The notes below the pieces were generated by a model. That model had not been told where the DNA came from and did no database searches. It worked only from the letters and a program-made list of their open reading frames with translations. A stretch of DNA of 64,000 nucleotides, from NCBI GenBank assembly GCA_020161795.1, contig JAIUOR010000030.1:1-64000 (forward strand), in the 5' to 3' direction. Source of the stretch: Actinomycetota bacterium. Its GTDB lineage: Bacteria; Actinomycetota; Actinomycetes; Propionibacteriales; Propionibacteriaceae. The translations under genes and the position numbers were made by a program. This document shows, piece by piece, positions 1 to 64,000 of this stretch (position 1 is the stretch's first letter; each line of letters begins with the position of its first letter).

Positions 1-95
1 CGGGCCACCTGCGCGATCGGCTTGTTTGTTTCCTCAACAATCCGGACCGCTCCCTCACGGAACTCCGGATCGTACTTCTTGCGCTTCTCAGGCAT
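1..95 (-). CDS. IS3-family transposase OrfA, N-terminal fragment (runs off window)
   Basis: The minus strand has an ATG at 93-95 preceded by an AAGGAG ribosome binding site. It encodes a peptide beginning MPEKRKKYDPEFREGAVRIV, the typical start of IS3/IS911-type OrfA transposase proteins, whose N-terminal helix-turn-helix recognises the IS ends. Only about 31 codons are present because the gene leaves the window at position 1. In this family OrfA is usually fused to the OrfB integrase core by a -1 frameshift; that part is not visible. Recognition rests on the short but characteristic motif. Confidence 0.75.
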   Translation of the reverse strand, partial: MPEKRKKYDPEFREGAVRIVEETNKPIAQVA

Positions 96-141
96 AGCTA
101 CTCCTTATAGCTGATGCCTCCACGATCCGGGGGGAACCTCA
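1..141 (-). mobile_element. End of an IS3-family insertion sequence
   Basis: The start of an IS3-type orfA lies at 95 on the minus strand. About 46 bp upstream of it, on the minus strand, is TGAGGTTCCCCCC, which has the terminal TG and C-rich form usual for IS3-family inverted repeats. That would place the IS boundary at 141. The other end lies outside the window, so the inverted repeat and target duplication cannot be checked. Confidence 0.5.
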
Positions 142-142
142 G

Positions 143-880
143 GTGACGGAGTTCATCGACCAATGGCAGCAGTTACACACCGCCACCGGCGAGGGGGTCC
201 TCGCCATCAAGGGCAACCTTCCCGCCCAGCCCATCGCGACGTCCCGGCTGGTCACAGTACGCCAGGTGACCGGCCCGCGGGGTCCCTCCTCTGATGATGG
301 TCCGATGCCGCTGATGATGAGGCTGGACGAGTTTGAACGCGAGTCGCTCGGCTTTGAACTGCGCAGCTACGCCCTCGTGATGCAGGTGTGGGGCTCAGAG
401 ACCAGTGAGTCATGGACAGGCATGGACTTCGATGATCCGGCGCGCGACTCAGTGATTGCTTCATGCCTCGACCAGGCTGGCAGGTTCTTCGGCATCGCAG
501 ATGACGCTCGTGCTCTCGCCGTCGCGGTCGAAGCAGACCCGAACCTGGTTCTGCGCGGTCCTGACATCAACCTGATCCGCCGCGCCCTGGACGAGTGCGG
601 GCCAGAAGTGCCGTGCGGCCTAGAGCAGGTGGCGCGCCTCGTTGAGCGCTGGCGAACCACCGAGAACGACGACGACTTGCTGGTGCATGTGATACCCCGA
701 ACCCCCGACGCAGCATCAACAGCTGCGACGAGCATTGGACACCGCCAAAGTCAGGTAACCCACGGGCCGCACGAGACGGTGACTCCACCATCGCTGGCTG
801 CCGGCGAGAGTGAGCGCCGGAACCTAGCGTGCACTTTCCCCGAATCGCCGGGCGGAACCCGAAGCTCTGTCTCCCGCTGA
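143..880 (+). CDS. Hypothetical protein, probably 5'-truncated by the IS
   Basis: A 245-codon open frame beginning at a GTG that directly abuts the inferred IS terminus at 141. The frame is open upstream to position 98 and there is no convincing ribosome binding site, so the native start was probably removed by the insertion and the GTG may not be used. The first 190 residues have a strong G/C third-position bias and look coding. The last 50 residues are low in complexity and may be a non-native tail. I recognise no domain. The sequence is acidic and soluble, with no membrane segment. Confidence 0.45.
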   Translation: MTEFIDQWQQLHTATGEGVLAIKGNLPAQPIATSRLVTVRQVTGPRGPSSDDGPMPLMMRLDEFERESLGFELRSYALVMQVWGSETSESWTGMDFDDPARDSVIASCLDQAGRFFGIADDARALAVAVEADPNLVLRGPDINLIRRALDECGPEVPCGLEQVARLVERWRTTENDDDLLVHVIPRTPDAASTAATSIGHRQSQVTHGPHETVTPPSLAAGESERRNLACTFPESPGGTRSSVSR

Positions 881-1143
881 CGTTGGCATGGGGTAAGGAT
901 CCCCGAGTTGCCTGACGCCGTGGCTTTCAGGCTGTGATGTCCGAATGGGAGCGGCCTTGTCTGTTTAGTGGGCCAACGATCTGTTGGACAGGGAGCTGAG
1001 TTCAGACATGCACGGTCAGGTGGCACATGAACGTCCTACTGCGGGTGTAGTCAGGGACACAGGCCTACAGAGCGGGTCGTCGGCGGCTCTAGCACCTGCT
1101 CGCTACGTCGCGGGCTTGTGGGCTTCTCGATGAGGGCTGCTTC
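881..1143. other. Intergenic stretch, nothing recognised
   Basis: There is no convincing reading frame with a ribosome binding site, no clear hairpin terminator and no RNA gene visible in this 263-bp stretch. Minus-strand frames that cross it have poor codon bias. Confidence 0.4.
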
Positions 1144-1722
1144 ATGAGTGCGACGCATCAGGCACTTCGACGGTGGGCCAAGGGCTCCTACCCCATGGAG
1201 GCGGGGGTCGAGTTGCTCATCCGAGCTGGCGGCGGCCGACTCGCCGCGAAGGGATGGCCTTGGGTCCAGGAAGGCAGTGTCGCCGGCAGTTGGTGGATCA
1301 ACGTCGAGGAAGTCACTGAGGAGAACTTGGGCGCACTGTCTGGCGGTGAGACCAGACTGTTGAGGATCGCCGCGTCCCTTCTCGCCGGACCGCCGGTTGA
1401 CCTCTACTCGAGTATCGCCGGGCTCGACCGCGAGAACATCGCGCTTGTCTTGGCGGCGATCTCGCACGCTGGCGGTGCGCATGAGCACAGCGGTCCACCA
1501 GCACCCGATCCGGTGGGCCGCTACCTGGTAGGCGGGGTTCGCATGGGATTCCCGCGGCTCGGAAGCCTCTACCCATGGCCGGCGGAACCGCTCGCCGATC
1601 AAGGAGAGCGCATCGAGCCGACCGAGAGTTCCTCTCGGCGGCCGCGACCGCCGGGGGCAGCTGGATCGTCCGGCGTGAGCCTGGAGGGCACTGGTCATGG
1701 CGCGCCGCACTCGTGGGGGTGA
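1144..1722 (+). CDS. Hypothetical mobile-element protein
   Basis: A 192-residue reading frame. The first 125 residues look coding and resemble small proteins often found beside DarB-like helicases in actinobacterial integrated elements: an N-terminal WAKGSYPMEAGVELLIRA segment, then a central SGGETRLLRIAASLLAG segment and a closing HAGGAHEH. The tail from about residue 135 is Pro/Arg/Gly rich and may not be conserved. The SGGE-like string recalls an ABC signature, but no Walker A or B motif is present, so no ATPase is claimed. Function is unknown. It is followed in the same direction by the gene at 1773. Confidence 0.6.
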   Translation: MSATHQALRRWAKGSYPMEAGVELLIRAGGGRLAAKGWPWVQEGSVAGSWWINVEEVTEENLGALSGGETRLLRIAASLLAGPPVDLYSSIAGLDRENIALVLAAISHAGGAHEHSGPPAPDPVGRYLVGGVRMGFPRLGSLYPWPAEPLADQGERIEPTESSSRRPRPPGAAGSSGVSLEGTGHGAPHSWG

Positions 1723-1772
1723 TCTGCAACCTACTCTGGAGGTCTGGTGGAGCGAGGGCGAGGAGGATCGAG

Positions 1773-2126
1773 ATGAACAGGTTCGAGCGGGCCGCACGCG
1801 AGGCGTGGGCCGAACTGGCGCCGAGCGCAGTCGCGACCCTGGAGGATCCCAGCCTGTTCTTTTCGGAGTTGGCCAGTCAGGCGGAGACAGCGTGGCTGGA
1901 GCTGTCAGCCCAGCTGGCAGGACCGATGCCTCCGGAGGAGACCTACCTGGAGCGAGTGAGCCGGCTGGAGTCAGCCAAGCGACAGGCGGCGGAACTGGTG
2001 ATCAACGACTGGTGTCGGCCACCGGCAGCGGCGATGGAGGACTCGGCGGACGAGCAGGATCAGACGAGCCGTCTGGTGCATCAGCTGGCTCGCGAGGTGG
2101 CAGCGGCGACCGACACGGACGTCTAG
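1773..2126 (+). CDS. Small hypothetical protein upstream of the helicase
   Basis: A 117-residue protein beginning MNRFERAAREAWAELAP at an ATG preceded by the purine-rich GAGGATCGAG. The frame is open for about 200 bp further upstream, but the codon bias and the ribosome binding site favour 1773. It is helical, rich in Ala and Glu, has no membrane segment and ends in an acidic tail. I know no function. Its 3' end overlaps any plausible start of the next gene, so the two are probably translationally coupled. Confidence 0.6.
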   Translation: MNRFERAAREAWAELAPSAVATLEDPSLFFSELASQAETAWLELSAQLAGPMPPEETYLERVSRLESAKRQAAELVINDWCRPPAAAMEDSADEQDQTSRLVHQLAREVAAATDTDV

Positions 2127-5100
2127 CCGCATCGGCCTTCAGGCCGACATCCCAAGATGTTTTGGCTCCGCACGGGGCCAAGTCGAGGTTCGCCGCAAAC
2201 GTCGCGGCGATTGAGACCGTCCGGCTGCTGCGGGCTGAGGGTCGACCGGCGACGCCCGATGAGCAGTTGGTGCTCGCGCGCTGGGGTGGCTGGGGCGCGT
2301 TGTGGCAGGTGTTCGATGAGGACAAGTCGGTCTGGTCGAAAGAGCGGAGCCGCCTGAAGGAGCTGCTGTCTGAGGAGGAGTACCAGGCTGCCCGGCTGAC
2401 CACCATCAACGCGCACTACACCGACCCGGCGCTAGTCGCGCCCATCTGGGGTCTGCTGAAGCGGCTGGGGCTGTCTCAGGGACGTGTTCTCGAACCCGGA
2501 TGCGGCGCCGGTACGTTCATCGGCATGGCCCCCGCCGGGGTGAGCTTGACCGGTATTGAGCTGGACCCCCTGACTGCTTCGATCGCAGCTGCGCTGTATC
2601 CGTTGGCAACTATTCGTGCTGAGTCGTTCTCTGATACCCGGTTTACGGCAGGTTGGTTCGATGGCGCGGTAGGCAACGTGCCGTTTGCCGATGTGGTGCT
2701 GCATGACCCTCGCTACAACCAGGCCCGGCTAGCTATGCACAACTATTTCATCGTCAAGTCGTTGGAGTTGGTCAGGCCTGGCGGGGTTGTGGCCTTTCTG
2801 ACCTCCAGCTTCACGATGGATGCTGTCAACCCGGCGGCCCGGCGGGCGATGGCTGCACGGGCTGACCTGATCGCCGCTGTTCGCCTGCCGACCGGCGCCC
2901 ATCGTCGGGCTGCGGGTACTGATGTTGTCACCGACCTGGTGGTGCTCCGCCGACGGGGTGTGGACGAGCCGCCCCGGGACGCGGAGTGGGACAAGGCCGT
3001 TCGATGCGAGTTGCCGGGTCCGCACGGCCCGGAGGAGGTCGACCTGAACGAGTACTGGGCGGCGCACCCCGATCATGTGTTGGGCCGCCTGGAAGTGGCT
3101 GTCGGTATGCACGGTGTGGCTGGCTTGGTGGCGCTCACTGGTGATCTGGGCCAGACAGGTGCCCGTTTGGAGAGGATTCTCGACGCTGTGGCGGAGGAGG
3201 CACTCGCCAGCGGCCTCGGTGTCACAGCACGCCCGGAGCAGGCCGCAGAACAACTGCCAACTCCGGTGATGACTGATGAACTTGACGGGGTGATCCTTCG
3301 TGAGGACGGCGCGTTCTCGATAGTCGAGGGCGGGCAAATGGTCCCCCTGTCAGTGCCCAAGTCGCAACAGGTTGAGCTTGCGGAGCTGCTTCGTATGCGG
3401 GACCAGATCAGAAGCCTGATCGCAGCGGAGTCGGCCACCGTTGACGACACCGCGGAGTTGGACCAGCAACGCTCCCGGCTCGCGAAGCAGTGGCGGTCTT
3501 ACGTCGATCGATTCGGCCCGATCAACCGCTACACGCTACGCCGTACCGGTCGAAGGAAGGACGACGGCGAGGAACAGCTTGCCCGGATCGTCCCAGCCGC
3601 GATCCGAACCTTGCGCCGGGATCCCTACGGCACATTGGTGATGGCGCTGGAGGTGTTCGACGCCGAAACCCAATCCGCGGAGCCGGCCGGCATCCTACGG
3701 GAGCGCCAGGTCCTGCCACGCGAACCCGTGCATGGCGTGGAGACAGCAGCCGACGGCCTGGCCGTCGTCCTCGATACCCTCGGCCGGGTCGACGTGGACG
3801 AGATCGCCCGCCTGATGGGCACCGACGTGGACCGGGCGCTCTCCGAACTGGACGGCTTGGTGTTCGAGGTGCCCGGCAACGAAGGCTCCTACCAAACCCG
3901 CGCGGAGTATGTGTCGGGCAACGTCAGAGTCAAGCTGCGACAAGCCAGAGCCGCTGAGCTAGCTGTACCCGGCAGATGGTCGCGCCAGGTGTCAGCCCTG
4001 GAAGAGGTGCTACCCGTCGACATTCCACCCGGCGACATCACCGCCAACCTCGGCGCGGTGTGGATCTCGGACCAGGACCATGAAGACTTCCTGCGAGACC
4101 TGGTGGGCGGCAGGCCGAACGTGCGACGGCTGGTCGGCACCACCTGGCAGATCGACTACGCCAACTGGGGAGTCCAAGCGACCTCGGAATGGGGCACCGA
4201 GCGGTGCCCAGCCGGGACATTGATGCGGCTCCTACTGGAACAGAAACGGATCGCGGTCTACGACAAGATCGACGACAAGCCAGTCCTCAACCCCGATGAG
4301 ACGGCAGCCGCGGTCGAGAAGGGCCGCCTGATGAAGGAGCGCTTCGCCACCTGGGTGTGGGAAGACGACGCCCGAGCCGCACGTCTGGCAGAGACCTACA
4401 ACGAGATGTTCAACAGCAACGCACCGCGCGACTACACCGACGAGGGCAAGCGGCTGTCTCTTCCAGGGCTCGCGCGGACCTTCACACCGAGACAACACCA
4501 GCGCACCGCGGTGGCCAGGATGCTGGCCGAACCCTCCGTCGGACTCTTTCACCCGGTCGGCGCAGGCAAGACCGCAGAGATGGCAATAGGCGCAAGCGAA
4601 CTGAAGCGCCTAGGACTGGTCCGCAAACCCGGCGTCGTCGTCCCCAATCACATGCTCGAGCAGATCGCCGCCGAGTGGTTGCAGCTCTACCCCCAAGCCC
4701 GGCTCCTGGCCGCCGGCTCCGACGACCTGGCCGGAGACCAACGCCGCCGATTCGTGGCCCAGGTTGCGACCAACGACTGGGACGCGATCATCCTGACGAG
4801 AACTGCCTTTCAGCGGCTGCCGTTGTCGCCTGAGAATGAGCAGGCATTCCTCATGCGGGAGATCGCCGCCGCGCGCGATCGCCTCGAAACCCTCAAGACC
4901 GCCTCCGGATCCAGTGCGGCGCTGCGCCGCATCGAGAAGGCCGTGCTGCGCCAAGAGGAACGGCTCAAAGCGATGCGTGACGTTCCGGTCGACGCCGGAG
5001 TCACCTTCGAACAATCAGGCATCGACTACTTGCTGATCGACGAGCTGCATGACTTCAAGAACCTCGCCACGGCCTCCCAGATCAGCGACGCCAGCATCGC

Positions 5101-7156
5101 CGGCTCGAAACGAGCGATGGACCTCTACGCCAAGATCGACTACCTGCGCCACACCCAAGGTCAGCGCGTCGTGACCGGTGCGACCGCCACCCCGATCGCC
5201 AACTCGCTGGCCGAGATGCACGTCATGATGCGCTACCTCGACCCCGACACGCTGGACGACCTGGGGCTGTCCGACTTCGACGCCTGGGCCGCAACCTTCG
5301 CCACCGTCTCCACCTCGATGGAGCTGTCCGTCGCGGGCGGCACACGGTTCATCCTGAAGTCCCGACTAGCCAGCTTCACCAACGTCCCCGAGCTCCTCGG
5401 TCTCTTCCACCGCTTCGCCGACGTCCGCACCGAGGAAGACCTCGATCTACCGGTGCCACTGGTCGCGGCCCGGCCCGACACCGGTGAACGGCAACCCCGG
5501 CTGGTCGTGGTGGAACGGAGTCCTGAACTCACCAGGTACATCCAGGACATGGGTCAGCGTGCCGACAGAATCGCCGCCGGGTCTGTCGATCCGACACAAG
5601 ACAACATGCTCAAACTCAGTTCAGACGGCCGCAAGGCCGCCCTCGACATGCGCCTAATCGACCCAAGCCATCTCGCCCTTGGACCCACGAAGATCGACGC
5701 TGCAGCCGACGAACTGGCGTGGGTCTGGCAGCACACCAACGACTGGCGCTACCTCGACCGCGCCACCGGCGACCTCTCCCCAATCCCCGGCGCTCTCCAA
5801 GTCGTCTTCTGCGACCTCGGAACACCCGGGGACCGCTGGAACGTATACACCGCGCTGAGACAGGCCCTCGCCGTCCGGGGCCTGCCGCAGGAGAAGGTCC
5901 GGTTCATCCACGAAGCGAACACGCCCGCAGAGCAGGCGAGGCTCTTCCAGGCCTGCCGTGCCGGCCGGGTTGCCGTACTGATCGGCTCAACCCAGAAGAT
6001 GGGCACAGGCGTCAACATCCAGGATCGAGTCGTCCACCTGTTGCACCTCGACGCGCCCTGGCGGCCGGCGGACGTCACCCAACGCAACGGCCGCGGGATC
6101 CGACAACTGAACCAGAACAGCGAAGTCATCGTCACCAACATCGTGACCGACGGCAGCTTCGACAGCTTCATGTGGCAAGTCCTTGAACGAAAGAGCCGGT
6201 TCATCGCCCAAGTCATGTCCGGACGGGCACTGAACCGCGAGATCAGCGACATAGGCGACGACACCCTGACGTTCGCCGAGGTCAAGGCCATCGCGTCAGG
6301 CAACCCTCTCCTTCTGGAAGGCGCAGCCGCCGAGCAAGAACTCCAGCGGCTCACCCGCCTCGAACGCGCCCACCAAACCAGCCAGCGCAACCTCGAGTTC
6401 CGGATCCGCTCCAACACCAGAGAGATCACCGACCTGGACCGCCTTCTACCCGAACTGGAGACGATCCAAGGGAACCTGACAGCCACCAGAGGAACCGCGT
6501 TCGCCCTCAGCTCCGACGGGCGACTGTTCCACAGCCGAGGCGACGCCGCCGACCACCTCAACGACCAACTGCAGCGCGGCACGCGCCCCCACGTCGTGCT
6601 CGGCGGCCTTAGCCTTGAAGTCGACGAAACCCACCACATGGTCCCTTACGGCCAGTGCCGCTGGATCTGGCACGCCGAGCTTGACCCGACCCTCCGAGTC
6701 CTCGTCGATGCCTCCCGCCACCAGCCACAGGTCACCCGAGGCGTCATCGCACGCCTGGAAGGCCTGGTCGAGTCGCTGCCGACGCACATCGCCAACCTCA
6801 GGCTCCGCCGCAGTGAACTGGAGCACTCCGTCGATCAGTGCCAACGCCTACTCGGCAAGCCGTTCGAACACGCCGACGGCCTCAAAGCGGCACGCCACCG
6901 TTTCGAGCGGATCACTGCGCAGATAGCCGACATTGAGCGACAACCACCTGCCGAGCCACGCGGTGCGGAGCACGTGGCCGCCGTCGAACGCGTTCTCCGA
7001 CCGGTGCCAGCGCCAGGAACTGCTGCGCGGCCCGCGCTATCGCCGCCTCCCAATGTGGACACAGGCTGGGAGACGGTTCAAGCCGAGCACTCCCATTCCG
7101 CCCGACAGGCACTCGATGCCCCTCGGGAGAAGGCTCGGATGACCTTTTCGCCTTGA
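2012..7156 (+). CDS. DarB-like N6-adenine methylase / SNF2-type helicase protein
   Basis: Giant two-domain protein of about 1700 residues. Near residue 160 is a Rossmann methyltransferase motif I (EPGCGAGTF), then GNVPF near 220, where active N6-adenine methylases have NPPF/DPPY, so methyl transfer may be weak or absent. A superfamily 2 helicase follows: Walker A HPVGAGKT near 850, DELH box near 1009, TGATATP near 1055, MGTGVNIQ near 1329 and the QRNGRGIRQ arginine finger near 1357. A coiled-coil-rich tail ends the protein. Phage P1 DarB and plasmid homologues protect incoming DNA from restriction. The start is uncertain: family similarity begins at FRPTSQ (2138) and no ATG lies near. GTG 2012 is chosen; a TTG at 2162 falls inside the similarity, and a frameshift from the preceding gene cannot be excluded. 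Confidence 0.85.
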   Translation: MSATGSGDGGLGGRAGSDEPSGASAGSRGGSGDRHGRLAASAFRPTSQDVLAPHGAKSRFAANVAAIETVRLLRAEGRPATPDEQLVLARWGGWGALWQVFDEDKSVWSKERSRLKELLSEEEYQAARLTTINAHYTDPALVAPIWGLLKRLGLSQGRVLEPGCGAGTFIGMAPAGVSLTGIELDPLTASIAAALYPLATIRAESFSDTRFTAGWFDGAVGNVPFADVVLHDPRYNQARLAMHNYFIVKSLELVRPGGVVAFLTSSFTMDAVNPAARRAMAARADLIAAVRLPTGAHRRAAGTDVVTDLVVLRRRGVDEPPRDAEWDKAVRCELPGPHGPEEVDLNEYWAAHPDHVLGRLEVAVGMHGVAGLVALTGDLGQTGARLERILDAVAEEALASGLGVTARPEQAAEQLPTPVMTDELDGVILREDGAFSIVEGGQMVPLSVPKSQQVELAELLRMRDQIRSLIAAESATVDDTAELDQQRSRLAKQWRSYVDRFGPINRYTLRRTGRRKDDGEEQLARIVPAAIRTLRRDPYGTLVMALEVFDAETQSAEPAGILRERQVLPREPVHGVETAADGLAVVLDTLGRVDVDEIARLMGTDVDRALSELDGLVFEVPGNEGSYQTRAEYVSGNVRVKLRQARAAELAVPGRWSRQVSALEEVLPVDIPPGDITANLGAVWISDQDHEDFLRDLVGGRPNVRRLVGTTWQIDYANWGVQATSEWGTERCPAGTLMRLLLEQKRIAVYDKIDDKPVLNPDETAAAVEKGRLMKERFATWVWEDDARAARLAETYNEMFNSNAPRDYTDEGKRLSLPGLARTFTPRQHQRTAVARMLAEPSVGLFHPVGAGKTAEMAIGASELKRLGLVRKPGVVVPNHMLEQIAAEWLQLYPQARLLAAGSDDLAGDQRRRFVAQVATNDWDAIILTRTAFQRLPLSPENEQAFLMREIAAARDRLETLKTASGSSAALRRIEKAVLRQEERLKAMRDVPVDAGVTFEQSGIDYLLIDELHDFKNLATASQISDASIAGSKRAMDLYAKIDYLRHTQGQRVVTGATATPIANSLAEMHVMMRYLDPDTLDDLGLSDFDAWAATFATVSTSMELSVAGGTRFILKSRLASFTNVPELLGLFHRFADVRTEEDLDLPVPLVAARPDTGERQPRLVVVERSPELTRYIQDMGQRADRIAAGSVDPTQDNMLKLSSDGRKAALDMRLIDPSHLALGPTKIDAAADELAWVWQHTNDWRYLDRATGDLSPIPGALQVVFCDLGTPGDRWNVYTALRQALAVRGLPQEKVRFIHEANTPAEQARLFQACRAGRVAVLIGSTQKMGTGVNIQDRVVHLLHLDAPWRPADVTQRNGRGIRQLNQNSEVIVTNIVTDGSFDSFMWQVLERKSRFIAQVMSGRALNREISDIGDDTLTFAEVKAIASGNPLLLEGAAAEQELQRLTRLERAHQTSQRNLEFRIRSNTREITDLDRLLPELETIQGNLTATRGTAFALSSDGRLFHSRGDAADHLNDQLQRGTRPHVVLGGLSLEVDETHHMVPYGQCRWIWHAELDPTLRVLVDASRHQPQVTRGVIARLEGLVESLPTHIANLRLRRSELEHSVDQCQRLLGKPFEHADGLKAARHRFERITAQIADIERQPPAEPRGAEHVAAVERVLRPVPAPGTAARPALSPPPNVDTGWETVQAEHSHSARQALDAPREKARMTFSP

Positions 7157-7282
7157 TGGTCGCGCTCGGACCGCCGGAACTCGGAGCGCGCATCGGTTGA
7201 GCAGCCTCAGGACATGTCAAACCAGATGGCCACATCGAGGCCTGCGTCCGAGTGACCCCTCCCGAATCTGCTTAGGAGGTTC

Positions 7283-7447
7283 ATGAGGGCGAACAACGAC
7301 AACCGACCGAGTGGCCCAGATGTGACGGATCTGCCGCTGATCCTGCAGGACCTGCTGGACCGGATCGAGGCCCAGCGATCGGCGGAAGGACGTCACCCAG
7401 TCATCGGCGAGCTGGAGGTCGAGTACCGCGAGCTGCGGGGCCAGTGA
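7283..7447 (+). CDS. Small hypothetical protein (54 residues)
   Basis: A short gene with a near-perfect ribosome binding site (TTAGGAGGTTC) just before ATG 7283. It encodes 54 residues starting MRANNDNRPSGPDVTDLPLI and containing an amphipathic helical stretch. The stop codon TGA at 7445-7447 overlaps the ATG of the ArdC-like gene by one base, so the two are translationally coupled. No known family is recognised. The spacing and coupling suggest a partner or accessory factor of the downstream antirestriction protein. Confidence 0.7.
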   Translation: MRANNDNRPSGPDVTDLPLILQDLLDRIEAQRSAEGRHPVIGELEVEYRELRGQ

Positions 7448-8562
7448 TGGCCGCCCGCCACTACACCGCGGCACAGCGCGAGGAAGCCGATCAAGCCCGC
7501 CGAGAACAGATCGAGCAAATGCACCAGCAGCTGGCTGAACGGATGAAGACCTTCGACGACCGAGAGAACTGGCAGAACTGGCTGACCTTCAGCCGCAACT
7601 TCCACCGGTACAGCTTCAGCAACTGCCTGCTGATCCAGATCCAGGCACCACACGCCACCCTGGTCGCCGGTTACCGCGCATGGCAGGCCAAAGGTCACCA
7701 AGTCCGCAAAGGTGAGAAGGCGATCAAAGTAATGGCGCCGATCCTGCGCAAGGTGCCCCTCCTCGACAGCGCAGGCAATCCCGTTTTCGATGCGAACGGC
7801 GACCCGCGTCTCACCCGCGAACTCGTCGGTGTCAAGCCAGCCAGCGTGTTCGACGTCTCTCAGGTGGAGCCACCACCACCACCAACGCCGCCAGCCCCCA
7901 TCTTGCTCCAAGGCCAAGCCCCTCCCGGTCTGTGGGACTCCCTGGCCGAACTCACCGCGAAAGAGGGCTTCACGCTCGAACGCGGCGACTGCGGCGGAGC
8001 CAACGGCTTCACAAGCTTCGACTCCGGCGTAATCGGCGTGCGTGACGACATCGACGAACTCGCGCAGACCAAGACCCTCATCCACGAACTCGGTCACGTC
8101 TACACCATGGGCCCCGCAGAACGACTTACCTACGCAGAACAGGGATGCCGAGGGCTACGCGAAGTCGAGGCCGAAAGCGTCGCCTACGTCGTGCTTCAAG
8201 CCCACAACATCGACAGCAGCCAGTACACCTTCAACTACGTGGCCGGCTGGGCCAGCCAGGCAGCACGCGGTGACAGCAGCAAGATCGACGAGATTATCCG
8301 CGCCACCGGAGAGAAGGTCATCACCGCCGCCCACCGCATCCTCGCCCACACACAACCTGAACCCACCGCCGAGGACGAACTGATCGATGCGCGCGCCGAT
8401 AGAGTAATTGCACCCCGGTCGGGCCGAAGGCTCACCGCGGCAGACCGCAGTGACGGTCGGACTGCTGGCCTGGCCAGCTGGGAGACCGTAGCTGAGCCTT
8501 CTGCCTCGATCCACGCACCTGTGGCCACCGTGGCACAGCCTGGGATTGAGCTGCGTGTCTAG
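7447..8562 (+). CDS. ArdC-like antirestriction protein with zinc-peptidase domain
   Basis: 371 residues. The N-terminal part (about 30-110, with FSRNFHRYSFSNCLLI and GYRAWQAKGHQVRKGEKAI) is the ArdC single-stranded-DNA-binding domain. After a Pro-rich linker comes an IrrE/ImmA-like metallopeptidase domain with HELGH near residue 211 and a downstream EVEAES glutamate as probable third zinc ligand. ArdC proteins from conjugative plasmids bind incoming single-stranded DNA and protect it from host restriction. ATG 7447 is taken as start; a GTG directly before it at 7444 is in frame. The gene follows the DarB-like helicase and the 54-residue gene in one direction, probably as one transfer-protection operon. 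The C-terminal 50 residues are variable. Confidence 0.85.
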   Translation: MAARHYTAAQREEADQARREQIEQMHQQLAERMKTFDDRENWQNWLTFSRNFHRYSFSNCLLIQIQAPHATLVAGYRAWQAKGHQVRKGEKAIKVMAPILRKVPLLDSAGNPVFDANGDPRLTRELVGVKPASVFDVSQVEPPPPPTPPAPILLQGQAPPGLWDSLAELTAKEGFTLERGDCGGANGFTSFDSGVIGVRDDIDELAQTKTLIHELGHVYTMGPAERLTYAEQGCRGLREVEAESVAYVVLQAHNIDSSQYTFNYVAGWASQAARGDSSKIDEIIRATGEKVITAAHRILAHTQPEPTAEDELIDARADRVIAPRSGRRLTAADRSDGRTAGLASWETVAEPSASIHAPVATVAQPGIELRV

Positions 8563-8613
8563 CGAGCAGGCCCTTGGCCACTGATGCAGGTGGTGGTCAG
8601 GTTCAGGTCCGGC

Positions 8614-8919
8614 CTAGTCCCACGACCATCTGGGAACGAAGGAAACTGGGTCATGCCAACAGGCGACTACCTTGTCTACTCTCTCCCGCAGGTCAGTGGA
8701 TGACTCCAGCCGAATCTCCTCGCGGGTAACCGGATGAAACCCTGTCGCTCGATAGAACGTGGCCGCTGCGCTGTCGACCCTCCACTGTTCAATCAGGCCG
8801 ATTTGGTCTTGTCCCAGCCACACAGCCCATCGCGGCAGGTGATTGCGTGTACGCCGGGACAGCGGCGGTAGCTCCAGCATCTGTACGCCCGGTGGCAACA
8901 CAGGTAGCTCTGTGTACAT
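8614..8919 (-). CDS. Hypothetical protein downstream of a candidate LexA box
   Basis: A 101-residue frame if read from ATG 8919, which has a GAGGGGTG ribosome binding site. Alternative starts are ATG 8943 and TTG 9006. The sequence contains WAVWLGQDQIGLIEQW and FYRATGFHPVTREEIRLESSTDLRERV, is soluble, and matches no family I know. It is transcribed away from a LexA-like palindrome at 9016-9031. It lies directly downstream of the zeta toxin on the same strand but is separated from it by 194 bp. Confidence 0.5.
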   Translation of the reverse strand: MYTELPVLPPGVQMLELPPLSRRTRNHLPRWAVWLGQDQIGLIEQWRVDSAAATFYRATGFHPVTREEIRLESSTDLRERVDKVVACWHDPVSFVPRWSWD

Positions 8920-9015
8920 CAGGCACCCCTCATCGATGTACATGCCCGGGCTCGGGCACGGGTACGGAAGAGGGCCGAGGCGGGTGTGCCCAGGCACTGA
9001 CGACAACTTCTTTTA

Positions 9016-9031
9016 TCAAACATGCGTTCGA
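9016..9031. promoter_or_regulatory. Candidate LexA (SOS) box
   Basis: TCAAACATGCGTTCGA differs by one base from the actinobacterial LexA consensus TCGAAC-N4-GTTCGA. It overlaps a possible minus-strand -10 element (TGATAA) that would drive the gene at 8614-8919. Inference only: a damage-inducible promoter in a mobile element would be in keeping with SOS-induced excision or transfer known from other elements. Confidence 0.45.
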
Positions 9032-9113
9032 TAATAGGGGAGTTCGGCTAAAGGGGTCCAAAAGGGTCAGGGTCAGCTCAACTACCAGCAACGGCCAGAC
9101 GCTCGGCTCCTAT

Positions 9114-9977
9114 CTACTGGTGCTGCGTGCCATCGCCTGGTGTCGGCGGGGAGGGTTGACCGACCGTGCGCGGTCGATCCGCGTCGAGTCTGGTCAACGC
9201 GCGGTCGTCGTACTCGGCGATGGTCACCGTGTCGATGACCGTGCCGCCCGCTCGGATGGTGTTGACGAGGGCGCGTGCATTCTGCCGGCAGAGGCTCGAC
9301 CGACCGTCAGGCGGGTAGGCCGCTTCTATGGTCTCGGGCAGCACAAGACGTCCACCTTGATCCAGGTTCTCTTGGCGCCCTTGCCACCACCGGTCTACCG
9401 CCCTGGACTGTGCGGTGTCTCGGTCTACCTCGACCGAGACGATAACGAGCTTGTCGTAGTCCGCCTTGGCCAGAGAAAGCAGAAGCCGTTCGCCAAATGC
9501 CGGTGAGGCCATAGTTGTCTCGACCACTACGTCCGTGTGGGCCGCTAGGGCGAGGCGTCGGACCGTGTTGCAGGACTCCGTGGACATGGTCTGAAGCAGA
9601 GGGGAGAGTTCCAGCTGCTTAATGGTCCCGCCATCAGGCAGACCTGTACTCAGTAGTTCGCCATAGAGGTCGTGGTTGACGCACCATTGCGCCAGATAGG
9701 CCTTGGCGATGTCGGGATCAATGACCAGCCGATCCGCCACGTCAGGGATGGCAGACGTCAGCAGGCTCGACTTCCCAGCGCCAGGCGGGCCAGCTGTGAC
9801 CACGACGCAGCTGCCGTTATGCGTCGCTCTCCCATGGCTATCTAGGTACCACTCGCTGACCTCGCGAACCAGCCGTCGCTGGTCGCCGCGTGACAACAAG
9901 GACTCCAGCCCAGGGCCCGTTCGGATCGTGTTGATCAGCGCCCGGTGTGTATCGTCTCGCGCTTCATTCGTGTGCAT
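9114..9977 (-). CDS. Zeta-type toxin (UDP-GlcNAc kinase family)
   Basis: 287 residues from ATG 9977. The P-loop GPPGAGKSS, the IDPDIAK segment holding the family's catalytic aspartate and the VVVETTMAS strand are arranged as in zeta/PezT toxins. These phosphorylate UDP-N-acetylglucosamine and block peptidoglycan synthesis. The start codon lies 14 bp inside the 3' end of the upstream antitoxin gene, an overlap typical of toxin-antitoxin pairs. The C-terminal 30 residues are Pro/Thr rich and probably disordered. Chromosomal homologues may be kinases of other substrates, so toxicity is inferred from the family and operon layout. Confidence 0.85.
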   Translation of the reverse strand: MHTNEARDDTHRALINTIRTGPGLESLLSRGDQRRLVREVSEWYLDSHGRATHNGSCVVVTAGPPGAGKSSLLTSAIPDVADRLVIDPDIAKAYLAQWCVNHDLYGELLSTGLPDGGTIKQLELSPLLQTMSTESCNTVRRLALAAHTDVVVETTMASPAFGERLLLSLAKADYDKLVIVSVEVDRDTAQSRAVDRWWQGRQENLDQGGRLVLPETIEAAYPPDGRSSLCRQNARALVNTIRAGGTVIDTVTIAEYDDRALTRLDADRPRTVGQPSPPTPGDGTQHQ

Positions 9978-10386
9978 CAAGCACCAGATCGACTTCCGCC
10001 TCGGCCAGGAGTCCGTCGTCGAGCAATGCCTCAAGTTCGCCCCGGGAGTCCTCGCCGATGACTCCGTCCACCGGGTCCACGACCCGCGGCCGCCAGTTCT
10101 CGTACCCTCTCAGCCGCTCCAACATCACTTCGGTTGAGATTTGTCCGACGAACCGCTGGAGGGCGATTTCTTCGATCAGATCTTGGGCGAGGTCGAGTGC
10201 CTTGGCGCGCAGGATCATCCGGTGCACGGTGGCCTGTGACAGGTGGGCGGCGTTGGCAATCTCTCGCTGCGGCATCCCGTCCAGTGCGGCCAAATACACC
10301 TGACGCATACGTTCCACCTCAGCAAGGCGAGCGCGCGCGTATGACAACTTCAGGTCCGGCCCGCGAACCGCGGCGGCGAGTGACAT
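9964..10386 (-). CDS. Helix-turn-helix antitoxin of the zeta module
   Basis: 140 residues from ATG 10386, preceded by GGAGG. The middle of the protein holds a helix-turn-helix (QREIANAAHLSQATVHRMI), and the C-terminal half is very acidic (DSRGELEALLDDGLLAEAE), a probable toxin-binding region. It overlaps the zeta gene by 14 bp, so the two are translated together. The palindrome just upstream (10416-10432) is the obvious autoregulatory operator. The arrangement resembles PezA-PezT, but the DNA-binding domain is not clearly the PezA type. Confidence 0.75.
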   Translation of the reverse strand: MSLAAAVRGPDLKLSYARARLAEVERMRQVYLAALDGMPQREIANAAHLSQATVHRMILRAKALDLAQDLIEEIALQRFVGQISTEVMLERLRGYENWRPRVVDPVDGVIGEDSRGELEALLDDGLLAEAEVDLVLDAHE

Positions 10387-10404
10387 GGTGAACCTCCACG
10401 CCCC

Positions 10405-10433
10405 ATGGTAGGCGGTGATTCACCGTGAATCAA
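10405..10433 (-). promoter_or_regulatory. Promoter and palindromic operator of the toxin-antitoxin pair
   Basis: On the minus strand: -35 TTGATT (10433-10428), a 17-bp spacer and -10 TACCAT (10410-10405), about 19 bp before the antitoxin start codon. Inside lies a perfect 8-bp inverted repeat with a one-base centre, TGATTCACCGTGAATCA (10416-10432). It overlaps the -35 element and most of the spacer, so a bound antitoxin dimer would block RNA polymerase. Confidence 0.6.
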
Positions 10434-10533
10434 GCTGTTCCTCCCGGTGGCGACCGGACTCCCGGAGGTGAGATCGGGCAGCTGAGGGAGCCGGTTCCTT
10501 CTCTCGCGAAGCCGTGGGTCCGAGTCGGGGCCG

Positions 10534-10552
10534 GCTCACCTGCTTAGTGAGC
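10534..10552. repeat. Short inverted repeat upstream of the HTH gene
   Basis: GCTCAC, a 7-nt loop, then GTGAGC, about 95 bp upstream of the excisionase-like gene. It could be an operator or a small hairpin. There is no T-tract, so it is not a typical terminator. Confidence 0.25.
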
Positions 10553-10646
10553 ACATGGAGCGGAGTGAGGCTGGCGTCGAGTGTGTTGGACAGGTAGGTC
10601 AGGCGATGGCCACCAGCCCACCGGCCGTGTGTCGCTCAGGCCATCC

Positions 10647-10904
10647 ATGACCACCGCCAGGAGGCCCGAAGAGGCCAACGCGCTAGTCGCTCTGCCGACA
10701 ATGGTGCTCACTGTCGAGGAGGCCGCCAGTGTTGCCAGGTGCTGCCCCGAGACGATCCGCCGAGCTATCCGAAAGACTGTCGATGACGGACGCTATCCGC
10801 CACCCATGCCAGTCGCAGGGCGCCACGGTGCACGTGGCCAGTATCTGATCTGGCCCGATGATCTACATGCTTGGTTGACCGGCCTAGTCCGCTTCGTGGC
10901 GTGA
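10647..10904 (+). CDS. Excisionase-like helix-turn-helix protein
   Basis: 85 residues from ATG 10647. Residues about 20-75 (VLTVEEAASVARCCPETIRRAIRK and a closing YLIWPDDLHAWL) match the MerR-like winged helix-turn-helix of small excisionase and phage-type DNA-binding proteins. In integrated elements such proteins bind the attachment arms and direct the integrase towards excision, or act as transcriptional switches. An in-frame upstream ATG at 10581 exists, but the extra residues are not family-like. It stands alone, about 1.7 kb from the integrase end, so its role as directionality factor is a reasonable guess. Confidence 0.65.
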   Translation: MTTARRPEEANALVALPTMVLTVEEAASVARCCPETIRRAIRKTVDDGRYPPPMPVAGRHGARGQYLIWPDDLHAWLTGLVRFVA

Positions 10905-11048
10905 GCGACCACAATGCTGCGGCGGTCCAGGTGCGGTGGGTGGTCACGTGCTAGCCATGGACTCGAAGGCGTCCGAAGCGATGGCGTCATAGCGGGTATC
11001 CTTTGACACACCCCGAGAAGGGATGGCCAATGACACCTGTCGTCTTTC

Positions 11049-11810
11049 TTGCGGGCCTTGCGCGCCGCTGCGATCTTGATGGCCTGCGTCATCAGCATGG
11101 TGTTGGTGCCAGCTCCGGCGAGTGCGGATCCTGTCTTCATTGATGGACCGCCAGACAAGGGACTGCACTCCTGGTGCTACACGAGCGGGTTCTCACAGCA
11201 GACCGCGGCAGACGCGGCGATGACTCGCCTACGCAACCAAACGGTCGTTGACACTGCCTGTTACAACCCTTGCCAGACGAAGACCGATGTGCGCTGGTCA
11301 CAGGGCGATCTTGTGGACGCCTACGGCATGGCGGAGTGCAGGGTCTGGGCGAGCAACGGCCGGTGTGATCGCTACCAGATCACGCTCGATATGGATGAGA
11401 TCAACGCGTCGGACTTCCCGACCAGACAGCGAAGCAAGACGTCGTGCCACGAACTCGGCCACACTGTCGGTGTATCTCACTACTCCGGGACCAACTACCC
11501 GTCCGGAGGCGGCGTGAACGACACCACTCACAGTTGCATGCGTTCGGGTGCCGTCACCAACAACACGGCAGCTTGGCACCCTGTTGTACGGAAGGCATCA
11601 CCGAGAAGTCCATATCGATCCTTGGTTCGGCTAAGGGCGGAGGCAGTCAATGAGAAGCACACTTGCTGTGGTGGCGGCCTTGGTGATGACCGTTACTCTC
11701 GGGGCGACCGGATGTGCGGCCAGACCGGACTCAGAGTCTGCGGTTGCAGATCGAGTTGCGGCGCCCGAATCAGGAGTCTCCACAACGGGTTCGCAGACCG
11801 CGCTGCCTGA
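11049..11810 (+). CDS. Secreted metzincin-like zinc protease, probably frameshifted
   Basis: Starts with a signal peptide (MRALRAAAILMACVIS then APASA cleavage region) and contains HELGHTVGVSH, the HExxHxxGxxH zinc site of metzincins, so an exported protease is expected. The frame as it stands runs to 11810 and overlaps the next gene by 161 bp. However, the +1 frame after about 11578 encodes YGRHHREVHIDPWFG and stops at 11632-11634, 15 bp before the next start. That tail resembles the Trp/His-rich end of such proteins, so one inserted base is likely. The start is also poor: TTG 11049 has no ribosome binding site. ATG 11030, which has AAGGGA upstream, lies in another frame, hinting at a second indel. 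Confidence 0.65.
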   Translation: MRALRAAAILMACVISMVLVPAPASADPVFIDGPPDKGLHSWCYTSGFSQQTAADAAMTRLRNQTVVDTACYNPCQTKTDVRWSQGDLVDAYGMAECRVWASNGRCDRYQITLDMDEINASDFPTRQRSKTSCHELGHTVGVSHYSGTNYPSGGGVNDTTHSCMRSGAVTNNTAAWHPVVRKASPRSPYRSLVRLRAEAVNEKHTCCGGGLGDDRYSRGDRMCGQTGLRVCGCRSSCGARIRSLHNGFADRAA

Positions 11811-12435
11811 TGTGGACCCTGGCCCGCTGAGAGGAAGTGCTCACTACGACTTTGAGCCTGCCGCATCGGTGGTCGCTTTGGCCGAGCGGGGCGCTGTCGC
11901 GGTTGTCGGTGCGATCCAGAGCTGGGATGACGGCCGGACGATCCTGGATGGCGACGAACTTCTCCATTTCGCGGTCTTGACCATCAAGGTCACCGACCAG
12001 TTCAAGGGTGAAGCCCCAGGCGGAGAGGTGAAGGTCGAGTTCCGTCGAGGCGGCGTCATCGTGGATGAGACCGGCGCTGAGGTGCCGCTTGAGAGAGGTG
12101 CGCGCTACGACATCCGGTCTGTAGCGGATCTCGAGAAGGCCGCGCCGGTCGGCACCAGAGTCATCCTGATCGGCGCTCCGATTCCTACTCCAGAGGAGAT
12201 CGCCACTGAGCCGGGCCAGCGAGTGGTTGGGCTGGGTAGCCTCGCTGGGAAAGAGGAGTTTGCGGTGCGACCGCTGTCCCAGGGCTTCTTGCTCCAGGAT
12301 GCGGATGGCTCCTATGTCAGTGGTGTGGCCGAGCAGGAGTTTGTTGAAGCCGATGGGTGGTCCACCGCTGCCCGGGCTGGAAGCTCCGGCTTCGACGTCC
12401 TTGTGGAACAACTCGCAGACACGTATTCCAGGTAG
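11650..12435 (+). CDS. Putative lipoprotein of the element
   Basis: 261 residues from ATG 11650 with GGAGG upstream. A type II signal peptide ends in LGATGC, so Cys22 is the probable lipidation site and the protein would be anchored outside the membrane. The mature part is acidic and Gly/Val-rich beta-type sequence without a domain I recognise. It directly follows the metzincin gene, and the pair may act together at the cell surface, for example as protease and immunity or processing partner; this is inferred only from position. Confidence 0.7.
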   Translation: MRSTLAVVAALVMTVTLGATGCAARPDSESAVADRVAAPESGVSTTGSQTALPDVDPGPLRGSAHYDFEPAASVVALAERGAVAVVGAIQSWDDGRTILDGDELLHFAVLTIKVTDQFKGEAPGGEVKVEFRRGGVIVDETGAEVPLERGARYDIRSVADLEKAAPVGTRVILIGAPIPTPEEIATEPGQRVVGLGSLAGKEEFAVRPLSQGFLLQDADGSYVSGVAEQEFVEADGWSTAARAGSSGFDVLVEQLADTYSR

Positions 12436-12578
12436 GTTGCCTCCCTGCACGGAGTCCCACTGAAGGGGCTGGCATGTCTTCGAGGACTACACCGGCGCTA
12501 GCCAACTATCCGAAGCGCTCCAACATGTGCTTGCCCGGTAGCCTACGGCAGCTAGAAGGTCGACCGGCAGGTTTGTGG

Positions 12579-13901
12579 TCAGCCGATCCCGTTCGTCTCG
12601 CCGCCAGGCGGTCTTGCTGCTTTCCTGAAAGCCCGTTCTGCCTTCTTGAGTGCCTTCTCCCGCTGCCTTGCCGACTCCTTCGTATAGATGTTGCTCGTAG
12701 AGACGTCAGTGTGTCCGAGGATGCTTGCGATCACCTCGCGTGGCACCTTCAGATCTGCCAGGAGCGTTGCGAGTGAGTGGCGCATTTCGTGGACCAGGTA
12801 CGGCTGGCCGTTCGGCTTGCACACCCCTGCGCGTTCCTGGACCGCTCGCCAGTTCTCCCGGTCGGTCGACTCTCGTCGCGGATAGCCACCGTTGTTGTCG
12901 GTGAACACTAGCCCCCAAGGGTTTGCCGGAGCGACGGCTCGCCAACGGTTAAATGCCAACACGAGGTCATCCGGCATGGGCAGAACTGGCAAGTCCCTCT
13001 CGTCCACGTCTCGCATCCACTTCGGTCGCGTGAGATGTAGTGAGTCGACCAGGCGGATCGCCTCGAAGTCGTCCGGCACCCGGAACCGGCCCTCTTTTCG
13101 GGGACCTTCGTAGGGCAGCGGCTCAAGCTGCCACCGGACCAGATATCGCTTGCCGAGAAGGTCTACCTCGGTCCAGCGGAGCCCCCTAACTCCGCCTCCG
13201 CGGAGGCCGTAGTAGATGCCAATCTTCACCCTCAGGTGCTCCTGTGGATCGTCCTCGCTCGCATCGAACATCGCCCTCGCGTCATCCGCGGTGAAGCTGG
13301 CGCGGCGACGCTTCTTCACCTTCACCTGCCGTCCCGGTTGCCAGTAAGGGAGGAAGCTTGGCACCGCGTGCCCTTGCGCGCCGGCTGCCATCAGGGCGGT
13401 GCGGAAGTAGCGGATCGCGTTGAACGCGTTGACATCCGAAGTAAGGGCCTTCACCTTGACGACAAGCTTTGCGAAGTCGCCGGGGGTGATGGTCTCGAGG
13501 GTCCGGCTACCGTAGGCCTCCACCGCGTGGCCTAGGGCGCTGCGGACGGTGCTGTATGTCTGTGGTGTCACCCGCCGGACATAGCCCGGCAGGTAGTGGT
13601 CCTCTATCCACGTGCGCACAGTCAGCGGTTCTTCTGTGGGCTTGGTCTTGCGCCTGCCGCGCGCTGAACCCGGCCGCTCGCCCTTGACTCTTGAGACCTC
13701 CGCTTCGGCCACCAGGCGTTTAACGCCCTGCTCAGCGGCCCTCCGGGAGGGGAACACTCGTGAGATCCGTTGCTGACGCCCTGCTTCGGTGCGGCCAACG
13801 GTCACTGTCGCGACACAGCGGCCGTCCGGCCTGTCCTTGAGGGTTCCCGTTCCCTTTGCACGACGGGTGGGCGTATCGTCGAGATCTGTCTTTGGGGGCA
13901 T
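12579..13901 (-). CDS. Tyrosine recombinase (integrase)
   Basis: 440 residues. It has an N-terminal arm-type DNA-binding region, a core-binding SAM-like domain at about 90-180 and a catalytic domain with Arg234 (GLRGGGVRGLRW), His371/Arg374 (HEMRH), His397 (GHTDVSTSNIY) and the nucleophile Tyr406. All catalytic residues are present, so the enzyme should be active. It is transcribed away from the attachment site, with its start 146 bp from the tRNA-derived core. It catalyses integration into and excision from the tRNA-Gly gene. ATG 13901 has GTGAGG close upstream. Confidence 0.95.
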   Translation of the reverse strand: MPPKTDLDDTPTRRAKGTGTLKDRPDGRCVATVTVGRTEAGRQQRISRVFPSRRAAEQGVKRLVAEAEVSRVKGERPGSARGRRKTKPTEEPLTVRTWIEDHYLPGYVRRVTPQTYSTVRSALGHAVEAYGSRTLETITPGDFAKLVVKVKALTSDVNAFNAIRYFRTALMAAGAQGHAVPSFLPYWQPGRQVKVKKRRRASFTADDARAMFDASEDDPQEHLRVKIGIYYGLRGGGVRGLRWTEVDLLGKRYLVRWQLEPLPYEGPRKEGRFRVPDDFEAIRLVDSLHLTRPKWMRDVDERDLPVLPMPDDLVLAFNRWRAVAPANPWGLVFTDNNGGYPRRESTDRENWRAVQERAGVCKPNGQPYLVHEMRHSLATLLADLKVPREVIASILGHTDVSTSNIYTKESARQREKALKKAERAFRKAARPPGGETNGIG

Positions 13902-13931
13902 ACCTCACTGTAATCGAACACCACAGGCGCC

Positions 13932-13965
13932 GATAAGCCGAGCAGATCAGCAAACTCGGCTTATC
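13932..13965. repeat. 11-bp inverted repeat between integrase gene and att core
   Basis: GATAAGCCGAG (13932-13942) and CTCGGCTTATC (13955-13965) are perfect inverted copies separated by 12 nt. The position, upstream of the integrase start and about 80 bp from the crossover core, fits an integrase or excisionase arm site, or an operator of the integrase promoter. Confidence 0.55.
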
Positions 13966-14046
13966 CGAGTCGTACAGGGTCGTCTCCAGTGGTCGTCAGT
14001 CGTAAGTCTCCAGCGTCACGCTCGCGGTCAAGCGGGCGGACACCAA

Positions 14047-14091
14047 CCTTCCAAGCTGGTCATGCGGGTTCGATTCCCGTCATCCGCTCCA
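14047..14091 (+). repeat. Attachment site: 3' fragment of tRNA-Gly(UCC)
   Basis: The sequence from the anticodon loop CTTCCAA through the T arm (GCGGG-TTCGATT-CCCGT), acceptor strand CATCCGC, discriminator T and CCA is exactly a tRNA-Gly 3' half with anticodon TCC. The 5' half is missing: the bases before it do not form a D arm or acceptor strand, and even the anticodon stem has an A-C mismatch on its 5' side. That marks where homology with the real tRNA ends. This is the scar (attR/attL) left when the element integrated; the functional tRNA is expected beyond the left edge. Confidence 0.85.
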
Positions 14092-14736
14092 TCGCGAATA
14101 GCGTTGCGGCTGGGAATACGCAAACGATCGGTAATCGAACACGGTGGGAGATGTCTTCACCTGACACACGACGGTGTGCATCGCTCCGGCAGCGAGCACT
14201 GCCATAGATCCGATCATGAGGAAGGATCTGTTTCACGACGACCCTTAGCTCCGGGCGTGGTAGTTGACAACCAATGGCGATGGAAGTCCGTGCGGCCGAC
14301 GCCTTCGAAGGTGCCTTCGATCGATGATCATCAGTTCCAGCTCGGATTTGATACGAGCAACTGGCGAGGCATTTGCCGTGCAACCAGACGGTTCGTATCC
14401 CTGGGACGGCTGCCGCGTCCATTCGCCGGCAGAGTCAAGGCCAGGAGACATGCAGCGACGACTCGCCGCTGCATCAGAGAGGTCAAGTCCTGCGAGGGAC
14501 ATCGCGGTCGAGGTCTCCACCTCGATCACTGCGAAGGTCGCAAAGAGACACAAGCTAAGCGCTTTCGGCTCCAGCTACGTACAGCCAGTAGCTTCAGCCG
14601 AGAGTTGCTTTCTTGTCAGGACACGAGGTGATCATTTCGGGCCGGTCCCAGCTCTCAATGCTGCCCGAGACAGAGTGGTCTGTTTTCGCCGGTGCCGCCC
14701 AATAGGCAACGCAGGGATCGACTTCTCAGCGGATCG
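14092..14736. other. About 645 bp without a recognised gene
   Basis: This stretch between the attachment scar and the DUF2200 gene has several open frames on both strands, but none has a ribosome binding site, family motif or the strong G/C third-position bias of the neighbouring core genes. It may be degraded remains of earlier insertions at the same tRNA site. No RNA gene or terminator is evident. Confidence 0.4.
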
Positions 14737-15090
14737 TCAGCCGCCCCGCAGAATGGAGGTCATCTTCTTGCCTCGGGCGAGTTCGTCGACCAGTTTGTCC
14801 ATGTAGCGGATCTGCTGCATCAGCGGATCCTCGATGTCCTCCACCCGGTAGCCGCAGATCACGCCGGTGATGAGCGAGGCATTGGGGTTGAGCGCGGGTG
14901 CCTGGGCGAAGAAGGTCCGCAGGTCGATCCCGTCGGCGATGGCCTGCTGGAGCCCGACGGCGTCGTAGCCGGTGAGCCAGCAGATCACCTGGTCCACCTC
15001 GCCTGCCGCGTGGTTCTTCCGCTCGGCCTTCTCCACGTACAGCGGGTAGATGCTGGCGAAGCTCATCGCGAACACGCGCTCGTGTGCCAT
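14737..15090 (-). CDS. DUF2200 family protein
   Basis: 117 residues from ATG 15090 (MAHERVFAMSFASIYPLYVE). It contains the family hallmarks EVDQVICWLTGYD, LRTFFAQAPALNPNASLITG and EDIEDPLMQQIRYMDKLVDEL. It is full length for the family, which is small, soluble and of unknown function, often annotated as a conserved stress or cofactor-binding protein without proof. It is transcribed away from the YqgE gene and is the first core gene after the integrated element. Confidence 0.9.
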   Translation of the reverse strand: MAHERVFAMSFASIYPLYVEKAERKNHAAGEVDQVICWLTGYDAVGLQQAIADGIDLRTFFAQAPALNPNASLITGVICGYRVEDIEDPLMQQIRYMDKLVDELARGKKMTSILRGG

Positions 15091-15209
15091 GCTCGGTCTC
15101 CTCGGGCTGGGGTGGGAGCCACCTTGCCAGGTGGTCCGCCGCCGCGCCACCCGGAGCCTCCCCGGCACCCCGCGATCATGCCAGACTGGGGTCGAAGGAG
15201 GAGGTCGGG

Positions 15210-15770
15210 ATGGAGGTCGCGATTGCGCCTGGCACTCTGCTGATCGCCAGCATCGGGCTGTCCGACGGAGTGTTCGACGGCTCCGTCGTGCTGCTGCTGG
15301 ACGCTGACGAGAGCGGCACCGTCGGCGTGGTGCTGAACAAGCTCACCACCATCGAACTCGAACGTGCCCTCCCGCAGTGGGCGGAACTGGTCGGCGTCCC
15401 GCATGCCCTGTTCGACGGCGGACCCGTCTCACAGCAGGGTGCGATCTGCCTGGCGCGGCCCGCCGATCCGGCGGACGAACCACCCGGCTGGCGTCCGCTC
15501 TTCGAGCACGTCGGCCTGCTCAACCTCGACACCCCGATCGAGATCGCCGAAGGCGCCTACCGCGATCTGCGGATCTTCGCCGGCTATGCCGGCTGGGACG
15601 CCGGGCAGCTCGAGACCGAGCTCGCTGCCGAGATGTGGTACCCCGTGCCGGCCCTGGAGGCCGACGCCTTCGACCCGGATCCCGCGACCCTGTGGCGGCG
15701 GGTGCTGCGTCGGCAGGGTGGCAATCTGGCACTTTTCTCCACCTGGACCGCCGATGCGGAGTCGAACTGA
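15210..15770 (+). CDS. YqgE/AlgH family protein (UPF0301)
   Basis: 186 residues from ATG 15210 with GGAGG upstream. The start APGTLLIASIGLSDGVFDGSVVLLL, the central GVVLNKLT and GGPVSQQGAICL, and the GYAGWDAGQLETEL motif are diagnostic. The family has a conserved fold but an unproven biochemical role; in pseudomonads AlgH was linked to alginate regulation. It sits just upstream of mtrA in the same direction with a 66-bp gap. Confidence 0.93.
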   Translation: MEVAIAPGTLLIASIGLSDGVFDGSVVLLLDADESGTVGVVLNKLTTIELERALPQWAELVGVPHALFDGGPVSQQGAICLARPADPADEPPGWRPLFEHVGLLNLDTPIEIAEGAYRDLRIFAGYAGWDAGQLETELAAEMWYPVPALEADAFDPDPATLWRRVLRRQGGNLALFSTWTADAESN

Positions 15771-15836
15771 GCCGCCCCCGGGCTGGGTCGGCGGCATTAC
15801 ACTCGGGAACGTCGGGCTACCAAGGGAGGGTGGTTG

Positions 15837-16541
15837 ATGTCCGAGGCCTATGAGGGTCCGCCGCGGATCCTCGTGATCGACGACGATGAAGCGCTCGCCG
15901 AGATGCTCGACATCGTGCTGCGCTCGGAGGGTTTCGACGCCCGGCTGTGCCATGTCGGCGACACCGCTCTGGCCGCCTTCCACGAACACCGGCCCGATCT
16001 CGTGCTGCTCGATCTGATGCTCCCGGGCCGCGACGGGGTGGACGTCTGCCGCGACATCCGGGCCGAATCGGGCGTCCCGATCGTGATGCTTACCGCCAAA
16101 TCCGATACCACTGACGTCGTGAAGGGCCTGGAGGCTGGCGCGGACGACTACGTTCCCAAGCCCTTCAAGACCCAGGAACTCGTCGCCCGGATCAAGACCC
16201 GGCTCCGTCGGCATGTCTCCACCGAGGCCACCGACGACGTGCTGCGCATCGGCGACATCGCGATTCGCGTGGACGAGCACACCGTCCGCCGGGGCGAGCT
16301 GGAGATCCCGCTCACCCCGCTGGAGTTCGACCTGCTGCTGGCGCTGGCCCGCAAGCCGCGGCAGGCCTTCACCCGCGAGGTGCTGCTGCAGGAGGTATGG
16401 GGCTATCGACATGCCAGCGACACCAGGCTGGTGAACGTCCACGTGCAGCGGCTGCGTTCCAAGGTGGAACGCGACCCCGAACGACCCGAGATCATCGTCA
16501 CGGTCCGGGGGGTCGGCTACCGCGCCGGTGAGCCACGGTAG
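15837..16541 (+). CDS. mtrA: Two-component response regulator MtrA
   Basis: 234 residues of the OmpR/PhoB type. The receiver domain has acidic residues D15-D17, the phosphoacceptor Asp59 (LVLLDLMLPGRDG), Thr86 and Lys108 (VPKPFK). The C-terminal winged helix contains VLLQEVWGYRHASDTRLVNVHVQRLRSK-type features. In Actinobacteria MtrA controls cell-wall hydrolase, osmoprotection and division genes. ATG 15837 follows AAGGGAGGG; an in-frame TTG just before it is less likely. mtrB begins 2 bp after the stop, as in other actinobacteria. Confidence 0.95.
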   Translation: MSEAYEGPPRILVIDDDEALAEMLDIVLRSEGFDARLCHVGDTALAAFHEHRPDLVLLDLMLPGRDGVDVCRDIRAESGVPIVMLTAKSDTTDVVKGLEAGADDYVPKPFKTQELVARIKTRLRRHVSTEATDDVLRIGDIAIRVDEHTVRRGELEIPLTPLEFDLLLALARKPRQAFTREVLLQEVWGYRHASDTRLVNVHVQRLRSKVERDPERPEIIVTVRGVGYRAGEPR

Positions 16542-16543
16542 CG

Positions 16544-18103
16544 GTGAGTGGCATCGCCAGGTTCGCGCCGGTCCGGCTGTGGGCCCGTTCGCTCCCGTTC
16601 CGCGTGGTGATCCTCACGCTGGGGGCGTCCATCGCGATCCTGGTGGCCACCGGCTGGTTCCTGCTCGACCAGTCCAGCCGGGGCATCATCGAGGGCAAGA
16701 CCCAGGCCTCGGTGGCCGAGGCGTCGGCGGTGCTCCAGTCGATGCAGACCGGGCTGAACAGCACCGACCTGCGCACCACCTCGATCAACGAGCGGATCAC
16801 CCGGTTGGCTCGGGAAGCCGCCACCCGGGGGCAGTACGGCAATCAGTACTTCGTCGTGGTCGAGACCCCGATTTCGACGATCGCCCCGGACGGACTCGAC
16901 GCGGCGAGCATCCCCGAGAGCATCCAGCAGTCGATGACCGCCGGGGACGGGCTGTGGAGCACTCCCACGCTGATCCGGTTCACCGACGGCCGCGACAGCG
17001 AACCCGGTCTGGTGGTGGCCTCCAACCTGCAGCCGCCCGGCCAGCAGCTCTACCCGGTCTTCTTCATCTTCTCCACCGCCGCCGAGCGGCAGACCCTGGC
17101 GGTCGTCCAGCAGGCGACGTTGGCCACCGGGCTGTTCCTGCTGCTCGGCCTGTCGCTGATGGTGTACCTGATCTCGATGCAGGTGCTGCAGCCGGTGCGG
17201 GCCGCGCGCCGGGCCGCCGAACGGCTGGCCGCCGGACACCTGGACGACCGGATGGCCGTGGTCGGCACCGAGGACCAGGCATCCCTGGCCACCTCGATGA
17301 ACCACATGGCCGAGCAGTTGGCCCGCAAGATCTCCGAGCTGGAGGGCCTCTCGCTGGTGCAGCAGCGATTCGTCTCGGACGTCTCCCACGAACTGCGCAC
17401 CCCGCTGACCACGATTCGGATGGCCGGCGAGGTGCTGCACGCCAACCGTTCGGCCTTCGATCCGCTGACGGCCCGCTCGGCGGAACTGCTGGCCGCCGAG
17501 ATCGATCGTTTCGAGGAGCTGCTGACCGACCTGCTGGAGATCTCCCGCTTCGATGCCGGCGCTGCCGAGCTGTCGCTGGACGAGGTGGATCTCTCCGCCG
17601 TCGTCCACGAGGAGGTGGCCGCGGTGGCACGGCTGGCCGGTGAGTTCGGGACCGAACTGATCCTGGACGCGCCGCAGCGATGCCACGCGGAGGTGGACAC
17701 CCGGCGGATCCGGAGGATCGTCCGCAACCTGCTCACCAACGCGATCGAGCACGGCGAGCGGCGGCCGATCAGCATTCACGTACGCGGCAACGACGACGCG
17801 GTCGCGATCGCGGTGCGCGACCACGGGGTGGGCTTGTCCAAGACCGACGCCAAGCTGGTCTTCGACCGGTTCTGGCGGGCCGACCCGGCCCGGGCGCGGC
17901 GACTGGGCGGAACCGGCCTGGGCCTGTCGATCGCGCTGGAGGACGCGCGGCTGCACGGCGGGCGGCTGACCGCCTGGGGCCGGCCGGCTGAAGGCGCGCA
18001 GTTCGTGCTGACCCTGCCGCGGCGGGCGGGGGACCAGGTGACCGAATCGCCCTGGCCGAAACGGCCGCGTGACACCCAGGGAGGTTCCGATGCGGTGGCG
18101 TGA
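16544..18103 (+). CDS. mtrB: Sensor histidine kinase MtrB
   Basis: 519 residues starting with GTG. A first membrane helix lies at about 22-44, then an extracytoplasmic sensor region, a second helix around 185-215, a HAMP linker, the dimerisation box VSDVSHELRTPL with the phosphorylated His near 282, and a GHKL ATPase domain ending in GTGLGLSIA. It senses envelope or osmotic state and phosphorylates MtrA. The gene is coupled to mtrA upstream and overlaps lpqB downstream by 14 bp, forming the conserved mtrA-mtrB-lpqB operon. Confidence 0.95.
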   Translation: MSGIARFAPVRLWARSLPFRVVILTLGASIAILVATGWFLLDQSSRGIIEGKTQASVAEASAVLQSMQTGLNSTDLRTTSINERITRLAREAATRGQYGNQYFVVVETPISTIAPDGLDAASIPESIQQSMTAGDGLWSTPTLIRFTDGRDSEPGLVVASNLQPPGQQLYPVFFIFSTAAERQTLAVVQQATLATGLFLLLGLSLMVYLISMQVLQPVRAARRAAERLAAGHLDDRMAVVGTEDQASLATSMNHMAEQLARKISELEGLSLVQQRFVSDVSHELRTPLTTIRMAGEVLHANRSAFDPLTARSAELLAAEIDRFEELLTDLLEISRFDAGAAELSLDEVDLSAVVHEEVAAVARLAGEFGTELILDAPQRCHAEVDTRRIRRIVRNLLTNAIEHGERRPISIHVRGNDDAVAIAVRDHGVGLSKTDAKLVFDRFWRADPARARRLGGTGLGLSIALEDARLHGGRLTAWGRPAEGAQFVLTLPRRAGDQVTESPWPKRPRDTQGGSDAVA

Positions 18104-19829
18104 GCTGACCGCGGCAGTCGCCGCCACGATGCTGCTGGGCGGCTGCGCAGCGGTGCCTACGGTAGGACCGGTGCGCGAGCACGGCTCGCGTCAGGAGCAG
18201 GTCGATTCCAGCGTGCGGGTGGCACCGGTGCCGCCCGCGCCCGATGCCACGGCGATGCTGGTGGTCGAGGGATTCCTTCACGCCATGGGCACCGACCAGG
18301 CCGACTTCGCCGTCGCCCGGCAGTACCTGACGCCCGCCGCCGACCTGGCCTGGCGACCCGAGGACGGCACCTCCATCTACGCCGACGGCTACCAGCTGCG
18401 AGAGGCCGAGACGAGCACCGAGGATCAGCCGGTCATCACCCTGGAGGCAGTGCTCACCGGAACGCTGAACGCGAAGGGCGAGTACCGGGAGGCCAGTGGC
18501 GGCCTACGGCCCGACTTCGGGGTCGTGCGCGACGAGGACGGCCAGTGGCGGATCTCCCGGCCGCCGGAGGGCCTGCTGATCTCGCGCTATCACTTCCTGA
18601 CCAACTACACCGCCGTCGATCTGAACTTCCTGGATCTCTCGGGCTCCGCGTTGGTGCCGGATCAGCGGTTCTTCGCGGTGAACTCGCTCACCCCGGAGAC
18701 GGTCGCGGCGGCGGTGCTGAGCGGGCCGGGAGACTGGCTGGCTCCGGCGGTCCGCAGGACGACCTGGCCGAGCCTGCGGATCGAGGAGGTCGACTCGCTA
18801 CCGCAGGGTGTGGCCCTGGTGCAGCTGAGCACCAGCGCGCTCGGGCTGACCGACGCCGAGCGGTTGACGGTGATGGCCGAGATGACCCAGACCCTGATGG
18901 AACTGCCCGAGGTGACGGCCGTCCAGTTCGGGGTCGGGTCGACCCTGCTGCCGTTGCCCGGCACGACGGCCGTCACCCTCACCACCAAGGACTTCTCCGA
19001 GCTCGCGCCGGCGACCGAGCCGGGCGCCGGCCAGTTGCTGGCCGTGCGTGACGGCTCGGTGCGGGTGGTCACCCGGACCGCGTCGTGGACCGAAGGCGAC
19101 CAGATCGCCCCGGCGTTGACCGAGGTCGGTACGGTCGCGGCGGTCGGCAACCTCTCGGAGGTGGCGGGGGTCACCGCCGACGGCACGACCCTGGCCGTCA
19201 CCGTGGCCGGCTCCGACACCCAGACGGTGCTGCTGGAGGGACGGAACCTGTTGCGTCCCGACTACTCCCGGCAGCGGGAGCTGTGGGCGATCGGCAACGA
19301 TGCCGATGCCGCCGGGTTCACCGTCTTCGCCGCGGGAGACCACGCCCCGATACCCGTGACCGCGCAGGACATCCCGGTGGAGACGGTGCGGGCCTTCCGG
19401 ATCTCGCCCGACGGCGTCCGGATCGCCCTGGTGCTGGACGGGCTGGTGGTCGACGGTGAGGCCGTCGAACAGCTCGGGGTGGCCCGGATCGTCCGGGACG
19501 CCGAGGGGATACGCCTGGAGGCCTTCCGGACGGTCTCCGTCAGCCCGCCGGCCGAGGCCGGGCGCCGGATCGTCGACGTGGGCTGGCAGACCGCGACCGA
19601 ACTGCTGGTGCTGCTCTCGCATCGGGTGACTTCCAGCGTGGTGCGCGTGGACCAGGATTCCGCGCTCCCGGAGGACATCGGGCCCTCCGAGATCTCCGGG
19701 CTGGTCGAGCTCGCGGTCGTCCCCGCCGGCCAGGCGGTGGTGCGTGGCAGCGCCTCGCTCTACCGCTATGAGGGCCCGTTCAACTGGAAGCCGATCACGG
19801 TGGCAGTGGACGCGATCGGCTATTCCTGA
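18090..19829 (+). CDS. lpqB: Lipoprotein LpqB (MtrAB accessory)
   Basis: 579 residues. ATG 18090 has GGGAGG upstream; an in-frame GTG at 18069 lies inside mtrB and is less likely. The signal peptide ends in the lipobox LLGGC with Cys19 as lipidation site. A GerMN-like domain follows in the middle (EVDSLPQGVALVQLS and VMAEMTQTLMELPEV), then a beta-propeller-like C-terminal half. In mycobacteria LpqB binds the sensor part of MtrB and adjusts MtrA phosphorylation. Placement after mtrB supports the name. Confidence 0.93.
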   Translation: MRWRELTAAVAATMLLGGCAAVPTVGPVREHGSRQEQVDSSVRVAPVPPAPDATAMLVVEGFLHAMGTDQADFAVARQYLTPAADLAWRPEDGTSIYADGYQLREAETSTEDQPVITLEAVLTGTLNAKGEYREASGGLRPDFGVVRDEDGQWRISRPPEGLLISRYHFLTNYTAVDLNFLDLSGSALVPDQRFFAVNSLTPETVAAAVLSGPGDWLAPAVRRTTWPSLRIEEVDSLPQGVALVQLSTSALGLTDAERLTVMAEMTQTLMELPEVTAVQFGVGSTLLPLPGTTAVTLTTKDFSELAPATEPGAGQLLAVRDGSVRVVTRTASWTEGDQIAPALTEVGTVAAVGNLSEVAGVTADGTTLAVTVAGSDTQTVLLEGRNLLRPDYSRQRELWAIGNDADAAGFTVFAAGDHAPIPVTAQDIPVETVRAFRISPDGVRIALVLDGLVVDGEAVEQLGVARIVRDAEGIRLEAFRTVSVSPPAEAGRRIVDVGWQTATELLVLLSHRVTSSVVRVDQDSALPEDIGPSEISGLVELAVVPAGQAVVRGSASLYRYEGPFNWKPITVAVDAIGYS

Positions 19830-19892
19830 CGGCTCGACGGCCGGCTGTGGACAAGTGGCACCGGGAACGCACGACGCGCAGGATCACCGGGC

Positions 19893-20567
19893 ATGGGTGC
19901 ATTCCTTGATGCCTGGGGAGACCTCGTCCTCGGAGCGTGCTGCCCCGGCTGCGGCCACCCGGCGCTGGGCATGTGCCGCGAGTGCGCCGCGGGGTTGCGG
20001 GCGCTGCAGCCCGGCGCCGTAACGCGGACGCTGGCCGGCTTCCCGCCGACGGTGGCGGCGGGGGAGTACGCCGGTGCGTTGCGGCGGGTGCTGCTGGCCG
20101 CCAAGGAGCGGCAGGCGCTCAGCCAGCTCCCGCTGCTCGGCCGGCTGCTGACCCGCGCGGTGGCCGGATTGCTGCTGGGCGAACGCCCGGTGGGCCCGGT
20201 CTGCCTCGTCCCCGTGCCGTCGGTTCGCGCCCGGGTGATCGAGCGGGGGATTGATCTGACCGGCACCCTGGCGGCCGGGACGGCCCGCCGCCTGCGACGC
20301 TGCGGCGTCGAGGTCAGCGTGCGGTTCGCAGTCCGGCTGGAGCGCACACCCGCCGACCAGGCCGGGCTGGGCCGGACGGCCCGGATCGTGAACTCGAGCG
20401 GTGCCTACCGGTGCGTCCAGCCGCCGCCGGGCTCGGTCGTGATCGTGGACGACGTGGTCACCACCGGCGCGACGCTGGCCGCCATGGCGACGGCGCTGCG
20501 CACCGCTGGATGCCTCCCCGTCGGTGCGGCGACGGTGGCCCACACAGCACGACGCGGGAGCCGGTAG
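19893..20567 (+). CDS. comF: ComF family phosphoribosyltransferase-like protein
   Basis: 224 residues. An N-terminal zinc finger uses Cys17/Cys20 and Cys28/Cys31 (CCPGCGHPALGMCREC). The C-terminal half is a type I phosphoribosyltransferase fold with the PRPP loop VVIVDDVVTTGAT. ComF proteins take part in DNA uptake in competent bacteria; in actinobacteria the gene is kept in the lpqB-comF-hpf-secA order without proven competence. Here glnK-amtB separate it from hpf. The coding end forms the upstream arm of a terminator hairpin. Confidence 0.92.
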   Translation: MGAFLDAWGDLVLGACCPGCGHPALGMCRECAAGLRALQPGAVTRTLAGFPPTVAAGEYAGALRRVLLAAKERQALSQLPLLGRLLTRAVAGLLLGERPVGPVCLVPVPSVRARVIERGIDLTGTLAAGTARRLRRCGVEVSVRFAVRLERTPADQAGLGRTARIVNSSGAYRCVQPPPGSVVIVDDVVTTGATLAAMATALRTAGCLPVGAATVAHTARRGSR

Positions 20568-20580
20568 GGCTCCCGCGTCG
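20550..20580. terminator. Bidirectional hairpin terminator between comF and glnK
   Basis: A 13-bp perfect stem: CGACGCGGGAGCC (20550-20562), a 5-nt loop, then GGCTCCCGCGTCG (20568-20580). It covers the comF stop codon and lies 16 bp from the convergent glnK stop, so it can end transcription from both sides. There is no strong T-tract, as is common in high-GC actinobacteria. Confidence 0.7.
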
Positions 20581-20595
20581 CGTCATTCGGTTGGG

Positions 20596-20934
20596 TCAGA
20601 TGGCTCCGCTGCCGCTCTCGCCGGTGCGCACCCGCACCACGATGCCGACGTCGACCACCCAGATCTTGCCGTCCCCGACCGATCCGGTGCGGGCACCCTG
20701 CAGGATGACACCCACCAGGGTCTCGGCCTCGGCGTCGTCCACCAGCACCTCCACCTTGACCTTCGCGATGAAGTCGATGGTGTACTCCGCGCCGCGGTAG
20801 ACCTCGACATGACCGCGCTGCCGGCCGTAGCCGGAGACCTCGGTGATCGTCATGCCGGCGACGCCGTGGCGCACCAGCGCCTTCTGGACGTTCTCCAGCT
20901 GTTCGGGCTGGATGATTGCTGTGACCAGCTTCAC
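20596..20934 (-). CDS. glnK: Nitrogen regulatory PII protein GlnK
   Basis: 112 residues, the standard PII length. The T-loop GRQRGHVEVYRGAEYTIDF includes Tyr51, the classical modification site. The B-loop VGVILQGARTGSVGDGKIWV and the C-terminal VVRVRTGE region are intact. PII senses 2-oxoglutarate and ATP/ADP and blocks AmtB when nitrogen is sufficient; in actinobacteria Tyr51 is adenylylated rather than uridylylated. It starts 3 bp after the amtB stop in the same operon, which supports GlnK rather than a free-standing GlnB. Confidence 0.95.
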   Translation of the reverse strand: MKLVTAIIQPEQLENVQKALVRHGVAGMTITEVSGYGRQRGHVEVYRGAEYTIDFIAKVKVEVLVDDAEAETLVGVILQGARTGSVGDGKIWVVDVGIVVRVRTGESGSGAI

Positions 20935-20937
20935 TTG

Positions 20938-22239
20938 TCAGGCTCCTGTCTTCGCGGTCTCGGGGAGGTCGTCCTTGGTCAGCACCAGGGTGCGCTGCAC
21001 CTTGCTGGAGTAGTACACCGGGCTGAGGTCGTACCCGGCCTCGGAGTGCTCGGCCAGATCGATGCCGCCGAGTTCGTCGGCCGCGCTGACCCGCCAGCCC
21101 ATGATTGCCTTCAGCGCCAGCGCGATCAGCAGGGTCGCCACCAGCGAGTAGGCCATCGCGGAGAAGGCGCCCAGGGCCTGCAGCCCGAGCTGTCCGAAGC
21201 CGCCACCGTAGAAGAGGCCGGTCGCATTGTCGGGGATCGCCGGGTCGGCCAGCAGGCCGATCAGCAGGGTGCCCACCAGGCCGCCGACCAGATGGACGCC
21301 GACCACGTCGAGCGAGTCGTCGTAGTTGAACTTGTACTTCAGGCCGACCGCGTAGGCGCAGGCGACGCCGGCGACCAGGCCGAGGAGCAGCGAGCCGACG
21401 GGATTCAGCGACCCGGCCGCCGGGGTGATCCCGACCAGGCCTGCGACGATGCCCGAGGCGGCACCCAGAGAGGTGGCGTGGCCGTCACGCAGCTTCTCGA
21501 CCACCAGCCAGCCGAGCATCGCGGCCGCGGTGGCGACCAGGGTGTTCACCCAGGCGAGTGCTGCGATCGCGTCGGCGGCGAAGGCGGAGCCGGCGTTGAA
21601 GCCGAACCAGCCGAACCACAGCAGGGCGGCGCCGAGCATGACCAGGGTCATGTTGTGCGGGCGCATCGGCCGGGTCCCGAACCCGATCCGGGGGCCCACC
21701 ACGATCGCCAGGACGAGGGCGGCGGCACCGGCGTTGATGTGGATCGCAGTACCACCGGCGAAGTCGATCACGCCGAGGCTGCCGATCCAGCCGCCGTCAC
21801 CCCACACCCAGTGCGCGACCGGGAAGTAGACCAGGGTTGCCCAGATCACGCTGAACACCGCCCAGGTGCTGAACTTCACGCGATCGGCGATGGCGCCGGA
21901 GATCAGCGCCACGGTGATGATCGCGAAGGTCGAGCCGAAGGCCACGCCGGCGAGGGCACCGGGGTCGGGATCGGTCACGAGACCGGCCAGGCCGAGGTAC
22001 TCCAGTGGGTTGCCGATCAGGCCCCCGATCGAGGTGCCCGAGGACATGCTGTAGCCGTACAGCACCCACAGCACGCCGACGATTCCCATCGAGAGGAAGC
22101 TCATCATGATCATGTTCAGGACGCCCTTCGCCCTGACCATGCCGCCATAGAAGAGAGCGAGACCGGGGGTCATCAGCAGCACGAGCGACGCACTGGTGAG
22201 AACCCAGGCGGTGTCGCCGGAGTTGAGTTCGAGAATCAT
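20938..22239 (-). CDS. amtB: Ammonium transporter AmtB
   Basis: 433 residues with about 11 membrane helices, the usual Amt topology. Family segments seen are LLMTPGLALFYGGMVRAKGVLNMIMMS, VAHWVWGDGGWIGSLGVIDFAGGTAIHI and DDSLDVVGVHLVGG, including the conserved pore histidines (DVVGVH and the later KAIMGWRVS region). It moves ammonium across the membrane and is gated by GlnK, encoded immediately downstream. The 300-bp upstream region carries phased GTTAC repeats that may be GlnR sites. Confidence 0.96.
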   Translation of the reverse strand: MILELNSGDTAWVLTSASLVLLMTPGLALFYGGMVRAKGVLNMIMMSFLSMGIVGVLWVLYGYSMSSGTSIGGLIGNPLEYLGLAGLVTDPDPGALAGVAFGSTFAIITVALISGAIADRVKFSTWAVFSVIWATLVYFPVAHWVWGDGGWIGSLGVIDFAGGTAIHINAGAAALVLAIVVGPRIGFGTRPMRPHNMTLVMLGAALLWFGWFGFNAGSAFAADAIAALAWVNTLVATAAAMLGWLVVEKLRDGHATSLGAASGIVAGLVGITPAAGSLNPVGSLLLGLVAGVACAYAVGLKYKFNYDDSLDVVGVHLVGGLVGTLLIGLLADPAIPDNATGLFYGGGFGQLGLQALGAFSAMAYSLVATLLIALALKAIMGWRVSAADELGGIDLAEHSEAGYDLSPVYYSSKVQRTLVLTKDDLPETAKTGA

Positions 22240-22262
22240 GGGAGTCAGCCTGTAGCACCCCT

Positions 22263-22310
22263 GTTACGCCGATGAGCGTGCGGTGTTACGGCGCGGTTAG
22301 CCGCTGTTAC
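22263..22310 (-). promoter_or_regulatory. Candidate GlnR-type repeats upstream of amtB
   Basis: On the plus strand GTTAC occurs at 22263, 22285 and 22306, with GTTAG at 22296, spaced 22, 11 and 10 bp, so all lie on the same DNA face. On the minus strand these read GTAAC, the half-site of actinobacterial GlnR boxes (GTnAC-N6-GnAAC). The position, 24-71 bp before the amtB start, and the nitrogen role of the operon support the idea. The second half-sites are degenerate, so this remains a candidate. Confidence 0.45.
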
Positions 22311-22386
22311 AGCCTTGTTGCGGCAGCACGGGTGGCTAACGCCGACGGGTGCCGTGGTGCGCCGACGCGCCGAGGCGGAAGGACGA

Positions 22387-22415
22387 TTGTCCCGCCGTCC
22401 TCACGGCACTACGGT
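22387..22415 (+). promoter_or_regulatory. Candidate promoter of hpf
   Basis: TTGTCC (22387-22392), a 17-bp spacer and TACGGT (22410-22415) fit the actinobacterial housekeeping pattern TTGNNN-N17-TANNNT. It would give a leader of about 120 nt before the hpf start. Prediction from sequence only. Confidence 0.35.
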
Positions 22416-22542
22416 GGGGGTATGGCACCCAGGCCGGTTCCCTCCGCTTCGCGGCAGGGGCAGGCCCGGTGCCACGGCTGTCTTCGGGCACGCCTCGTCC
22501 CGAGGGGTGCTGACCCCGACACCGTTGAGCAGGAGGGTTGAC

Positions 22543-23163
22543 ATGGATGTCCTTGTGACCGGTCGGCACTGCCAGATTCCGGACGACTACCGCGCCCGCG
22601 TGGAAGAGAAGCTCGCCTCGATAGAGAAGCTCAAAGACCGCGTCATCCGGATCGACGTACAGGTGACCGCCAACAGTTACAAGCGTCAGCCCGACCAGTC
22701 GACGAAGGTGGAGATCACCCTGCGCAGCAAGGGCCCGGTGGTGCGGGCCGAGGCGACCGCTGAGGACAAGCTGGTGGCCTTCGATCGCGCGCTGGATCGC
22801 CTGAAGGCGCAGCTGCGGCGAGCCTCCGACCGGCGCAAGGCGCACCGCGCGCTGAAGACCGAGCCGGCGCTGAGCGAGGCCGGTGTGGTGACCTTCGAGC
22901 CGCTGCAGACCGAGGAACTGGACGTCCAGACCCTGCCCGGCGGGCTCGAGGTGCAGGGCGACGGACCCCTGGTGGTGCGGGAGAAGTTCTTCGAGGCCAC
23001 CCCGCTCTCGCTGGCCCAGGCGCTGGACGAGATGGAACTGGTCGGCCACGACTTCTTCCTCTACGTGGACGCCGAGAGCGGAGCGCCCAGCGTGGCGTAC
23101 CGCCGTAAGGCCTACGACTACGGCGTGATCCATCTCAGCGTCGGCAAGCACCCCGCTGAGTAG
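22543..23163 (+). CDS. hpf: Long-form ribosome hibernation promoting factor
   Basis: 206 residues from ATG 22543 with AGGAGGG upstream; the open frame extends further upstream but without family similarity. The N-terminal S30AE domain (MDVLVTGRHCQIPDDYRARV to about residue 100) binds the ribosome decoding centre. The C-terminal S30AE_C domain (DEMELVGHDFFLYVDAESG, AYRRKAYDYGVIHL) dimerises to form 100S ribosomes. It is the long form usual in actinobacteria, next to comF and secA in the conserved order. Confidence 0.94.
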   Translation: MDVLVTGRHCQIPDDYRARVEEKLASIEKLKDRVIRIDVQVTANSYKRQPDQSTKVEITLRSKGPVVRAEATAEDKLVAFDRALDRLKAQLRRASDRRKAHRALKTEPALSEAGVVTFEPLQTEELDVQTLPGGLEVQGDGPLVVREKFFEATPLSLAQALDEMELVGHDFFLYVDAESGAPSVAYRRKAYDYGVIHLSVGKHPAE

Positions 23164-23194
23164 GGCGGCGCTCAACCCGGCCCAGGCGCGGCGG

Positions 23195-24364
23195 GTGGCC
23201 CTCGCCGCGCAGGGGTTCGGGCGTGGCCGGCCCGGCACCGTCACATCCCGGCAGGTGCAGCAGGTGGTCGACCGGATCAGCCAACTGCAGATCGACTCGG
23301 TGAACGTGGCGGTGCGGGCGCACTACATGCCCCTGTTCGCCCGGCTCGGACCCTACGACCGTGCCCTGCTCGATCGGGCGGCGGGACGGGCGCCACGCCG
23401 GCTCTTCGAGTACTGGGGCCACGCGGCCTCGCTGATCGACGTCGGGCTGCAGCCGGCATTGCGGTTCCGGATGGACGGACAGCGCCGGGCCGAGCCCTGG
23501 CCGGCGATCCAGGCCATCCGGGCCGAGCATCCCGGGCTGGAGCAGCAGGTGCTCGACTTCGTCGCCGCCAACGGCCCGGTCACGTCGCGCCAGATCGAAC
23601 ACCCCGAGGATCGCAAACGCGCTCCGTGGTGGAACTGGTCGCAGGCCAAGCACATGCTGGAGTGGCTGTTCGCCACCGGCGAGCTGACCGCGGCCAGCCG
23701 GAACAGCCAGTTCGAGCGCTGCTACGACCTGCCCGAACGCGTCCTGCCGGCGGCCGTGGTGGCGGCTCCGACGCCGGACCGTGCCGAGTCCGCGCGCATC
23801 CTCGTCCGGCATGCGGCCGCGGCGCTGGGCATCGCCACCGACCGCTGCCTGGCCGACTACTTCCGGTTGAGTCTGGCCACCGCCCAGGCCGCGATCGCCG
23901 AGCTGGTTGAGGCCGGTGAGCTGATCGAGACACCGGTGCGCGGCTGGGCTCGGCGCAGCTACCTGTGGCACCAGGCCCGGCTGCCGCGTCGGCTTCAGGT
24001 CGACGCCCTGGTGAGCCCGTTCGACTCGCTGGTCTTCGAACGCTCCCGCTTGGCCGACCTGTTCGGCGTCGACTACCGGATCGAGATCTACACCCCGGCC
24101 GCCAAGCGCCGCTACGGCTACTACGTCTACCTGTTCGTGATGGACGAGACCATCGCCGCCCGCGTCGATCTCAAGGCCGACCGCGCCGCCGGAGCGCTGC
24201 TCGTCCAGGCCTCCTGGCTGGAGCCGGGTGCTCCCGAGGCCGAGACCGCGGCCCGGCTGGCCGGGACGCTTCATTCGATGGCCGACTGGCTGGAGCTGGG
24301 CGAGGTGGTGATCCGCCCGGTCGGAACACTGGCGCCCGCCCTCACCAGAGCCGCCCCGGGCTGA
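23195..24364 (+). CDS. YcaQ/AlkZ-like winged-helix DNA glycosylase family protein
   Basis: 389 residues counted from GTG 23195. Family features are QVVDRISQLQIDSVNVAVRAHYMPLFARLGPYD, LFEYWGHAASLI and LVSPFDSLVFERSR. This is the HTH_42/YcaQ family, whose members AlkZ and YcaQ unhook interstrand DNA crosslinks. Catalytic QxQ: the segment SQLQIDS holds the motif Q-L-Q. The family N-terminus (LSRAALNPAQARRVAL) is encoded upstream of the GTG, back to a CTG at 23156 inside the hpf stop region, so the true start may be non-canonical. The gene ends convergent with the ABC transporter operon. Confidence 0.85.
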   Translation: MALAAQGFGRGRPGTVTSRQVQQVVDRISQLQIDSVNVAVRAHYMPLFARLGPYDRALLDRAAGRAPRRLFEYWGHAASLIDVGLQPALRFRMDGQRRAEPWPAIQAIRAEHPGLEQQVLDFVAANGPVTSRQIEHPEDRKRAPWWNWSQAKHMLEWLFATGELTAASRNSQFERCYDLPERVLPAAVVAAPTPDRAESARILVRHAAAALGIATDRCLADYFRLSLATAQAAIAELVEAGELIETPVRGWARRSYLWHQARLPRRLQVDALVSPFDSLVFERSRLADLFGVDYRIEIYTPAAKRRYGYYVYLFVMDETIAARVDLKADRAAGALLVQASWLEPGAPEAETAARLAGTLHSMADWLELGEVVIRPVGTLAPALTRAAPG

Positions 24365-24399
24365 GACGGCCCGGGGTCTTCGGGTCGGGACTCGCCAGG

Positions 24400-25296
24400 T
24401 CAGCCGATGCGGCCGATGCCGGTGCTCTGCGGGTTGAGACCGACGGTTCCCGCCTGCTGGCGGGCCAGTTCCGGGTTGTCGCTGCGGTGCCGCTCGGCGT
24501 AGGCGGAATCCTCGTCCCCGGCGTGAACCCGGGTCGGGTCGAGCACGCGGGCCAGGAAGGAACGGGTGCGCTCCTCCTTCGGGTTGCCGATCACCTCGTC
24601 GGGCGGACCCTCCTCGACGACGACACCGCCGTCCATGAAGATCACCCGGTCGGCCACCTCGCGGGCGAAGGCCATCTCGTGGGTGACCACCATCATGGTC
24701 ATGCCCTCGCGGGCGAGATCGCGCATCACCGAGAGCACGTCGCCGACCAGCTCCGGGTCGAGCGCCGAGGTGGGCTCGTCGAAGAGCATCATCTCCGGAT
24801 CCATGCTCAGTGCCCGGGCGATCGCCACCCGCTGCTGCTGGCCGCCGGAGAGCTGGGCGGGGTAGGAATGGCCACGGTCGCGGAGCCCCACCTTCTCCAG
24901 GTTCTCCTGAGCGATCCGCTGGGCCTCGGCGCGATCCAGCTTCTTCACCCGGATGAGCGCGATCGTGCAGTTCTGCAGCGCGGTCAGGTGGGGGAACAGG
25001 TTGAATTGCTGGAAGACCATCCCGGCCATCATCCGCAACCGGTCGATGTCGGCATCCGGGTCGGTGATCTCCTCGTTCATGATGAAGACCCGGCCCTTGG
25101 TCGGCTCCTCCAGCATGTTCACGCAGCGCAGCAGCGTGGACTTGCCCGAGCCGGAGGGGCCGATGATGCACACCACCTCGCCGCGGTGGATCGTGGTGGT
25201 GATGCCCTTGAGCACCTCGAGGTCGCCGAAGGACTTGTGGAGGTCGTAGATCTGGATCTCGTCCTCGCGGTCACCGGTGGGGATCTGCTGGGTCAT
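24400..25296 (-). CDS. Polar amino-acid ABC transporter, ATP-binding protein
   Basis: 298 residues. Walker [10 protein letters not shown] (46-54), the Q-loop [11 protein letters not shown], signature LSGGQQQR, Walker [13 protein letters not shown] and the switch His in VVTHEM are all intact, as in GlnQ/HisP-type ATPases. The C-terminal 45 residues after SFLARVLDP form an extra tail. ATG 25296 overlaps the permease stop by 4 bp (ATGA), so the two are coupled. It powers uptake of a polar amino acid, substrate unknown. Confidence 0.93.
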
Positions 25297-26120
25297 CGGG
25301 TTGCCTTCCGCTGCCGGGCTTCCATGCGCCGCACGACGTAACTCAGCGGAAGCGTGATGATCAGATAGCAGAACCCCGCCACCACCAGCGGGGTGATGTT
25401 GGCGTTGGAGTTGGCCATGTCGCGTCCGAACTTGGTGAGCTCGTAGGCGCTGGTGGTCAGGCCGATCACGTAGACCAGGGAGGAATCCTTGGTCATCAGC
25501 ACCAGCTCGTTGGTCAGGGGCGGTGTGATGATCCGGAAGGCCTGCGGCAGCACGATCCGCTGCATCGACATCCCCGGCGGCATGCCCAGGGAGCGGGCGG
25601 CCTCGATCTGGCCCTTCGGGACGGCCTGGATGCCGGCCCGGATGGTCTCGGAGATGTAGGCCGCGGAGACCATGCCGAGCGCCGTCCACACGGTTCCGTA
25701 CGGATCGAAGGGGAACTGGAAGCCCTTCAGCGCGGTGCCCAGCAGGCTGAACGCGAGGAAGACGATGATCGCCGGCAGCCCGCGGAAGAACTCGACGTAG
25801 ATGGTCGCCAGCCATCGGTAGGGGCCCACCTGGGAGAGCCTCATCAGCGCCAGGATCGTCCCCAGCACGAGCCCGAAAACGAAGGCGCCGGCGGTGTAGA
25901 TGATGGTGTTGAGGAAGGCCCGGCCCAGTGCCGGGCTGATCGTCTGGACGACCAGATCGGGCCGGAAGAACACCTGCTGGATCGCCTGGCCGTCGACGGT
26001 GACGATGGCGAGGACGACGATCAGTGCCAGCACGATGTACTGGACGATGCGGATGCGTTGGGCGCGCTTGCGGGGTGACAGCTTCTTCTTGGGCGACGTC
26101 GTCGTCGTGATGGTGGTCAT
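25293..26120 (-). CDS. Polar amino-acid ABC transporter, permease
   Basis: 275 residues from ATG 26120 with GGAGG upstream. A charged N-terminus is followed by a membrane helix at about 25-43 and the HisM/GlnP-type domain with further helices and the cytoplasmic coupling loop [24 protein letters not shown]. Only one permease gene is present, so it should act as a homodimer. It lies between the binding protein and the ATPase in the operon. Confidence 0.92.
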
Positions 26121-26141
26121 CTCGCCTCCGGAGACTGACCC

Positions 26142-26173
26142 GGTTGGAGTCGGCCGGTCGGCCGGCCCCAACC
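26142..26173 (-). terminator. Intercistronic hairpin between binding protein and permease
   Basis: On the transcript an 8-bp outer stem (plus-strand GGTTGGAG at 26142-26149 against CCCCAACC at 26166-26173, one G-U pair) encloses an inner CGGCCG/CGGCCG stem. It lies in the 68-bp gap after the binding-protein stop. Such hairpins commonly stabilise the upstream message or partly stop transcription, giving more binding protein than permease. Confidence 0.5.
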
Positions 26174-26188
26174 CGGGTCGGTGGTGAC

Positions 26189-27034
26189 TCAGCCCTTGAC
26201 CAGCAGGGCCTGGGTGGCGTTGAAGTAGGGATCGGTGAACGGGGCCGCAGCCTGGCGCTCCTCGGTGATGGTGATCGCGGCGGCGCCCAGGTCGCACTTG
26301 CCGGCGGCGAAGACGGCGCCGGAGGTGATCTGGCCGAACTCGATGTCGACGATCTTCTGGGTCACGCCGAGCTTCTTGGCGATCACGTCGACCAGGTCGA
26401 CGTCGAAGCCGATGATGGTCGAGTTGTCCTCGTCGAGGTACTGGAACGGCCGGTAGGCCAGGTGGGTGCAGACGGTGAGCGCGCCGGCCTCGATCAGCTT
26501 CGGCTCGCCGGTGGCCTCGGTGGAGTCGCCGAGCAGGTCGGCCGGGGCGTCGGTTCCGAACCACTTCTGGTAGATGCCGTTGAAGGTGCCGTCGGCCTTG
26601 GCCTCGGCCAAGGCGGCGTTCGCCACGCTGAGCAGGCCGGGGTTGTCGGAGCTGACGTTGAAGCCGTACTGCTCACCGGTGTCGAACTCGGCGACCACCT
26701 TGGTGGTGGGATTCTGCACGGCGAAGTCGAAGAGCACGCCGTTGTCGTTGATGGCGGCATCGGCGGTACCCGCGAGCACCGCGTTGGCGGTGCCCGGCAG
26801 GTCGTCGAAGACCTTGATCTCATAGCCGAACTCGGCCTGGTGCTCCTCGGCGTAGACCTTGCCGGTGGTGTCGGTCTGGACGGCCAGGATCTTGCCCTTC
26901 AGATCGGCCAGGCCGGTGATGCCGGCGGGGGCTTCACCACCTGGCGCCGGAGAGGCGGGCTGCGAATTGGCGCAGCCGGTGAGGACGAGAGCGAGCGCAG
27001 CGGTCGCGCCGGCGGCGCGGAGCATGGACTTCAT
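26189..27034 (-). CDS. Amino-acid ABC transporter binding lipoprotein, circularly permuted
   Basis: 281 residues from ATG 27034 (GGAAGG upstream). The lipobox LTGC makes Cys21 the lipid anchor. The fold is SBP_bac_3, but its halves are exchanged. Residues about 38-160 are what normally forms the second half ([20 protein letters not shown] to [13 protein letters not shown]). After a linker at 161-178, residues about 179-281 are what normally comes first ([20 protein letters not shown], the [14 protein letters not shown] signature at 209-222, [23 protein letters not shown]). Normal relatives have the signature about 40-60 residues after the mature N-terminus. All fold elements are present once, so it should still form two lobes and bind a polar amino acid. 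Confidence 0.9.
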
Positions 27035-27294
27035 GCGGGTCCTTCCTGATCGGGACATCCCGGTGATAGTGCCATTCGATTGTTGCAGTCGTGCGACAAC
27101 CGGAACAGAGCATCCCATCAGGCGTGACGGGCCGGTGGCCCGCCGGGCGCCGGTTCGCCCCGCGAACCGGACCCTCTTCATCGGTGTGGCGGGCCCCCCG
27201 CGGCCCGGGAGGGCTGGGGTTGCAGGGTAGGATGATCTCCGCTGCCGCGCCAGGCGCGGTCTGGATGCGTTGCCCCGATCAGGAAGCGAACACC

Positions 27295-30084
<2,790 letters not shown>

Positions 30085-30086
30085 AC

Positions 30087-30572
30087 TCAGCGGAGCCGGC
30101 CGGCGCGGTGGATGACGTCGGCATGGAGCGCCAGTTCGATCCGGGTGACCGTCCAGCGTTCGCCGCGACGGCTGAACCGGAGGGCGGCGGCCCGGGACGC
30201 GCTGCCCTGGCGTAGGTGCGCGGTCACCTCGAGCGCCCCGGGGCGTGGCTGCTGGATGCGCACCGACTGCAACCGGATACCCGCCGTCGCCCCGGCTCCC
30301 CGCAGGTGCGACAGCAGGGCGAGTGGTTCGGGCTCCATCCAGCTCTCCAACTGCTCGGCAGGGCGACGGCCCGCCAGCATCTCGACCACGCCCGAGACCG
30401 CCGCTGTGGCCAGCCGGCGCAGCGTCGGGTCGAGATCGACCGGTTCGGCGAGCACGGCCGGGGCGTCGAGCGGCAGGGTGGGCTGGGTGGTGCGGATCCG
30501 CAGCGGTTCCAGCAGGCGCCGAGCCGGCGGCCGCGAATCGGGAGCCGGGCGGCAGGTGGCGAGAACGGTCAT
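30087..30572 (-). CDS. Rv3235-like family protein
   Basis: 161 residues from ATG 30572 (AAGGAGG upstream; another ATG directly before it). An N-terminal Pro/Arg-rich region is followed by about 110 conserved residues: LRRLATAAVSGVVEMLAGRRPAEQLESWMEPEPLALL, then AVTAHLRQG-like strands and RRGERWTVTRIELA. This small actinobacterial family is regularly encoded beside secA and has no known function. Its stop is 2 bp from the convergent secA stop. Confidence 0.85.
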   Translation of the reverse strand: MTVLATCRPAPDSRPPARRLLEPLRIRTTQPTLPLDAPAVLAEPVDLDPTLRRLATAAVSGVVEMLAGRRPAEQLESWMEPEPLALLSHLRGAGATAGIRLQSVRIQQPRPGALEVTAHLRQGSASRAAALRFSRRGERWTVTRIELALHADVIHRAGRLR

Positions 30573-30720
30573 CATGCCTCCTTGGGGTGAGGCCACCACT
30601 GTGAGGCATCGGTTCGGCGATGCAACCGCGTCCGGTCGCATCTGTGGACAACCCCGCGGCATTTCCTCGTCCCGCCCACCGGCCGTCGACGCTGCGGCGG
30701 CAGCGGTTAGGGTGGTGGAC

Positions 30721-31974
30721 GTGAGTGAGATGCTGTCGGTCGCCGAAGCCGCGCTGCTGGCCCGCGATCAGGCCGCGCAGCCCTGGAAACAGGCCTTCGT
30801 CTGCCTGCTGGATCGCCCGGTGAGCCGCGATCACCTCGCCGACCGGATCGCCGAACGGATCGGTTACGCACCCCGCTTCCGCCGCAAGGTCGACGGCTGG
30901 CCGTTGCCCGGCTGGACGGACGACCCCGGCTACCTGGTACTGGGCCATGTGCGCGAGGCCGCGCTGGCGGCGGGGGAGACCCTGCAGCAGTGGCTGGCCG
31001 CCCGGCTGGCCACGCCCTTCGACCACGCCCATCCGCTGTGGGAGGCGTGGCTCGTCCAGGGTGCCGCGGGCAGCCTGCCGGCGCTCGTCGTCTTCTCCCA
31101 CCCGGCCCTGGTCGACGGCTACGACAACGTCCACCTGCTCCAGGAACTGTTCGACGAGCATCCGGTGCCGATCGCCCCGGCTCAGCCGGGCTGGCAGCCG
31201 GCCGCGGAGGAGCCGGGCTGGGGCGGGCTGCTGGCGCGCCTCGGGAACCCGCTGCAGGTGGCCAGGGACGCCGGCGCCGGCCTCACCGGCATGGTGGAGA
31301 ACGCGGTGCGCGGTGTGGCCGCCGCCCCGCGGACGCACCACGTCGCCGGGGTGGAGGTCGAACTGGATACCCTGCGCTTCGTCCGGGAGCGTTACGGCTG
31401 CACCACCCATGACGTCCTGGTGGCGGTCGTCACCGCCGGTGTGCGGGGCTGGCTGATCGATGCCGGCGGCGTACTGGAGGATCAGGTCGCGCTGGTGCCG
31501 CTGGCGATCACCGAGGCCGATGCGCTCGGTTCCGCTGTCGGCGCCCGGGTCGCCCCGCAGTGGATCGTGCTGCCGATCACCGAGCCGTCGCCGGTGGCCC
31601 GGCTCCAGGCGATCGCCACCCTCACCCAGGCCCGGGCCGATACCGGGTTGTCGGTGCCGGTGAGCGACCTGCGCGACCTGGCAGGCTTCGCTCCGCCCAC
31701 CCTGCACTCGCTGGCCGCCGGCACCGTCGCCGCCGGGCGACCGCACAGCGTCTGGATCGGCAATGCCCCTGGCCCCGCCGAACGCCGCTACCTGGGCCAG
31801 GCCGGGGTCAGCGGCTTCTACAGCCTGCTGGCGACCACCGACGAGCAGCGCTGCACGGTGTCGATCAACAGCTACCGCCACCGGGTGACGATCGGGGTGA
31901 CCGCGGTGGCGCCGGTGCGGCAGTTCGCCCGTGACGTGAGCAACGAACTGGGTGCGCTACGAGGAGGACAGTGA
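30721..31974 (+). CDS. WS/DGAT-like acyltransferase homologue lacking the catalytic histidine
   Basis: 417 residues from GTG 30721. The layout is that of wax ester synthase/diacylglycerol acyltransferases: PFDHAHPLWEAWLVQG, then the position of the HHxxxDG active site, and C-terminal VSDLRDLAGFAPP and WIGNAPGPAERRYL segments. The active-site string reads SHPALVDG: the second, catalytic His is replaced by Pro. Homologues of this kind occur near secA and Rv3235-type genes in mycobacteria (Rv3233c/Rv3234c region). Acyl transfer is therefore doubtful and a binding or regulatory role is possible. Confidence 0.75.
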   Translation: MSEMLSVAEAALLARDQAAQPWKQAFVCLLDRPVSRDHLADRIAERIGYAPRFRRKVDGWPLPGWTDDPGYLVLGHVREAALAAGETLQQWLAARLATPFDHAHPLWEAWLVQGAAGSLPALVVFSHPALVDGYDNVHLLQELFDEHPVPIAPAQPGWQPAAEEPGWGGLLARLGNPLQVARDAGAGLTGMVENAVRGVAAAPRTHHVAGVEVELDTLRFVRERYGCTTHDVLVAVVTAGVRGWLIDAGGVLEDQVALVPLAITEADALGSAVGARVAPQWIVLPITEPSPVARLQAIATLTQARADTGLSVPVSDLRDLAGFAPPTLHSLAAGTVAAGRPHSVWIGNAPGPAERRYLGQAGVSGFYSLLATTDEQRCTVSINSYRHRVTIGVTAVAPVRQFARDVSNELGALRGGQ

Positions 31975-31975
31975 C

Positions 31976-32437
31976 ATGACCGGACTGGTGTTCTGCCCGA
32001 TCTCGCGCGCCCAGCTGAGCGGCTGGGCGTCCGGCGGCATCCTGCCCGGTCGCCATCGGGGCTACGCCGTCACGGCGGCAATGACCGAGGCCTTCGGCCT
32101 CAGCGACCCGGAGGACGCCGAGTACACCGCGCTGTCGATCGCCTCGATCGCCGGGCTGCTGGCCCACGGCGAACGGGTGGTCGCCGTGCTGGAGCTCGAC
32201 CACCGGCCCGGCGACGACGAGTTCGGCGCGGTGGAGATCGCCGATCCGGGCTATGCCGCGGTGACCGCGCTCTTCGGGGAGGACACCGAGGCCGGTCAGG
32301 CGACCGAAGCGGCGGTCGCGCTGCGAGGAATGACGCTGGATCAGGCCTGGGAGTCTGTGACGGCACAGGCGCTGCTGGCCGAGCGTGATCTGCTGTGGTA
32401 CGGCCCGGCCGAGTGGCGGTCGTTCGACCGGGCGTGA
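31976..32437 (+). CDS. DUF6912 family protein (Rv3231c-like)
   Basis: 153 residues from ATG 31976, one base after the previous stop. The sequence starts MTGLVFCPISRAQLSGWASG and contains TEAFGLSDPEDAEYTALSIASIAGLL. This is a small soluble actinobacterial protein family of unknown function, kept near the WS/DGAT-like gene in related genomes. Coupling by near-contact suggests co-expression with the upstream gene. Confidence 0.75.
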   Translation: MTGLVFCPISRAQLSGWASGGILPGRHRGYAVTAAMTEAFGLSDPEDAEYTALSIASIAGLLAHGERVVAVLELDHRPGDDEFGAVEIADPGYAAVTALFGEDTEAGQATEAAVALRGMTLDQAWESVTAQALLAERDLLWYGPAEWRSFDRA

Positions 32438-32444
32438 CCGGGCG

Positions 32445-32915
32445 CTATTCCGGACGGCTCCAGGTCTGGGCGACCTGAGCCTGGATGGCCAGTGCCTCCA
32501 TCAGCAGCGGAGCCGCCTGGCGCTCCAGCGCCGCGCCGAACAGGGGAATCGCCACGGTCAGGTCGCCGTCGTAGCTGAGGCTCGACCCGGCGCCGGAGGG
32601 TTCCAGCCGGACCCGTCCGTTGAGCGTCACCGGCATCCCCTCGACCGTCACCAGGGTGCGGCCCTGCCGCACCTCGGCATCGGACTCCTCCCACTCGACC
32701 TCGTCGGTCACGGTGATGGTGGGGCCGGTGAACCGCTCGATCGAGGCATGGTTGCGCATCGTCCGGCGGGCGCCGGTTCGCAGCCCCTCGACGTAGACCG
32801 TGTAGTCCAGCGGGTCGGTGGCCGCGCAGACCGCCTCCAGGAAGGCCGGGTCGGTGAGCATCGTGAACGCCTCGCCAGGCGGCTGCGGCAACTGGTGCGT
32901 GGAGGTGATGTCCAT
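32445..32915 (-). CDS. DUF2505 family protein (START/SRPBCC-like)
   Basis: 156 residues from ATG 32915. The start MDITSTHQLPQPPGEAFTMLTDPAFLEAVC is typical of DUF2505, a polyketide-cyclase-like (SRPBCC) fold predicted to bind a hydrophobic ligand in a central cavity. It is full length, with the final long helix ALERQAAPLLMEALAIQAQ present. It converges with the DUF6912 gene and diverges from the dehydrogenase gene. The ligand is unknown. Confidence 0.85.
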   Translation of the reverse strand: MDITSTHQLPQPPGEAFTMLTDPAFLEAVCAATDPLDYTVYVEGLRTGARRTMRNHASIERFTGPTITVTDEVEWEESDAEVRQGRTLVTVEGMPVTLNGRVRLEPSGAGSSLSYDGDLTVAIPLFGAALERQAAPLLMEALAIQAQVAQTWSRPE

Positions 32916-33013
32916 GGCAGACCATTGTGGGGCATCGCCGCGTCGTGCTCCGACGGGCTCACCGGGTCTGGATAGGCTGGATGTCATCGACGGCGTAGTC
33001 AGCGAGGACAGGT

Positions 33014-36000
33014 ATGACCACGGTGGTGTCCACCGCCCACGACGAGGAGCGGGACGAATTCCGGCGACGCTATCTGGAGCAGCTGCCGCCGGAGGAGACT
33101 TCCGGGCTGAGCCCCGCGGCATTGGCCGAACGGATCGAGGATCATCGCGACTTCGGACGGGTTCGCAGCCCGGGTGAGCACGTCCTGGCGCTCACCGGAC
33201 GGGATGCGGCCACGATCGTGCAACTGGTCACCGACGACCGTCCCTTCCTGGTCGACAGCCTGACCATGGAACTCTCCCGGCAGGGTTGGAGCCTACGGCG
33301 CCTCTTCCACCCCCAGTTGCTGGTACGCCGCGATCCGGCCGGTGCGATCGCCGGGCTGGGAGCCGGCGACGGGCCTGCCCTGGCCGAGTCGTGGATCGCG
33401 ATGGAGGTGTACCCGCCGCTCGGAGTCGCAGCCGACCAGGTGTCCGGAGGGCTGCTGGAGGGGCTGCGCGCGGCGCTGGACGACACCACCGTGGCGGTGG
33501 CGGACTGGCGCGCCATGGTTGAGGCCGCGCAGCGGGCGATCGCCGAGCTGGGGGCCACGCCGGCTCCCGCCGGGCAGGACCGCACGCAGAGCGCGATCCA
33601 GCTGCTCAGCTGGCTGGCCGAAGGCCACTTCGTCTTCCTCGGCTACCGGGAGTACCGGATCGACGGCCCGGAGTTCGTGCCGGTGCCCGGCAGCGGGCTG
33701 GGCATCCTGCGCGGCGACGACGACCCGGAGGTCTTCGGCGCGGTACCGATCGAGGGCCAGCCGGAGGTCCTGGTGGTCACCAAGGATCCGCGGCGCTCCC
33801 GGGTTCACCGCAACGCCTACCTCGATTACCTCGGCGTCCGCATTCACGATGCGTCCGGCCGTCCGGTGGCCGAGCGGCGGTTCCTGGGGCTGCTGGCGCT
33901 CTCGGCCTACGCCGAATCCATCCACCACATCCCGGTGCTGGCGGCCAAAGCCGGCCAGATCGCGGCGCGCATCGGCTACGACCCCGAGTCCTATGGCGGG
34001 CACGCCGTGCGGCAGGTGATCGACACCTACCCGCGCGACGAGCTGTTCCAGGCCGACGTCGACGATCTGGTGCCGGTGGTGACGGCGCTGGTGGGGCTCC
34101 GGGAGCGCCGCGTGGTGCGCGCCTTCCTCCGCCGCGATCGGTACGGGCGGTTCGTCACCGCGCAGGTCTACCTCCCGCGGGATCGGTACAACACCGACGT
34201 CAGGCACCGGATCAGCGACATCCTGCTGGCCGAACTCGGCGGGGAGTCGCTGGACTACAACCTGCAGGTGAGCGAGTCGGTGCTGACCCGCCTGTCCGCC
34301 GTGATCCGGCTGCCGGCCGCGGCGGATCGCGGCGAGCCCGATCCGGCGCGGATCGAGGCCCGGATCGAAGCCGCGACCCGCACCTGGGAGGACGCCTTCG
34401 TGGCGGCGATCGCGGAGTTGCCCAGCGAGCAGCGGGGCGTGGAGTTCCCCCAGTCCTACCAGGAGGCGACCACGCCCGAACGGGCCGTGGCCGACCTGGC
34501 GATCGCGAACCAGCTGAGCGCCGAGGACGATCTGCGGTTCTCGCTGGCGTCGCCGACCGACCCCGACGACCCGTGCGACGTCCGGCTGTCGGTGTTCTCG
34601 TTCCAGCCGATCGAGTTGGCGCAGGTGATGCCGCACCTGGCGGTGCTCGGCGTGGACGTCATCGACGAGCGTCCTTTCGAGTGGCAATTGCGTGGACGAC
34701 GGGTGCTGCTCTACGACTTCGGCCTGCGGCTGCCGTCCGACGCGCCGCCGGTGACCGAGTGGGATCAGGCATCCCGGGCGCGGTTCGTGGCGGCCTTCGA
34801 GGCATCCTGGCGCGGGCTGTGCGAGGCCAGGCTGCTGAACCGGCTGGTGCTGACCGCCGGGCTGACCTGGCAGCAGGTGGGGTGGCTGCGGGGCATCTCC
34901 CGCTATCTGCAGCAGGCCGGTGTCAGCTTCAGCCAGCAGTACCTGGCCGCGGCGCTGCATGCCAACCCGGGGCTGGCCGCCGCCCTGGTGCGGCTCTTCC
35001 AGACCAAGTTCGACCCGGCCCTGTACCCCGATCACCTGACGCGCGCGGCCGCCCTGGAACAGGCCGAGGCCGACCTGGAGGGCCGGATCGACCGGGTCGC
35101 CAGCCTGGATCACGACCGGATCCTGCGCATGTTCGCCGCGGTGATCCACGCCACGGTGCGGACGAACGCGTTCACCGACACCGAGGCGCTGGCCTACAAG
35201 CTGCTGCCGCGCGAGCTCGCGCTGCTGCCGCAGCCCCGGCCCGCCTACGAGGTGTTCGTCTACTCGCCACGGGTGCAGGGGGTTCACCTACGGTTCGGCA
35301 AGGTGGCCCGCGGCGGCCTGCGCTGGTCGGATCGCCGGGAGGACTTCCGCACCGAGGTGCTGGGGCTGGTGAAGGCCCAGACGGTGAAGAACACCGTGAT
35401 CGTGCCCGATGGCGCCAAGGGCGGCTTCGTGCCGCAACGGCTGCCCGATGTCGGCAGCGACCGCGCCGGCTGGCTGGCGGAGGGGGTGGCCTGCTACCGG
35501 ATCTTCATCGACGCGCTGCTGAGCGTCACCGACAACTCCCGTGGCGGGGTGGTCGAGCCGCCGCCGGGGGTGTTGCGCTACGACGGCGACGATCCCTACC
35601 TGGTGGTGGCCGCGGACAAGGGGACGGCCAGCTTCTCCGATATCGCCAACGAGATCTCGGTGGCCCGCGGGTACTGGCTGGGTGACGCCTTCGCCTCCGG
35701 CGGCTCCAGCGGCTATGACCACAAGGGCATGGGTATCACCGCCCGTGGCGCCTGGGTCTCGGTCCGCCACCACTTCCACGAACTCGGTCTCGACCCCCAG
35801 ACGACCGATTTCACGGTCGTGGGGATCGGCGACATGTCGGGCGATGTCTTCGGCAACGGCATGCTGGCCTCGCCGCACATCCGGCTGGTGGCGGCCTTTG
35901 ACCACCGGCATGTCTTCCTCGATCCGGATCCCGATGCCGCGGTGAGCCATGCCGAGCGGCGCCGGCTGTTCGGGCTTCCCCGGTCGAGCTGGGCGGATTA

Positions 36001-37702
36001 CGACCCGGCATTGGTGTCGGCCGGCGGCGGGGTCTACCCCCGCACCGCCAAGCGGGTGCCGGTCACCGGGCAGGTGCGCCGGGCTCTCGGTCTGGCCGAG
36101 GGAGTCACCGAGCTGACTCCGAACGAGATGATCCGGGCGATCCTGCTCGCGCCGGTCGACCTGCTCTTCAACGGTGGGATCGGCACCTACGTCAAGGGCA
36201 CCGGCCAGCTCCACGCCGAGGTCGGCGACAAGGCCAATGACGCCATCCGGGTGAACGGTGCGCAGGTGCGGGCACGCTGCGTGGGGGAGGGTGGCAATCT
36301 GGGCTGGACGCAGCCAGGGCGCGTCGAGTTCGCCGCCAAGGGCGGCCGGATCAACACCGACTTCATCGACAACTCCGCCGGGGTGGACACCTCCGACCAC
36401 GAGGTGAACCTCAAGATCCTGCTGAGCGACGCGCTGGCCACGGGCCGGTTGGCGCCTGCCGAGCGCGATCCGCTGCTGGCGTCGATGACCGACGAGGTGG
36501 CCGAGCTGGTGCTGCGGCACAACGTCGACCAGAACGTCGCGCTGTCGAACAGCGAGTCGCGATCCGTCGAGCTGGCCGGACAGCACGAGGACTGGATGCG
36601 GGTGCTCACCGACGCCGGCTTCCTGAATCGCCAGCTGGAGGACCTGCCCGACTCGGCGGGCATGGCGGAACGCATCGCGCAGGGACGCGGGCTGACCCGC
36701 CCCGAGCTGGCGGTACTGCTGGCCTACACCAAGATCGCGCTCAAGGAATGGGTGCTCGGCGGGGACCTGCCCGACGATCCCTATCTGGCCGATCGGCTGG
36801 TCAGCTATTTCCCCAGGCCGGTGCAGCAGCGGTTCCCCGACGAGATCGCCCGGCACGCCCTGGGCCGCCAGATCATCACCACGGTGGCGGTCAACCGGTT
36901 CGTCAACTCCCAGGGAATCACCGCCTACCACCGGCTCGCCACCGAGACCGGGGCACAGGTGGCCGACGTCGTCCGGGCCCAGCTGGCCGCCCGTGCGATC
37001 TACGCGGTCGGGCCTTCCGAGGTGCAACTGGCGCGCATGGCCGAGCTGGACGCACCCCTGGTGACCGAGCTGCGGATGGAGCTGCGCCGCATGGTGGAGC
37101 GGGCCGCGCGCTGGCTGCTCCACAACCGGCGCTCACCGCTGGACGTGAGGGCCGCCATCGACGAGTTCGCCGACCCGGTCGCGGGGCTTCGCGGCGAGCT
37201 GCAGCGCTGGGTCGCACCCCGGCAGCAGGAGGCGATCGAGGCGCAGTACCGCTCCTGGCTCGACCAGGGTGCCCCCGAACCGCTGGCGGCGAGCATGGCC
37301 ACCGCCGGCCAGGCGCACTATGCGCTGGGGATCGCGGCGATCGCCCGGCGGAGCGACCGTTCTCCCGAACTGGTCGCCGAGGTCTTCTTCAGCCTGGGCC
37401 ACCAGCTGGGGATCGACCGCCTGGTCGACCAGGTCGACCAGTTGCCCCGTCAGGTGCGCTGGGACGCCATGGCACGGGCGGCGCTGCGGGACGAACTGCT
37501 GGAGGCGCAGGACGAACTCACGGCGGCGGTCGTCGCCACCGCGACCGGCGACGAGCGGGGATCCGAGCTGGTCACCGCCTGGCTGCGGAGCAACCCGGCC
37601 GTGCCGGGGCGGGTCGCCACGCTCCGCGAGGTCTGCGACGGCGAACCGGAACTGGCCCGGATGAGCGTCGGACTCGGAGTGGTGCGCTCGCTGCTGGCGT
37701 AG
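33014..37702 (+). CDS. Large NAD-specific glutamate dehydrogenase
   Basis: 1562 residues, close to the 1600 usual for the L_180 class. The long N-terminal half holds ACT-like regulatory regions (LVTDDRPFLVDSLTMEL near 80). The catalytic Lys segment PDGAKGGFVPQRLP is near residue 800, and the NAD-domain motif GIGDMSGDVFGNGML near 936, followed by NGGIGTYVKG. It converts glutamate and NAD+ to 2-oxoglutarate, ammonium and NADH. In mycobacteria this enzyme is inhibited by unphosphorylated GarA, itself controlled by PknG; a pknG gene lies about 8 kb away in this window. Confidence 0.95.
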   Translation: MTTVVSTAHDEERDEFRRRYLEQLPPEETSGLSPAALAERIEDHRDFGRVRSPGEHVLALTGRDAATIVQLVTDDRPFLVDSLTMELSRQGWSLRRLFHPQLLVRRDPAGAIAGLGAGDGPALAESWIAMEVYPPLGVAADQVSGGLLEGLRAALDDTTVAVADWRAMVEAAQRAIAELGATPAPAGQDRTQSAIQLLSWLAEGHFVFLGYREYRIDGPEFVPVPGSGLGILRGDDDPEVFGAVPIEGQPEVLVVTKDPRRSRVHRNAYLDYLGVRIHDASGRPVAERRFLGLLALSAYAESIHHIPVLAAKAGQIAARIGYDPESYGGHAVRQVIDTYPRDELFQADVDDLVPVVTALVGLRERRVVRAFLRRDRYGRFVTAQVYLPRDRYNTDVRHRISDILLAELGGESLDYNLQVSESVLTRLSAVIRLPAAADRGEPDPARIEARIEAATRTWEDAFVAAIAELPSEQRGVEFPQSYQEATTPERAVADLAIANQLSAEDDLRFSLASPTDPDDPCDVRLSVFSFQPIELAQVMPHLAVLGVDVIDERPFEWQLRGRRVLLYDFGLRLPSDAPPVTEWDQASRARFVAAFEASWRGLCEARLLNRLVLTAGLTWQQVGWLRGISRYLQQAGVSFSQQYLAAALHANPGLAAALVRLFQTKFDPALYPDHLTRAAALEQAEADLEGRIDRVASLDHDRILRMFAAVIHATVRTNAFTDTEALAYKLLPRELALLPQPRPAYEVFVYSPRVQGVHLRFGKVARGGLRWSDRREDFRTEVLGLVKAQTVKNTVIVPDGAKGGFVPQRLPDVGSDRAGWLAEGVACYRIFIDALLSVTDNSRGGVVEPPPGVLRYDGDDPYLVVAADKGTASFSDIANEISVARGYWLGDAFASGGSSGYDHKGMGITARGAWVSVRHHFHELGLDPQTTDFTVVGIGDMSGDVFGNGMLASPHIRLVAAFDHRHVFLDPDPDAAVSHAERRRLFGLPRSSWADYDPALVSAGGGVYPRTAKRVPVTGQVRRALGLAEGVTELTPNEMIRAILLAPVDLLFNGGIGTYVKGTGQLHAEVGDKANDAIRVNGAQVRARCVGEGGNLGWTQPGRVEFAAKGGRINTDFIDNSAGVDTSDHEVNLKILLSDALATGRLAPAERDPLLASMTDEVAELVLRHNVDQNVALSNSESRSVELAGQHEDWMRVLTDAGFLNRQLEDLPDSAGMAERIAQGRGLTRPELAVLLAYTKIALKEWVLGGDLPDDPYLADRLVSYFPRPVQQRFPDEIARHALGRQIITTVAVNRFVNSQGITAYHRLATETGAQVADVVRAQLAARAIYAVGPSEVQLARMAELDAPLVTELRMELRRMVERAARWLLHNRRSPLDVRAAIDEFADPVAGLRGELQRWVAPRQQEAIEAQYRSWLDQGAPEPLAASMATAGQAHYALGIAAIARRSDRSPELVAEVFFSLGHQLGIDRLVDQVDQLPRQVRWDAMARAALRDELLEAQDELTAAVVATATGDERGSELVTAWLRSNPAVPGRVATLREVCDGEPELARMSVGLGVVRSLLA

Positions 37703-37765
37703 CCGATCGGTCGCGGTCTGGAGAGATCGACGGACCAGGCCCCCGGATGAAGGCGCGGGCCCGCG

Positions 37766-38332
37766 TCAGCGCAGGATGGCGAGGATCTCGCTGCGTTCGG
37801 TGTCGCCCTCGCGCCAGGTGCCGATCAGCGTGCCCAACGGCATGTTGTGCGGGATGTGGTGCCCGTCCAGCACCCGCACCAGGCGGACCGCCTCGCTGGC
37901 GGCGTTGGAGACCTGGACGATGCCGCTTCCCTGCACGGTCGCGGTCTTCTCGCCCTGGGAGAGATCGGCCTCGGTGTCGCCTTCGTGGATCACCCGCAGC
38001 AACTCGACCACGTAGACCGGATCGGCCACCGCGTCGTACACCCAGCGGGTGCCGAGCGTGGAGTGCTCGAGGTTGCCGACGAACCCGAACTGGCCCTCGG
38101 AGAGTGGCTCGGAGCGGTAGGTCAGCGGCACCTGGTAGGTGGTGCCACCGGAACGCACCAGCAGGGTCTCGATTCCCACCTCGCCGTCGGGATCGACGAA
38201 CCGGAAGGCGCCGACCCGTTCCAGGTCGCTCGCATCGCCGTCGAACCAGGACTGCTCGGTAAGCCAGCTCCGCAGCAGGTCGAGCTTGCTGGGGGTGAGG
38301 GTGGCCTTTTCAATCTTCGCGATGCCGCTCAT
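37766..38332 (-). CDS. Maltokinase N-terminal cap-like domain protein
   Basis: 188 residues from ATG 38332 with AGGAGAGG upstream. The sequence MSGIAKIEKATLTPSKLDLLRSWLTEQSWF, the VYELLRVI-like segment and NMPLGTLIGTWREG resemble the cap domain of actinobacterial maltokinases, here without the kinase domain. Stand-alone versions (CG0192-like) are conserved but of unknown function. It converges with the dehydrogenase and diverges from the PHP gene. Confidence 0.7.
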   Translation of the reverse strand: MSGIAKIEKATLTPSKLDLLRSWLTEQSWFDGDASDLERVGAFRFVDPDGEVGIETLLVRSGGTTYQVPLTYRSEPLSEGQFGFVGNLEHSTLGTRWVYDAVADPVYVVELLRVIHEGDTEADLSQGEKTATVQGSGIVQVSNAASEAVRLVRVLDGHHIPHNMPLGTLIGTWREGDTERSEILAILR

Positions 38333-38418
38333 GGTTCCTCTCCTGTGGGACACCCCAAGGATATTCCGATTCGCCCTTGCCGGGGCGGGTTTGTGGGGGA
38401 TTGGCATAGCCTGCGGCC

Positions 38419-39279
38419 ATGAAGATCGATCTGCACGCGCACAGTGCGGTCTCCGACGGTACCGACACGCCGGCGGAGCTGGTCGTGGCGGCCGCGGCAG
38501 CAGGCCTCGACGTGGTGGCGCTGACCGATCACGACACCTTCGACGGTCTGCCGGAGGCGCTGGCCGCCTCCCCGGCGGCCGGCGTGCGGGTGCTGGGTGG
38601 CGTCGAGCTGTCGGCCGAGGTCGATCAGGTGAGCGTCCACCTGTTGGGCTACGGCTGCCGGCCCGACGATCCCGGGTTGCTGGCAGAGCTGGCCCGGATC
38701 CGCCGGGGCCGCGACGGCCGGATCCCGGCGATGCTGGCGGCGCTGGCCGGGCTGGGGATGCCGCTCGACCCGGCGGTCCTGGCCGCGACCCGGGGGAGCG
38801 CGGTCTCGATCGGACGCCCGCACCTGGCCGACGCGCTGGTCGCCCAGGGCCACGTGGCCGACCGCGCGGAGGCCTTCGCCACGTACCTGGCCGACGACGG
38901 GCCAGCCTTCGTGCCGCGCTACGCCGCCGACCTTCCGGCGGCGATCGACCTGATCCACGCCGCCGGCGGCGTTGCGGTGATCGCGCACCCCTGGGGACGG
39001 GTGAGCCGCGCGGTGCTGCCCGAGCCCTATCTGGCCGCGTTGGCCGAGCGGCACCGCCTGGACGGCGTCGAGGTCGACCACAACGACCATGACGACCAGA
39101 CCAGGGCCGACCTGCGCGCCGTGGCCGGAAGACTGGGGCTGCTGGCCACCGGCTCCTCCGACTATCACGGCACCGGCAAGACCGGCCACCCGCTGGGCGC
39201 CCACACCACGCCGCCCGAGGTTCTGGCCGAGATCGATGCCCGGATCGCCGCCGCCGGGGGCCGGGCACTCAGCGGCTGA
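38419..39279 (+). CDS. PHP-domain phosphoesterase
   Basis: 286 residues. Metal-binding motifs of the PHP family are in order: DLHAHSAVSDG (His6, His8), LTDHDTFDG, GVELSAEVD, then VIAHPWG and the final SSDYHG. Relatives hydrolyse nucleoside 3',5'-bisphosphates or trim RNA 5' ends. Helical insertion IRRGRDGRIPAML is also typical. It is followed at 52 bp by trpS in the same direction. Confidence 0.9.
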   Translation: MKIDLHAHSAVSDGTDTPAELVVAAAAAGLDVVALTDHDTFDGLPEALAASPAAGVRVLGGVELSAEVDQVSVHLLGYGCRPDDPGLLAELARIRRGRDGRIPAMLAALAGLGMPLDPAVLAATRGSAVSIGRPHLADALVAQGHVADRAEAFATYLADDGPAFVPRYAADLPAAIDLIHAAGGVAVIAHPWGRVSRAVLPEPYLAALAERHRLDGVEVDHNDHDDQTRADLRAVAGRLGLLATGSSDYHGTGKTGHPLGAHTTPPEVLAEIDARIAAAGGRALSG

Positions 39280-39330
39280 CCGCCGATGCTAAAGTCGATC
39301 TTCGCCGTCTGAGCCCGGGAGGATACGACC

Positions 39331-40443
39331 ATGACCGACCTTGCCTTCGATGCCGGCGAGCAACTTGCCTCGTCGACCTCGGACGCCTCCCTGCAGCGGA
39401 CGATGGCCCGCAGCGCGGAGATCGAGGCCGAGATCGCGGTCGACCCCAGCCGATTCCGGATCATGACCGGGGACCGGCCCACCGGCAACCTGCATCTGGG
39501 CCACTACTTCGGCTCGCTGGCCAACCGGGTACGGCTGCAGGACGCTGGCGTCGAGACGCTGATCCTGATCGCCGACTACCAGGTGATCACCGACCGCGAC
39601 GGCACCGGCCCGATCCGGGAGCGGGCGCTCTCGCTGATCGCCGACTACCTGGCGGTCGGGCTGGATCCGAGCCGCACCACGATCTACGCGCACTCGGCCG
39701 TGCCCGCGCTGAACCAGCTGATGCTGCCCTTCCTCTCCCTGGTGACCGACGCGGAACTGCGCCGGAACCCGACGGTGAAGGCTGAGCAGGAGGCAGCCGG
39801 CGACCGCCCGCTCTCCGGGCTGCTGCTGACCTACCCGGTGCACCAGGCCGCCGACATCCTGTTCTGCAAGGCGAACCTGGTGCCGGTCGGCAAGGATCAG
39901 CTGCCGCACCTGGAACAGACCCGCGTGGTCGCCCGCCGCTTCGACGAGCGGTACGGACGCGCGAACCCGGATCGTCCGGTCTTTCCGCAGGCCGAGGCGC
40001 TGCTCAGCCAGGCACCCAGCATCCTGGGGCTGGACGGCACCAAGATGAGCAAGTCCAAGGGCAACACCATCGAGATCGGGATGGACGCCGACACCACCGC
40101 GCGCCTGATCAAGAAGGCGGTGACCGACTCCGAACGCTTCATCACCTACGAGCCGGAGCGCCGGCCAGAGGTCGCCAACCTGCTGCTGCTGGGCGGCCTG
40201 GCGGCCGACCGCGATCCGGCCGAGATCGCCGCCGAGATCGGCGACGGCGGCGGGGGCGCACTGAAGCGGTTCGTCACCGAGGCAATCAACACCTACTTCG
40301 CTCCGATCCGGGCCCGGCGCGCCGAACTGGCCGCCGATCCCGGCCACCTGCTCTCGGTGCTGCGCGCCGGCAACGAGCGGGCCAACCAGATCGCGGACGC
40401 CACCCTGGACGAGGTCCGCACCGCCATGGGGATGCAGTACTGA
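39331..40443 (+). CDS. trpS: Tryptophanyl-tRNA synthetase
   Basis: 370 residues. The class I signatures are TGNLHLGH (51-58, HIGH motif) and KMSKS (from about 238). It charges tRNA-Trp. The first 38 residues form an N-terminal extension before FRIMTGDRPTGNLH; the start ATG has GGGAGG upstream. A hairpin terminator follows at 40489. Other TrpS copies may exist in the genome; nothing here tells whether this is the only one. Confidence 0.95.
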   Translation: MTDLAFDAGEQLASSTSDASLQRTMARSAEIEAEIAVDPSRFRIMTGDRPTGNLHLGHYFGSLANRVRLQDAGVETLILIADYQVITDRDGTGPIRERALSLIADYLAVGLDPSRTTIYAHSAVPALNQLMLPFLSLVTDAELRRNPTVKAEQEAAGDRPLSGLLLTYPVHQAADILFCKANLVPVGKDQLPHLEQTRVVARRFDERYGRANPDRPVFPQAEALLSQAPSILGLDGTKMSKSKGNTIEIGMDADTTARLIKKAVTDSERFITYEPERRPEVANLLLLGGLAADRDPAEIAAEIGDGGGGALKRFVTEAINTYFAPIRARRAELAADPGHLLSVLRAGNERANQIADATLDEVRTAMGMQY

Positions 40444-40488
40444 TTACCCCGTCGGGGAACGCAACCGAAGAGACGATCCGATGAGATA

Positions 40489-40531
40489 GCCGTTGTCCGG
40501 GCACCGGTAACGGGCCGAACAACGGCGTTTT
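40489..40531 (+). terminator. Terminator after trpS
   Basis: GCCGTTGT (40489-40496) and ACAACGGC (40519-40526) form an 8-bp stem with a 22-nt loop, followed by GTTTTC. It lies 46 bp after the trpS stop and before the convergent helicase gene. Confidence 0.6.
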
Positions 40532-40591
40532 CGTCATGCGCGGAGCGGGCCGGGATCCCCCGATCGGGCAGGAGATCCCGGGTCGCCGGAC

Positions 40592-42028
40592 CTACTCGGT
40601 CGCGGCTGCCGCGGGCGCCTGCTCGACCGGCTGGCCGTTGCGGGTGCGGCGACGGCTCCGCTTGCGGCGCGGCGAGCCTTCCCGCTTGTCGCCCTCACCG
40701 GTGGAGCCTTCGGGGCGACGGCCGCGATCGCGCCGTTCCCGCGGTTCGCGCGGCGGCTTCGGCTCGGCCTCCTTCAGGCGTCCCCGGGTGCCCTCGGCGA
40801 TGCCCAGATCGGCGAACAGGTGGGGCGAGGTGGAGTAGGTCTCCGGGATCTCGGTGAAGGGAAGGTCGAGCGCCTTGTTGATCACCTTCCAGCGGGTGAT
40901 GTCGGCCCAGTCGACCAGGGTGATGGCCACGCCGGTCGCGCCGGCGCGACCCGTCCGTCCGATCCGGTGGACGTAGGTCATCTCCGAGTCGGGGCACTCG
41001 TGGTTGATCACGTGGGTGACGTCGGTGATGTCGATGCCACGGGCCGCCACGTCGGTGGCCACCAGCACGTCGACCTTGCCCTCGCGGAACTTCTTCAGCG
41101 CCTTCTCGCGCATCACCTGGCTGAGATCGCCGTGGATGGAGGTCGCCTGGAAGCCCCGGTCGACCAACTCGTCGGCCAGCCGCTGGGCTGCCCGCTTGGT
41201 GCGGGTGAAGATCATGGTGCGGCCGCGGCCCTCGGCCTGCAGCGCGCGCCCGATGATCTCGGGCTTGTCCAGGTCGTGCGCCTGGTAGACGAACTGGGTG
41301 GTGTCGGGCACCGTCATCTGGGCGTCGTGGCTCTCGGCGCGGACGTTCACCGGCTGGTTGAGGTGCATCCGAGCCAGGGCGACGATGGCCGACGGCATGG
41401 TGGCCGAGAACAGCAGCGTCTGACGCGACTTCGGGGTCTTGGAGATCAGCCGCTCGACGTCGGGCAGGAAGCCAAGGTCGAGCATCTCGTCGGCCTCGTC
41501 GAGCACCAGCACCTTGACGTGGGCCAGGTTGAGGTTGCGCCGCTGCACCAGGTCGAGCAGCCGGCCCGGGGTGCCGACGACCACGTCGACCCCGTCCGCC
41601 AGGGCCTCGAGCTGCGGCTCGTAGCCGACGCCGCCGTAGACCGTGAGCACCCGCGCCTTGCGGACGGCCGAGGCGACCTCGAGGTCACGGGCCACCTGCA
41701 GCGCGAGCTCGCGGGTGGGCGTCATGACCAGGGCCTGCGGCAGGTCCTTGGCGGGCATGTCGTCGTAGCCCTCGTCGCCGGCGACCAGGATCCGCTGCAG
41801 CAGGCTGATGCCGAAGGCCAGCGTCTTGCCGGTGCCGGTGCGGGCCTGGCCGATCATGTCGGTGCCGGCCAGCGCGATCGGGATCGCCAGCGCCTGAATC
41901 GGGAACGGGTGGGTGATGTCGATGGCGGCCAGCGCCGCCGAGATCGGTTCGATCACGCCGAGATCGGCGAAGGTGTGCTGTTGGTCCGCGACCGGGGCGG
42001 AGTCGATGGTGTCGGTGCTCAGGGTCAT
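40592..42028 (-). CDS. DEAD-box RNA helicase (RhlE/DeaD type)
   Basis: 478 residues. Motifs seen are the Q motif (FADLGVIEPISAAL, FPIQALAIP), GQARTGTGKT, TPTRELALQ, VLDEADEMLDLGF, SAT, VATDVAARGIDI and HRIGRTGRAG. The last 70 residues are Arg/Glu-rich and probably bind RNA. These enzymes remodel RNA in ribosome assembly or decay. In mycobacteria the RhlE homologue (Rv3211) also lies close to the DUF3107 gene, matching the neighbour here. Confidence 0.93.
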   Translation of the reverse strand: MTLSTDTIDSAPVADQQHTFADLGVIEPISAALAAIDITHPFPIQALAIPIALAGTDMIGQARTGTGKTLAFGISLLQRILVAGDEGYDDMPAKDLPQALVMTPTRELALQVARDLEVASAVRKARVLTVYGGVGYEPQLEALADGVDVVVGTPGRLLDLVQRRNLNLAHVKVLVLDEADEMLDLGFLPDVERLISKTPKSRQTLLFSATMPSAIVALARMHLNQPVNVRAESHDAQMTVPDTTQFVYQAHDLDKPEIIGRALQAEGRGRTMIFTRTKRAAQRLADELVDRGFQATSIHGDLSQVMREKALKKFREGKVDVLVATDVAARGIDITDVTHVINHECPDSEMTYVHRIGRTGRAGATGVAITLVDWADITRWKVINKALDLPFTEIPETYSTSPHLFADLGIAEGTRGRLKEAEPKPPREPRERRDRGRRPEGSTGEGDKREGSPRRKRSRRRTRNGQPVEQAPAAAATE

Positions 42029-42142
42029 GCCTCTTCGTCATCCAGCGGGTTGACGCTGGTCAGGGAACCCGCCAGCAGCGCGAAAAGGCAGCCACAGCGG
42101 GGACGCAGGTGTTGCGTGCCCGCCCAGTCTAGCCCGACCTGC

Positions 42143-42370
42143 CTATCCGGTGCCGAACCCGACCGGCCGGACGTGTTCCTGGCCGAGGTCAACGTAGGCG
42201 ATCTTGTCGACCGGGACGAGCACCTTGCGTCCCTTGGCGTCGGTGAGGGTGAGGATGCTGTCGTCGGCCAGCGCCTTCAGCAGGTTCTTCTCGACGTCGG
42301 CTGCCGTCTCGTCGGTCTCGACGGCGATCTCCCGTGCCACGTGCTGAATGCCGACCTTGATCTCCACCAT
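42143..42370 (-). CDS. DUF3107 family protein
   Basis: 75 residues: MVEIKVGIQHVAREIAVETD through DAKGRKVLVPVDKIAYVDLG. It is a full-length member of the small DUF3107 family (mycobacterial TB9.4/Rv3208A type), conserved across actinobacteria with unknown function. The ATG has AAGGAGG upstream. It lies between the RNA helicase and the FHA gene on the same strand. Confidence 0.9.
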   Translation of the reverse strand: MVEIKVGIQHVAREIAVETDETAADVEKNLLKALADDSILTLTDAKGRKVLVPVDKIAYVDLGQEHVRPVGFGTG

Positions 42371-42452
42371 GCCTCCTTGTGAGTCTGCCCCGCCAATCTA
42401 TACGCGGGATGCCGCGAATCCGGCCGGAGTACGCCCAGAGCGCAACCAGGAG

Positions 42453-43202
42453 TCAGGCGGACACTCCGGCAAACGCCGCCCTCTCGTCCTCGGTGGCCCG
42501 GCGGACGACGATGCGGGTCCAGGCGCCGAGGTAGATGCGCTGGTCCGGGGCCAGTTCCACCTTGCCGCGCGGGATGGGCATGGCGGGCAGCGGGCCGGCG
42601 GCGGTGCCGATGAAGGTGCCGTTGGCCGACTCCAGATCCTCGATCCACCAGCGGCTGCCGTCGGTGGTCAGCCGGGCGTGGCGGCGGCTGCAGCCGGTGT
42701 CGAGTTCGCAGTCGACCTCGGGGTAGATGTTGCGGCTGGTGGAGATCCGTCCGATCAGGTTGGTCTCCTTCACCAGTGGCACGATGTCGGGCAGGCCGGG
42801 GGAGGGCAGCGGATCGGCCGAACCCTGGGCGGCATACCAGTCGGGGTCGATCCACAGCTCCGCGATCCATTCCACCGCGGGAACGGCGGTCGCCTCGGCC
42901 GGCTCGGCGACGGTCTCGGCGGGCTCAGGGAGGATTTCGACCGGCTCGGTGGGCGATTCGGCGGGTTCCGCAGCGAGCGCGGCCGGGCCGCCGATGAAGT
43001 CGTGGCCGCACGCCTCGCAGAACAGCGCGTCGGCCACGTTGGGCGTGCCGCAGGCCGGGCAGACCATCGCCGCCGGAGGCTGCAGCGGTTCCGCTGCCGG
43101 CGGCGGAACCGGGGTCGCCGGCGCCCCCGCCGGGATGGGCAGGCCGCAGGTGTCGCAGAAGTCGGTCGCGGTGGAGGTATGCCCTGCTGGACAGATCGGC
43201 AT
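42453..43202 (-). CDS. FHA-domain protein with two zinc ribbons
   Basis: 249 residues. Two zinc-ribbon-like modules come first: CPAGH...CDTCG (4-20) and CPACG...CEACG (48-66). An acidic Pro-rich linker follows, then an FHA domain (LIGRISTSRNIYPEVDC, CSRRHARL, WWIEDLESANGTFIG). FHA domains bind phosphothreonine; the conserved Arg, Ser-Arg-Arg-His and Asn are present. It is the last gene of the kinase-phosphatase operon, one base after the VWA stop, so it is a likely reader or target of PknG phosphorylation. It lacks the N-terminal phosphothreonine site of GarA. Confidence 0.88.
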   Translation of the reverse strand: MPICPAGHTSTATDFCDTCGLPIPAGAPATPVPPPAAEPLQPPAAMVCPACGTPNVADALFCEACGHDFIGGPAALAAEPAESPTEPVEILPEPAETVAEPAEATAVPAVEWIAELWIDPDWYAAQGSADPLPSPGLPDIVPLVKETNLIGRISTSRNIYPEVDCELDTGCSRRHARLTTDGSRWWIEDLESANGTFIGTAAGPLPAMPIPRGKVELAPDQRIYLGAWTRIVVRRATEDERAAFAGVSA

Positions 43203-43203
43203 G

Positions 43204-44484
43204 TCAGCCCCTGATTCTCGTTGTCTTCGTCGAGGCGGTATCCAGCGCCATCACGTCGGCCTTGTCGACCGCCCGCCGCAGCTGGACGGTACCGGTGCGG
43301 GCGTCGGTCACGTCCACCACCTTGCGCAACTTCGCGGTTGCCTCGGCGTTGCCCGTCTCGGTGGCGAGCTGGACGGCGCGGCCCAGCTTGGTGGTGGCTG
43401 TCGCCTCGTCGCCCACCGCCTGGGCGGCCAGGCCCTCCTGGATCACCTGCGCCAGCTCGGTCTGGCCGGTGTAGTGCGCCACCTCGGGATTGATCTGGGC
43501 GGTCAGGTTCGTGTCCGCCGACCACTTCGCCTTGACCAGCCCCTGGGTGAGGAGCTCGTTGCCCACGGCCAGCTGCACCCGTGCGGCGAGCTGCTCCTGG
43601 CCGACGGTCTTGGCAGCCAGCCGGATGGCGAGGTGGTAGTCGCGTTCCTCGTCTCCCCAGGAGCCGGTCGGATAGCTCATCGTCAGCTGGTTGACCGGGG
43701 TGCCGCGGTGGGTGAGATCCTCCACGGTGGGGGAGACCTGACGCACGAACTGCACCTGCGCGCCCTGCGGAATCCAGATCCGGAGCTCGGCGTTGGCCAC
43801 GCCGCGGGCCATCGAGTTGCGCAGCAGCTCGGTGAAGACCGCGCCCAACTGGCTGGCGTTCGGGATGATGTCGACGGTGCCCAGCAGCGCCTGGGCGATC
43901 TTGCGGATCTCGGCCACCTTCCAGTCCACGCCCACGCCGCGGGCGTCCACCTGGAAATGGCCGACGCAGTTGGCGATCGCCGTGTCGAGCTGGCTCTGGG
44001 TCTCGTTGTGGTTCTCCCCGTCGGTCAGCAGGATGGCGTGCTTGTTGCCGAGCGGCCCGACCGAGGCGAACAGAGCCTTGGCCAGGTTCAGCCACGTCCC
44101 CATGGCGGTACCGCCGTCGGCCCGGAAGAAGCTGATCGCCCGGCGCGCCTCGGCGCGGGTGCGCGGATCCATCCGCACCATGCCGGCGCCGGTCTGCACC
44201 ATCGGGTAGGCCAGGTAGGCCTTGTGGTTGCCTGCCACGACCGCGAAGTAGGTGCCGTCGAGAATGTGATCCAGGGCCACCATCGCCGCCTGCTTGGCCG
44301 CGTTCATGTTCGCCTGGCCCATCGAGCCCGAGGTGTCGACGATGATGATCTCGCCCGCGTCGCCAGCCCCGGTCTTCCCGGCCTCGCCGGCGCCGGTGCA
44401 CGAGATCGTCACGATCGCGTTCACGTCGGTGCCACCGTCGGGCAGGTACTCGTTCTGGTAGACCGCAGAGGTGAACTCAGCCAT
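43204..44484 (-). CDS. von Willebrand factor A domain protein (TerY-like)
   Basis: 426 residues. The VWA domain has a full MIDAS site: Asp50-x-Ser52-x-Ser54 (IIIVDTSGSMG), Thr126 (DGGTAMG) and Asp155 (LLTDGENH). An all-beta middle region follows (ERDYHLAIRLAAKTV), then a helical C-terminus with QLATETGNAEATAKLRKVV. It has no signal peptide, so it acts in the cytoplasm. VWA, PP2C and a protein kinase are the defining trio of TerY-P systems; here the three genes are adjacent and overlap or touch. Confidence 0.9.
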   Translation of the reverse strand: MAEFTSAVYQNEYLPDGGTDVNAIVTISCTGAGEAGKTGAGDAGEIIIVDTSGSMGQANMNAAKQAAMVALDHILDGTYFAVVAGNHKAYLAYPMVQTGAGMVRMDPRTRAEARRAISFFRADGGTAMGTWLNLAKALFASVGPLGNKHAILLTDGENHNETQSQLDTAIANCVGHFQVDARGVGVDWKVAEIRKIAQALLGTVDIIPNASQLGAVFTELLRNSMARGVANAELRIWIPQGAQVQFVRQVSPTVEDLTHRGTPVNQLTMSYPTGSWGDEERDYHLAIRLAAKTVGQEQLAARVQLAVGNELLTQGLVKAKWSADTNLTAQINPEVAHYTGQTELAQVIQEGLAAQAVGDEATATTKLGRAVQLATETGNAEATAKLRKVVDVTDARTGTVQLRRAVDKADVMALDTASTKTTRIRG

Positions 44485-45643
44485 CGATGGGTTTCCCTTC
44501 CCCGGCGGCGACGTCCGCGGCCGGTTCCTCCAGCCTAACGGTGTGGCGGGCGAGCGCCACCGTCACGTTGTCCTGCCCGCCCTGGGCGTTCGCCCAGGCC
44601 ACCAGCGCCCGGGCGAGGGCCAGCGGGGACGGGTCGGCCACGGCGGCGGCGTCGAGCTGTTCGGCCAGGGCGGCCGGCTCGGAGGCGTAGTTCCACAGAC
44701 CGTCGGAGCAGACCACCAGCCAGCCGTCGGAGCCCGGACGAAGCACGCCGGTGCGAGGCACCACGTCGGTGGCATCGCTGCCCAGCCACTTCGTGATGGC
44801 GTGTGCCTTGGGCATCGCCTCCGCCTCGTCGCGGGGCATTCCCTGTTCGATGAACTCCTGCGCCATCGAGTCGTCGCGGGTCAGCAGCAGCCGCTCGACC
44901 TGATCCGGAGCCGATCCGGGGTCGCCGATCCAGTAGACACGGCTGTCCCCGAGCGAGCCGTAGTGGATCCCGGGATCGAGGCCGGGGGAGCCGGCGACGA
45001 CCACGGCGGCGGCGAAGGTGGCCGATCCGGCGCTGACGCCCTCACCGGTCGTGGCTGCGGCGATGGCGGCATTGGCCTCGGCCGCGGCGGCGACCAGGGC
45101 CTCGGCGATCGCGTCATCGCTGCCCACGGCCTGCTCGGCCAGCACCCGGCAGGCCTGTTCGGCGCCCGCGGTCGAGGCCACATCCGCCTCGGCCGAACTG
45201 GAGACGCCGTCGCACACCACCAGCACGGCGCGATCCCCTTCCGGGGAGACCCAGAGCGCCAGTGCGTCCTCGTTGCGGGTGTGCTGAACCCCTCGATCGC
45301 AGACCCCGGCCAGCCATGGCGCCGGCGCCGCCTCGCTGTGATCCCGCGGGTCGGGCGCCTTGGTGCCGCAGGTCTGGCAGTAGCCGTCGGCGTCGATCGT
45401 CCCGCCGCACTGGGCGCAGCTGCGCGGCTGTGCCTCGGCGCCCAGGCGCCGGGTCGCGGTCGACCCCCCGCTGGGCTGCAGCGGAGGAGGCGGCGCGGTG
45501 GGCAGCAGCGGAGCGCCGCAGCCCTCGCAGAAGCTCGCCCAGGCGGTCACCGGGTAGGTGCAGGTGGGGCAGCGGCCTTCGACCGCCGAAGGAGGTGTCG
45601 TGCCGCCGCCATCGAGCAGCGGCCAGGGTTCTTCGTTGCTCAC
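44477..45643 (-). CDS. PP2C-type Ser/Thr phosphatase with zinc ribbons
   Basis: 388 residues from GTG 45643. Two zinc ribbons (CPTC...CEGCG near 26-44 and CAQCG...YCQTCG near 75-92) precede a complete PP2C domain: RNEDA, VVCDGVSSSAEADVAS, GSLGDSRVYWIG, SDGLWNY and GGQDNVTVAL. All metal-binding aspartates are present, so it should be active. It probably reverses PknG phosphorylation. Its start overlaps the pknG stop by 4 bp and its end overlaps the VWA start by 8 bp. Confidence 0.93.
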   Translation of the reverse strand: MSNEEPWPLLDGGGTTPPSAVEGRCPTCTYPVTAWASFCEGCGAPLLPTAPPPPLQPSGGSTATRRLGAEAQPRSCAQCGGTIDADGYCQTCGTKAPDPRDHSEAAPAPWLAGVCDRGVQHTRNEDALALWVSPEGDRAVLVVCDGVSSSAEADVASTAGAEQACRVLAEQAVGSDDAIAEALVAAAAEANAAIAAATTGEGVSAGSATFAAAVVVAGSPGLDPGIHYGSLGDSRVYWIGDPGSAPDQVERLLLTRDDSMAQEFIEQGMPRDEAEAMPKAHAITKWLGSDATDVVPRTGVLRPGSDGWLVVCSDGLWNYASEPAALAEQLDAAAVADPSPLALARALVAWANAQGGQDNVTVALARHTVRLEEPAADVAAGEGKPIDG

Positions 45644-47952
45644 AGCAGGCTCCAGGGTCGAATCGAGAGGGCCAGATCGACGTAGTGTGCGCGTTCGGCC
45701 GGATCGGAGGTCAGCGCGGCGCGGTTGCGGTAGGCCTGCTCCAGGCGGCCGCGGAGCCCCGCTGCGTCCAAGTCCTGGCCGCCGAGCCGCACCGGGCCCT
45801 TGCCGGCCAGGTCGAGAGCCCGTTCCAGCAGCAACTGCTCGTATTCGGCCTGCGCGACCGGTTCGAGGCGGGACGCGCCGATCGCGGTCAGCGCCCGGTC
45901 GATGGCGGGGATGTCGTGGGCCTGGGTCGCCAGCAGGACGGCCCGCTGCCGCTGCGACTCGGGGTAGCCCCGGGAGGTGTTCGGGACGAGTTCCAGGGCG
46001 GTCAGGGTTCCGGCGGCGTCGCCGCGTCCGGCCCGCACCCGGGCCAGCCCGAAGGCAGCCGGGGTGACGTAGTTGGCGTCCGTCGAGGCGCAGACCAGGT
46101 ACAGCGTCTGCGCCAGGTCGGGTTCGCCGCCCAGTTCGCAGGCCACGGCCAGGGCGAGCTTGGGAGCCAGCTCGCCCGGCACCTGGCCGTAGACCGCGTT
46201 GAAGGAGGACTGCGCGGTGGCGTAGTCCTGGGCGGCCAGCGAGCCCAGGCCGGCCAGCCAGACCGCCCGCCATTCCCAGGGGTCCGCGGTCAGCAGTTGC
46301 TGGACGCAGGCGTCCAGGGCCCGGGCGTCGCCCAGCTCGAGGGCGGCATGGCCGCGGGCCAGCAGCACCTCGGCGGTCTGGGCGGGAGCCCCGCCCAACG
46401 CGGCCAGCCGCTGCGCCGGGTCGTCGATGTTGATGCGGGCCACCCAGGCCCGCTGCGGATCAGCCTCGTCGGGCCGGAGCCGGGGCAGCTGGCGCCAGCT
46501 GAAGCGATCGCCGGTGGCGGTGGGCGGGTCGAACAATGCCGAGGCTGCGGCCGTGGTGGCGACGCCCTGGGTGCGGGCGGCCACCACCTCGCGCAGTACC
46601 CCGATCAGCTGGGTGCGCAGTTCGTCGGCCGAGGCGAAGCGGTCGTTGGGGTCGCGCGCGCAGCACTTCAGCAGCAGCCGGTAGGCGGCATCGTGCTCGG
46701 CGAAGACGGGGATCTCGTCGACCGGCGGAATGGTGAACTCGTAGCTGGTCTGATACCCGGGGACGTCGGCGCACAGCACCATCAGGGTCCGGCCGATGGT
46801 GAAGATGTCGGAGGCGACCGACGGGCCTGCCGTCGCCACCTCCGGCGCCTGGAAGCCGACCGTCCCATAGATCGCCGAGTCGTCGTCGCCGGCATGGCGC
46901 ACGCCGCCCAGGTCGATCAGCTTCAGCGCGTCGCCCACCTGGATCACGTTGTCAGGCTTGAAGTCGCAGTAGAGCAGACCCAGTTCGTGCAGGTAGCTGA
47001 AGGCCGGCAGGATCTCGATCAGGAAGGCCAGGGCCTGATCCAGCGGGAGGGGGTTGGGCTCCCCGCCGTTGGCCTCCATCCGCTGCTTGAGCAGCTGCTT
47101 GAGCGAGCGGCCGCCGACGTACTCCATCACGATGTAGCCGGCGTCGTCGTGGGTGACGAAGTTGTGGATCTCGACGATCAGCGGGTGCTCCACCCGCGCC
47201 AGGAACTGCTGCTCGCTGATGGTCGCGGCGAGGGCGTCGGAGTCGCCGGTGTTGAGCAGCCCCTTGAGCACCACCCACCGCCCGGAGACATTGAGGTCGC
47301 GGGCCAGGTAGATCCAGCCCATGCCGCCGTGCGCGAGGGCCCCCTCCACCTGGTACTGACCGGCCACGACGTCGCCGGCGGCGAGCTTGGCGGTGAACGA
47401 ATAGGGGGCGCCGCAGTTGGGGCAGAATCCCTCGCTGCGTCCGGAGCCCACCGTCGAGGACTGGCCGACCTTTACGCCGCAGTTGGGGCAGACCCGGCGG
47501 TCCTCGGGCACCACCGGGGAGACCAGCACGGCCTTGGACGGGTCGATCGCCGGGGCCGGCGGAACGTAGGTGAGCCCGGCCCCGATGCGGCCCGGTCCGC
47601 TCCTGCGGGGCGGGCGGCGGCGGACGGCGGGCGCACCGAAGGAACTCGCGCGGGCCGAACCCAGCGCGGTCGAGCCGAGTTGCGCGGAGGCCCGGGTGAG
47701 CGAGCTCGCGCTGGACGCGGCGGTGCCGGGGGAGGACGCGGGTTCGGGCGGCAGCCCGCAGACGTCGCAGTAGCCGTCGACGATCCGTCCCCCGCAGCCG
47801 GGCTGCGGACAGGGGCCGGTGGCGGTGGTGGACGGACGGGAGCCGGGCACCCCGCGGCCCACCGGCATCGTGCCGGGGGTGGGCGGCATGCCGCAGACGT
47901 CGCAGTAGCCGTCGACGATGGTGCCGGTGCAACCCGGCTGGCCGCATCTCAC
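45640..47952 (-). CDS. pknG: Serine/threonine protein kinase PknG
   Basis: 770 residues. Two repeats with IVDGYCDVCG occur at about 3-24 and 48-69, the rubredoxin-like metal site uses Cys155/158/177/180, and the kinase domain runs from about 199. It has the PknG-type loop LAHGGMGWIYLARD, catalytic Lys230 (VVLK), YCDFKPDN in place of HRD and DLGGV in place of DFG. A TPR-rich C-terminal half follows. PknG in mycobacteria and corynebacteria phosphorylates GarA/OdhI and so controls 2-oxoglutarate and glutamate metabolism. The two extra N-terminal zinc ribbons are an addition to the usual form. Confidence 0.94.
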   Translation of the reverse strand: MRCGQPGCTGTIVDGYCDVCGMPPTPGTMPVGRGVPGSRPSTTATGPCPQPGCGGRIVDGYCDVCGLPPEPASSPGTAASSASSLTRASAQLGSTALGSARASSFGAPAVRRRPPRRSGPGRIGAGLTYVPPAPAIDPSKAVLVSPVVPEDRRVCPNCGVKVGQSSTVGSGRSEGFCPNCGAPYSFTAKLAAGDVVAGQYQVEGALAHGGMGWIYLARDLNVSGRWVVLKGLLNTGDSDALAATISEQQFLARVEHPLIVEIHNFVTHDDAGYIVMEYVGGRSLKQLLKQRMEANGGEPNPLPLDQALAFLIEILPAFSYLHELGLLYCDFKPDNVIQVGDALKLIDLGGVRHAGDDDSAIYGTVGFQAPEVATAGPSVASDIFTIGRTLMVLCADVPGYQTSYEFTIPPVDEIPVFAEHDAAYRLLLKCCARDPNDRFASADELRTQLIGVLREVVAARTQGVATTAAASALFDPPTATGDRFSWRQLPRLRPDEADPQRAWVARINIDDPAQRLAALGGAPAQTAEVLLARGHAALELGDARALDACVQQLLTADPWEWRAVWLAGLGSLAAQDYATAQSSFNAVYGQVPGELAPKLALAVACELGGEPDLAQTLYLVCASTDANYVTPAAFGLARVRAGRGDAAGTLTALELVPNTSRGYPESQRQRAVLLATQAHDIPAIDRALTAIGASRLEPVAQAEYEQLLLERALDLAGKGPVRLGGQDLDAAGLRGRLEQAYRNRAALTSDPAERAHYVDLALSIRPWSLL

Positions 47953-49091
47953 ACGCCGCTCCCGGGGTTGGTCTTGCGGTAGTCGAGCCGGGCCGAATAG
48001 GCGGCGAGCAGTTCGTTGACGACCGGGAGGACGGTCGGCTCCCCGGTGTCGAACTGGGCGGCGGTGAGGGCGGCGATCGAGGTCAGGGTGGGATCGTCGG
48101 CGCAGCCCAGCGCTCCGGCCTTGGCGATGAGCGCGGACAGCAGATCCCGGGCGCGTCCGACCTCCTCCATGGCGGCGGCCAGATCGCGGTGGGCTGTGGC
48201 CAGCGCGGCCGCGTAGCCGTCCAGTTGGGCGAGGTAGGGCTGCAGCGCGGCCCTGGTGTTGGGGATCGGTCCGAGCGCGGCCAGCGCCGGCACCGGCGTG
48301 ACCGGAAGCGGCCAGCAGGTCGCCGCGGCCTGGGCGGCCACCTGGCGGACGGCCAGTTCGCGGGCGGCCAGCGCGGTGTGGGTCTCTCGGGCCCGGGTGA
48401 CGAGATCACGGGCTTCCCGGCGCTGCGCGGCGGTGACGATCAGATCCCGTTCGTAGCGAGCGGCGTCGATCTCCAGCGGACCGAGCAGGCCGCCGATGTC
48501 GCCGCCGCGCTCCCGCTTGCCGGCGAGATCGGCGGCGCGCTGCGCCAGGGAGTCGAGCTTGGCGAGCGCGCCGGGCTGCTGGGCGGGCGGCTCCAGACCG
48601 ATCTGGTCGCGGATCCGCTCGAACTGGGCGCGCAGATTGCGCAGCCGGATCAGCTGCTGCTCGGCGTTGGGATCGGTGTTGAGCCGGGTGCGCAGTTGGG
48701 CGACCAGGGCGTCGCACAGCCGTCCGGCCTCGGGCAGCGAGACCGCCATCGAGCGGAGCTGGTCGACCGAGGCGGCCTGGGTGTCCAGCCTGCCCCAGAT
48801 CAGCCCGGAGAGGCGTTCCAGCTCGACCTGGCCGACTCGGCCCGAATCCCAGGTGCGCAGGATCAGATCCTGCCGGGTCTTGACCGCCTGCCACAGCGCC
48901 AGCGCCAGGGTGACGTCACCGGTGAGTTCGGCCTGCCGGCCGGTGCTCTGGATCTGGCTGTCCAGGGAGTCGAGTTCCTGACGGCGCTGCGACAGCCAGG
49001 CGTCGAGCCTGCCGAGGTAGTCCAGCATCTCGGCAGGCCTGGCGGCGACGCCGAGCTGGCCGGGGGCGGCGGGGGAGACGGTGCCGGTCAT
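47949..49091 (-). CDS. Helical protein of unknown function in the PknG operon
   Basis: 380 residues, almost entirely helical with heptad-like Leu/Ala/Arg patterns (WLSQRRQELDSLDSQIQ, LRNLRAQFERIRDQIGL, VTRARETHTALAARELAVR), so a coiled-coil scaffold is likely. There is no signal peptide or membrane segment. I recognise no family. It overlaps pknG by 4 bp (ATGA) at its end and the 22-residue peptide gene by 4 bp at its start, so it is made together with the kinase and may be an adaptor between membrane sensor and kinase. Confidence 0.75.
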   Translation of the reverse strand: MTGTVSPAAPGQLGVAARPAEMLDYLGRLDAWLSQRRQELDSLDSQIQSTGRQAELTGDVTLALALWQAVKTRQDLILRTWDSGRVGQVELERLSGLIWGRLDTQAASVDQLRSMAVSLPEAGRLCDALVAQLRTRLNTDPNAEQQLIRLRNLRAQFERIRDQIGLEPPAQQPGALAKLDSLAQRAADLAGKRERGGDIGGLLGPLEIDAARYERDLIVTAAQRREARDLVTRARETHTALAARELAVRQVAAQAAATCWPLPVTPVPALAALGPIPNTRAALQPYLAQLDGYAAALATAHRDLAAAMEEVGRARDLLSALIAKAGALGCADDPTLTSIAALTAAQFDTGEPTVLPVVNELLAAYSARLDYRKTNPGSGV

Positions 49092-49156
49092 GCGGGGTCC
49101 CCACGGAGTTGTTCGGGGGAGCGCAGTGGAGGAGAAGAACTTCGGGGGGTGTTCAT
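49088..49156 (-). CDS. 22-residue linking peptide in the PknG operon
   Basis: A tiny frame from ATG 49156 to TGA 49088-49090, beginning MNTPRSSSPPLRSPEQL. Its ATG overlaps the stop of the GlnX-like gene (ATGA), and its stop overlaps the ATG of the next gene (ATGA). It exactly bridges the only gap in this part of the operon, which suggests it serves translational coupling. A function for the Ser/Pro/Arg-rich peptide itself is unknown. Confidence 0.5.
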   Translation of the reverse strand: MNTPRSSSPPLRSPEQLRGDPA

Positions 49157-50010
49157 CGGTACTCCTTCAGCCGTTGGTGCAGCCCCCAGGCGCCGGCCAC
49201 GGTGCTGATCGCGGCGCAGCCGACGGCCAGTGCGAGGAAGCCCGGATTGGCCGCCGTTCCCGCCTGATGTGCGGCCAGGAACGATCCGCTGCCCACCGCC
49301 AGGGTCACGGTGGCGACCGCGGCGATCGCCAGCCCGGGGTTGATGACGCGATGGCTGATCCGGGCGGCGTACCACGCGATGCCGACGATGAAGGCCACGG
49401 CCAGCCAGGCCCCCACCGGAACCAGCCACATCCACCAGGTCACCACGGCGCTGGAGACCGCGTTGTGCGCCTCCTGAAGGCGCTGTACGGCCGGGAGCAG
49501 TTCCTCGGACAGCAGCTCCTTGGCCGGAGCGGACTTGCCGGCCGCGAGGGACTCGGTGTAGCGGGAGACCAGCCGGCTGATCTCCGCCAGGTCGGCGGGG
49601 TCGTCCGTGCGCTGCGCCGCGACGTCGACCAGCAGGGTCGACACCTCGTCCAGTGCCGTCCGGGTGGCCTCCGGCAACGCCGCTGGAGCAGCCGGTGTCG
49701 CGGAAGCGCCGGCCTGGGCTTCCTGCAGCCCGGCCTCGATGGCGGTGGCGCGCTCGTACTGCTCGGCGTGGACGGTGGCGATCTGCTCGCGTTCGCTCAG
49801 CTCGACACCTGTGACCACCGCTCCGACGCCGAGGACGAGCGCGATGGCGACATGGGCCAGGCGAGCCAGCCGAAGCCGGCGTGGGGTGGCACCGCTGCCG
49901 CGGCCGGTGAGTGCCTGGGAGGCCCGGTCGGCGCGGCTGCGCGTCGCCGCCGCCTGGGGCGGCTGCGCGGCCGCCGGCGGAGCGGGGCGGGTGGGCGAGG
50001 GCGTGCTCAC
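49153..50010 (-). CDS. GlnX-like membrane sensor protein
   Basis: 285 residues from GTG 50010. A Pro/Ala-rich cytoplasmic N-terminus, a membrane helix at about 51-69, an extracytoplasmic helical domain at about 70-190 and three more helices at about 192-214, 224-246 and 256-276. In mycobacteria GlnX, a membrane protein with a four-helix sensor domain, works with GlnH and PknG. The layout and the pknG neighbourhood suggest the same role, but sequence identity to GlnX cannot be measured here and no glnH is adjacent. It overlaps the AAA+ gene by 4 bp. Confidence 0.65.
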   Translation of the reverse strand: MSTPSPTRPAPPAAAQPPQAAATRSRADRASQALTGRGSGATPRRLRLARLAHVAIALVLGVGAVVTGVELSEREQIATVHAEQYERATAIEAGLQEAQAGASATPAAPAALPEATRTALDEVSTLLVDVAAQRTDDPADLAEISRLVSRYTESLAAGKSAPAKELLSEELLPAVQRLQEAHNAVSSAVVTWWMWLVPVGAWLAVAFIVGIAWYAARISHRVINPGLAIAAVATVTLAVGSGSFLAAHQAGTAANPGFLALAVGCAAISTVAGAWGLHQRLKEYR

Positions 50011-51548
50011 TCCTGCTGCTCCTGCGGTTCGTCGTCGCCGACCGGCTCCCAGTCGATCGCCGGGGCCGGATCGGGGATCAGATCCTCGGCGGCGAGGGTG
50101 CGGAGCTGTTCCAGGGTGGGCTCCTCGACCTCGCGCAGCCGCCAGGCGTGGCGGCCGATGGCGGCCTCGAACAGGTTGCGCGCCCAGCGTCCGTTGCCGA
50201 AGGTATGGTCGCGGAGCTGGCGGGAGAGCTGGCGACGGAACTCGTCCGCGCAGGCCTCGTCCAGGTCGTAGTCGGCCCGGGTGGCGAGCTGCGTGAAGAT
50301 CTTCTCCAGTTCGTCGTCGGTGTAGTCGGAGAACTCGATGGTGGTGCGGAACCGGCTGGCCAGGCCCGGATTGTTGGCGACGAACTCGATCATCGGGCTG
50401 GTGTAGCCGGCCACGATCACGACCAGATCGTCGCGTTTGTCCTCCATCTCCTTCACCAGGGTGTTGATCGCCTCCTCGCCGTACTGGTCGCCGTTGAGGG
50501 AGTATGCCTCGTCGATGAACAGCACGCCGCCGGTCGCGCTGGCGACGACCTCAGCGGTCTTGATCGCGGTCTGGCCGAGGTAGCCGGCAACCAGTTCGGA
50601 ACGGTCGACCTCGATCAGCTGACCCTTGCTCAGCAGGCCGATGGCGGCGTAGATGCCGGCCACCATCCGCGCCACTGTGGTCTTGCCGGTGCCGGGGTTG
50701 CCGGTGAACACCAGGTGGCGGGTGATCGTCGGCGACTTCAGGCCGGCCTTGGCGCGCAGCGCGTCCACCCGCAGGATCGCGGTCTGCCGGTGGATCTCGG
50801 TCTTGACCGAGGCCAGGCCGATCAGCTCGTCGAGCTCGGCGAGCCATTCCTCGACGCTCTTCTTCGGCTGTTCGGGGGTCGCTTCGGCCGGGTCCGGTTC
50901 AGGTGGCTGCGCGGCCGTCACGGGAGCCGGCGCGGGGGTGGACGGGGCGGGTGCGGAGCCGAGGTTCGGCGTCGGCAGGGCGGAGCCGGGCAGGCCCGGG
51001 ATGGCGCCCGGGGTGAGCGGATCGCCGCGGTTCAGGTCGAGCATCCGCTGCTGGGATTCGCCCAGCCGGGCCAGCACGTCGGCCAGGATCGCGGGCGCCT
51101 GGCGGGCGAAATCCTGGTGGGCCGAGTCGGTGGGCAACCCCGGGGCGGGCGGGGCCGGCATCGCTGCGCCGAGCTGGGCGGCCCCCGCCAGCTGGGCCGC
51201 GCCCATCGCCGTGGGGCCAGGCTCGCCCAGCAGGGCGGCGGCGGTGCACACGTCCACCAGCGCCTGACGGTAGGCCACCGCTGCAGCCCCGCTGAGCGCC
51301 GCGGCCTGGGTGGCGGTCGGGGTGGGCAGGCCGCGGTAGCGGCGTCCCCTGGACGCGGCGTCGTAGAACGGCGTGGCCGAGGGCGTGAGGCCGAAGGCCT
51401 CGCACCAGGCGAGGTAGGAACCCCGGTTCGACTCCGCGACGGCGGCGGACAACGCGCGGGCATCGTCGGCCGCCGCTTCCGGGTCGATGCCGGCGTGGCG
51501 GGCGGCGACATCCAGGGCTGCCAGGGTGGCGCGCAGATCCGTGGTCAT
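50007..51548 (-). CDS. AAA+ ATPase (CbbX/SpoVK/EccA type)
   Basis: 513 residues from ATG 51548. An N-terminal helical region and a Pro-rich linker are followed by a single AAA+ domain: VEEWLAELDELIGLASVKTEI, Walker A GNPGTGKTT near 283, Walker B VLFIDEAYSL, sensor region VVIVAGY and the NPGLASRF arginine finger. Relatives include the rubisco activase CbbX and type VII secretion EccA, which remodel partner proteins. It overlaps the genes on both sides by 4 bp. Its partner is probably another operon protein. Confidence 0.9.
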   Translation of the reverse strand: MTTDLRATLAALDVAARHAGIDPEAAADDARALSAAVAESNRGSYLAWCEAFGLTPSATPFYDAASRGRRYRGLPTPTATQAAALSGAAAVAYRQALVDVCTAAALLGEPGPTAMGAAQLAGAAQLGAAMPAPPAPGLPTDSAHQDFARQAPAILADVLARLGESQQRMLDLNRGDPLTPGAIPGLPGSALPTPNLGSAPAPSTPAPAPVTAAQPPEPDPAEATPEQPKKSVEEWLAELDELIGLASVKTEIHRQTAILRVDALRAKAGLKSPTITRHLVFTGNPGTGKTTVARMVAGIYAAIGLLSKGQLIEVDRSELVAGYLGQTAIKTAEVVASATGGVLFIDEAYSLNGDQYGEEAINTLVKEMEDKRDDLVVIVAGYTSPMIEFVANNPGLASRFRTTIEFSDYTDDELEKIFTQLATRADYDLDEACADEFRRQLSRQLRDHTFGNGRWARNLFEAAIGRHAWRLREVEEPTLEQLRTLAAEDLIPDPAPAIDWEPVGDDEPQEQQE

Positions 51549-52090
51549 GGAGCTCCGAGGTCGAGGGGATTGCTGGAGGCCGGCGGGGCGGCCACTGGCG
51601 GGGGGACGACCGGGCCGTGGCCGAACCTTTCCTGCAGGAACCGGCCGTGGGAGACCAGTGCCTCGGCGTCGGTCCGGTTCGCCGCGTCGTAGATCTTCTC
51701 CATCGTGATCCCCAGCAGGTCGAGCTGGTCGATGAGGAGCATCAGTGAGGTCTTCCCGGCCTCCACCGGACGGGAATCGGCCCAGTCCCGGGGGAGCCGG
51801 AGGTAGGCGCCGATCGCCTCCGGCAGGTAGTCGGTCGCCGTGGCCACCACCGAGTACGAGTCGTAGCTGCCCAGCCCCAGCAGGCCGAGGCGGGGCAGGG
51901 TCTTGCGCACCGTGCCGGTCACCCCGAGCGCGCGGGAGCGCACCACCCCGGGGATCGCCGGATCGGCGACCAGCTCCTCGACCCTGGCCAGCGCGAGCGC
52001 GATGTCCGCCTCGGTCGGCGCCGTTGCGATCTCCACGACAGCAGGCTCCGGCTCGGGTTCGCCGCCCCGCAACCAGTCCCAGAAGCCCAT
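51545..52090 (-). CDS. Hypothetical protein between TelA and the AAA+ ATPase
   Basis: 181 residues starting MGFWDWLRGGEPEPEP. A short amphipathic N-terminus is followed by a helical domain (EADIALALARVEELVADPAIPGVVRSR, SYSVVATATDYLPEAIGAYLRLP) and a Pro-rich tail. The residues around YLPEAIGAYLRLP recall short proteins encoded next to TelA genes, but I cannot name a family. It overlaps the AAA+ start by 4 bp and begins 9 bp after the telA stop. Confidence 0.7.
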   Translation of the reverse strand: MGFWDWLRGGEPEPEPAVVEIATAPTEADIALALARVEELVADPAIPGVVRSRALGVTGTVRKTLPRLGLLGLGSYDSYSVVATATDYLPEAIGAYLRLPRDWADSRPVEAGKTSLMLLIDQLDLLGITMEKIYDAANRTDAEALVSHGRFLQERFGHGPVVPPPVAAPPASSNPLDLGAP

Positions 52091-52099
52091 CTGCGATGC

Positions 52100-53335
52100 T
52101 TACCGATCGATCGTGATGCTGGGCAGCTGGGAGGCGCGGGAATCCTGCGCGGCGACCCGGTCGAGGTAGGCGCGGCTCTTGACCACCTCGACCTCCAGGG
52201 TGCCGATGGTGGCTGCCATGCTGTCCAGCGCCTTGAGCTTGAACTCGTCGATCGAATCCATCGTGGCGTAGATGTTGGCGAAGGCCGCCTGCAACTGCTG
52301 CAGGCCGATGGTCGAGGAGGCGGCCTGCTCCTGGATCTTGGCCGAGTTCTCCTTCAGCATCTCCGAGGTGCGCTGGATCATGTCCGAAGTCGTCGAGTTC
52401 AGCGCGGTGATCTGGTCGAGCACCAGCTTCTGGTTGCCCAGCGCCTGGGCGACGATCACGGCCGTCCGCAGCGCGGAGATGGTGGTCGTCGAGGCGCGGT
52501 CGACACCCTTGATGAGCTCGATGTTGTTCTTGATGATGATGTCGATCGCCAGGTAGCTCTGGATCGACACGGCCAGCTGGGTGAGCAGGTCCTGGTGCTT
52601 CTGGCGGACGTAGAACAGCACGTCCTGGCTGAGCGCCTTGGCCTTCTCCGGGTCGGCGATCTCCAGCTCGGCGATCTGGGCGGAGAGCTTGGCATCCAGC
52701 CGTTCGGCGATGTAGACGTACTGGTTGAGCCGGCCCATCACCGTCCAGAGATTCTGCTTCTCCATGTTGAGGGCGACGTTGTCCTTGGTCAGCTCGTCCT
52801 GGCCGTTGCGCAGCGCGTGCAGGATGCCGTTGAGGTGATCCTGCGAGCTCTGGTACTTGCGGAAGTAGTCGTTGATCTGGTCGCCGAAGGGCATCTTCTT
52901 GAACCACTTCTTCGAGCCGCGGGCCGCGCTGGGGTCGAGATCCTCGACGGTGCGCCGCAGCTGCAGCAGGGTCTGGCCCACCTTCGAGCCTTCGGCCAGC
53001 CCACCGGTCTGGACGGCGCGAACCGGGGTCTGCAGCAGCCGGTTGGAGGTCTCGGCCGCCTTGCGGATGTCGGCGTCGCCCATCGAGCGGACGGCGTCGG
53101 CCTGGGCCGAGAAGGAGGGCGAGTTCGCTTCGGCGCCGCTCAGCGCACCCAGGAACTCCTCCACCTTGGCGTCCAGCACCGGAACCTGCTCGGCGCCCAC
53201 CTGGGGTGCCATCGCAGGCGCCTGGGTCTCCACCACCAGGGGCGGCGGCGCGGGGGCGGTCAGCGTGAGCATGTCGGGCGGAGCGAGGGGTGCGGCTTGC
53301 GCCGCACCGGCTGCCGGTTGCGCGGGAGTGGTCAT
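52100..53335 (-). CDS. telA: TelA/KlaA toxic-anion resistance family protein
   Basis: 411 residues. After a Pro/Ala-rich N-terminus, the TelA domain is a long helical region: FGDQINDYFRKYQSSQDHLNGIL, QDVLFYVRQKHQDLLTQLAVSIQSYLAIDIII, then AVIVAQALGNQKLVLDQITALNSTTSDMI. TelA proteins were linked to tellurite resistance and are core members of Ter-type stress systems; some associate with membranes. It is the first gene of the long minus-strand operon, so it sets the start of this signalling module. Confidence 0.92.
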   Translation of the reverse strand: MTTPAQPAAGAAQAAPLAPPDMLTLTAPAPPPLVVETQAPAMAPQVGAEQVPVLDAKVEEFLGALSGAEANSPSFSAQADAVRSMGDADIRKAAETSNRLLQTPVRAVQTGGLAEGSKVGQTLLQLRRTVEDLDPSAARGSKKWFKKMPFGDQINDYFRKYQSSQDHLNGILHALRNGQDELTKDNVALNMEKQNLWTVMGRLNQYVYIAERLDAKLSAQIAELEIADPEKAKALSQDVLFYVRQKHQDLLTQLAVSIQSYLAIDIIIKNNIELIKGVDRASTTTISALRTAVIVAQALGNQKLVLDQITALNSTTSDMIQRTSEMLKENSAKIQEQAASSTIGLQQLQAAFANIYATMDSIDEFKLKALDSMAATIGTLEVEVVKSRAYLDRVAAQDSRASQLPSITIDR

Positions 53336-53549
53336 CGCGGGCCTCTCAGCGGGTCGAGTGATTGTGAATCACCAATCTAGCCGTCCGGGCGGACACGTGG
53401 TGGCTGCGGCGGGCCGCGTCGGCCAGGGCGAGGGAAGCGCCCGGGACAACCCCGAGGGTCGGCGTCCATCCGCACCACCGGCCGGGACGTCGTGGACCCA
53501 CTCCGCGTCGGCGGGCGCGGTTGTCGGTGCCAGGTGCTTCGATGGTGGG
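53336..53549. promoter_or_regulatory. Divergent promoter region, telA / adnA
   Basis: 214 bp between divergent start codons. Near the telA side, at about 53361-53378, lies GATTGTGAATCACCAATC, an imperfect palindrome with GATTG/CAATC ends that could be an operator. No clear -35/-10 pair was found for either gene. Confidence 0.35.
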
Positions 53550-56500
53550 GTGACTGACTGGGAGGGGCCGCTGCTGCTGCTCGGCGGCGCCGGGACGGGG
53601 AAGACCACCGCCGTGGCGCGGGCGGCGGTCGCCGAGTTGCGGGCCGGGCGGCGGCCACTGGTGCTGGCTCCCGGCCGCGCCGCGGCCAGCACCCTGCGCA
53701 ACCGGATCGCCGCGGAAGCCGGTGGTGTCACCCAGCTCACGGTGACCACCGTCCATGCGCTGGCCCGATCCCTGCTCGACCAGTACGGCGCGCACAGCGA
53801 CTGGCGCCTGCTCACCGCGCCCGAGCAGGAGTTCCGGGTGCGCGAGCTGCTGGCGGGCGAGACCGGCGACCGATGGCCCGAGGTGCTTCGTCCGGCGCTG
53901 CCGACAGCCGGCTTCGCCCGCCAGGTGCGGGCGGTGCTGGCCAGGGCGCGGCAGCTGGGGCTCGATCCGGAGGATGTCGCCGAGCTCGGGGCGCAGGCCG
54001 GCCTGCCGGCCTGGCAGGCGGTGGGCGAGTTCTTCGCCGAGTACCTCGACGTGCTGGATGCCGAACAGGTGCTCGACTACGCCGAACTCGTTCATCGCGC
54101 CCGGCTGCTGCTCGGCTCGCCGGAGGTGCTGTCGGCGCTGCGGGAGCGCTTCGACGCGGTCGTGGTGGACGACGTCACCGACCTCGATCCCGCCCAGCTG
54201 GGGTTGCTGCGGGAAATCGTGCCGGACGGCGGCCGCATCCTGGCCACCGCCGATCCGCTGGCCGCGGTGAACACCTTCCGGGGCGCGCACCCCCGGGTGG
54301 CAGCCGAGTTCCCCGACATCTTCGTCCAGGCGGACGGGAGCCCGGCGCGGGTTGAGGTGCTGGCGCAGGGCCACCGGTTCGGCGGCGAGCTCGCAGCCGC
54401 GATCGTCCGGCTGGAGCGGCGGCTGCCGGTGGCAGCGCCCAGGCTGGCCGGTGAGCTGCATCCGGCCGACCGGGCGGGAGCGGTGCGGGTGCTGCACTGC
54501 GCGAGCGAGGCGGCCCAGGCCCGCGCGATCGCCGCGGAACTGCGGCGATCGCGGATCGAACGCGCCGTCGACTACCGCGAGATGGCGGTGGTGACCCGCT
54601 CCGGGCGCGGCCTGGCCGAGATCGCCCGCGCCTGCGCCCAGGCCGGAGTGCCGGTGAGCCTGGCGGGGGACGAGATCGCGCTGGCCCAGGCGCAGGCCGT
54701 CCGTCCGCTGCTGCTCGCGCTGGAGGTCGCGGCTCGCGGCGAACTGCACGCCGGCGAGGCGATCCGTCTGCTCGGTTCGCCGTTGGGCGGCCTCGACCCG
54801 TCCGCGCTGCGCCAGGCGGTGCGGCAGTGGCGCCGAGCCCACCCCGAGGTGCGCGATGCCCTAGGCCAGGTGCCGGCGACGGAGGAGGCGCTGGCGGCCG
54901 CGGTGAACCAGCCCGGGTGGCTGGAGGAGGCGGAACCCACCGCGGCCCGGCGCCGGCTGGCCAGGCTGGCGGCGCTGCTGGCGGCCGCGCGCGACGCCGT
55001 CCAGGCGGGCGAGCGCCCAGACGCCGTCGCCTGGGGGCTGTGGCAGGGCACCCGGTGGCCGGCCCGGCTGCGGGCTGAGGCGCTGGCGGGGGGCGCCTCC
55101 GGACGGCAGGCTGACCGGGACCTGGACGCGGTCTCGGCCTTCTTCGAGGTGGCGGGGGAGTCGACGGCATCCGGTGTCGCGGGTGTCCACGCGCTACTGG
55201 AGCAGGTCGCCGCCCAGCAGATCCCGGCCGACCGGGAGCGCGAGTCGCGGATCGGCTCCGGCGGGGTCGCGCTGCTCACCGCGCACCGGGCCAAGGGCCG
55301 GGAATGGGAACTGGTGATCGTCGCCGGGGTGCAGGAGGGCAGCTGGCCGGCGGTGCGCCGGCCGAGCGCCGTGCTGGAGCCCGAGCGGTTGCTGAGCCAG
55401 GCGATCGGCCCCCGCCCGGGAGCCAGGGAGCGGCTGACCGAGGAGCGCCGGCTGTTCCGGCTGGCCTGCACCCGGGCGCGCGGCGAGTTGATCGTGACCG
55501 CCGCGGCAGGGACGGAAGGTGAGGCCGACCAGCCCTCCCGTTTCCTGGCCGAACTGGGAGTCGAACCCGAACCGGCGGTGGCGGATCCGCCCGTGACGAC
55601 CGGTGGGTTGGTGGGAATGCTGCGCCGGGCCCTGGCATCTCCCGACAGCGCGCCACCGCGCCGGATGGCCGCCGCGGCCGAGCTGGCGGCGCTGGCCGCG
55701 GAACGGCTCGACGACGACCGGCCGCTGGTGCCGGCCGCCGACCCGGCGACCTGGTGGGGGGTGCGTGAGCTCTCCAGCGGCAGCCGTCCCACCGCTGGGC
55801 CGATCCGGCTCAGCCCGAGCCAGGTCAGCGCCCTGCTCACCTGCCCCCGGCACTACTTCCTGAGCCGGCAGGCGCACGCCGATCCACCACCGGCGGTGGG
55901 GGCCTCGCTGGGCTCGGTGATCCACCTGCTGGTGCAGCACGCCAGCACCGGTGCCCTGGACGATGCCGCGGTCGGCGACTACCTGGACACCGCCTGGCAG
56001 CATCTTCGCTTCGACACCGGCTGGCTGTCTGCCGTGGAGCGGGTGGAGGCCGAACTCTCCATCGGGCGCTTCCTGGCCTGGCGTTCCGGGCGGGAGACCG
56101 AACCGCTGGCGGTGGAGGCGCCCTTCGACGTCGAGCTGGAGGTGGACGGACGGCAGGTGAGTCTGGTGGGCGCGGTCGATCGGCTGGAGCGGCTGCCCGA
56201 CGGCCGCCTGCAGGTGATCGACTTCAAGACCGGACGAACCGTGCCCACCCGCAACGAGGTGGCCGGGATGGATCAACTCGGCATCTACCAGCTGGCGGTC
56301 ACCGAAGGCGGCTTCGCGGAGATCGCCGGCCCCGGGGCCGACTCGGCCGGTGCGAGCGTGGTGTACCTGCGGCACCCGAGCCGGCAGGAGTCGTTGCCCC
56401 GGGAGTTCGCCCAGGATCCGCTGGCGCAGCGTCCGCACCTCAGTGACGACCCGGAGGAGGCCGGCTATCCCACCTGGGCGCACCACCGGATCGCCCAGGC

Positions 56501-56615
56501 GGCGGCGGTCGTCGCCGAGGGGAGCTTCGGTGCCACGCCGGGCCTGCACTGCCGCCGCTGCCCGTTCGCCGACAGTTGCCCGGCCTCCGGGCGGGGAGAG
56601 CAGGTACTGCGATGA
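53550..56615 (+). CDS. adnA: AdnA-type helicase-nuclease subunit
   Basis: 1021 residues from GTG 53550. The UvrD-like motor has Walker A GGAGTGKTT, but motif II reads VVVDDVTDLDP instead of DExQD, suggesting a weak motor. In mycobacterial AdnAB the AdnB motor does the pumping. The C-terminus is a RecB-family nuclease (VIDFKTG) framed by the cysteines of a 4Fe-4S cluster (LLTCPRHYF and HCRRCPFADSC). AdnAB resects double-strand breaks. The stop overlaps the adnB start (ATGA), and nudC follows, as in mycobacteria. Confidence 0.92.
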   Translation: MTDWEGPLLLLGGAGTGKTTAVARAAVAELRAGRRPLVLAPGRAAASTLRNRIAAEAGGVTQLTVTTVHALARSLLDQYGAHSDWRLLTAPEQEFRVRELLAGETGDRWPEVLRPALPTAGFARQVRAVLARARQLGLDPEDVAELGAQAGLPAWQAVGEFFAEYLDVLDAEQVLDYAELVHRARLLLGSPEVLSALRERFDAVVVDDVTDLDPAQLGLLREIVPDGGRILATADPLAAVNTFRGAHPRVAAEFPDIFVQADGSPARVEVLAQGHRFGGELAAAIVRLERRLPVAAPRLAGELHPADRAGAVRVLHCASEAAQARAIAAELRRSRIERAVDYREMAVVTRSGRGLAEIARACAQAGVPVSLAGDEIALAQAQAVRPLLLALEVAARGELHAGEAIRLLGSPLGGLDPSALRQAVRQWRRAHPEVRDALGQVPATEEALAAAVNQPGWLEEAEPTAARRRLARLAALLAAARDAVQAGERPDAVAWGLWQGTRWPARLRAEALAGGASGRQADRDLDAVSAFFEVAGESTASGVAGVHALLEQVAAQQIPADRERESRIGSGGVALLTAHRAKGREWELVIVAGVQEGSWPAVRRPSAVLEPERLLSQAIGPRPGARERLTEERRLFRLACTRARGELIVTAAAGTEGEADQPSRFLAELGVEPEPAVADPPVTTGGLVGMLRRALASPDSAPPRRMAAAAELAALAAERLDDDRPLVPAADPATWWGVRELSSGSRPTAGPIRLSPSQVSALLTCPRHYFLSRQAHADPPPAVGASLGSVIHLLVQHASTGALDDAAVGDYLDTAWQHLRFDTGWLSAVERVEAELSIGRFLAWRSGRETEPLAVEAPFDVELEVDGRQVSLVGAVDRLERLPDGRLQVIDFKTGRTVPTRNEVAGMDQLGIYQLAVTEGGFAEIAGPGADSAGASVVYLRHPSRQESLPREFAQDPLAQRPHLSDDPEEAGYPTWAHHRIAQAAAVVAEGSFGATPGLHCRRCPFADSCPASGRGEQVLR

Positions 56616-59600
56616 CGCTTCGCGATCCCGCCGGGCTGGTGGAGCTGCTCGGCATCCCGTTCTCCGAGCAGCAGCTCGCCGCAATCACCGCCCCGCTGGC
56701 ACCCGGGGTGATCATCGCCGGCGCCGGCTCGGGCAAGACCACGGTGATGGCGGCCCGGGTGGTGTGGCTGGTGGGCTCGGGCGCGGTACGCGCGGAGCAG
56801 GTGCTCGGCCTCACCTTCACCCGCAAGGCCGCCGGTGAGCTCTCCGGCCGGGTGCGCCGGGCGCTGGTCGCCGCCGGCCTGGCCGACTCCGAGGGCGAGG
56901 AACTGGTGCTCACCTACGACGCCTTCGCCGGCCGGCTGGTGAACGAGCACGGCCTGCTGCTCGGCATCGAACCCAGCGCCCGGCTGATCACCGGTGCGGC
57001 CCGGTTCCGGCTGGCCGCCCGGGTGGTGGCCGATCCGCCGTCGCCGCTGCGGGAACTCTCCCGGCTGCGTCCCGATTCGGTCACCCAGCGGGTGGTCGAG
57101 CTGGCCGGCGAACTGCGCTCCCACCTGGTGGAGCCGGCCGACCTGGTGGCCCACGCCGAACGGTTCCGGGCCGAGGTGGAGGCCGCGCCCACCTGGCGTG
57201 GCCAGCTGTACGCCGACCTCGCCAGGGCCAGGGCCGCTGCCGCAGAACGCGTCGAACTGGCCGGCCTGGTCGCCGGCTACGAAGCCCTCAAGCAGCGTCA
57301 CGGCTATGTTGAGTTCGCCGACCAGATGGCGCAGGCCGCCCGCCTGGCCAGCGAGGTGCCCGTCGTGGCGCAGGCGCTGCGCGAGGAGTTCGCAGTGGTG
57401 CTGCTGGACGAGTACCAGGACACCTCGGCCGCGCAGGCGCGGCTGCTGGCCGGGCTCTTCTCCGGCTCGGACGCCGGGCACGGGCGTGGCCACCCGGTGA
57501 CGGCGGTGGGCGACCCCTGCCAGGCGATCTACACCTGGCGCGGAGCCGCTGCCAGTAACATCCTGCGCTTCGCCGTGGAATTCCCGGATGCCGACGGTGA
57601 GCCCGCGCAGGTCTTCGCGCTGACGGTGAACCGCCGCAGCGGGCAGCAGATCCTGGATGCGGCCAACCAGCTCGCGGAGCCGATTCGCAGCGATCCCGTG
57701 CTGGCCGGGCTCGACCTCGCGTTGAGCTGCCCGCCCGACACCCCGCCGGCCAGACTGGAGACCGCCGAGTTCGACACCTGGCCGGCCGAACGCGGCTGGA
57801 TCGCCGACCGGGTGGTGGCCGAGCACGACTCGGGACAGGCGAGTTCCTGGTCGCAGATAGCGGTGCTGGCCCGTCGCAACGCGACGATTGCCGCGCTCTA
57901 CACCGAACTGACCGCCCGCGGGGTACCGGCTGAGATCGTCGGCCTCGGCGGGCTGCTGGAGCTACCGGCGATCGCCGAGGTGGTGGCGACCCTGCGGCTG
58001 CTGGCCGATCCGGCCGACAACCCCGCGCTGGTCCGGCTCCTCACCTCACCACGCTGGGCCGTCGGGCCGGCCGACCTGGAACTACTGGGACGGCGGGCGG
58101 TGCAGCTCGCCGGCCGCACGACCCGGGGGGCGGATCCGAGCCTGGAGGAGGCGTTGGCAGCGGTGCTGGCCGGCAGCGACCGAGCGGCCGTCCCGAGCCT
58201 GCTGGAGGCCGTGGGCTCGCCCGGCGAGCTGGAGTTCAGCCAGGCCGCGCTGGAGCGCTTCGGGGCCTTCGCCACGGAGTTCGCCGGGTTACGCCGCTGG
58301 GCGTCCGAATCGGTGGTCGATCTGGTGACCCGGGTGATCGACACCCTGGGGCTGGAGGTCGAACTGCTGGCGGAGGGAGCCGATCCGGGTCAGCTGGCGG
58401 CCTTCGTCCAGGCCGTTGCCGGGTACAGCGAGATCGACGGCGAGGCATCGCTGGGCGGGCTGCTGGCCTGGTTCGAAGCCGAGCGGGAGTACGGCGTCGG
58501 ATTGGAGCAGACGGTGATCTCCGACGACGACTCGGTGAAGCTGTTGACCGTCCACCGGGCGAAGGGGTTGGAGTGGGAGGCGGTCTTCCTGCCCGCGCTG
58601 GCCACCGACGTCTTTCCCACCGATCGGGTGAGCGGCAACTGGTTGCGCAATGCCGCCTCACTGCCCAACCCGCTGCGCGGCGATGCCGACGCCGTCCCGC
58701 AGTTGCGACAGACGACCAACGACGGCTTCAAACAGTTCGCCGCCGCGCTGACCGCCGACCAGCGGCTTTCCGAGGATCGGCTCGCCTACGTCGCGGTCAC
58801 CCGTGCCAAACGGCGGCTCTACGCCAGCAGCCATGCCTGGGACGTCCAGCTGGCCAAGCCGCGCCGCGCCTCGGACTATCTGCGCGTGCTGGCCGAGCAC
58901 GCCGATGCCACCGGGGCCCCGGCGGAGTTCTCCACCGCCAATCCGCTGACCCTCGATCAGGCCGCGGCCCGCTGGCCGGCGGTGGACGGCTCCCAGAGTT
59001 GGCACCGGCGCCGGCTCGCTGCCGAACTGGTCGCGGCCGGCCCGGAGCCGCCGCCGCTGCCGGATCTCGACCTGGCGGCGGAGGTGGCCGGCTGGCGGCA
59101 GCGGCGGTGGGCGCTGACCGTCCAGGCCCGAGCCGATGCGATCGGTCACCGACAGGCAGCGCCTCCGCCGTACCTGTCGGTGACCGGGCTTTCCCGGTTG
59201 CGCCACGATCCGGAGGGCTACCAGGCCGACCTGCTGCGACCGATGCCCCGGCTGGTGGGCGAGGAACAGCGCAGCGGAACCGGCTTCCATCGCTGGCTGG
59301 AACGACGCTTCGCCGGTCAGTCGGCGCTCGCCGACGACCTGGAGATCGAGCTGGCGCAGGTCGACGAGGGGATGCGCGCGGCGTTCCTGGCCGGCCCGTA
59401 CGCCGACGCGGTGCCGGTGGCGGTCGAGGTGCCCTTCACCCTGGCGGTGGACGGCCGGCTGGTGCGGGGCCGGATCGACGCGGTCTTCGCCGGCGCCGAC
59501 GGCTTCCGCTACCAGGTCGTGGACTGGAAGACAGGTTGGGCCGGACGGGCCGATCCGCTGCAGCTGGCGTGGTATCGGTGGGCCTGGGCGGATCTCGCCG

Positions 59601-59719
59601 GAGTGCCGCAGGAGCAGGTCGACGCGGTGTTCTACGAGGTGGCCAGCGGTCGGATCCTCCGGCCGTCGCTGCCGGATCGCGGCCAGCTCGAAGCGCTGCT
59701 GGGCGGGGCGCTAGCCTGA
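56612..59719 (+). CDS. adnB: AdnB-type helicase-nuclease subunit
   Basis: 1035 residues from ATG 56612. A full superfamily 1A motor: Walker A GAGSGKTT, VVLLDEYQDTSAAQ, GDPCQAIYTWRGA, LLTVHRAKGLEWEAV and VAVTRAKRRLY. The C-terminal RecB-type nuclease has GRIDAVFAG and VVDWKTG; no Fe-S cysteine set is seen, as expected for AdnB. It is the lead motor and second nuclease of the AdnAB heterodimer. Length is close to the roughly 1100 residues of mycobacterial AdnB. Confidence 0.93.
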   Translation: MTLRDPAGLVELLGIPFSEQQLAAITAPLAPGVIIAGAGSGKTTVMAARVVWLVGSGAVRAEQVLGLTFTRKAAGELSGRVRRALVAAGLADSEGEELVLTYDAFAGRLVNEHGLLLGIEPSARLITGAARFRLAARVVADPPSPLRELSRLRPDSVTQRVVELAGELRSHLVEPADLVAHAERFRAEVEAAPTWRGQLYADLARARAAAAERVELAGLVAGYEALKQRHGYVEFADQMAQAARLASEVPVVAQALREEFAVVLLDEYQDTSAAQARLLAGLFSGSDAGHGRGHPVTAVGDPCQAIYTWRGAAASNILRFAVEFPDADGEPAQVFALTVNRRSGQQILDAANQLAEPIRSDPVLAGLDLALSCPPDTPPARLETAEFDTWPAERGWIADRVVAEHDSGQASSWSQIAVLARRNATIAALYTELTARGVPAEIVGLGGLLELPAIAEVVATLRLLADPADNPALVRLLTSPRWAVGPADLELLGRRAVQLAGRTTRGADPSLEEALAAVLAGSDRAAVPSLLEAVGSPGELEFSQAALERFGAFATEFAGLRRWASESVVDLVTRVIDTLGLEVELLAEGADPGQLAAFVQAVAGYSEIDGEASLGGLLAWFEAEREYGVGLEQTVISDDDSVKLLTVHRAKGLEWEAVFLPALATDVFPTDRVSGNWLRNAASLPNPLRGDADAVPQLRQTTNDGFKQFAAALTADQRLSEDRLAYVAVTRAKRRLYASSHAWDVQLAKPRRASDYLRVLAEHADATGAPAEFSTANPLTLDQAAARWPAVDGSQSWHRRRLAAELVAAGPEPPPLPDLDLAAEVAGWRQRRWALTVQARADAIGHRQAAPPPYLSVTGLSRLRHDPEGYQADLLRPMPRLVGEEQRSGTGFHRWLERRFAGQSALADDLEIELAQVDEGMRAAFLAGPYADAVPVAVEVPFTLAVDGRLVRGRIDAVFAGADGFRYQVVDWKTGWAGRADPLQLAWYRWAWADLAGVPQEQVDAVFYEVASGRILRPSLPDRGQLEALLGGALA

Positions 59720-59724
59720 CCCGG

Positions 59725-60582
59725 GTGACGATCTGGGAGAGCCCGAGCCAGCTGGATCGCGTCGAGGACCGACGCGGCGACGACGCCTGGGTGGCCGGGT
59801 TGTGGGCCTCGCCGCAGGCCCGCGTGCTCGCGGTGAGCGAGGACGGCCGGCTGGCCTGGGCGGACGACGGGCTCGACCTTCGTCCGGTCTCGGGAGCGCG
59901 GGACGAACGGCACCTGCTGGCCGGGCTGGTCGGCTCCGTACCGGTCTTCGTTGAGACTGGTGCAGAGTTGCCCGGAGCGCCGGTTCTCCGCACGGTGATG
60001 GACGGCCTGGACGGAGCGGACCTGCAGGTGGCGTTCACGGCGGCCGCCCTGGCCGACTGGCACCGGCGAGCCGGATTCTGCGGGGAATGTGGCGCAACCA
60101 CCGTGACGACCAGGGCCGGCGCCGGACGGCTCTGCGTGAGTTGCGCCGTCGAGCACTACCCGCGGGTGGATCCGGCAGTGATCGTGGCCGTCACCGACGC
60201 CGACGACCGATTGCTGCTGGGCCGCCAGCCGGTGTGGGCGAAGGGGCGGGTGTCGGTCTTCGCGGGCTTCGTCGAGGCGGGGGAGTCCCTGGAGCAGGCC
60301 GTCCATCGCGAGGTGTTCGAGGAAGTCGGCCTCCGCCTGGGCCCGCCGCGCTACTTCGGCTCGCAGCCCTGGCCGTTCCCGCGCTCGATGATGCTCGGCT
60401 TCGCCGCCGATGCCACCGATACCACGCTGACGCTGGATGAAACCGAGATCGAGGCGGCCCGTTGGTTCACGCGCGACGAGCTTGACGCGGCGCTGGAAGC
60501 CGGCGAGGTGAGTCTGCCGATGGGCACGTCGATCGCCCATCGCATGATCACTGCCTGGCGTCGCCGAGACCTTCGTCGGTAG
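59725..60582 (+). CDS. nudC: NADH pyrophosphatase / NAD-decapping Nudix hydrolase NudC
   Basis: 285 residues from GTG 59725. A zinc ribbon (FCGECG...LCVSC) precedes the Nudix box GFVEAGESLEQAVHREVFEE, followed by VGL. The family-specific SQPWPFPRS motif comes soon after. It hydrolyses NADH to NMNH and AMP and can remove NAD caps from RNA. It starts 5 bp after adnB. Its last 35 bp overlap the 3' end of recD on the other strand. Confidence 0.95.
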   Translation: MTIWESPSQLDRVEDRRGDDAWVAGLWASPQARVLAVSEDGRLAWADDGLDLRPVSGARDERHLLAGLVGSVPVFVETGAELPGAPVLRTVMDGLDGADLQVAFTAAALADWHRRAGFCGECGATTVTTRAGAGRLCVSCAVEHYPRVDPAVIVAVTDADDRLLLGRQPVWAKGRVSVFAGFVEAGESLEQAVHREVFEEVGLRLGPPRYFGSQPWPFPRSMMLGFAADATDTTLTLDETEIEAARWFTRDELDAALEAGEVSLPMGTSIAHRMITAWRRRDLRR

Positions 60583-62383
60583 CGGCGATCAGGCGTGCGC
60601 GCAGGCCGGTGGCGCCGCGGGCCGGGCTGACGATCGCCTTGGCCAGTGAGTCGGCGCTGCCGATCAGGATGACCTCGGAGCGGGCGCGGGTGATCGCTGT
60701 GTAGAGCAGTTCGCGGGTGAGCAACGGCGAATCCGGTGGCGGCAGCACGACGGTCACCCGCTCGAACTGGCTGCCCTGGGCCTTGTGGACGGTCATCGCG
60801 TGGACGGTCTGCACGGCGTCCAGCAGGAAGGGCGAGACCGAATGCACGCGATGGCCACGGGCGAAATGAGCCCGGAGCCCGGCCGCATCGGCGACGACCA
60901 CGCCGGTGTCGCCGTTGAACAACCCCAGATCGGAGGCGTTCTGGGTGACCAGCAGCGGACGGCCCGGATACCAGTCCTGGCCGGGGTCGAAACCGACGAT
61001 CGCCGCGGTCAGCCACTCCTCGACCTGGCGTGCCCACAGCGCGACCCCGTACGGACCGCGCCGGTGAGCACACAGCAGCCGATGCTCCTCCAGCGCCTCC
61101 AGTGCCTCCTGGACCCGGCCCTGCCGCGCCGCCGCGACCATCCGAATGCCCTGATCGGTGACGATCTCCCGCAACCGGGTGCCGGCGGCCGACCCGGCCA
61201 GCGTGATGCCGGGCGTCCCCGAGGTGGCCAGCGCGACCGCGGTCTCGACATCCTGCTCCAGCACGGCCTTGGCTAGTTCGGTCAGCGCGGGAACCGAGCG
61301 ATAGTTCCGCCGGAGTCGCACCACCGGCCCGCTCCCCGGGGATCCGACCGTTCGCAGCGCCTGTGCCAACTCGGGGGTCGGCGGTGGCTCCGCGGCCACG
61401 ATGTCGCGCAGCACCGGGCCGGCGTCCACCGGTGCCAACTGTTCCGGGTCGCCGATCAGCACCAGCCGGGCCTGCGGTCGTAGGCTCTCCAGTAGCCGGG
61501 CGAGCAGGCTCACCGGAACCATCGACGCCTCGTCGATCACCACCAGGTCGTGGGGGAGCGGATTGGCCGCGTCGTGGGCGAACCGGTTACGGGCCTCGGG
61601 CACCCAGCCGAGCAGCCGGTGGATGGTGGAGGCGTTCAGTCCGCCGAGGGTCTCGGCCAGGTCGCGGGGGAGCCGGCCGAGCGCGTCGGCCAGGGCCTCC
61701 TCCATTCGGACGGCGGCCTTCCCGGTGGGCGCGGCCAACCCGATCAGCGGCGGTGTGGGCCGGCTCCGCGCGACCATGCCGAGCACGCGGGCCAGCGTGG
61801 TGGTCTTGCCCGTCCCCGGCCCACCGGCGATCACCGCGACGCTGGCGAGGGAGCCGACCACCGCGGCGAGCTCCTGGCCGGGATCGGAGCCGACGCCGAA
61901 CAACTCGGTCCTGGCTTCGCGCAGCGCGGCCAGATCGACCGGTTCGATCGGGCTCCGCAGCCGCCGCCGAAGCTCGCCGGCGACCGTGCTCTCGTCCTGC
62001 CAGTACCGCTCCAGGTACAGCAGGTCGCCCACCAGCCGCAGCGGGCGTTCGCCGGTGGGTTCGGTGCCGACCGAGACCAGCCGGCTGGCCAGCAGCACGC
62101 CGCGCCACTCGTCTGGCTGCGGCCAGAGCTCCGGCGGCACCGTCACCGCCTCCTCATCGGCTTCGAAGGTCTGTTCCCTCACCTCGGTGAGATCGAGGCA
62201 GACCTGACCGGCCCGCAGCGCGCGGACGGCCAGGGCCAGCGCCAGCTGTGCCCGCTGATCCGGCTCGTCGTAGAGGAAGCCCAGCTTCTGGGCGACGTGG
62301 ACGTCGCCCCAGGCCAGCAGGCCGGTGGCGTGCATCTCGCGCAGCAGGCCGGGTGCCAGGCTGACCGCCGGATCGGTGATCAT
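60548..62383 (-). CDS. recD: Exodeoxyribonuclease V subunit RecD
   Basis: 611 residues. The N-terminal domain (to about 160) interacts with RecBC. The superfamily 1B motor has Walker A GGPGTGKTTTLARVLG, LVVIDEASMVPVSLLARLL, IGDPEQLAPVDAGPVL and the C-terminal VHAMTVHKAQGSQFERV and YTAITRARSEV. It is the faster 5'-3' motor of RecBCD. Its ATG overlaps the recB stop by 4 bp, the usual recB-recD order. Confidence 0.95.
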   Translation of the reverse strand: MITDPAVSLAPGLLREMHATGLLAWGDVHVAQKLGFLYDEPDQRAQLALALAVRALRAGQVCLDLTEVREQTFEADEEAVTVPPELWPQPDEWRGVLLASRLVSVGTEPTGERPLRLVGDLLYLERYWQDESTVAGELRRRLRSPIEPVDLAALREARTELFGVGSDPGQELAAVVGSLASVAVIAGGPGTGKTTTLARVLGMVARSRPTPPLIGLAAPTGKAAVRMEEALADALGRLPRDLAETLGGLNASTIHRLLGWVPEARNRFAHDAANPLPHDLVVIDEASMVPVSLLARLLESLRPQARLVLIGDPEQLAPVDAGPVLRDIVAAEPPPTPELAQALRTVGSPGSGPVVRLRRNYRSVPALTELAKAVLEQDVETAVALATSGTPGITLAGSAAGTRLREIVTDQGIRMVAAARQGRVQEALEALEEHRLLCAHRRGPYGVALWARQVEEWLTAAIVGFDPGQDWYPGRPLLVTQNASDLGLFNGDTGVVVADAAGLRAHFARGHRVHSVSPFLLDAVQTVHAMTVHKAQGSQFERVTVVLPPPDSPLLTRELLYTAITRARSEVILIGSADSLAKAIVSPARGATGLRARLIAATDEGLGDARQ

Positions 62384-64000
62384 CGTGCCCCCCGATCGGC
62401 GAGCAGGTCGGACAGCTCGACGACGAGCCCGGCCGGTGGGAACCAGCTGAACACACCGGTCTCCGGCTCACCGGAGGCATCGAGGGCGGCCGCGCGCCCC
62501 GCCATTCCGCGGACGAACAGGTAGCCCACTCCGCCCAGGTGACGCTCGGGGTCGTAGCCGGTCAGCCGCAGGGTCAGGAAGCGGTGCAGGGCCACGCAGT
62601 ACACCAGCGCCTGCAGCGGGTAGTGGGTGCGGATCATCTCCGCCGCCATCGCTTCGGCACGGTAGTGCGCCAGGCGCAGGTCAGCGCTCGGGCTGAGCCG
62701 ATTGGTCTTGTAGTCGACGACGACGAAACGGGGGCCTTCGGCACCGGGCACCCGCAGTACCGAGTCGATGCTGCCGGTCAGGAAGCCGCGCAGCGCCTGC
62801 GTGCCCAGGCCGGGCTGGTCGAGCTCGTCGGAGTACCCGGCCAGGGGATCGCCGGCCGGCAGCCAGCGCCGCAGCATCCGTGCCACGTCGCCCAGCGTGG
62901 TGGTCGAGCCGCTGAGCGGGTACTCGAAGTCGAGTTCGCTGAGCCGATCGGTGATCGGGAGTTCGGCGAGTGCCCGGCCACCGGTGAGTCGTCCGAGGGG
63001 TGTCACCAGGCTCGGCAGCAACCCCTCACCCAAGGAGCCGGCGTCGACCTCGGCCAGTGGGTACTGCTCCAGTGCCGCGGCCGCCGCCAGGCCCAGCCGT
63101 TCGGCGAGAATCGGTTCGTCGCCCGGCTGCGGGGCGTGCCAGTCGAGGTTCTCCAGGACGTGGTGCACCAGGCTGCCGAAGGCCGTCCCACCCGGCAACT
63201 CGGCCATCGGCGATGCCGGGCCGGACACCTCGTGCAGCGCCGTCGCCGATTCCACCGGCTCGTCGCCCGGGGCGGGCTCCGCCGCCCAGGACACCGGCCC
63301 GTGAGCGTGTGCCGCCTCGGTCAGCCCGGAGTACGAGGTCCGCCGCCAGAGCTGGTCGATCCGCCGGTTCCAGACGGGAGCCACGAGCGTGCTCGCGGCA
63401 CCGTCGCCGGCCGGCAGCACCGGCGGTGCGGGCGGTGGGCAGTCCTCGACGGCGATCCCGGCCTGGCCCAGCCAGGTGAGTTCCCGGGGATGGCGGACGG
63501 TCGGATACCAGGGGTCGGGGGTTCCCGCCTCCGGGCGCTCGCAGAACAGCAGGCGGTGGAGCGGGGATGCCTCGGTATTGCGTTTCGTGCGCGCCCACCA
63601 GAGGGTGACCTGGCTCTCGGCGCGCGTCACGGCCACGTACAGCGACCGCAGCCGGTCGGCGGCGGCCTCCAGGTCGTGCTGGCGCAGCCTGTCCCTGCGG
63701 CCGGGAGCCGAGCGTCCGCCGAGATCGAGCACGCGGGTCCCGTCGTCGTGGAAGACCAGCTTGCCGCCCTCGTCCTCCGGCAGGTACAGGTCGGCCGCCT
63801 GCGGTATCAGGACCACCGGGAACTGCAGCCCCTTGGCCTTGTGCACGGTCATGATCTGCACCGCCCAGCGGTCGGTCTCGAGCCGGCGGGTGCGGTCGGC
63901 GGCCTGTTCGGCGGTCTGGATGGTCTCCGCCAGCCAGGCCACCAGCGCCTGGCCGCGCAAGCCGGCCGTGTAGCGGGCGTGCAGCAACTCCGCCAGATGG
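62380..64000 (-). CDS. recB: Exodeoxyribonuclease V subunit RecB, C-terminal part (runs off window)
   Basis: About 540 C-terminal residues; the frame is open through the right edge. Visible are the end of the helicase (MTVHKAKGLQFPVVLIPQ motif V and LYVAVTRAESQVTLWW motif VI) and the nuclease domain with VVVDYKTN, its catalytic Asp/Lys pair. RecB supplies the 3'-5' motor and the single nuclease of RecBCD. The gene is expected to start, and recC to lie, beyond 64000. Confidence 0.93.
   Translation of the reverse strand, partial: HLAELLHARYTAGLRGQALVAWLAETIQTAEQAADRTRRLETDRWAVQIMTVHKAKGLQFPVVLIPQAADLYLPEDEGGKLVFHDDGTRVLDLGGRSAPGRRDRLRQHDLEAAADRLRSLYVAVTRAESQVTLWWARTKRNTEASPLHRLLFCERPEAGTPDPWYPTVRHPRELTWLGQAGIAVEDCPPPAPPVLPAGDGAASTLVAPVWNRRIDQLWRRTSYSGLTEAAHAHGPVSWAAEPAPGDEPVESATALHEVSGPASPMAELPGGTAFGSLVHHVLENLDWHAPQPGDEPILAERLGLAAAAALEQYPLAEVDAGSLGEGLLPSLVTPLGRLTGGRALAELPITDRLSELDFEYPLSGSTTTLGDVARMLRRWLPAGDPLAGYSDELDQPGLGTQALRGFLTGSIDSVLRVPGAEGPRFVVVDYKTNRLSPSADLRLAHYRAEAMAAEMIRTHYPLQALVYCVALHRFLTLRLTGYDPERHLGGVGYLFVRGMAGRAAALDASGEPETGVFSWFPPAGLVVELSDLLADRGAR

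Follow-up and report, generated by a model that had tools for sequence, protein, structure and literature searches.

A probable natural circular permutation of a Type II amino-acid binding lipoprotein in an ABC importer operon of Actinomycetota

The window analysed here is the whole 64,000-nucleotide stretch (positions 1 to 64,000 of contig JAIUOR010000030.1, assembly GCA_020161795.1) from an Actinomycetota bacterium of the Propionibacteriaceae, listed as G000 among the genomes compared. It contains an operon of an amino-acid permease and an ATPase, as is typical of SBP_bac_3 binding proteins. The first gene of this operon encodes a binding lipoprotein whose halves stand in exchanged order, and is followed by one permease gene and one ATPase gene. 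The operon is divergent from secA, with hpf further along, and its features are as follows:

27040..27047, reverse strand: Shine-Dalgarno-like AGGAAGGA, with the ATG five bases further (read from the sequence)
26189..27034, reverse strand: circularly permuted SBP_bac_3 lipoprotein gene, 281 aa (open reading frame, profile, and comparison with PDB entries and relatives)
26972..27034, reverse strand: lipoprotein signal peptide with lipobox, Cys21 (sequence; the Cys is common to five permuted relatives and normal-order G016)
26555..26923, reverse strand: residues 38-160, the usual second half, made up of lobe 2 and the C-terminal part of lobe 1 and closing with YQKWFG (relatives, PDB matches, AlphaFold2)
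26486..26554, reverse strand: residues 161-183, a weakly constrained linker from the old C-terminus to the old N-terminus, with traces of C-tail and N-spacer (comparison with relatives; dN/dS)
26192..26485, reverse strand: residues 184-281, the usual first half, with the hinge strand ALLVKG last (relatives, PDB matches, AlphaFold2)
25293..26123, reverse strand: amino-acid ABC permease (BPD_transp_1, HEQRo_perm_3TM), 276 aa (profile matches)
24400..25296, reverse strand: amino-acid ABC ATPase, 298 aa, the closest NCBIfam model being GlnQ, below cut-off (profile matches)

No Rfam family scored above its gathering score within the window. Adjoining the operon is a 389-aa protein (23195-24361) with no NCBIfam match at 1e-5, which we take to resemble the YcaQ-like winged-helix family. 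At the site bounded by hpf, the winged-helix gene and secA (window 23195-27301; loci L118-L122 and L160-L179), amino-acid ABC operons vary by species and occur in either orientation, as if they had been swapped in and out.

The permuted open reading frame is free of internal stops and carries the lipobox LTGC, with the matching permease and ATPase genes directly behind it, as the initial annotation had described. That annotation had further claimed that the SBP_bac_3 domain appears with its halves exchanged, and several comparisons agree: Firstly, Pfam SBP_bac_3 covers the whole domain with 106.8 bits (cut-off 26.4) in two stretches, and at DNA level profile positions 97-132 lie upstream of positions 1-92 in one frame. 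Secondly, in the match to PDB entry 4zv1, query residues 184-280 correspond to chain residues 10-103 and residues 39-160 to 109-232; the boundaries first proposed for the halves are right to a few residues (the first half begins at 184 here and at 179 there). Thirdly, among 80 relatives kept of 169 from a genome-contig collection, lobe 1 precedes lobe 2 in 77, the window's order recurs in two (L004 and L005), and one (L039) has lobe 2 alone, with a contig end close by. The family order (start of lobe 1, lobe 2, end of lobe 1) is thus broken, and the order found (lobe 2, end of lobe 1, linker, start of lobe 1) makes the protein a permuted variant of SBP_bac_3. Rotation of the sequence, proposed as a check, merged the match to TIGR01096 from two stretches (114.8 bits, native) into a single one covering positions 23-250 of 250 (125.2 bits); normal-order G016 scores 169 bits unrotated in a single stretch, and the model's cut-off of 256.35 is reached by none of the three, the permuted and the normal-order protein alike falling under NCBIfam cut-offs. 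Each half occurs once: by blastp, one lobe 2 followed by one lobe 1 was found in all 28 full-length permuted frames (five, counting the window, from its own lineage and 23 from another class), with no further copy in any of them, so that the extra full domain named in the initial annotation as a refutation did not appear.

Structure prediction points to an ordinary two-lobed binding protein. AlphaFold2, supplied with an alignment of 33 rows (three permuted proteins, and 10 lobe-1 and 20 lobe-2 fragments of normal relatives, unpaired), gave the permuted protein a pLDDT of 86.1 and a pTM of 0.78, with residues 1-3 and 5-33 below 50; the corresponding values for normal-order L007 were 88.8 and 0.78. 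Ten alignment compositions were tried, and an earlier structure alignment of 57 rows was dropped because lobe-2 fragments had been placed in lobe 1. The structure-prediction check thus returned two confident lobes, which, judged by these scores, should close into the normal clamp, and the main strands and helices form the same series in the permuted and L007 models in rotated order. Foldseek matched the permuted model lobe by lobe (88 columns, 1.1 A) or with poor whole-length fits among the 50 matches listed, as would be expected should the aligner keep to sequence order; the tandem structure 6h30 came top at 20 A rmsd, and no solved structure with the permuted topology was present among those 50. 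The L007 model, by comparison, matched 4zv1 over nearly its whole length (TM 0.77/0.86).

Residues of the binding pocket can be traced by alignment to E. coli GlnBP (GlnH). T70, R75 and D157 are kept as T255, R260 and D97, of which R75 and D157 are presumably the Arg and Asp that clamp the amino-acid backbone; D10, K115 and H156 are replaced by H191, Q53 and N96, the same letters being found in normal-order G016 and L007. The kept and the changed positions together point to an amino acid as the probable ligand, and to no closer identity. The protein therefore resembles AncQR (4zv1), E. coli GlnH and the TIGR01096 family in the homology of both lobes along their length, in its pocket Arg and Asp and in its operon partners, and differs from them in its exchanged halves and in carrying the anchor on the other lobe. 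Purifying selection acts on both lobes: across all 10 pairs of permuted genes, dN/dS was 0.114-0.322 for lobe 2, 0.064-0.524 for lobe 1 and 0.206-1.356 for the linker.

Within the genus, the full-length permuted protein is found in five of 30 genomes (the window's own G000, and G013, G019, G020 and G024, whose proteins are 65-79% identical to the window's), with a match of any kind at E 1e-8 in 26 of the 30. Among 198 genomes of the family, searched at E 1e-20, the short-frame full-length permuted cases are the same five alone, and a sample of 391 genomes of the order, searched at E 1e-40, recovered four of them, with G019 absent among the matches. In the plasmid collection the best 20 of 542 and the best 30 of 1435 records were all two-piece matches, and are known as two-piece only. 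At E 1e-8 the five carriers have no other match to the permuted protein apart from two weak ones in G024, which leaves the permuted gene as the only binding protein known for the operon (the assemblies of G013 and G020 are 88% and 80% complete); a distant normal-order SBP_bac_3 protein is encoded elsewhere in G000.

At the same locus G016, a sister of two carriers, has the normal order, together with a matching signal peptide, permease and ATPase. Its DNA is 85% identical to that of G013 over the upstream and signal region and 83% over the permease and ATPase genes, and the halves between are swapped, with 77% and 81% identity. In 13 other genus genomes the fetched loci carry a different normal-order operon (lobes 36-52% identical), which, in the nine where secA is in view, is co-directional with secA in eight and divergent in one (G028); G029 encodes a normal-order relative (62% and 64%), its contig carrying no secA. 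Two further forms of the domain were seen in these searches. Frames of 736-928 aa in eight family genomes (G039, G031, G046, G030, G051, G034, G081 and G082) match across the junction at 30-34% identity and are probably tandem binding domains fused to a permease. G022 matches across the junction in a contig-cut frame of 376 aa; its lipoprotein frame at L124:4568-5551 (G022:C184) reads lobe 1, lobe 2, lobe 1 until the contig stops, and represents a binding protein in tandem or partly duplicated form.

Phylogenies place the five permuted proteins among normal-order relatives. They form one clade in the lobe 1 and lobe 2 trees (support 100/99 and 96/81), where G016 falls among the normal-order family members, and again with both lobes joined over 77 rows (96/93). 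A second lobe-2 tree does not resolve normal-order G029 from the five, and the permease and ATPase trees need two and at least three changes of order, respectively, counts that do not separate gain from loss of the permuted order. The secA tree scatters the carriers, with G000 beside the non-carrier G018, G013 and G020 beside G016, and G024 apart. A single origin of the five genes is most likely, being favoured by the trees though not by every one, and the best fit is one permutation event, after which operons were replaced, transferred or lost; replacement may have given G016 its normal order back. A chimera of two paralogues was also considered and is ruled out, both lobes of the window protein falling in the same clade.

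With a probability of roughly 87%, we consider the window gene to encode an amino-acid binding lipoprotein of Type II (SBP_bac_3) that has been circularly permuted in nature, serves the permease and ATPase behind it and arose once by duplication and loss in place. A normal-order gene would have undergone tandem duplication where it stood, once in this lineage; the first copy would then have lost lobe 1 in frame, retaining its signal peptide and spacer, and the second would have been truncated after its hinge strand. The resulting chain would run from lipid anchor and spacer through lobe 2, the second hinge strand, the C-terminal part of lobe 1 and the linker to the remainder of lobe 1 and the first hinge strand, and would fold into the usual two-lobed clamp with the amino acid in its ordinary cleft. 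From this topology the lipid tether would now sit on lobe 2, beside the hinge, and only one of the two lobe crossovers would still be covalent. Ligand binding and a transport role, like the duplication intermediate and the anchor geometry, are what we infer for this protein. By eye against normal-order relatives, the linker consists of the old C-tail (GTDAP) followed by the old spacer and pre-strand segment, and the signal peptide and spacer of the permuted gene match those of G016 in place, which is what duplication, loss and truncation would leave. The initial annotation had suggested tandem duplication and loss of both outer halves; the make-up of the linker and the DNA comparison with G016 support that origin, and the losses hold for lobe 1 of the first copy and lobe 2 of the second, but not for the signal peptide, which stays. 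Extracts of PMC3320104 set out permutation by duplication as a general model. In the direct lineage no intermediate of the duplication turned up, the G022 tandem being 41-48% identical and ending at its contig end, though its arrangement shows that such fusions occur in the genus.

The same source, in the extracts concerned, recognises a second route to permutation, in which a gene splits into two half-genes that later fuse in reverse order. Such a history is unlikely here: free half-genes were not found at the genus loci fetched, and the traces of old C-tail and N-spacer in the linker, along with the signal peptide in place, are explained directly by duplication.

A search for the same order in other genomes, proposed on the strength of the single case in the window, uncovered three further permuted lineages beyond the five genus carriers (lineage A). 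A sample of 396 genomes across the phylum (E 1e-30) recovered the window and four further genomes, G545, G578, G599 and G655, the four having matches that span both lobes in frames of 293-331 aa. Lineage B comprises 23 of 197 sampled genomes of the class of G578, full-length and 66-100% identical to the query; one of them, G545, is assembled as one contig of 1,838,614 bases. The permease is next in 22 of its 23 loci (that of G919 ends early). In the six permuted loci whose flank is long enough (G578, G545, G599, G854, G847 and G897), the ATPase gene is followed by hpf, as it is in 13 of 16 normal-order relatives fetched. By eye against normal-order relatives, the linkers of lineages A and B both retain traces of the two old termini. 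The remaining two lineages are known from one assembly each: G655 has the same cut as the window and normal-order relatives in its family (G446, 72%; G592, 65%), and in G830, which has normal-order relatives G810, G826 and G834 in its family (75-79%), the cut comes later, behind the first helix of lobe 2.

Trees of 65 and 77 rows require at least four changes of order. An AU test on a set thinned to 54 rows rejects a clade of A and B (p 1.75e-99), and tests on 65 rows reject B with G655 (6.2e-5), B with G830 (6.9e-77) and A with G655 (2.7e-74). The 54-row tree and AU set, and the 65-row set, omit by choice 12 of 66 rows (eight permuted and four normal), which are not all near-identical and include G811; with the omitted rows restored (77 rows) at least four changes are still needed, with support of 96/93 for lineage A and 63/82 for lineage B. 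In the lobe-1 tree, three members of lineage B (G811, G897 and G847; L193, L224 and L225) join normal-order G875, G841 and G821 (L220-L222) with support of 95/93, a grouping absent from the lobe-2 tree; the two forms may have recombined, there may have been a second event, or the columns may be too few, and whether lineage B is a single event is unsettled. At least two, and probably four, independent permutations have therefore occurred in this family within the Actinomycetota.

The duplication-derived permutant must also be weighed against a decaying fragment left over from a binding protein with two tandem domains like those of GlnPQ, with no working permutant at all. Tandem binding domains exist, 6h30 being the top Foldseek match of the permuted model, and both the junction-spanning frames of 736-928 aa in eight family genomes and the lobe1-lobe2-lobe1 frame of G022 speak for this possibility. 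The GlnPQ tandem indeed contains the same segment of lobe 2, linker and lobe 1 across its two domains; those domains, however, are each complete and in normal order, whereas the window protein is a single domain. Decay is moreover difficult to reconcile with an intact frame in five species, purifying selection on both lobes, frames that stop at the hinge strand, the standing of the permuted gene as the operon's only known binding protein and the keeping of the permuted form in 23 genomes of lineage B, and we regard a remnant as improbable. More improbable again is one ancient permutation common to all permuted lineages, after which the normal order would have returned many times. The cut does fall in one shared hinge loop in lineages A, B and G655, and hpf is close by in both A and B, but the AU tests reject the corresponding clades, each lineage is far closer to its normal-order relatives than to the other permuted ones, and G830 is cut elsewhere. 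An artefact of assembly or sequencing, to which metagenome-assembled carriers (L004 and L005) and the single cases G655 and G830 might be ascribed, has a negligible chance of being correct, since four other species assemblies share the permuted order at 65-79% identity to the window and lineage B includes the one-contig genome G545.

A natural circular permutant, for its part, has precedent among binding lipoproteins of ABC importers. Tp0684 (TpMglB-2), a Type I sugar binder, is described in extracts of PMC4990184 as a natural circular permutation, and is the one natural permuted ABC binding protein among the PubMed Central matches listed; no natural permutant of the amino-acid (SBP_bac_3) family appears in the titles among those matches. 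In the same extracts it is described as binding glucose and undergoing a conformational change, so that permutation is compatible with a working binding protein, and its authors raise membrane tethering as a possible reason for the permutation. Its Type I (cluster B) fold, as given there, has the first three N-lobe strands moved to the C-terminus and a fourth crossover added, whereas the window protein, a Type II amino-acid binder by fold, has its cut in the loop that follows the first hinge strand and loses a crossover. By its profile and PDB sequence matches the window protein is of Type II, not of the Type I sugar fold that defines the Type Ic (cluster Bc) group of Tp0684, and the two permutations are separate events in different fold classes. 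Engineered glutamate sensors with altered topology (Wu 2018) are mentioned in extracts of PMC6747460. They are man-made, unlike the window permutant, which is natural. In these sensors the binding protein itself is reportedly permuted. By analogy, this suggests that a Type II amino-acid binding protein may tolerate permutation.

Natural circular permutations are often deduced by comparing proteins that are only distantly related. In the present case sister species carry the permuted and the normal form at one locus with 77-85% DNA identity, which allows the step to be studied close to its occurrence. Reuse of one hinge loop makes the role of anchor position, folding order and the number of hinge crossovers in ABC importers testable; permutants in several lineages offer a natural test of chain order and membrane anchoring in a transporter, as well as natural templates for permuted amino-acid sensors. 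Much more speculatively, and in our view doubtfully, permutation might be a recurrent and selected means of moving the anchor of Type II lipoproteins from lobe 1 to lobe 2. In Actinomycetota it would then have happened independently four times or more, three times in one and the same hinge loop and once about 36 residues beyond it; docking or tether geometry on the permeases would have changed, and the phenomenon would have gone unseen since domain searches ignore order.

In G578 of lineage B (L183:5284-6231) a second, normal-order binding protein is encoded directly upstream of the permuted gene, and normal-order G833 and G846 have a weaker lobe-1 match upstream; the permease at L183:7343-8593 is a 416-aa open reading frame with a long N-terminal extension, compared with 276 aa in the window.
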